Assembly (NCBI GenBank): GCA_021823165.1
Contig: JAKAOS010000004.1
Coordinates: 1-43,139 of the forward strand
DNA from: Actinomycetes bacterium
GTDB taxonomy: Bacteria; Actinomycetota; Acidimicrobiia; Acidimicrobiales; JAKAOS01
Reading direction: 5' to 3'
Length of the DNA: 43,139 nucleotides
Below are positions 1 through 43,139 of the stretch, piece after piece. How positions within the stretch are numbered: the stretch's first letter is position 1; each line of letters begins with the position of its first letter. Both the position numbers and the translations under genes were made by a program. The notes under the pieces are model-generated. The model saw only the letters and a program-made list of their open reading frames with translations, did no database searches and was not told the DNA's origin.

Positions 1-497
1 TCCGATCTGAAAGTAAAGGGCCGCCTCGGGGCGCCGGCCCCGTACCAAGAGGATGCAGGGTATGGCGATAGGTGGGTCAAGCCGTGCGGGGGAGCCGTCG
101 TGACCTGGGTATCTGGAGAGGTGATCATGGAGGAAGTGGGACTGGCATTGCAAAGTACGCCGACCACAGGTTGTGTTTACAAAAACTCGTATCCGGCTCT
201 TGGTGGCACCGAAGGATCCTTTGGGGCACAGGCGTTGGGAGTGGCTGAGCCCCCGGTCCCAAGCCATGGTCGTGTGATCCATCCGGACTTGGTGAGCCGG
301 CCCGCGAAGCCATCCGCTGCGCGATCCCCCGGACTCTGCCAAATCGCCATGCCCGCCGGGAAACCAGCAAGCCTGGCGGCCTTGCGTGGCGAACCCGTGG
401 CATCCCAACCGGCCCGTGACTGCCGGGGAGGGTCCCTTGTTCCCTCTTTGCCAAGGGCGTTGTTTTTTCACAAGGTGGCTATGGAGAGGCTGGGGCT

Positions 498-1316
498 TTG
501 AGTTCTCCCAGACAGGTTCTTGATGACGCGTTGAGCATGGAAGCGGCCGAGGTGCGCCGTTCCTCCCGCCTCGTGCTGGGTCCCATCGACTGGCGGGTCC
601 GCCGCGGTGAGCGGTGGGTGGTGCTGGGCCCCAACGGGGCGGGGAAGACGACCCTTGTGGAGCTGGCATCGGCCAGCCAGAGACCCAGCGCCGGGATCGT
701 GGAGATACTTGGTGGCCGCCTCGGCCGTGTCGATCTCCGGCAGTTGCGGGGCCGCCTCGGCTACGCGGGGCCGGCCGTGGCCAGGCGCCTTTATTCGGAT
801 ATGACTGCTCTGGAGGTGGTGACGAGCGGGGCGACGGCTTCGTATGCATCGTGGTGGGAGCGTCCCGATGAGGCTGCCGGCCTACGTGCCCGCGGGTTGC
901 TTGCCGAGGCCAACCTGGAGGGCCGGGAGGACCAGCGCTGGCTCACCCTCTCAGAAGGCCAACGCCAGCAGGTCTTGCTTTCCCGGGCCCTGGTCCGGGC
1001 CCCGGAGATCCTGGTGCTGGACGAACCGGGAACCGCTTTGGACCTCCATGCCAGAGAGACCCTCGTGGCCCGCCTGGGGAGCTTTGCCCATAGCTATCCC
1101 GAAATGGCCGTCATCATGGTGACCCATCACCTCGAAGACATCCCACCGGGGTTCTCCCATGCCCTGTTGCTGAATGCGGGCCGCGCCGTCTTCTCCGGCC
1201 CCATCCACGAAGCTCTCCGCCCCGATCCGTTGTCCAGGTGCTTCGGCCTGGATTTGGAAGTGAGGCTCCACAGGGGTCGCTGGAGCGCCGTTGCCGGAGA
1301 CACCTGGGCTCCCTGA
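498..1316 (+). CDS. ABC transporter ATP-binding protein (YlmA/ModF-like single ATPase)
   Basis: Walker A GPNGAGKTT, signature LSEGQRQQVLLSRAL, Walker B ILVLDEPG, H-loop MVTHH. Confidence 0.9.
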   Translation: MSSPRQVLDDALSMEAAEVRRSSRLVLGPIDWRVRRGERWVVLGPNGAGKTTLVELASASQRPSAGIVEILGGRLGRVDLRQLRGRLGYAGPAVARRLYSDMTALEVVTSGATASYASWWERPDEAAGLRARGLLAEANLEGREDQRWLTLSEGQRQQVLLSRALVRAPEILVLDEPGTALDLHARETLVARLGSFAHSYPEMAVIMVTHHLEDIPPGFSHALLLNAGRAVFSGPIHEALRPDPLSRCFGLDLEVRLHRGRWSAVAGDTWAP

Positions 1317-1360
1317 AGCGTCTCGGCTGGCCGCCCCGAGCCACCGAGTCCGGCCGGATT

Positions 1361-2071
1361 TCAGCTGCGGGCGGTCTCGAATCGGTAGCCGAGGCCCCGG
1401 ATGGTGCTTATCAGCGTGGGCTTGGAGGGGTCTTCCTCGATCCGGGCTCGCAGCCGCTTGACGTGGACATCAAGGGTCTTGGTGTCCCCCACGTAGTGGG
1501 GACCCCAGATCCGGTCTATGAGCGTCTCCCGTGTAAGAACCCGGCCGGCGTTGGTGAGGAGCAGTTCCAACAGCTCAAACTCCTTTAGGGGTAGGCGCAC
1601 CTCGGTGCCGCGCACCATCACCTCGTGCCGTGCGGGATCGAGCCGCACTCCTGCCACCTCCAGTAGGCCCTGGGGCGGGGCGGCTGGCTGTTCCCCGTTC
1701 TGGGAACGCCGCATGACCGCTCGCATCCGGGCCACCAGCTCCCTCAGGCGGTAGGGCTTGGCGACGTAGTCGTCTGCCCCCACCTCGAGGCCCACGACGG
1801 TGTCGATCTCGGTGCCGCGAGCGGTGACCATGATGATGGGCACCGACGAACGGGCCCGGATCTGGCGGCAGACGTCGAGTCCCGAGATCTGTGGCAGCAT
1901 GACGTCGAGAAGTACGATGTCGGGCCGGACTGCGTCGAAACGCTCCAATGCCGTGGGCCCGTCGGCGGCCACTTCGACATCGAAGCCCTCCCGGCGCAGG
2001 CCGACGGATAGGGCGTCGGCTATTGACTCCTCGTCTTCGGCCACCAAGACCGACGGCCGGGACTTGCTCAT
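1361..2071 (-). CDS. OmpR/PhoB-family response regulator (RegX3-like)
   Basis: Receiver domain VLVAEDEES...DIVLLDVMLP...K plus winged-helix C-terminus VRLPLKEFELLELLLTNAGRVLTRETLIDRIWG; overlaps the downstream end of a histidine kinase gene. Confidence 0.93.
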   Translation of the reverse strand: MSKSRPSVLVAEDEESIADALSVGLRREGFDVEVAADGPTALERFDAVRPDIVLLDVMLPQISGLDVCRQIRARSSVPIIMVTARGTEIDTVVGLEVGADDYVAKPYRLRELVARMRAVMRRSQNGEQPAAPPQGLLEVAGVRLDPARHEVMVRGTEVRLPLKEFELLELLLTNAGRVLTRETLIDRIWGPHYVGDTKTLDVHVKRLRARIEEDPSKPTLISTIRGLGYRFETARS

Positions 2072-3444
2072 TGCTCCGCAGAGGAGGCCGTAGCTACCGG
2101 GGTGAAACTCGGTGCTTGACAGGGGATCCGGATGGTGAAGGTGGATCCCTCGCCCTCGCGCGACTCCACCTCTACGGTCCCGCCATGATTGGCCGCCACG
2201 TGTCGCACGATAGCCAGGCCAAGCCCGGTCCCGCCAGTCTGTCTGCTGCGCGCCTGGTCGACGCGGTAGAAGCGCTCGAATATCCGGTCCAGATCCCGGG
2301 CGGGGATGCCTATGCCTTCGTCTTTCACGCTGAAGTGCGCCCAGGGTCCCTCCCGGCTGGCCCTGAGCACGACCTTCCCGCCGGGCTCGGAGTACTTGAC
2401 CGCGTTTTCCAACAGGTTGTTCATTGCCGAGACGAACTGGGGGCGGTCGACTACCACCTCGAAGTTCTCCGGGCCCTCGATGTGTTCGACGGTGATGTGT
2501 GCCGCCTCGGCCACAGAGCGGATCCGGTCCAGCACCTCACCAAGGATGGATGAGGCTGCGACCGCCTCCCGCCCCGGTGATTCCTCGGCTTCGATCCGGG
2601 AGAGATCCAAAAGGTCGCTTATCACCCTGGCTGCGCGCTCGGCCTCGAAATGCATGCGCCGGGCCAGGCGCTGGGTGACGGCCGGGTCATCCTCTGAGGC
2701 GAGGGTTTCGGCCAGGAGTGCCAAACCCGCAATGGGGGTCTTCAGTTCGTGGCTCACGTTCGCCACGAAGTCACGCCTTATCGAATCGACCCGCCGCCGC
2801 TCGGAGATGTCTTCGAATACCGCCACCACCCCGAGGGAGTCCCGGCCGTCATCCAGGGGGGCCGAACGAATGACCAGGGTCCGCCTCGGTGGTCCGTAGA
2901 GTTCCAGGGTCCGCTCGGTTGGCTGGGTGGTGCCCAGGATCTCCCCGATCGCACGAGCCGCCACCAGGTCCGAGTGGTGGCCGCCCAGAAGTCGCTCGGC
3001 GACGGTGTTGCGGTAGATGTCGTCGCCGTTTTCATCGTGGATGACGACCCCCTGGCGCAAAGCGTCGAGGGAACGGCGAAATCTCGTCGCCTCGCAAAGG
3101 CTGCGCCCCACCGCAGCCACCGCCGCTCCGGCCAGATGTTCGATCCGGCCTACCAGCGCCTCCCCGCGCAGTTCTTTGAGGTCACGCCCTTTGGTGCCAT
3201 CGCCATCACCGCCACCGCTTCCCTCACCGGCGGTCCCGTCCTCCGCCCCCGGTCTCCAGGTGGCGACGATCCTCTCCGCTTCGGTCTGAGCGAAGCTGAG
3301 GCGTTCTGCGATGTTCACCAGCCGTTGTCGCTGGCCACGGCGCGCACTCCAACGGCCCAGCCAGATCGCCAATAGCACCGCCAGTGCCACCGCCGCCCCG
3401 GCTATGGCCCAGTCCGGCCAGGGCAAAGTTGGGAAGGTGATCAC
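2068..3444 (-). CDS. Sensor histidine kinase (SenX3/PhoR-like), likely GTG start near 3444
   Basis: N-terminal TM, PAS-like region, HisKA motif FVANVSHELKTPIAGL, HATPase N-box NNLLENAVKYS, G-boxes DEGIGI and GTGLGLAIV. The listed ORF extends to 3537. Confidence 0.92.
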   Translation of the reverse strand: MITFPTLPWPDWAIAGAAVALAVLLAIWLGRWSARRGQRQRLVNIAERLSFAQTEAERIVATWRPGAEDGTAGEGSGGGDGDGTKGRDLKELRGEALVGRIEHLAGAAVAAVGRSLCEATRFRRSLDALRQGVVIHDENGDDIYRNTVAERLLGGHHSDLVAARAIGEILGTTQPTERTLELYGPPRRTLVIRSAPLDDGRDSLGVVAVFEDISERRRVDSIRRDFVANVSHELKTPIAGLALLAETLASEDDPAVTQRLARRMHFEAERAARVISDLLDLSRIEAEESPGREAVAASSILGEVLDRIRSVAEAAHITVEHIEGPENFEVVVDRPQFVSAMNNLLENAVKYSEPGGKVVLRASREGPWAHFSVKDEGIGIPARDLDRIFERFYRVDQARSRQTGGTGLGLAIVRHVAANHGGTVEVESREGEGSTFTIRIPCQAPSFTPVATASSAEQ

Positions 3445-3617
3445 CGCTGGCCTCCTCGAATGTGCCGATGGTCGGGGTCCAAGAGCAAGCCGGCAAGGGC
3501 CGCGGCACACTCCTGCCGCAAAGCGCAGTGCCACCAAGAGCGTAGGGTCACGACAAACAGCCTACGCCCGGCTCATCCTCCCGATGGCGACCAATGAGGC
3601 ACAGCGCGCCCGTTGGG

Positions 3618-4184
3618 TTATCGATGGGCCAAAAGCGACGCGGTTACACCCAGGACATCTCTGACGTAGGTCCGGGAGTGGTCGTAGGCAAATATGGCAT
3701 CTGCCAGGGATGCCGTCCGGCCGGCACCGTTTGCGCACAGGTCCCGGGCCGCCGCGTAGATGGCATCTGGGGGGTTGTAGGGGGAGGGAGGGGACTGTCC
3801 TCCGCTGGGAACCGGGTTGGCGTATTGGGCAAAGGTGGCGGGTTCGAACTGCATCGGGCCCTCCGCCCCAGCGAAGTTGGACCCGCTGTGCACACCGGCC
3901 ATCCCCGACTGGCCATTGGAGGACTCGATGGTCCCAATCGCGCCGAGCACCTGCCAGCGCAGTCCTGGGCAGGTGGCCGCCGCAGACCTGTAGAGGGCGG
4001 CATATGCCGAGGGGATCGGAGATGGGGAGGGGACGCTTCCAACCCGGCCCGGATACTGCTGGCCGCCCGGCACCGGGATAGCGGTGGCATCCAGGATCCA
4101 CAGCACACCCAACAGCGAAGCACCTCCCCATAAAGCGGTCGCGATGACGACGGCCAGGGCAAGGAGAATCAGTGGCTTCTTCAT
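3618..4184 (-). CDS. Lytic transglycosylase (SLT-like; VirB1-like) with N-terminal membrane anchor
   Basis: Hydrophobic N-terminus; CPGLRWQVLGAIGTIESSNGQSG...GAEGPMQFEPATFAQYA...DAIYAAARDLC...FAYDHSRTYVRDVL, typical of actinobacterial SLT proteins. Confidence 0.82.
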   Translation of the reverse strand: MKKPLILLALAVVIATALWGGASLLGVLWILDATAIPVPGGQQYPGRVGSVPSPSPIPSAYAALYRSAAATCPGLRWQVLGAIGTIESSNGQSGMAGVHSGSNFAGAEGPMQFEPATFAQYANPVPSGGQSPPSPYNPPDAIYAAARDLCANGAGRTASLADAIFAYDHSRTYVRDVLGVTASLLAHR

Positions 4185-4323
4185 GGCGACAGATTATAGA
4201 AACAAATGAGATAGCATCAAAGTGCAGAGATCGACTAGGGTGTTGTCTGCAACGGGAGATGGCTGGTCGGCAAGGAGGACGCTTGATGACTCACGAAGTG
4301 ACCGAGGGTGGGAGTGAGGAGCC

Positions 4324-4602
4324 ATGATGATGGCCGTTTCGATGGCCCCGGCGATCGGTGATCTGCCCGGGTCGGCCGTGCTGCAAAATCTCGTGAATGG
4401 GATCGCCGCCTGGGCTCTTTTGTTCTGCCTGGTCGGGATACTGGTTGGGGCCGCAACATGGGCCCTGGGGTCGCATTCGCAGAACTATCAGCACTCATAT
4501 GCCGGGCGGAAGGCGGTGCTGGTATCTGCGATGGCTGCCCTGGCGATCGGTGCCGCCCCCGCTCTGATCAACTTCTTTTTCGCCGCCGGGCGTTCGGCAT
4601 GA
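4324..4602 (+). CDS. Small two-TM membrane protein, VirB2/TrbC- or DUF6112-like
   Basis: 92 aa with two hydrophobic helices, directly upstream of a TrbL/VirB6-like gene; start overlaps a micro-ORF stop (ATGA). Confidence 0.6.
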   Translation: MMMAVSMAPAIGDLPGSAVLQNLVNGIAAWALLFCLVGILVGAATWALGSHSQNYQHSYAGRKAVLVSAMAALAIGAAPALINFFFAAGRSA

Positions 4603-4621
4603 CGGGCGTGGTCCGGCCGGC

Positions 4622-5830
4622 ATGACGGCGCACGCCCTGACTGCCCCCGTCGCCTCCGAGGTGGTGAGGGTGGTGACCACCGCCCTGGTGGGGGCTTTGG
4701 CCACCGCGCTTGGATGGCTGATGCACCAGTTGTCCGCTCTCCTGGCTGCGAGCAGCGGTCCCCAGCTCAATGCCGGGTGGTTCACCGCCCGGTTGGCCAC
4801 CATGAAAGAGGTCGCGGTCTCGGCGGTGCTCCCCCTGCTCTTGGTCTCCATTGGCCAGGCCGTCTGGCGCCAGGACGGTGCCGGGGTGCTCCGTGCCGTG
4901 GGGGTGCAGCTTCCTCTTGCCGCGCTGGGGACGCTTGTGCTCCAGGCGGTGGCGCAGGCCCTGAGCAACGTCGTAGACACCGCCAGCAACTTCGTCAGCG
5001 CCCAGGCGGGCTTCGATCCACACAACCTTTCGCATGTCCTTATGGCAAGTGGGCTTTCCGGGGCGCTCCCTCCTTATGTCGCTCTGCTGCTCGGCATCCT
5101 CAGCGTGGTGGCGGTTGTCCTTTTGTGGTTGGAGATGCTGTGCCGCTCGGGTGCCATCTCGGCGGTGACGCTGTTCATGCCGCTCGCCCTGGCGGGCCTC
5201 GTGTGGCCGGTCACCGCGGTATGGGCCCGCCGTCTCGTCGAGGTCCTGGCTGCACTCATCGTCTCCAAGCTTGCCATTGTGGCGGCGCTTTCGGCGGGGT
5301 CCTTTGCGCTGACCTCGTCGGCGTCTGGGGCCCGAGCCGGCCAGGTGGGGGGCGGTGTGGCCCTCATGGCGATGGCGGCTCTCGCCCCTTTTGCAATCCT
5401 GAGGATGATCCCGATGCTCGAGGGAGCGGCCGGCCTGGAAGGCGTAGCCAGGACCATGGCGACCAGGGTCGCTGACAAGAGGTTCTGGTTGGACCGGGGT
5501 GACCTGGTAGGCGTGGAGGACCTGACCACACCGGCATACGAACCTCCCATGGCAGAAGGGGAGGAGGCCCCCGAATCCTTCAAGCAGGCATGGGCTTCTG
5601 CCGCCGCCCATGCCGAAAACAACGGCAGCCGACCGGACTCCCAACAGGCGGATGGGGCTGCCGGCGAAGGCCCGGGCCATGGCGGTTATCCACCACCTAC
5701 CCCCGGCGGCCCGACCCCCGGCGGCCCGACCCCCGGTTGGCCGTCGCCGGGGGAGTTGTTCCCCACCGGAGACGACGAAGCTCTCCCCGAAGGCTGGAGC
5801 GAAACCGAGTGGGAGGGCGAGGGTGGCTGA
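4622..5830 (+). CDS. TrbL/VirB6-like polytopic membrane protein with Pro/Gly-rich C-terminal tail
   Basis: Multiple TM segments in T4SS gene context; C-terminal PTPGGPTPGGPTPGWPSPG. Confidence 0.7.
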   Translation: MTAHALTAPVASEVVRVVTTALVGALATALGWLMHQLSALLAASSGPQLNAGWFTARLATMKEVAVSAVLPLLLVSIGQAVWRQDGAGVLRAVGVQLPLAALGTLVLQAVAQALSNVVDTASNFVSAQAGFDPHNLSHVLMASGLSGALPPYVALLLGILSVVAVVLLWLEMLCRSGAISAVTLFMPLALAGLVWPVTAVWARRLVEVLAALIVSKLAIVAALSAGSFALTSSASGARAGQVGGGVALMAMAALAPFAILRMIPMLEGAAGLEGVARTMATRVADKRFWLDRGDLVGVEDLTTPAYEPPMAEGEEAPESFKQAWASAAAHAENNGSRPDSQQADGAAGEGPGHGGYPPPTPGGPTPGGPTPGWPSPGELFPTGDDEALPEGWSETEWEGEGG

Positions 5831-7259
5831 CAGGCGCTACCGCTTCGGACCCAGGGACACCAGGGGCATGGTGGCGGGCTGGAGCGCCCAGCAGTTGCTG
5901 GCCGTGCTCCTCGGCATGTCCTGTGCAGTCCTGGCGGCCAGGTCCCTCCCTCAGGGTGTCGGGCTGTTCGTGGCGGTTGCCATCGCGATGATGTCCCTGG
6001 CGCTTCCCAAGTGGTCCTTTTCCGGCCGCAGCGCGGGGGAGTGGTGCTCTGTGGCGATCGCTTGGCAACTCAAGCGGATTCTGTCTCCCCGGCGGCCCGC
6101 AGGGGCCTTGTGTGCCGCCACTGTCTTTGAGGGCGGCCGCTTGTCTAAAGGGCCCATGCCCGGCAGGGCCACCGGAGCGCTGGCCGGGCTTTCGGTGTCT
6201 GAGGTCTGCTTTGGTGGCCGCCGCCTGGGCATGGTCTGGGATTCTTCAGGGGGACGACTGACCGCCGTGATTGCCCTGGCCTCGTCGCCTGCGCTGCTGG
6301 GAGAGCGGGCCGATCGGTCCCGGCTGGCCGATGCCTGGGCCGCGACGCTCGCCTCCGCTGCTGGGGAGGGAAGCAAAATGGCACGTCTGCAGTGGATACA
6401 ACGAGCGATGCCGGCGTCACTCTGGCGATTCGAGCCCGAAGGGGCGGTCCAGGGCCCCGCCCTCTCCTCCTACCTAACCCTGCTTGCCGAGGAGGAGCAA
6501 GTGGGATGGACCCAGGAGGTGTTCTTGGCCGTTTCTGTGGCATCGGGGCGCGGCGGCACCGAGAGGGCCGCCCGAGACCTGGCCGATGAGGCGGGTCGTC
6601 TCGGCACCGAACTGCAACGAGCGGGGATCATGGTGCTGGGGTCTCTGTCGGGTCCAGCGGTGGCGCAGATGCTCAGGAGATCCTTTGACACCTCCCACCG
6701 GCTGCGAAAGGAGCCGGGTGAGGACCTTTCCCCCGATGGAGGGGGAGGGGGGAGCCCTTGGCCCACCGCGATCAGAGAGCATTGGAATGCCTGTCAGGCC
6801 GATGGGACCTGGCACGCGCAGTACTTCGTGGCCGAGTGGCCCCGGACCGAGGTGGGGCCGGACTTCTTGGCACCGCTGTTGTGCGCGGATGTCCGCCGGT
6901 CGATGTCGGTAGTGCTGGAGCCGATAAAGCCAAGCCGTGCGGCCCGCCAGGCCGAGAGGGCCCGAACTGCAGAGGTTGCCGAGGCCCGACTCGCCTCCAG
7001 GGGTGGGTTTCTCACAAGCGAGCGGCGGCGCAGGGAGGCCTTCGAGGCCGGGGAAAAGGCCCGCGAACTGGCGGCGGGCCATTCCGAATACCGCTTTGCG
7101 GCTTATGTGACGGTGACGGCAGACGACCGGGCCGGCCTGGAGGTGGCCGCGAGGAGCATCGAGGGGGCCGCTCGCCAAGTGGGAGTAGATCTCCGCCGAA
7201 TCTACGGCCAGTGTGCTCGAGCGCTTGGCTATGCACTTCCCTGCGCCAGGGGCCTGTAG
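5823..7259 (+). CDS. SCO6880-family-like protein (conjugation/T4SS associated)
   Basis: N-terminal TM hairpin (QQLLAVLLGMSCAVLAARSLPQGVGLFVAVAIAMMSLALP) followed by a VirB4 N-terminal-like region; likely GTG start at 5823 overlapping the preceding stop. Listed ORF begins at 5610. Confidence 0.7.
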   Translation: MADRRYRFGPRDTRGMVAGWSAQQLLAVLLGMSCAVLAARSLPQGVGLFVAVAIAMMSLALPKWSFSGRSAGEWCSVAIAWQLKRILSPRRPAGALCAATVFEGGRLSKGPMPGRATGALAGLSVSEVCFGGRRLGMVWDSSGGRLTAVIALASSPALLGERADRSRLADAWAATLASAAGEGSKMARLQWIQRAMPASLWRFEPEGAVQGPALSSYLTLLAEEEQVGWTQEVFLAVSVASGRGGTERAARDLADEAGRLGTELQRAGIMVLGSLSGPAVAQMLRRSFDTSHRLRKEPGEDLSPDGGGGGSPWPTAIREHWNACQADGTWHAQYFVAEWPRTEVGPDFLAPLLCADVRRSMSVVLEPIKPSRAARQAERARTAEVAEARLASRGGFLTSERRRREAFEAGEKARELAAGHSEYRFAAYVTVTADDRAGLEVAARSIEGAARQVGVDLRRIYGQCARALGYALPCARGL

Positions 7260-7261
7260 CT

Positions 7262-8494
7262 GTGTTGGGAGGATCCCGCCCGCACCGGGCGACCACGGCC
7301 CGGCTGGCGGCACTGCACCCCCTGGCCGGCAGTTCCCCACTGGCGGTCCGATCCACCTACATCGGCCGAGACCTGTTCGGTGCCAGCTTCGGCTTCGACC
7401 CCTTCGCTCTCTATGCGGCGGGGTTGTTATCCAATCCCAACGTGGTGGTGGCGGGCCAGATCGGCCGGGGCAAGTCCTCTCTCATCAAGTCCTTCCTGTG
7501 GCGCCAGGCCTCCCTCGGCCGCGGTGCGTGGGTGATCGACCCCAAGGGCGAGTACTCGGCCTTGGCGGACGCAGCCGGGTGCCGGTGTGTGCGCCTGGGA
7601 TCGGATGAGAGCGCTTCGATCAATCTGTTGGAGCCAGCTTCGGGTGGGGCAGAGGAGATTCCGCTTGCCGTCTCGGCGGTGGCTCATCTGGCAGAGGCCG
7701 CCATGAAGCGCGACCTGCGCCCGACGGAGCGGGCCGCATTGGAAATTGCCGTTGGAAGAACGGCACGGGGGAGAAACCCAGGCCTTTCTGCGCTGAGCGC
7801 GGCCCTTCTTTCACCCTTGGCCGAGGACGCCGAGGGTGCGGGCACGGATCCGGCCGGTCTGGCCAGAGACGGTCGGGAACTGGCCCTGCAGATCCGGATG
7901 CTGGCTTCAGGGGAGATTGGTCGGGTTCTCGAGGCCCCGGCGGGCAAAAGCCTGGATCTGGGGGCCCGACTGGTGGTCCTAGACCTCTCGGCCCTGCATG
8001 GCACGGAGCATTTGGGCCTGGTCATGGGGGCCCTTTTGGCCTGGATGGGGGCTCGCCAGCGCCACATGGCACCCATGAAGCGCTATGTGGTCCTGGACGA
8101 GGCGTGGGCGGTGTTGTCGGAGCCGGCCGTTGCCCGCTGGGCGCAGGTCAGCTGGAAGCTTGCCCGCGCCTATGGCGTTTCCAACATCGCGGTGGTGCAC
8201 AGGATGTCCGACCTGGCCTCGGTCGGCCAACCCGCCTCGGTGCAGAACGCCTGGGCGAAGGGCTTGCTGTCGGACTCCGAGACCCGAGTCGTCTTTGCTC
8301 AATCCCCCGGTGAGGCGGAGGCCTCCCGCTCGCTGCTGGGGATAGGGGTCAACGAGGCGGCTCTGCTGCCCTCCCTCGGATCCGGTGTGGCGCTCTGGAA
8401 GCTCGGGACCCGCTCCTTTTTGGTCCGCCACCGGCTGGGGACCAAGGAAGCCGCCCTGGTCGATACCGACCAGGCCATGAGGGGATGGCCATGA
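7262..8494 (+). CDS. VirB4/TraC-like conjugation ATPase
   Basis: Walker A VVVAGQIGRGKSSLIKSFLWR, DPKGEYSALA, Walker B-like RYVVLDEAWAVL. GTG start at 7262 inferred; listed ORF begins at 6758. Confidence 0.82.
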   Translation: MLGGSRPHRATTARLAALHPLAGSSPLAVRSTYIGRDLFGASFGFDPFALYAAGLLSNPNVVVAGQIGRGKSSLIKSFLWRQASLGRGAWVIDPKGEYSALADAAGCRCVRLGSDESASINLLEPASGGAEEIPLAVSAVAHLAEAAMKRDLRPTERAALEIAVGRTARGRNPGLSALSAALLSPLAEDAEGAGTDPAGLARDGRELALQIRMLASGEIGRVLEAPAGKSLDLGARLVVLDLSALHGTEHLGLVMGALLAWMGARQRHMAPMKRYVVLDEAWAVLSEPAVARWAQVSWKLARAYGVSNIAVVHRMSDLASVGQPASVQNAWAKGLLSDSETRVVFAQSPGEAEASRSLLGIGVNEAALLPSLGSGVALWKLGTRSFLVRHRLGTKEAALVDTDQAMRGWP

Positions 8495-10032
8495 TCATTC
8501 ACCAAGCGACGGCCCTTTTGCATCCGGTCAGCTTTCACAGCCAAGCCTGGCCGGGGTCGGGGCGTTATGGGCTGCTGGTGCCGCTTGCGGCAGCGGTGCT
8601 GGCTTGCTGGTTTTGGTTCAAAGAACGCCGCAGTACTGCCCCGGGGGCGCCGGGATCACCGAGGTCCGGTTGGGCCCGCCCCACGGAACTGCGGCCGCTG
8701 CTGGGACGCGGCGGCAGGGGGGAGAGGGTGGTGCTGGGAAAGATCAGGGCCGGACTGCTCTCGGCAGAGCCGCTCCAGTCCCTGGTGGTATTCGGTCCGT
8801 CCCAGAGCCGCAAGACATCGGGGCTTGCGATCCCGGCGATTCTCGAGTGGAAGGGCCCCATTCTTGCCACAAGCGTGAAGGCCGATCTTTTGGCCCAGAC
8901 CCTTGGATGGCGCTCGGCCCACGGACCTGCCTGGGTATTCGACCCGACCGGCTCGACGAGTATGACCAATGCCGAATGGTCGCCGCTGCAGTGCGCAAGA
9001 ACCTGGGCGGGCGCCCGCCGCATTGCCACCTCGCTATGCATGGCAGCCAAATCTGAAGGTTCTGGGATCACAGATGCCGACTTTTGGTATGCCAGTGCGG
9101 CCAAGTTGCTCGCCCCGATGTTCTTGGCTGCCACCATCAGGTCGGCGAATATGGCAGACGTCGTCAACTGGGTGGACCGCCGAATGCACGCCGAGGCGCT
9201 TTCCGCCCTGGAGTACGGTGGCCACCAAGAGGCTCTCCAGGCCCTTCGAGCCGTCCTCTTCCGAGAGGAACGCCAGCTCAGCTCGGTTTTTGCAACTGCA
9301 GAGGCCGTGCTCGAACCCTTTGCCGAGCCCTGGGCTCCCAGCAGCGGCCAGATTGATATCGAAAAGTTCCTGAACGGCTCGCCGGCCACCCTTTACGTCT
9401 GTGCCCCGTCCCACGACCAGAGGAGGCTCAGGCCCGTCTTTGCGACCCTGATATCTGAGGTTTTGCGTAGTGCCTACGCCCTCTCTCTCAGCCAGGCCCG
9501 CCCGCTCTCCCCTCCGCTGCTCGTGGTGCTGGACGAGGCGGCGAACATAGCGCCGCTTTCCGATCTCGACTCATTGGCCTCAACGGCGGCTGGGCATGGG
9601 ATCCAGTTGATCAGCGTGTGGCAGGATCTGTCCCAGCTCCGTGCCCGTTATGGGGAACGGGCGGCGACCGTTGTCAACAACCACCGGGCGAAACTCGTCC
9701 TGTCGGGTATCTCCGACCCGCCCACACTCGAATATGCAAGCGCTCTCGCGGGGCACAAGGAGACCCGTTCGGTTTCCTGGACCAGGACTCCCGGCGGGCA
9801 GAGGTCTGCCACCACCGCTCCCGAGCGGCATCAGCTGGCACCCCCCGACTCCCTCCGGCGGATGCGGCCCGGCACGGCCCTGCTCCTCTATGGCCACCTT
9901 CCCCCCGCCCGGGTCCGCCTCCGCCCCTACTGGGAGGACCCCGGTCTTGCGAGGCGGGCAGATATGTCCAAAAGACCCGATGCCCGCTCACGCCCCGGTC
10001 CATCTGTGCCCAGCCAAACCGAGCGGATGTGA
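8485..10032 (+). CDS. TraG/VirD4-like type IV coupling ATPase
   Basis: N-terminal TM, P-loop-like VVFGPSQSRKTSGLAIPAILEW, TSVKADLL, Walker B LLVVLDEAANIAPL, C-terminal TraM-recognition-like region LISVWQDLSQLRARYGERAATVVNNHRAKLVLSGISD. Confidence 0.85.
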   Translation: MAMIIHQATALLHPVSFHSQAWPGSGRYGLLVPLAAAVLACWFWFKERRSTAPGAPGSPRSGWARPTELRPLLGRGGRGERVVLGKIRAGLLSAEPLQSLVVFGPSQSRKTSGLAIPAILEWKGPILATSVKADLLAQTLGWRSAHGPAWVFDPTGSTSMTNAEWSPLQCARTWAGARRIATSLCMAAKSEGSGITDADFWYASAAKLLAPMFLAATIRSANMADVVNWVDRRMHAEALSALEYGGHQEALQALRAVLFREERQLSSVFATAEAVLEPFAEPWAPSSGQIDIEKFLNGSPATLYVCAPSHDQRRLRPVFATLISEVLRSAYALSLSQARPLSPPLLVVLDEAANIAPLSDLDSLASTAAGHGIQLISVWQDLSQLRARYGERAATVVNNHRAKLVLSGISDPPTLEYASALAGHKETRSVSWTRTPGGQRSATTAPERHQLAPPDSLRRMRPGTALLLYGHLPPARVRLRPYWEDPGLARRADMSKRPDARSRPGPSVPSQTERM

Positions 10033-10205
10033 GCCTGGGTAGGTCCCATTCCCCAAACGCTTCGGCCTCGCCTGGTCTGCGCCCAGAAGCCCGGCCACCG
10101 CGTGTGGCCTGGTGACAAAAGCACTGGTTGGCTCCCCGGCGTCATGGCACAACCGAGGGCGGCTGCCAAGAGCCCGAAGCGGGATTGGGTCTCGGGCGGG
10201 CTCGG

Positions 10206-10607
10206 TCAGCTTGCCTGAGGCTCGGCCAGGGCTCGCAGGACCTCGGCCAAAGTGGACAACTCCATGGCCTTGTCGAGGTAGGTGTCGGCCCCTTTGCGCA
10301 AGGCGTCGCTCAGGGTGTAGGGGTCGGGGAAGGAGGAGAGCACGGCGATCTTGGCTTTTGGCGCTGCGGCCCTGATTTCAGGGATTGCCGTCAGGCCGTC
10401 CATGCCAGGCATTTCCAGGTCCAAAAGCACCAGGTCCGGCTGCGTGAGGGACGCGACGAGAATTGCCTCCTCGCCCGAGGCGGCCTCCCCAACAACGTTG
10501 AACGCCTCGTCGAAGGACAGGCAGATTTTGGCGATCCGCCGCGCCATGGGGTCGTCGTCGACTACGACAACTCCAAAGGGTTGCCGCTGCTCTGGCTGGC
10601 TCGACAT
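10206..10607 (-). CDS. Single-domain (receiver-only) response regulator
   Basis: VVVVDDDPMARRIAK...DLVLLDLEMPGMDGL...KIAVLSS...KGADTYLDKAMEL; no output domain. Start at MSSQPEQ (10607) avoids the overlapping esterase 3' end. Confidence 0.8.
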   Translation of the reverse strand: MSSQPEQRQPFGVVVVDDDPMARRIAKICLSFDEAFNVVGEAASGEEAILVASLTQPDLVLLDLEMPGMDGLTAIPEIRAAAPKAKIAVLSSFPDPYTLSDALRKGADTYLDKAMELSTLAEVLRALAEPQAS

Positions 10608-10704
10608 GGTCTGTTCCTCGTCTCCATGGGTGCTCTGCGGCACCCGTTGATAAATTACTCGGCACGCATGGGCGAAAAGTGGAGTATGTGGTGCCAGTTC
10701 GCCT

Positions 10705-12201
10705 TCAGCCATGCCCCCATCGTTGCCGGGCGGTCCCAAATGGGTCCGGGGTCAGCGACCAGCCGCCCGAGATTTCCATCGCTAAGCGTTCCGGGGGGTC
10801 CCAGGGGGGCCAGGAGACCCCGTCGGGGCCCAGCGGAGCCCCGCTCTTGGCGAAGCTGCCCCATGCCCTGCTCATGTGCTCGGCCAGAGCGGTTGCATCG
10901 GGAGAGGCACCGGTCATAGCCGATGCCGCGGGGCAATGCAGGTTTCCGAAGGGAAACGGCACCTCCAGGCCGTGGTAGGCGCCGAGAGCTCCCCCAAATG
11001 CCGGCGACGGCCAGCTGAAGAGGTAACCGAAGCACCTCCCGCCGACCGAGGCATGGGCATCCAGGAGCCGCTGCGCCGGGAGGTGGAACAGGCCGTCTGT
11101 CAAACAACTCTCCCACCTCTCTTTGTCGGTGGCGTTCTCCATCGTTGTCCGGTAGGACTCCCATGGGCAATCCCCAGCGACCCCGAATAGCCCCTCGGCC
11201 TTGATCGCAGGGTTTTCTCCCTCGGCAAGTTGCATGAGTTCGGGATAGACGAGGTTGAACAATCTCGCCTCCTGGGCATTGGCGCCGACCATCAGCTCGC
11301 CACCGGAAAAGGCGCCCAGGCCCAAGGCGGCTTCCGGGTCGCTCTGGATGAGGGCCTGGTCGATCACCGGTCCGAAGGGGAATGCGGGGAAGGCTTTGGC
11401 GAGCAGCTGGGTTTGGGCATCCAAGAGCTGGGTGACCGAGAGCTTGGTGAGCGCCATAACGTCTGTGTTTTCCAGGCCGGCCGAGCCAGCCAGCTCTGCA
11501 GCATGGCCAGCCGCCTGCCTGGAGGACCGAGTCCCAACAGGGGCGGCCGACTGCAGGATTGCCCTGGCAAACAGGCCCTTTGCCGCCTTGGATCCGAACA
11601 TCGAGGCGATGCTTATCGCTCCTGCGGACTCCCCGAAGGCACAGACGCTCCCCGGATCTCCCCCGAAGTGGCCGATGTTCTCAGATACCCAGCGCAGCAC
11701 TGCGATCTGGTCGGACAGGCCGGCGTTTCCCGAACCGTCGTAGTCGCTTCCCCCGAAAGACGACAGATCCGTATAGCCCAGAGCCCCCAACCTGTAGTTG
11801 CACGTGACCACCACGACGTCTTGTTTTGCCGCCAACCTGGCCCCGTCGTAGAGGGCGACCGATCCCGAGCCGTTCAGGAAAAGGCCGCCGTGGAACCAGA
11901 CCATGACCGATCGCGAGCCCTCGAGAGAGGGAGTCCAAATGTTCAGGTGGCAGCAATCCTCGCTCATCTGTTCACCCGCGATCCCCAAGAAGTGCTCCAG
12001 TGGCGTAATGGGCTGGGGGCAGATGGGACCGAATCGGGAGCCGTCCCGTATGCCGTGCCACGCCTCGGGAGGGGCCGCCGGGCGGAATCTGAGGTCCCCC
12101 AGGGGGGGACGGGCGTAGGGGATCCCCTTGAAGGCAAGTACCCCCAGTTCGTCTCGCACCCCAGATACCCTTCCCTGGGCGGTGCGTGCGACCTCCGGCA
12201 T
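10705..12201 (-). CDS. Carboxylesterase type B / para-nitrobenzyl esterase-like
   Basis: GxSxG nucleophile elbow CAFGESAGAISIASM; GIPYARPPLGDLRF; CHLNIWTP; Glu/His region consistent with type-B carboxylesterases. Confidence 0.92.
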   Translation of the reverse strand: MPEVARTAQGRVSGVRDELGVLAFKGIPYARPPLGDLRFRPAAPPEAWHGIRDGSRFGPICPQPITPLEHFLGIAGEQMSEDCCHLNIWTPSLEGSRSVMVWFHGGLFLNGSGSVALYDGARLAAKQDVVVVTCNYRLGALGYTDLSSFGGSDYDGSGNAGLSDQIAVLRWVSENIGHFGGDPGSVCAFGESAGAISIASMFGSKAAKGLFARAILQSAAPVGTRSSRQAAGHAAELAGSAGLENTDVMALTKLSVTQLLDAQTQLLAKAFPAFPFGPVIDQALIQSDPEAALGLGAFSGGELMVGANAQEARLFNLVYPELMQLAEGENPAIKAEGLFGVAGDCPWESYRTTMENATDKERWESCLTDGLFHLPAQRLLDAHASVGGRCFGYLFSWPSPAFGGALGAYHGLEVPFPFGNLHCPAASAMTGASPDATALAEHMSRAWGSFAKSGAPLGPDGVSWPPWDPPERLAMEISGGWSLTPDPFGTARQRWGHG

Positions 12202-12241
12202 GGATCGAGGTTAGACACTGCAGCTTCGCTGCGGAGGTCGG

Positions 12242-13447
12242 ATGAGCTCGGGCGCCGGCGGCATAGCATGCGGCGTGGCCTCCTTTGCCCTCCCGACCAA
12301 CGCCGAAGGTGTCCTGCCGGGCCAGATGCTCGAAGCGGCGATAGTGGCAGGGGTGATCGGCACCCAGGGTGCCGATCGCATCCCCCGGGACAATCTCCAG
12401 CCCGCCAGCCTGGACCTTCGCCTGGGATCGGTCGCCTACAGGATGCGCTCGAGCTTCCTCCCCGATCGCCACACCGTCATTGAACGCATGGGGGAGCACC
12501 TGATCGACGAGCTGAGCCTCACGGGCAGGGGTGCGGTGCTGGAGACGAACCGGCCCTATCTCATCCCGCTCAAAGAGTGCCTCGACCTGCCGCCCACCGT
12601 CCGGGGCAAGGCGAATCCCAAGAGTTCCACGGGACGCCTGGACATCTTTACGAGGGTCATCACCGACAGGGGCCGCCGCTTCGACGAGGTTCGGGCGGGA
12701 TATCGTGGCCCGCTGTATCTGGAGGTGGTCCCGCTCTCCTTCGCCGTCCGGGTCTCAGAAGGGCTCACCTTGAGCCAACTGAGGCTGGCGATTGGCAAAA
12801 GCGAGTTGAGCGACGAGGAGATCGCCAAGACTCATGCCAAAGAGCCATTACTGGTCGCCGACGGCCGCCCCCTACCGGCCCCCGAGTTGGAGCTGTCCAA
12901 CGGCCTTTTCATGGGCCTTGGGCTTTCGGCCACCCCCGGTGCCCGTGCCGGCTACCGAGCCCGGGACAATGCCCCGTTGCTCGACCTCACCCGCCCGGGA
13001 CCCCTGGACCCCTCGGAGTACTGGGAGGAAGTTCGGGTGGAACAGGGGGGGAGGATCATCCTCACCCCGCAGCGCTTCTATCTCCTCATGTCGAAGGAGT
13101 CGGTAATAGTGCCCCCCGGACTGGCTGCGGAGATGACCGCCTACGACCCCACCAGCGGTGAGCTCCGGACCCATTATGCAGGATTTTTTGATCCGGCATT
13201 CGGATACGAGCGTTCGGGGGAGACCAATGGCTCCCGAGCGGCTCTCGAGGTGCGCGCCCACGAGGTGCCCTTTTCCATAGAAGATGGCCAGAAGGTCTGC
13301 AAGCTCACCTTCGAACGGATGTTGGAGGAGCCGGAGCGCTTGTATGGGTCCGAGTCCAACTCCTCCTACCAGGGACAGCAGGAGGCCCTCGGGAAGCACT
13401 TTCTTTCCGGCGCCGCCCGCAATGCCGGCACAGGCATTGCTGGGTGA
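12242..13447 (+). CDS. Long-form (two-domain) 2'-deoxycytidine 5'-triphosphate deaminase-like protein
   Basis: LQPASLDLRLGSVAYRMRSSFLP and KANPKSSTGRLDIFTRVITD resemble the dCTP deaminase/dUTPase fold; about 400 aa with a second related half (SAEMTAYDPTSGELRTHYAGFFDPAFGY). Confidence 0.75.
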   Translation: MSSGAGGIACGVASFALPTNAEGVLPGQMLEAAIVAGVIGTQGADRIPRDNLQPASLDLRLGSVAYRMRSSFLPDRHTVIERMGEHLIDELSLTGRGAVLETNRPYLIPLKECLDLPPTVRGKANPKSSTGRLDIFTRVITDRGRRFDEVRAGYRGPLYLEVVPLSFAVRVSEGLTLSQLRLAIGKSELSDEEIAKTHAKEPLLVADGRPLPAPELELSNGLFMGLGLSATPGARAGYRARDNAPLLDLTRPGPLDPSEYWEEVRVEQGGRIILTPQRFYLLMSKESVIVPPGLAAEMTAYDPTSGELRTHYAGFFDPAFGYERSGETNGSRAALEVRAHEVPFSIEDGQKVCKLTFERMLEEPERLYGSESNSSYQGQQEALGKHFLSGAARNAGTGIAG

Positions 13448-13510
13448 CCCCAGCAGCCATGACAGACGCGGATTCGGGGGCGACCGCATCGGCCAACTAG
13501 CGTTGCAAAC

Positions 13511-14077
13511 GTGAAAAGGGCCAATTTTGCATTTGCCGCTTTAGTCCCCATGGCCGCTCTCCTGGCCGGCTGTGGCCAAGCGGCGTCCCAAACAAAGACC
13601 ACGACGTCCACCAAATCCACTGCGACAAGTGGCGGGGGTGTTACCGGGACGAAGAACTCGGCCTCGGCGCCTTCTACGGCCCAGTTCCCAGCGGTGGCTC
13701 ACGCCGCGGACACAAAGGTCGCCCCGGTCATCGGCATTGGCCACCAACCTGCTCCGAGCACCCTCCAGATCCGCAACCTGGTGACTGGGACGGGCGCAAC
13801 CGCTACGGCCTCCAGCACGGTGACGGTCAACTATACCGGCACGAGCTACACCTCGGGGAAAATCTTTGACTCCTCCTGGAGCCGCGGGACCCCGGCCACC
13901 TTTCCCCTGAACGGTGTCATCCCCGGATTCAAAGACGCCATCGTGGGCATGAAGGTGGGCGGGCGAAGGGAAGTAGTGATACCTCCCTCCCTCGGCTATG
14001 GGTCCCAGGGATCACCTCCGGCGATTGCACCCAATGAGACCCTGGTGTTTGTGATCGACCTTTTAAAGGTGCACTGA
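13511..14077 (+). CDS. FKBP-type peptidyl-prolyl cis-trans isomerase, lipoprotein
   Basis: Lipobox ALLAGCG; TVTVNYTGTSYTSGKIFDSSW...GVIPGFKDAIVGMKVGGRREVVIPPSLGYGSQG. Confidence 0.93.
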   Translation: MKRANFAFAALVPMAALLAGCGQAASQTKTTTSTKSTATSGGGVTGTKNSASAPSTAQFPAVAHAADTKVAPVIGIGHQPAPSTLQIRNLVTGTGATATASSTVTVNYTGTSYTSGKIFDSSWSRGTPATFPLNGVIPGFKDAIVGMKVGGRREVVIPPSLGYGSQGSPPAIAPNETLVFVIDLLKVH

Positions 14078-14151
14078 GCCGCTCTCATCCGAGCAGCGGA
14101 GGTTTGCCAAGCTAGTCTCGCCCCTCAAGGCGCACTCTTGGCAGCTGAACG

Positions 14152-17100
14152 GTGCGTTTGGCCGGAATGCAAGGAGCGAGGTTGTTCGAAGCAGTGCCTC
14201 CGCAGATGGATCTTCTCTCCACAGAGGCGGAGGTCTTGGAGTTTTGGGAGCAAAACGACGTCTTCCGGCGCTCCGTAGCCGGAAGGGAGGGCGGGGAGGA
14301 CTTCGTCTTCTACGAAGGTCCCCCGACCGCCAATGGAAGGCCGGGCCTGCACCACGTGTGGGCACGCGCCTACAAGGACCTCGTTTGCCGATTCTGGACG
14401 ATGCGAGGCCGCCGCGTGTTGCGCCGAGCCGGCTGGGACACCCACGGGCTGCCGGTAGAGGTGCAGGTCGAGCGGGAACTCGGCCTTGGGGGCAAGGGCG
14501 AGATAGAGCGCTATGGCGTTCAGCAGTTCGTCGATCGTTGTCGGGCGTCTGTATATGAGTTCGTGGAGGAATGGGAAGCCCTGACGCGGCGCATCGGCTA
14601 CTGGGTGGATCTGGCCGGGGCCTATTGGACCTTGGATCCCGGCTATGTCGATTCGGTTTGGTGGCACCTTCGTCAACTCTGGGACAAGGGCCTGCTGTTC
14701 GAGGACTACAAGGTCGTCCCCTACTGCCCTCGGTGTGGCACCGCTCTGTCCAGCCACGAACTCGGCCAACCCGACGTCTATCGGGAGGTCTCGGACCTGG
14801 CGGCCTTTGTCCGCTTTCCCCTGGAGGGAGCCGCCCCCGGCGCTGCGACACACCTTGCGGTGTGGACGACCACCCCATGGACTCTGGTCTCCAACACGGC
14901 CGTGGCTGTTGGGAAAGACCTGGAGTATGTGGTGGTAGATGGCACCATCGTCGGGGCCGAGGCGGCCGAGGCGCTCTTCGGGCCCGATGCGGCGGCGGCC
15001 ACGGCTCGAATGCGCGGCTCTGAACTCGTGGGCCTCCGCTACCGGCGCCCTTTCGACCTGTTGGAACCACCGGAGGGCAAAGACGGCTGGAGGGTGGTGG
15101 AGGCGGGCTTTGTGACCGAGGCAGAGGGAACCGGGCTCGTGCACATAGCTCCGGCATTCGGGGCCGACGACTGGGCGCTTGGGCGCAGGGAGAACCTCCC
15201 GACACTGAATCCCATCGGAGCCGACGGGCGCTTCGGTGCAGAGGCGGGGTGGCTGGCTGCCAAGGCGGCCAGGGAGGTGGACGCCGAGATCGTCGGATAC
15301 CTGGAGTCCCAAGGGCTCCTGATCCGGGCGGAGCCCTATGTCCACTCCTACCCCCATTGCTGGCGATGCAGCACCCCACTTCTGTATTGGGGGAAGCCCT
15401 CTTGGTATGTGGCGACGGCAGGTCGCAAAGAGGATCTGCTGAGTGCAAACGAGACCATCACCTGGCGCCCGGAACACCTCAAGCATGGCCGTTTCGGGGA
15501 GTGGCTCGCCAACAACGTGGACTGGGCACTCTCCCGGGACCGTTTCTGGGGCACCCCCTTGCCCATCTGGCTCTGCGAGGAGGGCCACAGCGTCTGTGTG
15601 GAGTCGATGGCGGAGCTCTCCCGGCTGGTGGGCCGGGATTTGGGGGGCACCGATCCGCACCGGCCGGGGATCGATGCAATCCGCTTTGCCTGCCCGACCT
15701 GCGGCGGCGAGGCCAGCCGGGTGGAGGCGGTGATCGACGCGTGGTTCGACTCGGGATCGATGCCGGCGGCGCAGTGGGGCTACCCCTACTCCACCCATTC
15801 CGCTGAGAGCTTCCGTTTTCCAGCCGACTTCATCGCAGAGGCAATTGACCAGACCAGGGGCTGGTTCTACTCCCTTTTGGCAGTGAACGTCCTGGTGCAC
15901 GGTGCCGCCCCTTATCGCACCGTGATGGGCCTTGGCCACATCGTGGACTCCGAGGGCCGCAAGATGTCCAAGAGCCTCGGCAACGTCATCGACCCCTGGT
16001 CGATACTCGATTCCCGGGGGGCAGACGCCTTGCGGTGGTGGATGTTCAGCCAGGGATCGCCCTGGACGTCGACCCGCACCAGCCTCGAGGCCATTGATCT
16101 TTCGACCTCGGAAACGCTGGTGACCCTGTGGAACACCTGGTCGTTTTTCTCCACCTATGCCTCTTTGAACGGATTCGACCCGAGCGACCCTCGCATCCCA
16201 GAGCTATCTTCCCGATCGGTGCTGGACCGCTGGCTGGGTTCCCGTGTCGCTGGGACAATCGAGGCCGTCAGCTCGGCCATGGAGGACTACCAACCCCTCC
16301 AGGCCGCCACGGCGATTGGGTCTTTGATCGACGACCTGTCCAACTGGTATGTGCGCCGCAGCCGGAGAAGGTTTTGGCGAACCGACCCCGATGCCGACGA
16401 GACCGATTCGCTGGCGGCGCATGCTCAGCTGCACGAGGCCCTTGTCACGGTTTCTTTGCTGTTGGCCCCCTTCTGCCCCTTTGTGGCCGAAAGGATGTGG
16501 CGGCAGTTGACCCTGGCAGCCGAGGGGGACTCGGTCCATCTGGCCGATTGGCCGGCACGAATCCCCCAGCGCTCAGATCCCGCCTTGGAATCCGAGATGG
16601 AACTTGCCCGCAAGTTGGTTTCCCTGGGGCGATCCGCCCGGTCCCAGGCCGGGGTCAAGGTTCGCCAACCCCTCCGCCGTGCCCTTGTGGTGCTTCCGCC
16701 GGATGCGCCAGGTTTGCTTTCGGAGGTGATCGCCGAGGAGTTGAACGTCGACGAGGTGGTGTCGACCGAGGCGATGGGGGACGTGCTCTCCTATGAACTC
16801 CTGCCCAACTTCCGCATCCTCGGGCCCCGCCTGGGCGAAGCGGTCAAGGAGGTCCGCGGGGCTTTGAACAGCCTTGACCAGGCGGTGGCGGCTGAGACCC
16901 TGGCCTCTGGCGGGTCGCTCAGCCTGGAGCTTTCGGCAGGGAAGGTCGAGGTGGCACCGGAGGAGATTGAGGTCAGGGTCAACCCCAAAGAGGGCTTTGC
17001 GGCATCGCGTGATGCCACCGTTGCAGTCGCACTCGAGCTGGAGGTCGATGCAGAACTTGCACTACGGGGCCGACTGCGGGACCTGGTTCGCCAACTGCAG

Positions 17101-17301
17101 GAATTGCGCCGCCAGAGCGGCTTTGCGGTCTCCGACCGGATCAGGTTGTGGATGCAAGGCGTGGAGGACCTGTCTGGCAGCTCCGACCTCATAGCCCGCG
17201 AGGTTCTTGCGGTCCAGGTGAGCTTCTCGGAAGGAAACGGTGAGAGCCATGTGGTCGAACTCGACGACCGTATGGCCCGGGTTTGGTTGGAAAAGGCCTA
17301 G
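14152..17301 (+). CDS. ileS: Isoleucyl-tRNA synthetase
   Basis: Class I aaRS: PPTANGRPGLHHVWARAYKDL, GWDTHGLPVEVQVE, KMSKS motif GRKMSKSLGNVIDP, C-terminal anticodon-binding region. True start may be slightly downstream. Confidence 0.93.
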   Translation: MRLAGMQGARLFEAVPPQMDLLSTEAEVLEFWEQNDVFRRSVAGREGGEDFVFYEGPPTANGRPGLHHVWARAYKDLVCRFWTMRGRRVLRRAGWDTHGLPVEVQVERELGLGGKGEIERYGVQQFVDRCRASVYEFVEEWEALTRRIGYWVDLAGAYWTLDPGYVDSVWWHLRQLWDKGLLFEDYKVVPYCPRCGTALSSHELGQPDVYREVSDLAAFVRFPLEGAAPGAATHLAVWTTTPWTLVSNTAVAVGKDLEYVVVDGTIVGAEAAEALFGPDAAAATARMRGSELVGLRYRRPFDLLEPPEGKDGWRVVEAGFVTEAEGTGLVHIAPAFGADDWALGRRENLPTLNPIGADGRFGAEAGWLAAKAAREVDAEIVGYLESQGLLIRAEPYVHSYPHCWRCSTPLLYWGKPSWYVATAGRKEDLLSANETITWRPEHLKHGRFGEWLANNVDWALSRDRFWGTPLPIWLCEEGHSVCVESMAELSRLVGRDLGGTDPHRPGIDAIRFACPTCGGEASRVEAVIDAWFDSGSMPAAQWGYPYSTHSAESFRFPADFIAEAIDQTRGWFYSLLAVNVLVHGAAPYRTVMGLGHIVDSEGRKMSKSLGNVIDPWSILDSRGADALRWWMFSQGSPWTSTRTSLEAIDLSTSETLVTLWNTWSFFSTYASLNGFDPSDPRIPELSSRSVLDRWLGSRVAGTIEAVSSAMEDYQPLQAATAIGSLIDDLSNWYVRRSRRRFWRTDPDADETDSLAAHAQLHEALVTVSLLLAPFCPFVAERMWRQLTLAAEGDSVHLADWPARIPQRSDPALESEMELARKLVSLGRSARSQAGVKVRQPLRRALVVLPPDAPGLLSEVIAEELNVDEVVSTEAMGDVLSYELLPNFRILGPRLGEAVKEVRGALNSLDQAVAAETLASGGSLSLELSAGKVEVAPEEIEVRVNPKEGFAASRDATVAVALELEVDAELALRGRLRDLVRQLQELRRQSGFAVSDRIRLWMQGVEDLSGSSDLIAREVLAVQVSFSEGNGESHVVELDDRMARVWLEKA

Positions 17302-17344
17302 CCCCAAAGGTCCCGGGCCAACAAGCGCTTGGGCCTTTGAGCTT

Positions 17345-20140
17345 TCATGCCGTGAGCCTGCCGGCGAGCGGAACCTGTGGGAGCAGCACCAGGCTGTCCC
17401 TGGTGGAATCCAGGTGCTCTTCCGCCCAGCGCTTGACCGTCTCTTCTTGGGAGAAGAGGATGACCTGGCGTTCCGCCGAGATTCGATGGAGCAGCGAGAG
17501 AATCCCTTTTGAGCGCTCCTCGTCGGCATGCACGGTCACGTCGTCGAGAATGACGGGGCAGGTGTCCCGACCCTTGCTCAGATACTCCACCAAAGCCAGC
17601 CGTAGCAGGAGATAGATCTGCTCCGCGGTGCCATAGGAGAGCTGCTCTGCCAGGCGATCGGAGCCATCTTCGAAAAGCACCGTTGCCTGGAGGGTGGCTG
17701 GGTCGACTATCACCTTCTGGTAGCGCCCCTTGGTCAAAGAGCCGATCCGCTCCGATGCCGACTCGGACAGCTCGGGTGCCAGCTGGCGGTTGAGGTCGGC
17801 CTCGGCCTGGCCCAGGAGGTCCCTGGTCGTATCGAGAGCCTCTTTCAGCGCCTCGATGCCCTTCAGTGACTCGGTTGCCGACGCCAGTCTTTCCTCTGCC
17901 TCGGCGACATCGGACAGATGGGCCATGTGTCCCTCCAAAGCCCCCTGAGCATGATCCCTCTCCACCCTCAGATCGGCGACGCGTGCATCCAGGTTTGCCA
18001 GTCGAGCCTCCATTTCCATAAGGCCCCCGGCTTCCCCCTCCCAACTCGGATCGTTGCCGATGTCAGAAGTGGCTTGTTTGGCATCGGCCGCGTCTGTCTC
18101 CAGGCGGTCGGCGATGTCGGCAAGCCCTTCCACGGTGGTATTGCGGACGAGCGTCTCGAGCCGTGCCCGGGCATCATCTCTCTGCCCCAGGGCTTTGGCT
18201 CTTTGTTGGTAGTCGCTGCGGAGTTGCTCCAGGGAGTCTGCGGCGTCGTTGGCGAGAGCGACTAGATCCCCCCCATCGGCCTGGATGCCTGCGAGGTCCA
18301 ACACTGCCCTGGCCGCCTCCTCCACGCGAATCTGTTGCCGGCGGGTCGCCTCTTCGACCTTGCGGCGGTTCTCAAGCGCCCTGCGCAGGGGTTCGGCCTT
18401 GGCGGCCTCCATTGCGGTGGCCGCGTTGGCCTCACAGGATCTGAGGTAGCAAGAGAGGGCGTCCTCCACCGGGATCTCCTCGTTGGGTAGGGCTCCCCTT
18501 TTTGCCAGTGCTTCGCGCAACCCGGCTCGGGCGTGTGCAGCCCGATCCTCCAGCCTTTGTCGCTCGGCTTTCCAGTTGTCGTAATGCCTTTTGTGAGACT
18601 CCTGGTTGGTTGCCGCATCGGCCAGTCCCAAAAGGGCTTCGGCGCTGGCTTGGAGGCCGAGATCTGCACACCGCCTTGCGGCCTCCTCTCCCAGCCGCCA
18701 TCGCTGGATGGCCGCCTCCAGGCGTGTCTCGGCCCTGGCAGCCGCATCCGATGCGCCAGAGGTGCCAGCCCGCAAAGCGGTCCATCCGGCGGTTGTCCAC
18801 GAAGCGGCGGCCAGGACTGCCGCAATGATGCCCACGGTTGTCCTGGTCGCATCGAACATGACTGCTGCGAGGATGGATAGGCCCAGGGCGACAAGCACCG
18901 CTACTGCTGCAGTGGCCAAGCGGCGGCGGGAGGTGGCCAGGTGATTCCGGGCCTTGTCCACCTCGGCCTCCAGCTGGGTCACCTTGGAGGGATCTGCCTC
19001 AGCTAATAGGGTTGCGAGGTTCCGGAGTTCGGCGGGACTGACCGAGATTGGGGGATCGGGCCGAGGGGGTTCCTGTTGGGTCCACGTTTCCAGCCGCATG
19101 CGGGTCTCGCTCAGCTCCGAGGCAGCCGCCGTGACATCGACATCTGGCTCGGTGTCGCCGTCTGGGTGGGCTGCTAAGGCGGCAAGTTCCGCCTCGATCT
19201 CCTCGGCTGATTGGCCATCCAGGATCTCGGGTGCAGATGTGCTCTGGTTCCTCCAGGACCCGAGGACCTGTTCCACCCCTTGCAGCCGGCGAGAGAGTTC
19301 TGCGCCATCGTCGTCGGGAAGGGCCTCGATGGTGGCGGAAAGGATTCTTGCTTCCTCCGCCCGCTCCCTTGCCAACCTGGCCCGTTCCGCCATGACGGCT
19401 GCGCGCAGCACCGCCAGGTTGGCTTCCTCGGCCTCGCACCGGACCCGGGCCTCCCGGGCGGCTTGGAGCTGGGCGAGGTAAGTCTCGTTGTCGGCCTCTG
19501 CCGCAACGAGGTGGTCCCGGGCGGCCTTCTCTGCAGCCTTTGCCCTCGCCAAGGGCTTGTCGCTTCCGGCCCGGTCCGAGCCCACCGCCCGGTCCTTAAA
19601 CTCCTTTATGAGCGAAATCGCCCCCGCAGCAGCCGGCCCCTTTTCTCCGGAACTGCGCTGCAGCAACTCCCGCAGACCTGAGCCGGGGTCTTTCACCGCA
19701 AGGATCTCGCCCTGGCGAACACAGGCAGTGGCAACAAAGGAGGTCCTGGTCATGCCCAACCACCTCGATGCGTCGGGCGCTCCGTCGTTTATGATCTCGT
19801 CGGTCAAATCCCTCGCCAGGTCCAGATCAAGCGCCTTGCAGCCGGCCTTGTCGGAAAAGTCCTGCCTCAGCTGGATGTTCCGGCCGTCGTCGAGCAGGAT
19901 CTCGGCGGTGGTTGCCCAATCTCCTGGGAGCCACGGCCGGTGGGAGCGTTCGAACTCTTTTTGAGCCAAAGTCCGTCCCGCCCCTCTCCGCTGCCCGCAG
20001 ATTGCCGCAAGGATCGCGGCGTGCCAGGAGGACTTGGCCGACTCGTTGCCGCCAGCAAAGATCGTCATGCCGTCGGAGAAATGAATGACCTGGTTCTGCA
20101 GTGGGCCAAATCCGATTGCCTTGACAGAACGAATCCGCAT
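17345..20140 (-). CDS. SMC/RAD50-like ATPase (YhaN/SbcC-like)
   Basis: N-terminal MRIRSVKAIGFGPLQNQVIHFSDGMTIFAGGNESAKSSWHAAIL P-loop, long coiled coil, C-terminal signature and Walker B LSYGTAEQIYLLLRLAL...CPVILDDVTVHAD. Confidence 0.87.
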   Translation of the reverse strand: MRIRSVKAIGFGPLQNQVIHFSDGMTIFAGGNESAKSSWHAAILAAICGQRRGAGRTLAQKEFERSHRPWLPGDWATTAEILLDDGRNIQLRQDFSDKAGCKALDLDLARDLTDEIINDGAPDASRWLGMTRTSFVATACVRQGEILAVKDPGSGLRELLQRSSGEKGPAAAGAISLIKEFKDRAVGSDRAGSDKPLARAKAAEKAARDHLVAAEADNETYLAQLQAAREARVRCEAEEANLAVLRAAVMAERARLARERAEEARILSATIEALPDDDGAELSRRLQGVEQVLGSWRNQSTSAPEILDGQSAEEIEAELAALAAHPDGDTEPDVDVTAAASELSETRMRLETWTQQEPPRPDPPISVSPAELRNLATLLAEADPSKVTQLEAEVDKARNHLATSRRRLATAAVAVLVALGLSILAAVMFDATRTTVGIIAAVLAAASWTTAGWTALRAGTSGASDAAARAETRLEAAIQRWRLGEEAARRCADLGLQASAEALLGLADAATNQESHKRHYDNWKAERQRLEDRAAHARAGLREALAKRGALPNEEIPVEDALSCYLRSCEANAATAMEAAKAEPLRRALENRRKVEEATRRQQIRVEEAARAVLDLAGIQADGGDLVALANDAADSLEQLRSDYQQRAKALGQRDDARARLETLVRNTTVEGLADIADRLETDAADAKQATSDIGNDPSWEGEAGGLMEMEARLANLDARVADLRVERDHAQGALEGHMAHLSDVAEAEERLASATESLKGIEALKEALDTTRDLLGQAEADLNRQLAPELSESASERIGSLTKGRYQKVIVDPATLQATVLFEDGSDRLAEQLSYGTAEQIYLLLRLALVEYLSKGRDTCPVILDDVTVHADEERSKGILSLLHRISAERQVILFSQEETVKRWAEEHLDSTRDSLVLLPQVPLAGRLTA

Positions 20141-21249
20141 CAGGGGACCTCCAGGTCTCTATGCCCATCCAGGGCTCGCAAGCCGATGGTCAAGACCCTG
20201 CGCCGCTGGAGTTCATCCAGGTCGCCTCGGGCAAGTACCGCCCTCACGAAACTCCCCCGCACGCTCCTGTCGTCCTTGGCACTCTCCAGGTCGTAGCCGG
20301 GCCTGACGTTGTCGACCCTCAGGACAACTGCGAGGATCCCTTTCATATGGGAGCCCAGGGCCCGTATCTCGCTCGGCGCGAAATCCACCTCCGCTGCCAG
20401 TTCCCCCGAGACGTCGAGCCGCACGAGTCCTTCCAGGCCCCCGAGTGCCTCTTCGGCCCTTGAAAGGATCTCCCGAAAGTCCGATGCTCCGGTCAGGTCG
20501 ACCTTGGCGTCGATGAAGGGAAGACCACCCACCTCCAAATGGCGCCGCTCTACCGATCCGTCGTCTGCCACATCGATGAGCACCGCTCCCCGCTGGCCGT
20601 CCTCACCGAAGCTCAGGGAGGATGGATTGCCCGGGTATGTATAGAACTCGGCGTAGCGGGGACGATGGAAGTGACCCACAAGGGCATGGTCCAGGCCGCA
20701 GCGAACCACGTCCGCCGAGCGGAACGGAGCGTGGGCTTCCTTGCCGTTCTCTTGGAAGGAGAAATCCCCCTGTTCCGAACCGTGGAAGAGGGCAAGATTC
20801 CGCCCGGCACGAGCGCCTTCGAAGCCCGAGAGAAAGCCTTGGGTGCCGGCCGGCTTTTGGTGGGCCGCACCCCAGAGTGTCAGTCCCTCCTCCAGGGTTA
20901 CGGCCTCGAGGCGGGCTTCGGAGAACACGCTGACGTTGGGGCTGAAGCCGGCCCGGTTGTAGAGGCTGGCGGGACCGAGCCAGTCGTGGTTCCCCGGTGC
21001 CAAAAACACCTTTATGGGAGCGATGCGGCTAAAACATCGTTGCACGAATGCGACGGTGTCGGGGGTCAAGAACTTGTCTTCGTAGAGGTCGCCTCCGCAG
21101 GTGAGGGCATCCACCCCGTGTTCGACGGCGGCATCACAGATCCGCTCCAAGGTCTTTTTGAGCCCCTGGCGGAGGGTGCTGCCCACTTGGGGGCCCAAGG
21201 AGCGGAAAGGGGCGTCCATATGCAGGTCGGCAAAGTGCAGGATCCTCAC
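20140..21249 (-). CDS. Metallophosphoesterase / DNA repair exonuclease (YhaO/SbcD-like)
   Basis: LHFADLHMDAPF, GGDLYED, APGNHDWL, LALFHGSE, VGHFHRP motifs; translationally linked to the SMC-like gene. Confidence 0.9.
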   Translation of the reverse strand: MRILHFADLHMDAPFRSLGPQVGSTLRQGLKKTLERICDAAVEHGVDALTCGGDLYEDKFLTPDTVAFVQRCFSRIAPIKVFLAPGNHDWLGPASLYNRAGFSPNVSVFSEARLEAVTLEEGLTLWGAAHQKPAGTQGFLSGFEGARAGRNLALFHGSEQGDFSFQENGKEAHAPFRSADVVRCGLDHALVGHFHRPRYAEFYTYPGNPSSLSFGEDGQRGAVLIDVADDGSVERRHLEVGGLPFIDAKVDLTGASDFREILSRAEEALGGLEGLVRLDVSGELAAEVDFAPSEIRALGSHMKGILAVVLRVDNVRPGYDLESAKDDRSVRGSFVRAVLARGDLDELQRRRVLTIGLRALDGHRDLEVP

Positions 21250-21343
21250 CCGATCCCTCCCATCCGCTGGACATTGGGCACTAGGGGCAAATGTTGCATA
21301 GTGCTATCTTTCCAGGCGCCTGTGACGCGGTCGGTGCCGCGCC

Positions 21344-22348
21344 CTAGATCCAGTCGAGCACCTTGAAGAGCATGAAGAGGGCAGCCGAGGTGATCGCCAT
21401 GATGGAGATTGCCGCCTCCAGGCCCACCTGCTTGGCGAAGCCTGGATAGGGAACGTTCATGCCGAAGAAGCCGGTGACGAAGGTGGGCACGGCGATGATG
21501 GCGGCCCACCCTGTCACTTTCTTGCTGATGGTGTTGAGGCGGTTCCCCTGGATGGTGATGTTGGTTTCCAACACCGTGGTCACCAGATCCCGCAGGCTCT
21601 CGGTCCATTCGGTTGCCCGCAGCACGTGGTCGTAGATGTCTTGGTAGTAGGGGGCCATGTCGGCATCCACCAGGCCCAAGTCTCGCCTCATCAGGGTATT
21701 GATAACTTCTCGCATCGGCAGGACCAGCCGCCTCAGGGTGACGAGGGACTTGCGGAGTGCAAAGCTGCGTTTTTGCACCTCCATGGTGGTATTGGCCGGC
21801 TGGAAGAGCAGATCCTCGAGGGATTCGATGGCCTCGTCCAGGTCCTCGACCGCCTCGAAGTGCCCATCGACGAGGTCGTCCAGGAGTGCATAAAGGAAGT
21901 AGGAGACCTTGGTCCGCTCTGCAGGTGCTGCGGAATCCCAGCGGGCCACTACCTGGCTGATGTCGAACCAGTCGTTTTTGCGCACCGTGACCAGGGCATT
22001 GGGGAGGAGAAAGGCCGAAACCTCACTCGAGTCCAGTTCGTCTGCCCCTGTAAAGCGGACCGCGTAGGCATTGAGGAACGCATGGGTGGGATAGGTATCG
22101 AGCTTCGGCCGCTCCCGGCGCTCCCCTGCGTCCTCCACTGCCAGTTCATGCATGCCGAGTTCCTCGCCGAGGGCTTCGAGGGATCCCTGGTCTGGATTGC
22201 GTAGGTCGACCCAGACGACGACGTCGGGCTCCGTCAGGTAGTCGGAGACCGCTGCCAGTGCAAAGCCCTCCTCTACCAGATCCCCGCTGCGGTAGAGGCG
22301 GGTGCGTATCCCGGTGTTGCCTGTTGAGGCCTCAGCCAACTCGGCCAT
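21344..22348 (-). CDS. corA: CorA-family Mg2+/Co2+ transporter
   Basis: C-terminal GMNVPYPG (variant of the GMN signature) and two TM helices. Confidence 0.92.
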   Translation of the reverse strand: MAELAEASTGNTGIRTRLYRSGDLVEEGFALAAVSDYLTEPDVVVWVDLRNPDQGSLEALGEELGMHELAVEDAGERRERPKLDTYPTHAFLNAYAVRFTGADELDSSEVSAFLLPNALVTVRKNDWFDISQVVARWDSAAPAERTKVSYFLYALLDDLVDGHFEAVEDLDEAIESLEDLLFQPANTTMEVQKRSFALRKSLVTLRRLVLPMREVINTLMRRDLGLVDADMAPYYQDIYDHVLRATEWTESLRDLVTTVLETNITIQGNRLNTISKKVTGWAAIIAVPTFVTGFFGMNVPYPGFAKQVGLEAAISIMAITSAALFMLFKVLDWI

Positions 22349-22516
22349 CGTTCCCCGGCCTCCTTGTAGCGGTCAGATCTTGTGGTCACCGCCAAACCCT
22401 TGTGGCGGCGGGCCATGCCGTGGCTCAAACTAGCCAGTGGGTGCCCGACGCCCCGAGGTCGGCGCACCGGGCCACCAGAGCTAGCCTGTGGCGACAGGCG
22501 CACGCAATGGCGTCGC

Positions 22517-22589
22517 GGGCCGCTAGCTCATCGGGTAGAGCAGGGGACTTTTAATCCCAAGGTGCGGGGTTCGAGACCCCGGCGGCCCA
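22517..22589 (+). tRNA. tRNA-Lys (anticodon TTT)
   Basis: Acceptor GGGCCGC/GCGGCCC, D-arm GCTC...GAGC, anticodon loop CTTTTAA, T-arm CGGGG-TTCGAGA-CCCCG, discriminator A; 73 nt. Confidence 0.93.
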
Positions 22590-22592
22590 CCG

Positions 22593-22654
22593 CACGCACA
22601 AGGCTCGAACCCTTGCCAACGGAAATGTTGGTCGAGGTTCGGGCCTTGTGTGCG
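22593..22654. repeat. Long imperfect palindrome (about 19-bp arms plus inner 5-bp stem)
   Basis: Left arm cacgcacaaggctcgaacc (22593-22611) pairs with right arm ggttcgggccttgtgtgcg (22636-22654), 16/19 or 17/19 allowing G-U; inner ccaac...gttgg. Confidence 0.8.
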
Positions 22655-22790
22655 TCTGCGGCCCAGGTCAGGGCGTTGGCGTTGACCTGCGGATCGAGGA
22701 GCATCTCGAAAGGCCGGTTGTGCTCGACGCGCAGCTCGTTGTCCTCGTCACCGCCGGATCACGCCTCGCGTCGCAGCAGCGACCGGGGCG

Positions 22791-23114
22791 ATGGCCGACC
22801 ATATTCGCACCCGGCCCCAGGCCGACGCCCACTACGCCGCCCTGCTGACTGACTTCCTCCGCGCGCAGGGACACGCAGACCGCGGCGACGTGGAGGCCCT
22901 GCTCCGGCCAGCGCTCACCGAGCAGCAGAAGGCAACCAAGATCACGAACCTCCTGACGAAGCTGCGCCGCCACGGCGTCATCGTCAACCGGGGTACGCGC
23001 AGGAAGCCACGATGGGAGCTTTCTTACGCAGGCGACGAAGGATCGCAGTCCGCGCCCCCTCGCAAGAAGGATGACGACGCCAGCAGTACCGCTAGAGGTC
23101 CGGGATCAGCGTGA
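22791..23114 (+). pseudogene. C-terminal winged-helix fragment resembling AlbA/AAA_4-type ATP-binding proteins
   Basis: LTEQQKATKITNLLTKLRRHGVIVNRGTRRKPRWEL resembles the C-terminal tail of that family; the upstream body is absent or degraded. Confidence 0.5.
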
Positions 23115-23263
23115 ACATACGCACCCCCACCGCGCGCAACCTTCTAGCAGCGACGACGAACAGCGCCGATTGCAGAAAGAAAGACACTCGATGAATGGCC
23201 AAGGTGTACCTCCCCCTGTAGACCGGACACCTTGAACCAGTTCGGCTGGGAGAGGATGTAGGC

Positions 23264-23533
23264 ATGCACAAAGGAGCGACGACTCGCCGGTACGCCGATG
23301 AGTTCAAGCGGGATGCGGTGGCGTTGTACAGGTCTTCGGGTTGACCAATAAAGGCGATTGCTCAGGAGTTGGGGATCTCTGATAGCTCGCTGGGGGCCTG
23401 GGTGCGGGAGTGGGAGAAGAGCGCTCCGTCTGCAGAGGTGGAGACCGCCACAGAAGAAGCCCGTCTCCGCAAGCGAATACGCGAGTTGGAAGAGGAGATC
23501 GAGATATCGAAGCGGTTTACGAAGTACTGGTGA
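23264..23533 (+). pseudogene. IS3-family-like transposase OrfA remnant with in-frame TGA
   Basis: Hand translation: MHKGATTRRYADEFKRDAVALYRSSG*PIKAIAQELGISDSSLGAWVREWEKS...EEARLRKRIRELEEEIEISKRFTKYW*; no OrfB found downstream. Confidence 0.8.
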
Positions 23534-23542
23534 AAGATTCTG

Positions 23543-23935
23543 GGAAGTGACAGCGACCAGTTCAGCAGAGGAGCACCTCAACTTCGGGGCCTTGACCAGG
23601 CGGGTGGCCAAGCTGGAAGCCGAGTTTGCCAGAGCACGCCTAACCGCCTGCTGACTGACCCCGAACCGCAGGCCGACCTCCATCAGACTCAACCCGCCGG
23701 CGTACAGCTCGACGGCTTCGGCGAGGTCGCACTCATCCAGACTGCGCCTACGCATCGGGATCGAACGGCGGACCAGATTCGCCGCCGCTGTGCGCCGGTG
23801 AACGCTGAACCGCTCGCCCAACTCCACCAGCGTCGCGCCCTCCCGGTAGAGAGCCACCAGCTCATCTACCTGTGCCGGGCTCAGAAAGGTTTGAGTCATC
23901 CCAACTGCACGCACCATGCGACCCAGCGAGTCCAC
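23543..23935 (-). pseudogene. Tandem-HTH fragment resembling a serine recombinase C-terminal DNA-binding region
   Basis: LSPAQVDELVALYREGATLVELGERFSVHRRTAAANLVRRSIPMRRRSLDECDLAEAVELYAGGLSLMEVGLRFGVSQQAVRRAL; 3' part of the listed ORF is antisense to the IS3 remnant. Confidence 0.6.
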
Positions 23936-24361
23936 TACGGACGGCTCCAGCGGCCTCCGGTCCTGTCGGTAGACCCCCGCGACCTGCGAGAAGCCACCTT
24001 CTCAAGGCCGGGCAAGGGTTCTCGAACTCTCTACGGAGGTCCACTTCAACGGCTCCAGGGCTTGTTGCCCCGTAAGCGGCGCAAAGGCCCAGTGCTCAAT
24101 CCCGCCGGTCCTGCCACCCTCGATGCCCAAAAGCGGACCCGGCATAGGTGGCGGTTTGTGGCGGGTGGTCTCCAGCTGCCCTTACGTCGAGCCCATGGCT
24201 CGGGGCATGGACCCAGTCGGGAGCCGGCCAATGCGATCTCGTCGTGGTTGTCGTGGCATGACCACGGCAGGGCAGCGCCAGCGATCGGACCTTATGGCAC
24301 AGATGGTACCCTTTATGCGAATTTCGTCACGAGTACGTCGTGTCCATACGGGAGAGCGGCG

Positions 24362-25036
24362 ATGGAAAGACAACCGCCCCTCCGTGAGATCTGGGCGCCC
24401 TCTTTAGACCTGGTCCTCATGGCTGGCGACCCCAACCCCCGGGTGCGACTCGGGGTTGCTCTCTACTGCTTTTCTCCTCCCGAGTTGCTCGCGCAGCTGT
24501 CACAGGATCGTGAGTCGCTGGTGCGAGAGGCCGTGGCGGAGAATCCCTCCGCTCCTCCAGGGGTGCTGGTCGATCTGGCAAGATCCCATGACGGCCCATT
24601 GCGCTGGCGGGTGGCCTCCAACCCCAGCGCGCCCGGTGCGGCCCTGGCCCAGCTGGGAGGGGATTCGGACACGGCGGTGCGTTGGAAGGTTGCCACCAAC
24701 CCAGCAACCCCGCCTGCGGTGCTGGCTTTGCTTGGGAGGGACTCGGTGGAGTCGGTGAGGGCGGCGGTGGCGAAAAACGAGACCACCCCTCCCGAAGTGC
24801 TGGACACCCTGGCCGCGTCGGGAGAGACTCCGGTGCGACTGCGGGTTGCCCGCAACACCCAGGCTCTTGCCGAAACCCTCGGCCGCCTTTCCGGCGATTC
24901 CGAGGTGGCGGTCCGTTGCGCAGTCGCATCAAATCCCGCGACACCGTGGAGGGTGCTGCGGGAACTGGCCGCCGATCCGGCCCAGGAGGTGCGCCAGGCA
25001 GTCTCGGAGCGCCGGGAAGGTTCTACGAGCACATGA
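24362..25036 (+). CDS. Variant leucine-rich repeat (LRV-like) protein with 26-aa repeats
   Basis: Seven consecutive 26-aa units of type D-x(4)-VR-x(2)-VA-x-NP-x-(T/A)PP-x-VL-x(2)-LA from 24428, plus a partial eighth. Confidence 0.85.
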   Translation: MERQPPLREIWAPSLDLVLMAGDPNPRVRLGVALYCFSPPELLAQLSQDRESLVREAVAENPSAPPGVLVDLARSHDGPLRWRVASNPSAPGAALAQLGGDSDTAVRWKVATNPATPPAVLALLGRDSVESVRAAVAKNETTPPEVLDTLAASGETPVRLRVARNTQALAETLGRLSGDSEVAVRCAVASNPATPWRVLRELAADPAQEVRQAVSERREGSTST

Positions 25037-25045
25037 CGGCTTTTG

Positions 25046-26053
25046 TCAGGGCCTCTGGCTGTCGGCTCGGGCCAAAGCCGAGCGGATCTCCTTTGGGATG
25101 GAGGCGGTATTGCCGAATGCGGCAGGCTTGAGGAGCTCATAGCCGGCATTTTGCATGGCATGGCGGGCCGTGGGGGAGAGGAGATAGGAGACGAAGGCCG
25201 AAGCGGCGCCTGTCGGCTTGTGCCCGAGGATCGTCACGTCTACCACGAGCGGCACTCCGTGGACCGTCTTTGCCCCCGGGAGAGCCAGGGAGGCATGCGC
25301 GTAGAGCGCCTTGAGGGAAGGGTTCCCGAAGTTCATTCCGCCAGGGAGTGGCACATAGGGAAGGCCGAGTTGGATGGCCTGGCTGGCAAAGGCGCTGGCG
25401 GCGTCGAGTTGCCCCGCTTGGAGGCGTGCATCCAAAGCCGTCTCGCTGAATATTTGAGGCGAGTTGGCAACCCCGCCCAGGATCTTGGATGGGGTGTCCT
25501 TGGGCAGATGGAGCTGAGAGGTGGCGAGGCTGACCATCTCGGCAAAGGCCTGGCCCTGGGGGTCGGTGGCTGGATTGGTGCGCCCGAGTCGAAAGCCTGG
25601 GGCGGCCATGGTGGAGAACAGCTCCGATAGCGGGGCTTGTCCCCGGGCGACCCTTTGCAGCACGGGTGCGAACTTGCTGTGGGGGTTGTAGGCGACCACT
25701 ACCGGACTCGATGCCAGCTGTATGTACCAGGTCGTAAAGCGGGGCTCCAGGGACTTGATCGGTGCGGCACCGATGCTTTCGAAGACGTTTGGGGTCAGTT
25801 CCTTTGCGGCGATCTCCTTGGAGAGGCCTATGGAGCCTCCGCCCCTGCCCTGGTAGGGAAAGCCGGTCCTTTTGGAAAACGCCGGGCCAATGGTCTTTTC
25901 GTTCAGCAGCTGCAGCGAACCCGCGTATGCGACATCTGCTCCGGGATGCGATGGGAGCGCCGTGCTACTTCCCCCGCAAGCTGCCAACAAAGCGGCCATC
26001 ACCACAGCCGTCCCCCACGCGCTGGGACCCCTCCCCGCCCGGGTTCGCCTCAT
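25046..26053 (-). CDS. Extracellular solute-binding lipoprotein (ModA/WtpA-like)
   Basis: Lipobox ALLAACG; YAGSLQLLNEKTIGPAFSKRTGFPYQGRGGGSIGLSKEIAAKELTPNVF...SPVVVAYNPHS; no adjacent permease. Confidence 0.8.
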   Translation of the reverse strand: MRRTRAGRGPSAWGTAVVMAALLAACGGSSTALPSHPGADVAYAGSLQLLNEKTIGPAFSKRTGFPYQGRGGGSIGLSKEIAAKELTPNVFESIGAAPIKSLEPRFTTWYIQLASSPVVVAYNPHSKFAPVLQRVARGQAPLSELFSTMAAPGFRLGRTNPATDPQGQAFAEMVSLATSQLHLPKDTPSKILGGVANSPQIFSETALDARLQAGQLDAASAFASQAIQLGLPYVPLPGGMNFGNPSLKALYAHASLALPGAKTVHGVPLVVDVTILGHKPTGAASAFVSYLLSPTARHAMQNAGYELLKPAAFGNTASIPKEIRSALARADSQRP

Positions 26054-26116
26054 GCGACAAGCCTACACCCAACGCAAGCGCCACATGCTTATTGCAAGTG
26101 GCTCTATCAACCGAGC

Positions 26117-26851
26117 TCAGACCGACGGCAGGGGAATGCTTGCCCCAATGGAGACCAGTCCCCCGACTTTGGCGGCTGTGGAGGAGACGGGGCCGGCAGA
26201 AAGGACAGACCCTCTGCCCTGCAGGATGGTTATCTGCCTCCCGAGCCTCATGGCGAGGGGGAGGGCTGCGGATCCAGTGGCCTCGTCTTCGCAGACTCCG
26301 ACCGCAGAGGCAAAGACGCGCACCCTTACGATTCCCTCCTCCCTGTCCATCCAAGCCCAGACGACCTCTGCTCCTTCGGCCTCCCCGGGGTGTTCGCCTT
26401 CCAGTTCGGCCACGCTCGTCACTTCACGGAAGGTCCAGGCCGGGCACCATTCCACTTCGGCGGTTATCGAACAGTGCGCACCGTCTGTTTCGAAGGGGAC
26501 CGCCCCCGCAGGGGGTGCGAGAAAGGGCGGGTCGAATCCGAGGCGTTTGAGCAGCCAGGCCGTGCCCACCAGCGGGTGGCCGGCAAAGGGCAACTCAACG
26601 GCGGGGGTGAAGATGCGCAGGGTGGCACTTGCCGGGTCGTCGATGAAGACGGTCTCCGAAAAGCCGAGTTCCGTGGCGATGCGCTGGCAGCTGTCGTTGG
26701 GAAGCCCAGAAGTGCCGAGCAGTACTCCGAGGGGGTTGCCGTATTGGCCATTGGCGTCGGTGAAGACGTTCAGCACTGTTACGTCCTCGGGCCGTTCGTT
26801 CACGGGATGTCCTCCAATGTCATGAGCTATGTGTGTCTCTCTTGGTTTCAT
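26117..26851 (-). CDS. PhzF-family isomerase/epimerase-like protein
   Basis: VLNVFTDANGQYGNPLGVLL, ELGFSETVFID, LRIFTPAVELPFAGHPLVGTAW, VGVCEDEATGSAALPLA. Confidence 0.9.
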   Translation of the reverse strand: MKPRETHIAHDIGGHPVNERPEDVTVLNVFTDANGQYGNPLGVLLGTSGLPNDSCQRIATELGFSETVFIDDPASATLRIFTPAVELPFAGHPLVGTAWLLKRLGFDPPFLAPPAGAVPFETDGAHCSITAEVEWCPAWTFREVTSVAELEGEHPGEAEGAEVVWAWMDREEGIVRVRVFASAVGVCEDEATGSAALPLAMRLGRQITILQGRGSVLSAGPVSSTAAKVGGLVSIGASIPLPSV

Positions 26852-26955
26852 GTAGCCGAATTACCAAGTGGTCGCTCCAGGCTAGCCGAAGAACTATTGG
26901 AGGCTAATCGCTATGTAAATATGGCTGGCTATCTTGCTACTCAAGGAGGGAAGAA

Positions 26956-27159
26956 GTGAGAACAAGAGAATCTCACTTCGAAATCAAAATGACAGTTACT
27001 GCTTTCACCATACTTGCTTTTGCCATTGGCCTGGCAATCGCAGTCGGCATCCCTACGGTAGCTCTGTTCAGCCAGCAACGCGACGAAATACGCTCCAAAC
27101 TGCAAAAACGAACTTCTTCCGGTGCTCGGCCAGGTGGTGGTGGCCGGGTTGCCCTGTGA
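26956..27159 (+). CDS. Small single-TM protein of unknown function
   Basis: 67-aa ORF with strong upstream AAGGAGGG and TM segment MTVTAFTILAFAIGLAIAVGIPTVALF. Confidence 0.4.
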   Translation: MRTRESHFEIKMTVTAFTILAFAIGLAIAVGIPTVALFSQQRDEIRSKLQKRTSSGARPGGGGRVAL

Positions 27160-27470
27160 TGGAGTGGTCAGTAGATCACCTCCATGTGACTAGAGAAGGA
27201 AAAGGACTTGAATTTCTTTCCCAAGAATCCAAGGACACCCCCTCCAAACCAATAGAGGGCATTCCGTAGTCGAGATTCCGTGGGCGCATAATGAACATGT
27301 GGAGATGATTATGGAACAGTGGCCCCAAGGAAACGTTTTGGCAAGAGATTGGTGATGCGACCCAGCAACCTCGGCACTGCGGCCTCGGCTGTGTCCGCTG
27401 CGCCGTGGTCGTTCCTGGGCCAACTTTGTGAGACCAGGTTTCTCAGCCGAAACGCAAAGGAATGCCGATG

Positions 27471-27584
27471 GAGCCCACGGCGTATCTTCCACGCCCATTT
27501 GGGGTCCTGGCAGGCTGCAGCCTCGGGGTGTGAGTGTCACCGGCTCCTCTGAGCCGGCCCTAACCTCTTTTCGCCACCCACCGG
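27471..27584 (+). repeat. 114-bp direct repeat, copy A (ndh 5'-region-like)
   Basis: Ungapped alignment to 37032-37145 with 12 mismatches by hand count; includes a GTG start-like position and a short decayed N-terminus MSVTGSSEPALTSFRHPPEMR*. Confidence 0.9.
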
Positions 27585-27838
27585 AGATGCGATGATGCCC
27601 ACCACCTCCTCGGTGCTGCACTGCGCTCACGGCCGGTGCCGCACGAACGGCGAGCCGTAAAGGCATCGTTTCCCACACCCAGGCCCGCCGTGGGGACTTG
27701 GTGGGCACTGGTTAAAAACTCCTGTAGTGACGCCGGCCAACCAGGGCTGGCTTTCCCCGGTGCCGTCAAAGACCGCCCGGGGGAAAGGACGGCAAAACTT
27801 GCGCCGAGGACTCCCAGGAGGCCGACCCACCCCGGCGA

Positions 27839-28684
27839 TTATTGGTCGCGGCTGTTGGTCATCGACACCTCTGTAAGCCCGTAGGGACCAGGCCAGGTTT
27901 CCACGACGCTGGTCCCGTCGCTGAGCAAAGATGCTGGCGTCGTGCGGAGCGGAGCGGAACGGAACGACAGATCCAGACTCTGCAGCCACTCCAGGTCGGC
28001 CAGGACCGACCTTGCCATGTCGTGGATTAGCTGCTGGACCGACCGTGAGCTTCGGTCTGCGAACGAGGAGGTGAGCGCCTCGGTGACCAGATCGGCCACT
28101 GCCTGGTCCGTCGCTGGCAGCGACCGGAGAAGCCAGCGTGCGTCCAATCTTCCCGCCAGCGGCCGGTCACTCGCCTCTGACTGGGTCGTGAGCGGGTCCC
28201 GGTAGAACCCGGCGAAGGCACTTCCCGCGGTACTGAACAGGCCCAGGTCGCAGATGGATCCCCCTAAGAGCACGGGCCGACCGCTTCGGAGGTCAGCCCG
28301 TGCCGAACTGGCGGGCCCGCGGTCAGCCCACGATCGGGTCCCGATGGCTTTCCAGTTGGACACCTCCACCTCGACCACGGCCCGATCGAATGCCGGATTG
28401 GCCTGAAGCACCCGCTCGGCGGTGCCGGCCGCCACCTGTTCGATCGACGTTCCCTTCCAGGTTGCGCACTCGGCAAGAGCGTGCAACCGGAGGGTGTCGC
28501 TTGGGAGCACCGAAGAGTTGTCACCCTCGGTGAATGAAGCCATGAAGTCCCCCTCCACCGCAATGGAGAAGCGAGCGTCGAGGAGAGAACCGGGCCCGGA
28601 TCTGCTCCAGGCCATCACCGAAAAAGCGTCCTTGCCGTAGCGGGCAGCCGTGACCTGGCCGGGGGGTGGCTCGATGCTGTTCAC
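27839..28684 (-). CDS. Divergent urate oxidase (uricase)-like protein
   Basis: ARYGKDAFSVM, GDNSSVLPSDTLR, LGLFSTAGSAFAGFYRDPLTTQSEASDRPLAGRLDARW, SVQQLIHDM and C-terminal YGLTEVSMTN resemble uricase landmarks. GTG start at 28684 inferred; listed ORF begins at 28780. Confidence 0.75.
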   Translation of the reverse strand: MNSIEPPPGQVTAARYGKDAFSVMAWSRSGPGSLLDARFSIAVEGDFMASFTEGDNSSVLPSDTLRLHALAECATWKGTSIEQVAAGTAERVLQANPAFDRAVVEVEVSNWKAIGTRSWADRGPASSARADLRSGRPVLLGGSICDLGLFSTAGSAFAGFYRDPLTTQSEASDRPLAGRLDARWLLRSLPATDQAVADLVTEALTSSFADRSSRSVQQLIHDMARSVLADLEWLQSLDLSFRSAPLRTTPASLLSDGTSVVETWPGPYGLTEVSMTNSRDQ

Positions 28685-28720
28685 GCCGCAGAAACCTTTC
28701 GTTACAAGGCCGAAACAACC

Positions 28721-28742
28721 TGTCTTTACTCTTCTGTAGACA
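28721..28742. promoter_or_regulatory. Candidate operator: inverted repeat TGTCT-N12-AGACA
   Basis: tgtctttactcttctgtagaca in the 81-bp gap between divergent starts at 28684 and 28766. Confidence 0.35.
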
Positions 28743-28765
28743 AAAAATAACCGAAGGAGAGGCAT

Positions 28766-29887
28766 GTGACCATCGATCATCCGGCCCCGGCCTATGGCTC
28801 CCGTCCGTTTTCCAGGCGTTCCTTCCTCGGCCGCGGCCTGCAGGGAGTGGCGGCAGTCGGGATGGCCGGGGTGGGTGCCTCCCTGCTGGCTGCGTGCGGA
28901 TCGTCTTCGACCAAGGCGTCGTCGACGGGATCGGGCGGTTCGACCGCCACTGGCGGGGCGTCTTTAACTTCGGTCGCCATCCAGTACTGCTACCTGCTCA
29001 ATGTGCAGTTCGCGGGTAGCTTCTTCGCCAGCGTCAACGGCTACTACAAAGCCGACGGACTGTCGGTGCAGCTCATTCCGGGTGGGCCCAGCCTGGCCCC
29101 AGAGCCCGTCGTGGCATCGGGCAAGGCCCTAATCGGCGTCACCCACACCGCGGAGGCCGTGTCGGCGATCCTCAACGGAGCGCCTCTCAAGATCATCGGC
29201 GCAACCTTTCAGACCAACCCCACCTGTATTGCGTCGCGTGCCTCTGCGCCCCTGAAGGTGCCCACGGACATGTACGGCAAAAAGATCGGGATAAGCGACA
29301 CAAACCAGCCCATCTGGCAGTCCTTCGTCAAGGCAAACGGTCTTGACGTGTCCAAGATCAACGTCGTCACCGTCGGCTTCGACGTGACCTCCCTGGCGTC
29401 GGGTGAGATCGATGGGCTCATGGCCTTTGCCCCTAACGAGCCGACCATCCTCAAGCTGAAGGGGGTCGACACCTACGCGATGCTCCTCAGCGACTTTCAT
29501 TATCCCTTGATGGAGGACCTTTACATAGCAAGGGCCAGCGACGTGGCGGACCCAAACAAAGCCAAGCTTCTCGCTGCTGTCATGAAGGCTGAATCGCTTG
29601 GCTGGAGCGACGTCATCAAGGACCCGAACAAGGCGGCCGAACTGGCGGTAAACAAGTTCGGAAAGGGCCTCGGTCTCAGTCTGGCCCAGCAGAAACTGGA
29701 TGCCGCCGCGCAGAATGCCTTCATCCACGACGCCGATACCGCAGCCCACGGACTGTTCTGGATGACCGAGCAGAAGATTGCCAGCACCATCGCCTCCCTG
29801 GCCCTGGGCGGGGTCAAGGCTCGGTCATCGATGTTCACCAACTCCGTGTTGGCAGAGGTTTACAAAGGTGGGAGCGTCCCGGCGTGA
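28766..29887 (+). CDS. NMT1/TauA/THI5-type ABC substrate-binding lipoprotein with Tat-like signal
   Basis: SRRSFLGRGLQGVAAVGMAGVGASLLAACGSSS signal; VAIQYCYLLNVQFAGSFFASVNGYYKADGLSVQLIPGG. Confidence 0.88.
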   Translation: MTIDHPAPAYGSRPFSRRSFLGRGLQGVAAVGMAGVGASLLAACGSSSTKASSTGSGGSTATGGASLTSVAIQYCYLLNVQFAGSFFASVNGYYKADGLSVQLIPGGPSLAPEPVVASGKALIGVTHTAEAVSAILNGAPLKIIGATFQTNPTCIASRASAPLKVPTDMYGKKIGISDTNQPIWQSFVKANGLDVSKINVVTVGFDVTSLASGEIDGLMAFAPNEPTILKLKGVDTYAMLLSDFHYPLMEDLYIARASDVADPNKAKLLAAVMKAESLGWSDVIKDPNKAAELAVNKFGKGLGLSLAQQKLDAAAQNAFIHDADTAAHGLFWMTEQKIASTIASLALGGVKARSSMFTNSVLAEVYKGGSVPA

Positions 29888-30717
29888 AGGTGGCAACCCC
29901 AAAGGTGTTGCCCGAGGGCCGTTCCCCGGTCGGAGCCGGTCTCTCCCTTTCCGGGGTAACCAAGACCTTTGGGCACCGCCATGAACGGGTGGAGGCCCTG
30001 CGGTCGTTGTCGCTAGAGACCGGGGAGGGGTCTTTTGTGGCACTCCTCGGGCCATCTGGTTGCGGCAAGTCCACCGTGCTTCGGATGATCGCCGGCCTCG
30101 AGAATCCGACCAGCGGGCGCATCTCCGTGCACGGCGATTCCCCCCTGGCCGTGAGAGGCCGGCACCAGATGGGCGTGGCCTTCCAGGACCCGGCCCTTCT
30201 CCCGTGGCGTAGCGTGGAGTCCAATATCCGGCTGCCCTTCGAGGTGGCCGGCAGACCGGCGGACGACGCGCTGGTGGACGGCTTGATCGATCTGGTCGGC
30301 CTTAGGGGTTTCGAAAAGGCCCGGCCGGGGCAACTTTCGGGTGGCATGCGCCAGCGGGTGGCCATCGCCCGGGCCCTGGTCCTCGAGCCGGTTCTGTTGC
30401 TCCTCGACGAGCCTTTCGGGGCCCTCGATGAGATGACGCGGCAACGGATGAACGTGGAGCTGCAGCGGATCTGGATGAAGCAGGCAACCACGACCCTGCT
30501 GGTCACCCACTCCATTTCAGAGGCCGTGTTCCTAGCCGACCGGGTGGTCGTGTTGAGTCCTCGCCCGGGCCGCATCGTCGAGGACTTTCATGTGCCTTTC
30601 GGGCGCCCGCGCGGCGTTGAGCTGCTCTCCTCATTGGACTTTCATCAGGCCTGCGACCATCTGAGCACGGTGCTGTTCAGTTCGATCGGGGGCCTGGGAG
30701 AGAACGGTCCCGGGTGA
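29884..30717 (+). CDS. ABC transporter ATP-binding protein (SsuB/TauB/ThiZ-like)
   Basis: GPSGCGKSTVLRMIAGLE, LSGGMRQRVAIARAL, LLLLDEPFGALDE. Confidence 0.93.
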   Translation: MKVATPKVLPEGRSPVGAGLSLSGVTKTFGHRHERVEALRSLSLETGEGSFVALLGPSGCGKSTVLRMIAGLENPTSGRISVHGDSPLAVRGRHQMGVAFQDPALLPWRSVESNIRLPFEVAGRPADDALVDGLIDLVGLRGFEKARPGQLSGGMRQRVAIARALVLEPVLLLLDEPFGALDEMTRQRMNVELQRIWMKQATTTLLVTHSISEAVFLADRVVVLSPRPGRIVEDFHVPFGRPRGVELLSSLDFHQACDHLSTVLFSSIGGLGENGPG

Positions 30718-32309
30718 TCCAGGCTCTGGGTGTATCGGCCCGGATTCCGGTGTCCAGGCAACTGCGCCGTCACGCCCGCTCGGTCGGGCTGGCAGCGGTG
30801 CTCCTAGTGGTCTGGGAGTTGCTGGCCGTGACCGTTTTTTCCGGGCGGTTCGTAGTGCCGACGCCGACCTCGGTGGCTGGCACCGCCTGGGCCAACCACT
30901 TCTTCTACACCGATCTGGTGGTCACCCTCAACATCTCGTGGAAGGGCTGGCTTATCGGTAACGGAGCGGCGCTGCTCCTGGCTGCCGTATCGCTCATCGT
31001 TCCGGCCACCGAGAGCGCGCTCATTACCTTGGGGGTCGCCACCTACTGCGTCCCGACCATCGCGGTTGGGCCGCTTCTCGTCGTTGTCTACGGGCCGACC
31101 GGGGCGAAGATTGCCATGTCGGCGCTCTCGGTATTGTTCGTCACCCTGGTTGCAGCCGTAACGGGGCTGCGGGCCGCGCCGAGGGCGACTTTGGAGATGG
31201 TGACGGTCATGGGCGGCGGCCGGTGGAAACAGCTAGTCAAGGTTCGGGCCCGCGCCAGTTTGCCCATGCTTGCGAGCGGCATGAGTATCTCTGCGCCCGC
31301 TGCCATTCTCGGCACGATGATCGGGGATTACCTGGGCGGTGCCAAGGGTTTGGGAGTGATAATGCTCCAGGCGCAGCAGCAGCTGGCCGTCAGCCGGACG
31401 TGGTCTATCGCCGCCGTGTCGACAGTGGTGTGCGGCCTGGCTTTTGCGGCCACCATGGCGATCGCCCGGCGGGTATCGGCCGGCGTGGAGCCGGCGCTCG
31501 ACTCGGCCATCCACCCCACCCCGCTCCGGCGGGGCCTGGCCGGGGTGGCCATCGGCGCGGCCCGGGTGGTGGCCGTGGTGCTGTTCGGCCTGGTGATGTG
31601 GGAGATCCTCGTCCGCTCCAGTGGGCTGTCCTCCTATTTCGTGAAGTCCCCCTTGGACGTGTGGCAGTACTGCGTCAGTGGTCCCGGCTCCGCGACCCAT
31701 CGAAGCGAGTTGATCCATGGCCTCATTCGGACCGCTTCGGACGCGGGGCTGGGATGGTTGGCCGGGACCGTTGCGGCGGTCCTGGCGGCGGGAATCCTGA
31801 TTGTGGCCCCAACCCTGGCTGCGGCCGTCATGCCTTTTGTCATCGTGATGCGGTCGGTGCCACTTATCGCCATGACTCCGCTGATCGGACTCGTTTTCGG
31901 GCGGGGTTTACTCGGCGTTACCCTCATTGCCGCCATGGTCACCTTCGTCCCGTCGCTGGTGACCATCGTCGAGGGCCTGCGGTCCGCCCCAGCTGCGGCC
32001 ACCGATCTCATCGAATGCCTAGGTGGAAGACGGCTCACCACACTGGTAAAGGTCCGGATGCCCTTTGCCATGCCGGCGCTGTTCGCCGCGGCCAAGATCT
32101 CCATGCCCGGCGCGATCCTCGGGTCCGTACTTGCAGAGTGGCTGATTACCGGGCATGGAATCGGCCATGCCATGGCTTACGACGTGATATCCAGTAATTT
32201 TTCAAACCTTTGGGCGTCCATCGCCGTCATCCTCGTGATGTCCTTGGTCCTCTACTTCTTCGTCGGTTCGATTGAGACTGGCATCCGGCGCCGGGTGCAT
32301 GCAGCGTGA
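30714..32309 (+). CDS. ABC transporter permease, tandem fusion of two BPD_transp_1 domains
   Basis: 531 aa; two halves each ~250 aa with multiple TMs and an EAA-like loop (GGGRWKQLVKVRARASLPML... and GGRRLTTLVKVRMPFAMPAL...). Confidence 0.88.
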   Translation: MIQALGVSARIPVSRQLRRHARSVGLAAVLLVVWELLAVTVFSGRFVVPTPTSVAGTAWANHFFYTDLVVTLNISWKGWLIGNGAALLLAAVSLIVPATESALITLGVATYCVPTIAVGPLLVVVYGPTGAKIAMSALSVLFVTLVAAVTGLRAAPRATLEMVTVMGGGRWKQLVKVRARASLPMLASGMSISAPAAILGTMIGDYLGGAKGLGVIMLQAQQQLAVSRTWSIAAVSTVVCGLAFAATMAIARRVSAGVEPALDSAIHPTPLRRGLAGVAIGAARVVAVVLFGLVMWEILVRSSGLSSYFVKSPLDVWQYCVSGPGSATHRSELIHGLIRTASDAGLGWLAGTVAAVLAAGILIVAPTLAAAVMPFVIVMRSVPLIAMTPLIGLVFGRGLLGVTLIAAMVTFVPSLVTIVEGLRSAPAAATDLIECLGGRRLTTLVKVRMPFAMPALFAAAKISMPGAILGSVLAEWLITGHGIGHAMAYDVISSNFSNLWASIAVILVMSLVLYFFVGSIETGIRRRVHAA

Positions 32310-33781
32310 CCGGGACCCCGACTTCGAACCGCCCTGCCGCCAAGCCCGTGCTGCTCCCGCCGACAGAACCTGTTGGCTGGCCGGCTTGGCGGCTGCGTGA
32401 CGAGGCGGTCCGGGGGGCCTTGTCGGTCGAGGAGATCGTTACAGCTCACCAGGAACGCCTGGCTGACATCGATCCCTGGCTCAACGCAACCACCGCCGTG
32501 GCCGCTGAGTCAGCCATCGTCGAAGCACGCGCCCTCGACGGCCAGCTCCGTGCGAAAAGCCAGCCCGGCCCGCTGTTCGGGGTTCCCATCACGGTAAAAG
32601 ATGTCATCGCTGTTGCTGGTTATCCGGTGACGCTCGGCTCGGCGCGCTTCGTCGGCAACGCGGCAGTTCGCGACGCGGCATCCGTTGCCATTCTGAGACG
32701 GGCCGGGGCCGTCGTGATCGCCAAGACCAACTGCCCGGAGTTCGCATTCGGGGTGACGACGGATAATGCCGCCTTCGGGGCGACGCGGAGCCCCTGGGGA
32801 AGCCACAGCCCCGGAGGGTCCTCCGGCGGGGAGGCGGCGCTGCTCAGCGCTGGCGCATCGGCTGTGGGCTTGGGAACCGACTACGGCGGTTCCGTCCGCT
32901 GGCCGGCACAGTGCTGCGGGGTGCTCGGGCTGCGCCCCGCCGTGGATTCTTTGGAAGGTGCCGGGCAGTTGCCGGGCCCGGGCGGCAACATGGACGGTCT
33001 ATTCGGCCCGCCCGGAGCGGACCGGTCGGTGCAGAGTCGTCTGCAGGTACCAGGTCCCCTTGCGCGCACCGCTCGGGACTTGGCTATCGTGTGGTCGCTT
33101 CTGGCACGGCCTATAGGAATTCCCTCCTCCCCTGCCCCGGCCTTCGGTGCTCTGCAGCTGCCCGGCCCGGTCGGCTGGGTCTGGACGCTGGACTCCCAGG
33201 AGCCAGATCCACAGGTGACTGCGGCGCTGTTTTCGGTGGTGAAGCTGCTGGCCTCCCTCGGAGTGCCGACCGTAGAGATGCCCGGAGCGCTCGACGGACT
33301 TCACGATCTGTTCAACCGGCTGCGCTCCACCGACGCGCTGGTTGATCTCAAGGCGGCGATCGGAGACGGCGGGGAGATGATCGAGGAGCATTCGCACCGC
33401 CTGCTTTCGGCTGCACCGTCTTCGGGCGCCGACCCTGCCCCGCTGTGGGCAGAACTGGGCCTCCGGCGCCAGCAGATGGGGGCCCTGTTGGAGCGGACAC
33501 CACTGCTGATTTGCCCGGTGGCCCCGGTCGATGCGTGCGACATGGACGGAACCGCAGTTGTGGGCGGAGAGACCGTCAGCGGATTCGATCTGATGACCTA
33601 TTGCCGCGCGGTAAGCGCACTTGGTTTTCCCGCTCTCAGCGTGCCCTGTGGTCTGGACCATGCGGGGCTGCCGGTATCGGTTCAGATCGTCTGCGCTCCC
33701 GGCAGGGAATCCCTGCTCTTTTCACTGGCCGTCGCACTCGAGGAGCACGGCGGCGGCTACCAGAGCCCTCCATGGCTGTAA
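32306..33781 (+). CDS. Amidase-signature family hydrolase
   Basis: Catalytic Lys VPITVKDVIAVAG, cis-Ser SPGGSSGGEAALLSAGA, nucleophile GTDYGGSVRWPAQCCGVLGLRP. Confidence 0.93.
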   Translation: MTGTPTSNRPAAKPVLLPPTEPVGWPAWRLRDEAVRGALSVEEIVTAHQERLADIDPWLNATTAVAAESAIVEARALDGQLRAKSQPGPLFGVPITVKDVIAVAGYPVTLGSARFVGNAAVRDAASVAILRRAGAVVIAKTNCPEFAFGVTTDNAAFGATRSPWGSHSPGGSSGGEAALLSAGASAVGLGTDYGGSVRWPAQCCGVLGLRPAVDSLEGAGQLPGPGGNMDGLFGPPGADRSVQSRLQVPGPLARTARDLAIVWSLLARPIGIPSSPAPAFGALQLPGPVGWVWTLDSQEPDPQVTAALFSVVKLLASLGVPTVEMPGALDGLHDLFNRLRSTDALVDLKAAIGDGGEMIEEHSHRLLSAAPSSGADPAPLWAELGLRRQQMGALLERTPLLICPVAPVDACDMDGTAVVGGETVSGFDLMTYCRAVSALGFPALSVPCGLDHAGLPVSVQIVCAPGRESLLFSLAVALEEHGGGYQSPPWL

Positions 33782-33804
33782 CAAGTTCCATGGCTGTAAC
33801 AAGT
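33769..33804 (+). repeat. Perfect 18-bp tandem duplication (TCCATGGCTGTAACAAGT x2)
   Basis: Identical units 33769-33786 and 33787-33804; the first contains the amidase stop codon. Confidence 0.95.
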
Positions 33805-33857
33805 GTTGTCAAGGCCGGTAACCAAGCAGCCGGTGAGTCGAAACAAGAGGGGGATCA

Positions 33858-34994
33858 GTGACCTACTTGAAAGCCGACATGCATGTTGTAGCGATGCTCA
33901 ATCCGGGGGATACCTCGGGTCTCACCGAGCTGTTTGCCAGCGGAGGGGTCGACCCTGACCGAGTAGTGGCCTTGATTGCCAAGTCCGAGGGGTCGGGCCT
34001 TCATAACGACTATGCGCGCGTATTCGCCGACCTGTCGCTGCGCCGGGCCCTGGCGGAGGCCCGGGGCGTAAGCATGGACCGGATCGGCGAGGAGGTGACC
34101 ATCGCGGTATCGGGTGGGACGCCGGGGGTCCTCTCGCCTCACGTGACGGTCATCACCCAGGCCGAGGTCGATTCCCGCCCGGCTTGGCTCGAGGGGGCCG
34201 GACTGGTAGTCGGACGGTCCCATACCGATCCCATCTTGCCCGAGGACATTGGCCGCGGCGCCCAGGTCGACAAGGTTGCCGCCGCCGTGCGCCAGGCCAT
34301 GAAGGGTGCTGGGGTGACTGATCCTGGCGAAGTGCACATGGTTCTGGTCAAGGGGCCAGCCCTGTCGGCCGCGGCCGTGGCCGACGCGACTTCCAGGGGT
34401 CAGACGGTGGTTACCCGGGATTTCGGCATAGGACCCATGGGCTCGATGTGCTGGTCCAACGACGGGTCAGCACTGGGCGTGGGGGTCGCGCTCGGTGAGA
34501 TCGATCGGCGGGACATAACCGACGATAAAATTCGCTCCGACTGGAGCCTCTTCTCCGAGGTAGCCGCAACGTCGTCTGGGGGAGAGAAGAGAGTGGGAGA
34601 GGTACTTCTCCTTGCCAACAGCCCGGACTCGGCCAGCGAGCTGAGGGTCGGGCATGGAATCACGCTGGACCTGGCCGACACCGGAGGGATCAAGGAGGCC
34701 CTGCGCAGCGCCGGGTTGGAGTTCGCCTGCTGTCCCAGTGAGGAACAAAAAGCCAGGGTGGTGCAGGTCTTTGCCAAGTTTGTACTACCGGGGACCGACA
34801 ACCTGAGAGGCCGACACATCACCGTCCTTGACGACCACGAATCCCATCACGTGGCCAAGGCGGTAGGGGGGGCGCTGGTGGTGGGGGTCACGGGTGAGCC
34901 GATGTCGTTCGTCTCGGGTGGGGAACGGAACTCGCACATGGGCCCCCCCGATGGCAACCCCGTCGCCGCGGTTGTGAGACGGGTGCAGCCGTGA
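33858..34994 (+). CDS. Ring-opening amidohydrolase, cyanuric acid hydrolase/barbiturase (AtzD/TrzD/Bar) family
   Basis: VVALIAKSEGSGLHNDYARVFADLSLRRAL, VTIAVSGGTPGVLSPHVTVI, VHMVLVKGPALS, and C-terminal AKAVGGALVVGVTGEPMSFVSGGERNSHMGPPDGNPVAAVVRR, as in this family's three-fold repeat. Confidence 0.85.
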   Translation: MTYLKADMHVVAMLNPGDTSGLTELFASGGVDPDRVVALIAKSEGSGLHNDYARVFADLSLRRALAEARGVSMDRIGEEVTIAVSGGTPGVLSPHVTVITQAEVDSRPAWLEGAGLVVGRSHTDPILPEDIGRGAQVDKVAAAVRQAMKGAGVTDPGEVHMVLVKGPALSAAAVADATSRGQTVVTRDFGIGPMGSMCWSNDGSALGVGVALGEIDRRDITDDKIRSDWSLFSEVAATSSGGEKRVGEVLLLANSPDSASELRVGHGITLDLADTGGIKEALRSAGLEFACCPSEEQKARVVQVFAKFVLPGTDNLRGRHITVLDDHESHHVAKAVGGALVVGVTGEPMSFVSGGERNSHMGPPDGNPVAAVVRRVQP

Positions 34995-35707
34995 CGGCAC
35001 GGGTCAGGGAGGACGAACTGGCGGTCCGGATCGAACAGCCCAGCCTCGTCGACCTGGCCGCCGACAAGATAAGGAAGCTGCTCCTCGCCGGAACCATCAA
35101 GCCGGGCGAACGGGTCCGGGAAGAGTGGCTCAGCTCGATCCTTGGGGTTAGCCGTCCGCCGGTCCGCGAGGCCATCCAGGTCCTATTGCAACAGGGCCTC
35201 CTCGTCCGTTCACCGCGACGGGGGGTGAGGGTGGTGGACCTAACCGAGGATGACATTTCTGACATCTACTCACTTCGGGCTGCCCTCGACCGCTTTGCAA
35301 TCGAGCTGGGAGTGCCCATCAAGGATCGGTCTTCCCTGGATCCGCTCCGGCGAGCCATCGAGGACATGAAACGCTCCGTTGAGGCGGGTGATCACCCGGG
35401 CTACGTCGAGGCCAACCGGGGCTTCCATGTCGGTCTGATCGATCTCGGCGGCAATCGCCGGCTGACCATGACCTATGTGATGCTAATGAACCAGATGCAA
35501 CTGCTTATGAGCGTCAACCTTTCGCGCGAATCCGAGGCCGACCGCCAGCTGGGGGTGCACCGCCACGAGGAGTTGCTGGCCGCCATCGAGAGCAACGACC
35601 CCCAACAGGCACTCATAGCTCTCGACGCCCACGGCGAGCAGCGCTTCCTGCGGGACCCCCTGCCCGCCGCCACCGACGACGCGTCCGGCACCGATCGAAC
35701 GCGATGA
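34991..35707 (+). CDS. GntR-family regulator (FadR/FCD type)
   Basis: LVDLAADKIRKLLLAGTIKPGERVREEWLSSILGVSRPPVREAIQVLLQQGLLVRSPRRGVRV plus FCD-like C-terminal domain. Confidence 0.93.
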   Translation: MTARVREDELAVRIEQPSLVDLAADKIRKLLLAGTIKPGERVREEWLSSILGVSRPPVREAIQVLLQQGLLVRSPRRGVRVVDLTEDDISDIYSLRAALDRFAIELGVPIKDRSSLDPLRRAIEDMKRSVEAGDHPGYVEANRGFHVGLIDLGGNRRLTMTYVMLMNQMQLLMSVNLSRESEADRQLGVHRHEELLAAIESNDPQQALIALDAHGEQRFLRDPLPAATDDASGTDRTR

Positions 35708-36876
35708 GGGTCGAGTCCAGGAGGGCCGGGCGAGCTCTTCTCCAACTTCCGGGACCCACAAATGTGCCCGACGTGGTGCTTCAGAGCATATCTCGGCCGA
35801 CGCTCGATCATCGAGGGGAGGAGTTTTCTGACCTCGCTCGCAGCGTCCTGGCCGGTCTGGCCCCCCTGTTCGGGACATCGCGTCCAGTCGCCCTCTACCC
35901 CGGTTCCGGCACCGGGGGCTGGGAGGCGGCACTGGTCAACACCTGCAGCCCGGGCGACCGGGTCTTGGTCTTCGACAACGGGTTCTTTGCCGCCAAGTGG
36001 GGGAGGCTGGCGGCCCAGCTGGGGCTGGAGGTGGCAGTGATCGAGGGCGTGTGGGGTTCACCCGTCGACCCGGCGCTCCTGGCGGCTCAGCTGACCCGCG
36101 ATGCGGCAATTAGGGCGGTACTGGTCGTCCACAACGAGACCTCGACGGGAGTGACCAGCGACATAGCCGCCGTCAGGGCGGCCATCGATGACGTCGGTCA
36201 CGATGCCCTGCTCCTGGTCGACGCCGTCTCGTCGCTGGGTGCGATGCCCGTTTACCACGACGCCTGGCGAGCCGACATAACCGTCACAGCTTCCCAAAAG
36301 GGCCTCATGTTGCCGCCGGGCCTTGTTGCGCTGGCGGTGTCGGGGAAGGCCCATCAGGCCCGCCAGACGGCCCAGATGCCGTGCAGCTACTGGGATTTCG
36401 AGCCCATGCTGGAGGCGGCGAGCACGGGGTCGTTCCCCTACACCCCCTCGTCCAATCTGATAGCCGGCTTGGCTACCGCTCTCGATTTGATCGAGTCCGA
36501 GGGCCTGGACCGGGTGTATGCCCGCCACCGGCGCTTGGCCGAGGCCGTTCGGGTGGCAGTTGCGGCGTGGGGCCTACCAACCGTATGCCGGGACCCGGGG
36601 TCATTCAGCTCATCGGTGACCGGAGTCGTGCTGCCCTCCGGCGTAGATGAAGTGGCCGTGCGGTCCGAGCTGCTGTCCCGATTCGGACTAACCCTTGGGG
36701 GAGGGCTGGGACGGCTGGCCGGGTCATGCCTTAGGATCGGCCACCTCGGCGATGTCGACGAGATGATGATCATCTCGACCCTGGCGGCCACCGAGACGGT
36801 GCTCGCCGAGATTGCCCAGACCCCTCGGGGCGGTGTGGAGGCAGCCATGGAGTTGCTTGGCAATGGCCGGCCATGA
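35704..36876 (+). CDS. Class V aminotransferase (serine/alanine-glyoxylate or PucG-like)
   Basis: LPGPTNVPDVVLQSISRPTLDHRGEEF; LVVHNETSTGV; LLVDAVSSLGAMPV; PLP-Lys region TASQKGLMLPPGL. Confidence 0.88.
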   Translation: MRVESRRAGRALLQLPGPTNVPDVVLQSISRPTLDHRGEEFSDLARSVLAGLAPLFGTSRPVALYPGSGTGGWEAALVNTCSPGDRVLVFDNGFFAAKWGRLAAQLGLEVAVIEGVWGSPVDPALLAAQLTRDAAIRAVLVVHNETSTGVTSDIAAVRAAIDDVGHDALLLVDAVSSLGAMPVYHDAWRADITVTASQKGLMLPPGLVALAVSGKAHQARQTAQMPCSYWDFEPMLEAASTGSFPYTPSSNLIAGLATALDLIESEGLDRVYARHRRLAEAVRVAVAAWGLPTVCRDPGSFSSSVTGVVLPSGVDEVAVRSELLSRFGLTLGGGLGRLAGSCLRIGHLGDVDEMMIISTLAATETVLAEIAQTPRGGVEAAMELLGNGRP

Positions 36877-37031
36877 GGCGTTCTCTGCCACCCACATCGA
36901 TATCGATCCCGGCCAGATCCAATCCAAACAGATGGGGGTGTCCCGAATCAGCGGCGTAGCCCAGCCATAGGCGGAGGCTGGCCCGGCCGGCTGTCACCGC
37001 GGCGAACATTGTGCGACTTGGATAGCCAAGC

Positions 37032-37145
37032 GAGCCCACGTCGTATCTTCCACGCCCATTTGGGGTCCTGGCAGGCTGTAGCCTCGGGGTGTGAGTGCTA
37101 CTGACTCCTCCGACCCGGCCCTAACCTCTTCTCCTCGCCCACCGG
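37032..37145 (+). repeat. 114-bp direct repeat, copy B (upstream region plus first codons of ndh)
   Basis: Ungapped match to 27471-27584. Confidence 0.9.
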
Positions 37146-38422
37146 CGGCCGCGACACGCGTGCTGATCATCGGTGCAGGCTTTGCAGGCCTTGCCGCCCT
37201 GGCGGGTTTTGATGGCACCGGGGTCAAGGTGACCCTGGTCGACCGGCATAACTACACCACCTTTCAGCCGCTGCTCTACCAGGTCGCCACGGCGGGCCTG
37301 GATGCGGGCGACGTTGCCTTTTCGGCCCGCCAACTGGTGCGGCACAGGCCGTGGGCGGAGTTCACCACCGGGGAGGTGGTGGGCATCGACTGGTCGAGAA
37401 AAGAAGCCTTGCTGTCAGATGGCAGGGCTCTCGCGTTTGACTTCCTGATCCTGGCGGCGGGTGCGGTTACCAACTACTTCGGGGTCTCCGGAGCCGAAGA
37501 GAACTCCCTTGCCATCTACACCCTGGAGGATGCCCTCGAGGTGAGGGCCAGGTTGTATAGCCAGCTGGAAGCGGCAGACTCAAATCCAACCGACGGGGCC
37601 CTGACCTTCGTTGTCGTCGGAGGTGGAGCAACCGGCGTCGAGATGGCCGGTGCCCTGGCCGAACTCCTGCACGCCTCTTTGGAGCGCGACTATCCCCATC
37701 TGCGGCCCTCCTTTGCCCGAGTACTCCTCGTCGAGCGGCAGGACGGCCTGCTCGGGGCCTTTGACGAGTCGCTCGGCCGGTATACGGTGAAGGAACTGAG
37801 CCGCAGGGGCGTCGAGGTGCGCCTCGGGGAGTCGGTGAAGGAGATCAGGCCCGGCGAGGTGCAGCTCGGCTCGGGCGAGGTGGTCAAGGCGTGTTTGATT
37901 GTGTGGGGTGCCGGGGTGGCTGCCTCCCCCCTCGGTGCCAAGATCGACGCAGAGCTGACCAGGGCGGGGCGGATCGTGGTGGCGGACGACCTTCGTTTTG
38001 GCGGCAGGCCGGATGCCTTTGCCGTTGGGGACATAGCTGCGGCTCCGATGGCTCCCGGTGGCGAGATTGCTCCCCAGCTTGCCCAGCCGGCGATCCAGGC
38101 GGGAGCACATGCCGCCAAACAGATTCTCCGGCTTATAGAGGGCAAGGAAACCGAGGCCTTCCACTACCGGGACAAGGGAACCATGGCAACGATCGGCCGG
38201 CATGCGGCCGTGGCCCAGCTCAACTGGGGGATCGATCTGCGTGGGGCGCCGGCCTGGATTGCCTGGCTGGCCCTTCACCTGGTGACCCTCCTCGGGATGA
38301 GGAATCGGCTGGCGGTGTTGGTCAACTGGGCCTGGCGTTATCTTTCGTGGTGGAGGGGGCCTCGTTTGATAGTCGGGGCGGAAACCGGGAGGAGCGCCGC
38401 CCCGACAAGAGCCCAGGAGTAG
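37091..38422 (+). CDS. ndh: Type II NADH dehydrogenase (NAD(P)/FAD-dependent oxidoreductase)
   Basis: VLIIGAGFAGLAAL, FQPLLYQVATAGL, FVVVGGGATGVEMAGALAEL, DAFAVGDIAA. Confidence 0.92.
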   Translation: MSATDSSDPALTSSPRPPAAATRVLIIGAGFAGLAALAGFDGTGVKVTLVDRHNYTTFQPLLYQVATAGLDAGDVAFSARQLVRHRPWAEFTTGEVVGIDWSRKEALLSDGRALAFDFLILAAGAVTNYFGVSGAEENSLAIYTLEDALEVRARLYSQLEAADSNPTDGALTFVVVGGGATGVEMAGALAELLHASLERDYPHLRPSFARVLLVERQDGLLGAFDESLGRYTVKELSRRGVEVRLGESVKEIRPGEVQLGSGEVVKACLIVWGAGVAASPLGAKIDAELTRAGRIVVADDLRFGGRPDAFAVGDIAAAPMAPGGEIAPQLAQPAIQAGAHAAKQILRLIEGKETEAFHYRDKGTMATIGRHAAVAQLNWGIDLRGAPAWIAWLALHLVTLLGMRNRLAVLVNWAWRYLSWWRGPRLIVGAETGRSAAPTRAQE

Positions 38423-38502
38423 GTGACCGGCCTTGGCCGCTGCAGCTCGTTGCCGCTTTCAGCCGAGGCCCGGTTCCCTCGAGCCCGGCTAACCTGCGCT
38501 GC

Positions 38503-38585
38503 GGAGGGGTGGCAGAGAGGCCGATTGCGAAGCTCTTGAAAAGCTTTGGGCGAGAGCCCCGGGGGTTCGAATCCCTCCCCCTCCG
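38503..38585 (+). tRNA. tRNA-Ser (anticodon TGA)
   Basis: Acceptor GGAGGGG/CCCCTCC, anticodon stem-loop AAGCT-CTTGAAA-AGCTT, long variable arm, T-loop TTCGAAT. Confidence 0.9.
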
Positions 38586-38656
38586 CGCTATGGGCCAGCG
38601 CTGGAGTCCGCGGTAGCTGTCAGGACTCGGAGCGGTAGAGCGTTGCCGGGCTGCCG

Positions 38657-39604
38657 TCAGTTCTTTGTTTCGACCTGGGACTGCAAAGACTCCACCCATT
38701 CCGCAGCCTTGGCCCACGCCGCCTCTGCTTCTCGGCGCCGCTTGGGGCCGTCCTTCCCGGCTGCCGGATAGGAGCCGAGAAACTTGACCCCCTCGAGTTC
38801 GACGTGGAGATTGCGAAGGCAGTCCGCCACCATGGCGTCTTCGACGTGGCCGTCCAGGTCCAAAACGAAGCAGTACTGTCCGAGGCCCTGCTTTGTGGGC
38901 CGGGACTCCAGGCGGGTGAGGTTGATGGACCGGGCGGCGAACTGCTCCAGGATCGCCAAGAGGCTTCCCGGCCGGTCGAAGCGCTGGAAGCAGACCACGG
39001 TGGTCCGATCGTGGCCGGTGGGGGCGGGTATGCCTTCGACTGCCAGGGCAACGAATCGAGTTTGGTTGCCCAGATGGTCCTCGATGTTTGCCGAGAGGAT
39101 CTCCAACCCGTAAAGAGGTCCTGCCATGGCCGGAGCGATCGCAGCTCTTCCCCGCCCCCCGGATGCAACGATCCGGGCCGCCTCGGCGGTCGAGTTGGTC
39201 GGGACCAAAACTGCACCCGGAAGCATCCGGGCCAAAAAGGCACGGCATTGGGCCGCCGCGACTGGGTAGGTGAGAACTTCGGTTATGTCCTCAAAGGCAC
39301 TGCCCGCTGGTCCCATCAGCTGCAGGTGGACATCGAGCACGACTTCTCTCTGGATGAGCAGATCCTGGCCGAAGATGAGGTTGTCAAGGGTGGCGTTGAC
39401 GCTGCCTTCGATGGAGTTCTCGATCGGGGCGAAGCCCCAGGTGCCCTTTTCGCCGGCCGCTGCCAGTACCTTTTCAAAGCTTGCCATCGGCAGGCGTTCC
39501 ATGGTCGATAGTTCCGCATCGCCGGCCAAGGCTTCCTCGGTAAAGGTGCCGGCCGGCCCGAGATACGCGATGCGAGCTCGATGCGGGTCGGCTGCAGGCT
39601 TCAT
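38657..39604 (-). CDS. pheA: Prephenate dehydratase
   Basis: RIAYLGPAGTFTEEAL, GFAPIENSIEGSVNATLDNL, C-terminal ACT region GSLLAILEQFAARSINLTRLESRPTKQGLGQYCFVLDLDGH. Start at MKPAADP (39604); listed ORF begins at 39814. Confidence 0.93.
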   Translation of the reverse strand: MKPAADPHRARIAYLGPAGTFTEEALAGDAELSTMERLPMASFEKVLAAAGEKGTWGFAPIENSIEGSVNATLDNLIFGQDLLIQREVVLDVHLQLMGPAGSAFEDITEVLTYPVAAAQCRAFLARMLPGAVLVPTNSTAEAARIVASGGRGRAAIAPAMAGPLYGLEILSANIEDHLGNQTRFVALAVEGIPAPTGHDRTTVVCFQRFDRPGSLLAILEQFAARSINLTRLESRPTKQGLGQYCFVLDLDGHVEDAMVADCLRNLHVELEGVKFLGSYPAAGKDGPKRRREAEAAWAKAAEWVESLQSQVETKN

Positions 39605-39625
39605 TACGGGCAGGATAGTTAGGCC

Positions 39626-40381
39626 ATGGACGAAACCACTCTGCGCCGCTTGCTCTTTGAAGTTACAACGGGAGAGACGAGCGCTGATGACGCCGTTCGC
39701 AGGCTGAAGCGCCTCCCCTTTGCCGATCTCGGCATCGCCAAGGTTGACCACCACCGGGTACTGCGCCAGGGCCTGCCGGAGGCCGTCTATGGACCCGGGA
39801 AGTCTCCAGAGCATGCGGCCGCCGTGGTGGCGGAGTTGCTCTCCGAGCCCGCCGGGGGGCCGGTATTGCTTACCAGGGCCACCCCTGATCAGGTGGGGGC
39901 TGCCCTGGAGCTTTCACCGGGTGGCAAGGAATACGCCTCCGGTTCCCCACACTTACAGACCGTGGTTTGGCGCCCCGGCCATCCCAAAGACGGGCGAGTG
40001 GTGGTGATAACCGCAGGCACCGCCGATCTGCCTGTGGCAACCGAAGCCCTGGTGACCCTGGAGGCCTACGGATATTCCCCGGACCTGTATGCCGACTGTG
40101 GGGTCGCGGGTATTCATCGGCTCTTTTCCCACCAAGATGCCCTGATGGAGGCAGACGCGGTGATCGTGGTTGCAGGTATGGAGGGAGCGCTTGCCTCGGT
40201 CGTTGGGGGGCTGACCCCGGCGGCGGTGGTGGCGGTTCCGACCAGCGTCGGCTACGGCGCCGGACTCGAAGGAGTGACGGCCCTCCTTGGGATGTTGGCC
40301 TCCTGCGCCGCAGGCTTGAGCGTTGTGGGAATCGACAACGGCTTCGGAGCCGCCTGTGCTGTGGCCAGGGCGCTTCGGTGA
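39626..40381 (+). CDS. larB: Nickel pincer cofactor biosynthesis protein LarB
   Basis: FADLGIAKVDHHRVLRQGLPEAVYGPGKSPE; GTADLPVATEALVTLEAYG; VGGLTPAAVVAVPTSVGYGA; VVGIDNGFGAACAVAR. Confidence 0.92.
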   Translation: MDETTLRRLLFEVTTGETSADDAVRRLKRLPFADLGIAKVDHHRVLRQGLPEAVYGPGKSPEHAAAVVAELLSEPAGGPVLLTRATPDQVGAALELSPGGKEYASGSPHLQTVVWRPGHPKDGRVVVITAGTADLPVATEALVTLEAYGYSPDLYADCGVAGIHRLFSHQDALMEADAVIVVAGMEGALASVVGGLTPAAVVAVPTSVGYGAGLEGVTALLGMLASCAAGLSVVGIDNGFGAACAVARALR

Positions 40382-41616
40382 ACCAGGCCACTTCGCTGAA
40401 CACCGCCCCCAGGGCCCGGATCGCTTGGTTCAACTGCTTTGCAGGCATCTCGGGGGATATGGCGCTGGGAGCCCTGCTGGATGCCGGCGCCTCCATCGAT
40501 GCGGTCCGCGGTGCGCTCGAGGGTTTGTCGGTTCCGGGGTGGACCCTCGGGGCGGAGCAGACCATGCGGGGGGGATTGGCCGCCCTCCGAGCCGTGGTGG
40601 GCACCTCCGATCCCGGAATACCCCGCAATCACGCCTCCATCGCCGAACTTCTGGGCGCCTCTTCGCTGGAAGAAGGGGTTAAACGGCGTGCCCTTGCCGT
40701 CTTTGCCGCCCTGGCCGACGCCGAGGGGCGGCTCCACCGAGAGGATCCCTCCAAGGTCCACTTCCACGAGGTCGGTTCCCTCGATGCGATCGTGGACGTG
40801 GTGGGAGTATGTGCAGCCCTGGCGGATTTGGGAGTGGGTGATGTTGCATGCTCCTCGGTGGCCCTTGGCACCGGAACGGTGCGTTGCAGCCACGGCCTTC
40901 TCCCCAACCCCGCCCCCGCCGTGGTCGAGTTGCTGAGGGGCATGTCGACCCACGGCATCCCCACGCCATACGAACTCACGACTCCCACCGGAGCGGCGTT
41001 GCTGGCGGGGCTCTCAGCGTCCTGCGGCCCCCAGCCAGCCATGGTGGGGATCGCCGCGGGTTATGGAGCGGGCAGTCGAGACCTGGATGAAATGCCCAAC
41101 GTGTGCCAAGTGGTGATCGGTGACGCAGTAGAGGAGGGCCCCTCGCTATCCGGCGGCCAGCCGGTGGTGCTGTTGGAGACGAACCTGGACGACGTGACCG
41201 GGGAAGTTTTGGCCGGAGCTGCCGCGGCGGCCCTGGCCGAGGGAGCCTTTGACGCCTGGATCAGTGATGCGGTCATGAAGAAGGGGCGCCCGGCCCATGT
41301 CCTGCATGTCCTATGCGATCCTGCTTTGGTCTCTGGACTGGTGGAGTTGATCCGGCATCAGACCGCCAGCCCCGGCGTGAGGGCCCAGACGCTTACCAGG
41401 TGGGCTGCACCGAGGAAGATCTCCTGGGTCGAGGTCGGTGGCCACAAGATCGGCATCAAGCACTCGCGCTATGGGGCAAAGCCCGAGCATGACGACGCAG
41501 CGGCAGCCGCTTTGGCACTTGGGGTTCCCCTGCGAGCGGTGCTGGATGCCGCCCGCAGGGAGTGGGATTTGAACGGTGGTAACGGAGGAGAGGACGCACA
41601 GGGCGTGACCGGTTAG
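40378..41616 (+). CDS. larC: Nickel pincer cofactor biosynthesis protein LarC
   Basis: RIAWFNCFAGISGDMALGALLDAG; KVHFHEVGSLDAIVDVVGVCAAL; LETNLDDVTGE; GTG start at 40378 overlaps the larB stop. Listed ORF begins at 39967. Confidence 0.92.
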   Translation: MNQATSLNTAPRARIAWFNCFAGISGDMALGALLDAGASIDAVRGALEGLSVPGWTLGAEQTMRGGLAALRAVVGTSDPGIPRNHASIAELLGASSLEEGVKRRALAVFAALADAEGRLHREDPSKVHFHEVGSLDAIVDVVGVCAALADLGVGDVACSSVALGTGTVRCSHGLLPNPAPAVVELLRGMSTHGIPTPYELTTPTGAALLAGLSASCGPQPAMVGIAAGYGAGSRDLDEMPNVCQVVIGDAVEEGPSLSGGQPVVLLETNLDDVTGEVLAGAAAAALAEGAFDAWISDAVMKKGRPAHVLHVLCDPALVSGLVELIRHQTASPGVRAQTLTRWAAPRKISWVEVGGHKIGIKHSRYGAKPEHDDAAAAALALGVPLRAVLDAARREWDLNGGNGGEDAQGVTG

Positions 41617-41971
41617 TCCCGCTTTAGGGATAATTTACGGTTCATTTGGCACCGGCGCCTGCCGATGAAGGAGCTGTGCCGTTCGAAATCCGATGCCGAA
41701 TACACCCCGTCGGCAACAGGGCCGGAGTTGTCTTGGCGGAGAGCCGGGGGACCTTGGCCCCGGCCGCCCATGCAGCCGGGGCTGTCAGGGCATCTCGGCA
41801 TACGCCCGGCACCCCCACATGCTTTGTCCCATGCCCCATCAACTGGGGGGGAGACGGCCGGCGACTCGGAGACTTGGGAAACCAGCAGTCTTATGAAGGC
41901 CAGCCCTGCCGCATCGGAGCGGACCCATGGGAGGCCCCGGCTTCCCGGGATCGTGTCGGGGGGCCGTTCTC

Positions 41972-42388
41972 ATGAGTGCCAAAGCATCCCCGGGAGAGGC
42001 GGCTGTGGGCTTGCTGGTGGAGTTCCCGAGGGGCCTTGTGGGTTTTTCCGCCGCCCGTCGCTTCGAGCTGGTTGAACTCGATGGCCTGGCGCCCTTTATG
42101 AAGCTGAGGAGCCTCGACGAGGCCGGGCTGGGCTTTGTGGTGGTCCCCCCGGGGCGGTATTTCCCCGATTACCTGGTGGAGCTGGACCAAGACACGGCGG
42201 CGCTCCTGGGCCTGGGGCGCCCCGAGGATGCTGCAACTTTGCTGATTGTCACGGTTCCCAGATCTGTGGGCCCGCCTGCGGTGAACCTATTGGGGCCCAT
42301 CGTCCTCAACCCTTTTTCCGGCCGTGCGGCTCAGGTCGTCCAGCTCGGCGCGGAGTACGCGGTGAGCGTGCCCCTTGTCGGGAGTTGA
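41972..42388 (+). CDS. fliW: Flagellar assembly factor FliW
   Basis: VEFPRGLVGFSAARRFELVEL, PFMKLRSLDEAGLGFVVVPP, LLIVTVPR, NLLGPIVLNPFSGRAAQVV. Confidence 0.87.
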   Translation: MSAKASPGEAAVGLLVEFPRGLVGFSAARRFELVELDGLAPFMKLRSLDEAGLGFVVVPPGRYFPDYLVELDQDTAALLGLGRPEDAATLLIVTVPRSVGPPAVNLLGPIVLNPFSGRAAQVVQLGAEYAVSVPLVGS

Positions 42389-42547
42389 GGGTCGGGATGG
42401 CCGACGGGCCCTGTCGCTGGCCGACCTCATCCCATTCCTTGCCGGATGAAAACCTCATCGACAAGGCGTTTCCTTCTCGTCCAATACCGAAACTTCCCCG
42501 GCTCGAAGCGGAGACTCCTTCAGGTGAGACACCCAACGGCCCCGGGC

Positions 42548-42817
42548 CTAGGCACCGTTCTCGCCGTCATCCTCCGCTTCTGGATCGGCGCCGGTCCGTG
42601 CAACGGGTCCGAGAACGGGGTCCAGCCGAGGAGGGATGTTCGCGGCCTGCCGGTTGGCCTCTTCGAGGGCCCGGAACACCTCTTCACGGTGAACCTGGAT
42701 CTCCCGGGGAGCCTCTATCCCTAACCGCACTTGATCTCTTTGCACCTGCAGGACGCGGACAATGATGTTGCCGCCGATTACGACGCTTTGATTGGTGCGT
42801 CGAGTGAGTACCAGCAT
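42548..42817 (-). CDS. csrA: Carbon storage regulator CsrA
   Basis: MLVLTRRTNQSVVIGGNIIVRVLQVQRDQVRLGIEAPREIQVHREEVF. Confidence 0.95.
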   Translation of the reverse strand: MLVLTRRTNQSVVIGGNIIVRVLQVQRDQVRLGIEAPREIQVHREEVFRALEEANRQAANIPPRLDPVLGPVARTGADPEAEDDGENGA

Positions 42818-43042
42818 GATCCATCCTTGGGCAGTGGGCGGTCTCTGGGGCACCCCCACACTAGTTCGTTGGACCAGCAGCTGTAATGACTATCTTGTCT
42901 GCGGCTCAAATCTCTATGATTTGCCGCCCTCTGGGTGCCACGAGAGCTCCCCGGCCAGGCTTGGCCACGGGGCAGAGCCAACTTGGCTCAACTTGATGCC
43001 CGAAGCATCGAAACATACATCTGTAGCTAAGGTTCTGTCCTG

Positions 43043-43139
43043 GTGATTGCGGTTTCCTCGTTCTCGGGCGGCTTTGATCTAGCAGATGCCGTGATAGCGA
43101 TCCTCGTGCTCGTCGCGGTGTTGAGGGGCGTCAAGGAGA
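43043..43139 (+). CDS. CvpA-like membrane protein, truncated by window end
   Basis: Hand translation VIAVSSFSGGFDLADAVIAILVLVAVLRGVKE... resembles a CvpA N-terminus; weak because only ~32 aa are visible. Confidence 0.4.
   Translation, partial: MIAVSSFSGGFDLADAVIAILVLVAVLRGVKE

Follow-up and report, generated by a model that had tools for sequence, protein, structure and literature searches.

A chromosomal T4SS cluster in the Acidimicrobiales as the probable secretion half of a split, resident conjugation system

The gene cluster at positions 3618–10032 of the analysed DNA, hereafter the window (one entire contig, C182, of 43,139 bp, from a genome of 2.2 Mb in 194 contigs that is 91% complete), is probably the secretion half of an ancient domesticated chromosomal conjugation system, divided between two loci that are co-regulated across many lineages. 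As a rule, plasmids and integrative elements are the carriers of bacterial conjugation. The other half would be a distant fixed locus with a MobF/TrwC relaxase gene, usually placed after pafB-pafC and often accompanied by a second virD4 gene. This reading is based on gene content, fixed loci, gene trees, co-occurrence of the two halves, the nicking residues and lost P-loop of the relaxase, and a shared operator. From these we infer the direction, cargo, helicase, regulator and trigger of the proposed transfer.

Gene content of the cluster

The following features were identified in the cluster and its flanks:

1361..2071, minus strand: RegX3-type response regulator (open reading frame; 60–80% identity at the equivalent place in many families)
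2068..3537, minus strand: SenX3-type histidine kinase (HATPase/HisKA), a conserved divergent neighbour of the T4SS operon
3618..4184, minus strand: lytic transglycosylase-like (VirB1-like) protein (SLT fold, weak, E 7.7e-4; N-terminal signal anchor)
4196..4221, minus strand: candidate operator, a degenerate triple direct repeat (TTTGAT-N4-TCTCAT-N4-TTCTAT) oriented away from the virB2-like gene
4324..4602, plus strand: VirB2-like pilin candidate (DUF6112, E 2.9e-7; hydrophobic segments)
4622..5830, plus strand: VirB6/TrbL-like polytopic membrane protein (SCO6881 family, weak, E 1.5e-7; about 8 hydrophobic segments)
5868..7259, plus strand: SCO6880 family protein, VirB3-like N-terminus plus VirB4 N-terminal half (NF042935, E 3.8e-61)
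about 7262..8494, plus strand: VirB4 C-terminal ATPase half (TraC/VirB4 models, E 5.6e-18)
8485..10032, plus strand: VirD4-type coupling ATPase, VirD4-1 (T4SS-DNA_transf, E 1.2e-37; TraG-D_C, E 1.9e-22)
10206–10643/10739, minus strand: lone receiver-domain protein, on the flank

All cluster genes named in the initial annotation were found at their stated positions, and profile searches back each of them; its description of the flanks, with regX3/senX3-type genes on one side (1361–3537, minus strand) and a lone receiver-domain protein on the other, also held. The operon proper consists of the VirB2-, VirB6-, SCO6880-, VirB4- and VirD4-like genes. The transglycosylase is accessory; most related loci lack it, and its cluster, c18, was counted in 9 loci.

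By profile and predicted structure, the secretion part is composed of putative VirB2-, VirB6-, VirB3/VirB4N-, VirB4C- and VirD4-like components, the VirB2 and VirB6 assignments being weak by sequence. The VirB3/VirB4N-like piece is included because the AlphaFold model of the SCO6880 protein (mean pLDDT 77; gene start uncertain, 5754–5868) matches the TrwM/VirB3-TrwK/VirB4 assembly of R388 (Foldseek E 3e-11). The VirB4 C-terminal half conserves GxxGRGKS and resembles VirB4 of 4ag5 (profile E 2.6e-27). Thus, the parts by which a T4SS is recognised, namely a VirB4 ATPase, a VirD4 coupling protein and VirB2/B3/B6-like membrane parts, were all found. In VirD4-1 of the window, the Walker B motif (DEAANIAP) is retained and the last glycine of the P-loop (GPSQSRKT) is replaced; roughly half of the surveyed loci, the window among them, have lost this glycine.

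A fixed chromosomal locus

The initial annotation proposed that the cluster is a machine resident on the chromosome and not a mobile element, and this proposal is well supported by a locus fixed across families, by agreement with the rpoB tree and by the lack of integrase genes and att-like repeats in the window. The order regX3-senX3, pointing away, followed by the five genes of the operon, was found again among 80 named relatives and at another 40 loci, from many families, so that the predicted synteny was borne out across many families of the order as one chromosomal site divergent from regX3-senX3. Such conservation of gene order in dozens of other genomes is far more than expected by chance. 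Nearly all of the genomes compared are MAGs, and many of the compared loci end at contig ends. In many loci, a seryl-tRNA synthetase gene (serS) lies past regX3-senX3, and an ROK (PPGK-like) gene or PhoU plus PstS/PstC-like genes lie past VirD4. VirB2 and VirB6 are adjacent in 39 loci. Each of the three genomes in the family of the window has the VirD4 orthologue, at 56% identity, together with another VirD4.

The conservation has limits. Some related loci carry no two-component genes, f16, f1 and other families deviate in details, and about half of the order lacks both the T4SS and the relaxase loci; the system is not universal. Other classes also have VirB4 relatives with comparable scores, but no senX3 link was seen at the loci inspected there.

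The gene trees were compared with that of rpoB. Mantel correlations were 0.69 for VirB4, 0.64 for VirD4, 0.56 for SCO6880 and 0.42 for the relaxase, and the splits shared with rpoB numbered 10 of 22, 9 of 20, 9 of 22 and 6 of 16, respectively, against maxima of 3, 3, 2 and 4 under label shuffling. All four trees therefore match rpoB well beyond label shuffles.

Neither integrase nor relaxase genes nor long flanking repeats were seen in the window, which holds just 3.6 kb of sequence to the left of the cluster; the flanking att sites that would have pointed to an integrated element thus have no counterpart there. The window also contains IleRS, two tRNA genes and further chromosomal genes, the tRNA closest to the cluster being 12 kb off, and replication or partition genes were not seen near the T4SS. 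A conjugative plasmid was rejected on the chromosomal genes and the lack of replication/partition genes near the T4SS. An integrative conjugative element or AICE was rejected on the missing integrase and repeats, the fixed locus and, in a closed genome, a relaxase separated from the T4SS by 372 kb (described below), and a recent mobile element is ruled out by the fixed locus and the tree agreement. Phage matches were limited to VirD4 and were distant (22–24%).

The actinobacterial MobF/T4SS plasmid of Iamia sp. SCSIO 61187 (NZ_CP050950.1) shows the same DUF6112-SCO6881-SCO6880-VirB4-VirD4 order, with a MobF relaxase on the same replicon. It differs in being extrachromosomal, in a bitopic gene between VirB2 and VirB6 and in a relaxase of 1,125 codons, whereas the present system occupies fixed chromosomal loci with an unlinked relaxase that lacks the helicase P-loop. 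The c35 gene, which the Iamia plasmid and relatives from outside the order carry between VirB2 and VirB6, is missing from this cluster. In VirB4, nine aligned relatives share 41–52% identity, versus 36% for the nearest plasmid VirB4.

A second locus with a relaxase, and a candidate shared operator

The statement that no relaxase lies near the cluster stands for the window, but the same genome encodes one at a separate conserved locus, and the expectation that relaxases would be absent genome-wide proved wrong. Two relaxase families were searched, PF03432 (MOBP-type) and TrwC/MobF. The former was found in none of 16 genomes and the latter in all 16, including the genome of the window (contig C62). 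Across 397 genomes, a relaxase is present in 68 of the 71 with the resident VirB4 type, compared with 132 of the 326 others; these counts take in mobile-element relaxases, and family-level single-copy cases are the stronger evidence. The three relaxase-less genomes with this VirB4 type are 74–85% complete. In two families, the relaxase was found in 40 of 42 and 59 of 61 genomes, and in 20 of 20 and 39 of 39 at a completeness of at least 90%. Scanning for a relaxase only near the T4SS can therefore mislead.

In genomes whose T4SS is senX3-linked, the relaxase gene usually follows pafB-pafC on the same strand, often near typA or carboxyl transferase genes (in one genome, G092, it does not adjoin pafC). 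In the closed genome G032, the T4SS and relaxase loci, at 209 kb and 581 kb, are 372 kb apart. In family f16, the relaxase and VirB2 genes are immediate neighbours in divergent orientation, a layout that is likely ancestral. A second VirD4 adjoins the relaxase in f23, in several f32 loci and in others, with a canonical P-loop in all 15 of 15 cases.

The relaxase domain resembles the solved TrwC and TraI structures (TrwC 1omh, E 1.5e-49). Alignment of the relaxase from the genome of the window showed conserved Tyr13 and His159/170/172. Among the pafBC-linked relaxases scanned, the HUH/HLHxH motif is present in all but L307, for which a simple pattern search gave an aberrant match only, and Walker A is absent from all but L304 (GDPLEGKT match). 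Many of these proteins, about 335–500 codons long, lack the whole helicase region. Relative to a full-length TrwC-type MobF protein, the HUH nicking domain is present and an active RecD-like helicase is not; a mobile-type relaxase (L144) retains Walker A.

Upstream of VirB2, a repeat of three TTTCAW units with a 10-bp period was identified on the strand opposite VirB2, and the triple repeat stays with VirB2 where other genes part VirB2 from senX. A matrix trained on 14 T4SS sites only placed the locus-best site upstream of VirB2 in 21 of 32 T4SS loci outside the training set. In 13 of 28 resident relaxase loci, the locus-best site is in divergent orientation to the relaxase and no more than 200 bp upstream, where interval length would predict about 0.2; the f16 genomes show the same placement of the best matrix site. 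The two mobile relaxases tested lack an operator site, and the operator was not seen at the relaxase in part of f32, f33 and f23. In the genome of the window, the T4SS site is the best in the 43-kb window (score 11.1, next 5.8; reached by 5 of 2000 shuffles of the intergenic sequence), and the start of the relaxase gene holds the best site on its contig (score 13.5); both are weaker than the consensus. The genome-wide scan returned a handful of sites in GC-rich genomes, and chance hits swamped the AT-richer genomes G128 and G156; most additional sites look like chance matches. One recurring protein family with no Pfam hit was observed to follow an operator site in two genomes.

Because the same direct-repeat operator precedes each half in many lineages, the T4SS and relaxase loci are probably expressed together in lineages with the operator at both. 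By its position, RegX is a candidate operator-binding protein. Known RegX3/PHO boxes have 11-bp spacing, against 10 bp here (PMC6754071). The classical PHO box of the PhoP/RegX3 regulon (11-bp direct repeats of GTTCACC) was rejected as the element, 10- or 11-bp GTTCA/GTTCAC repeats not being enriched upstream of VirB2 or pstS, and the TTTCAW repeat was not seen at pstS.

The initial annotation had left protein export, DNA release or uptake and contact-dependent delivery side by side. A relaxase in the same genome and in nearly all T4SS carriers now tips the balance from protein export towards DNA transfer or release. We consider it unlikely that the T4SS alone delivers proteins or toxins and that the HUH protein linked to pafBC is a nuclease of DNA repair with no relation to it. 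Such a division would fit a relaxase without a helicase P-loop that sits after DNA-damage regulator genes, the degenerate VirD4-1 P-loop in half of the loci and the relaxase-poor chromosomal T4SSs known in Patescibacteria (PMC12102498). It does not account for the strong co-occurrence, the shared operator or the relaxases that adjoin the T4SS in f16 and a second VirD4 in several families, and no conserved effector-like gene was found at the locus.

Proposed transfer and remaining alternatives

The simplest account of the domesticated conjugation system would be that a conjugative element became part of the chromosome and was divided between two sites, losing its integrase as well as the helicase of its relaxase, and that it has been inherited since. 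Judged from their sequences, the relaxase and coupling proteins argue for DNA export. The relaxase would nick the chromosome at a resident origin and remain on the 5' end; a search for oriT found none. Because the helicase P-loop is missing from the relaxase itself, a separate host helicase is proposed to unwind the DNA. One or both VirD4 ATPases would then pass the nucleoprotein to the VirB2/B3/B4/B6 machine, which would move single-stranded chromosomal DNA to a neighbouring cell or the medium. Observations that run counter to this model include the loss of the VirD4-1 P-loop glycine at roughly every second locus and the absence of the bitopic gene of the nearest plasmid relative.

PafBC is a mycobacterial DNA-damage regulator that is activated by ssDNA (PMC11804915). 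We hypothesise a circuit in which the relaxase would make the ssDNA that activates PafBC, and the pairing of an ssDNA-sensing regulator with an ssDNA-making enzyme is testable now. The pafBC neighbourhood points to a damage link for the relaxase only. A phosphate link, from senX3-regX3 and often phoU/pst as neighbours, is suggestive only. No paper tying PafBC or Acidimicrobi- to such a relaxase system was found in literature outside subscription journals.

The broader claim is an even call: that a large part of the order carries an endogenous, vertically inherited conjugation system at the pafBC and senX3-regX3 loci, forming one regulon in many lineages and moving its own DNA, perhaps under DNA damage or phosphate stress. 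If true, it would provide abundant environmental bacteria, even with genomes of 1.4–2.3 Mb, with a built-in chromosomal exchange route, and statements of the type that bacterial conjugation belongs to mobile elements (PMC9905601) would have to allow for an exception. In the published literature, such statements and the patescibacterial T4SS, which is poor in relaxases (PMC12102498), offer the closest contrasts. The patescibacterial systems are likewise chromosomal, widespread and monoderm-type, with their own VirB4 clade, but mostly lack a relaxase (PMC12102498), which here is found in 68 of 71 genomes. The Gonococcal Genetic Island also combines a chromosomal T4SS with a relaxase and secretes chromosomal ssDNA (PMC12857230); it is, however, F-type and a single island, in contrast to two loci that are core in families. 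Mycobacterial distributive conjugal transfer and Streptomyces TraB are further cases of actinobacterial chromosomal DNA transfer (PMC12857230), based on ESX or FtsK/TraB, unlike the T4SS and relaxase described here.

The archaeal Ced/Ted systems are conjugation machinery domesticated on the chromosome, with VirB2-, VirB6- and VirB4-like parts (PMC9905601), and the present system, if confirmed, would be their parallel with a relaxase. Ced imports DNA, and a corresponding import for repair or nutrition appears quite unlikely here. The idea draws on Ced as a domesticated VirB2/VirB4-type machine for DNA exchange after damage (PMC9905601), on the ssDNA-activated damage regulator PafBC (PMC11804915) and on the phosphate-related neighbour genes. 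However, a relaxase that is catalytically intact by its residues and two coupling proteins, both retained here, point to export, and in Ced and the archaeal conjugative elements no relaxase homologue was recognised (PMC9905601).

Additional MobF relaxases next to an integrase-like or ParA-like gene occur in several genomes (L144 and L145 in G092), as might be expected of a helper apparatus retained for mobilising plasmids or integrated elements in trans; fixed loci kept in genomes of 1.4–2.7 Mb, mostly with a single pafBC-linked relaxase, make this highly improbable. Finally, an inherited, non-functional integrated conjugative element in the course of degeneration would explain four relatives (L067, L077, L124 and L132) in which only VirD4-1 and a VirB4 fragment are left, as well as, in the genome of the window, a broken VirB4-like fragment on C18 and a TrwC fragment on C12 interrupted by two stops, but is scarcely credible given reading frames that stay open and catalytic residues that are conserved throughout dozens of families, the maintained operator and a system that is core in two families.

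Retained, additional and fragmentary T4SS genes

At the reduced loci L067, L077, L124 and L132 of relatives, the T4SS-linked coupling ATPase gene VirD4-1 and a C-terminal fragment of VirB4 are all that remains, which represents secondary decay with VirD4 retained. A second, lone VirD4 (35-38% identical), possessing a canonical P-loop, was identified in our own genome on contig G000:C120 (L039:1425-2843), which also carries menaquinone-type genes. This second VirD4 is conserved in 3/3 genomes of the same family, and in other families it adjoins the relaxase.

Further pieces were observed in our own genome. One contig starts with a VirB4-like fragment that is broken and contains a stop codon (G000:C18:73-419, L325); it is either the remnant of another T4SS copy or an assembly piece. 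Additionally, part of a TrwC relaxase, interrupted by two in-frame TAG codons, was found at G000:C12:5489-5872. The T4SS locus is also present on contigs labelled Granulicella and Acidobacteriota (L091, L119), which are probably mis-binned or mislabelled MAG contigs.

Neighbouring genes and a candidate regulon member

A gene encoding a globin-coupled GGDEF protein (Protoglobin plus diguanylate cyclase; L141:156-1142) adjoins the relaxase in our own genome and in G050. In one genome, a PstB-like ATPase gene is located between senX and the T4SS operon (L270, G078:C96).

Downstream of copies of the candidate TTTCAW operator, related genes whose products are about 200 residues long were observed in L261 (G050:C38) and L278 (G021:C49), loci belonging to two different families. 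These proteins, for which no Pfam match was obtained, share the motif DPRSxYVETFWLxxLGPSTTW and may constitute a further regulon member.
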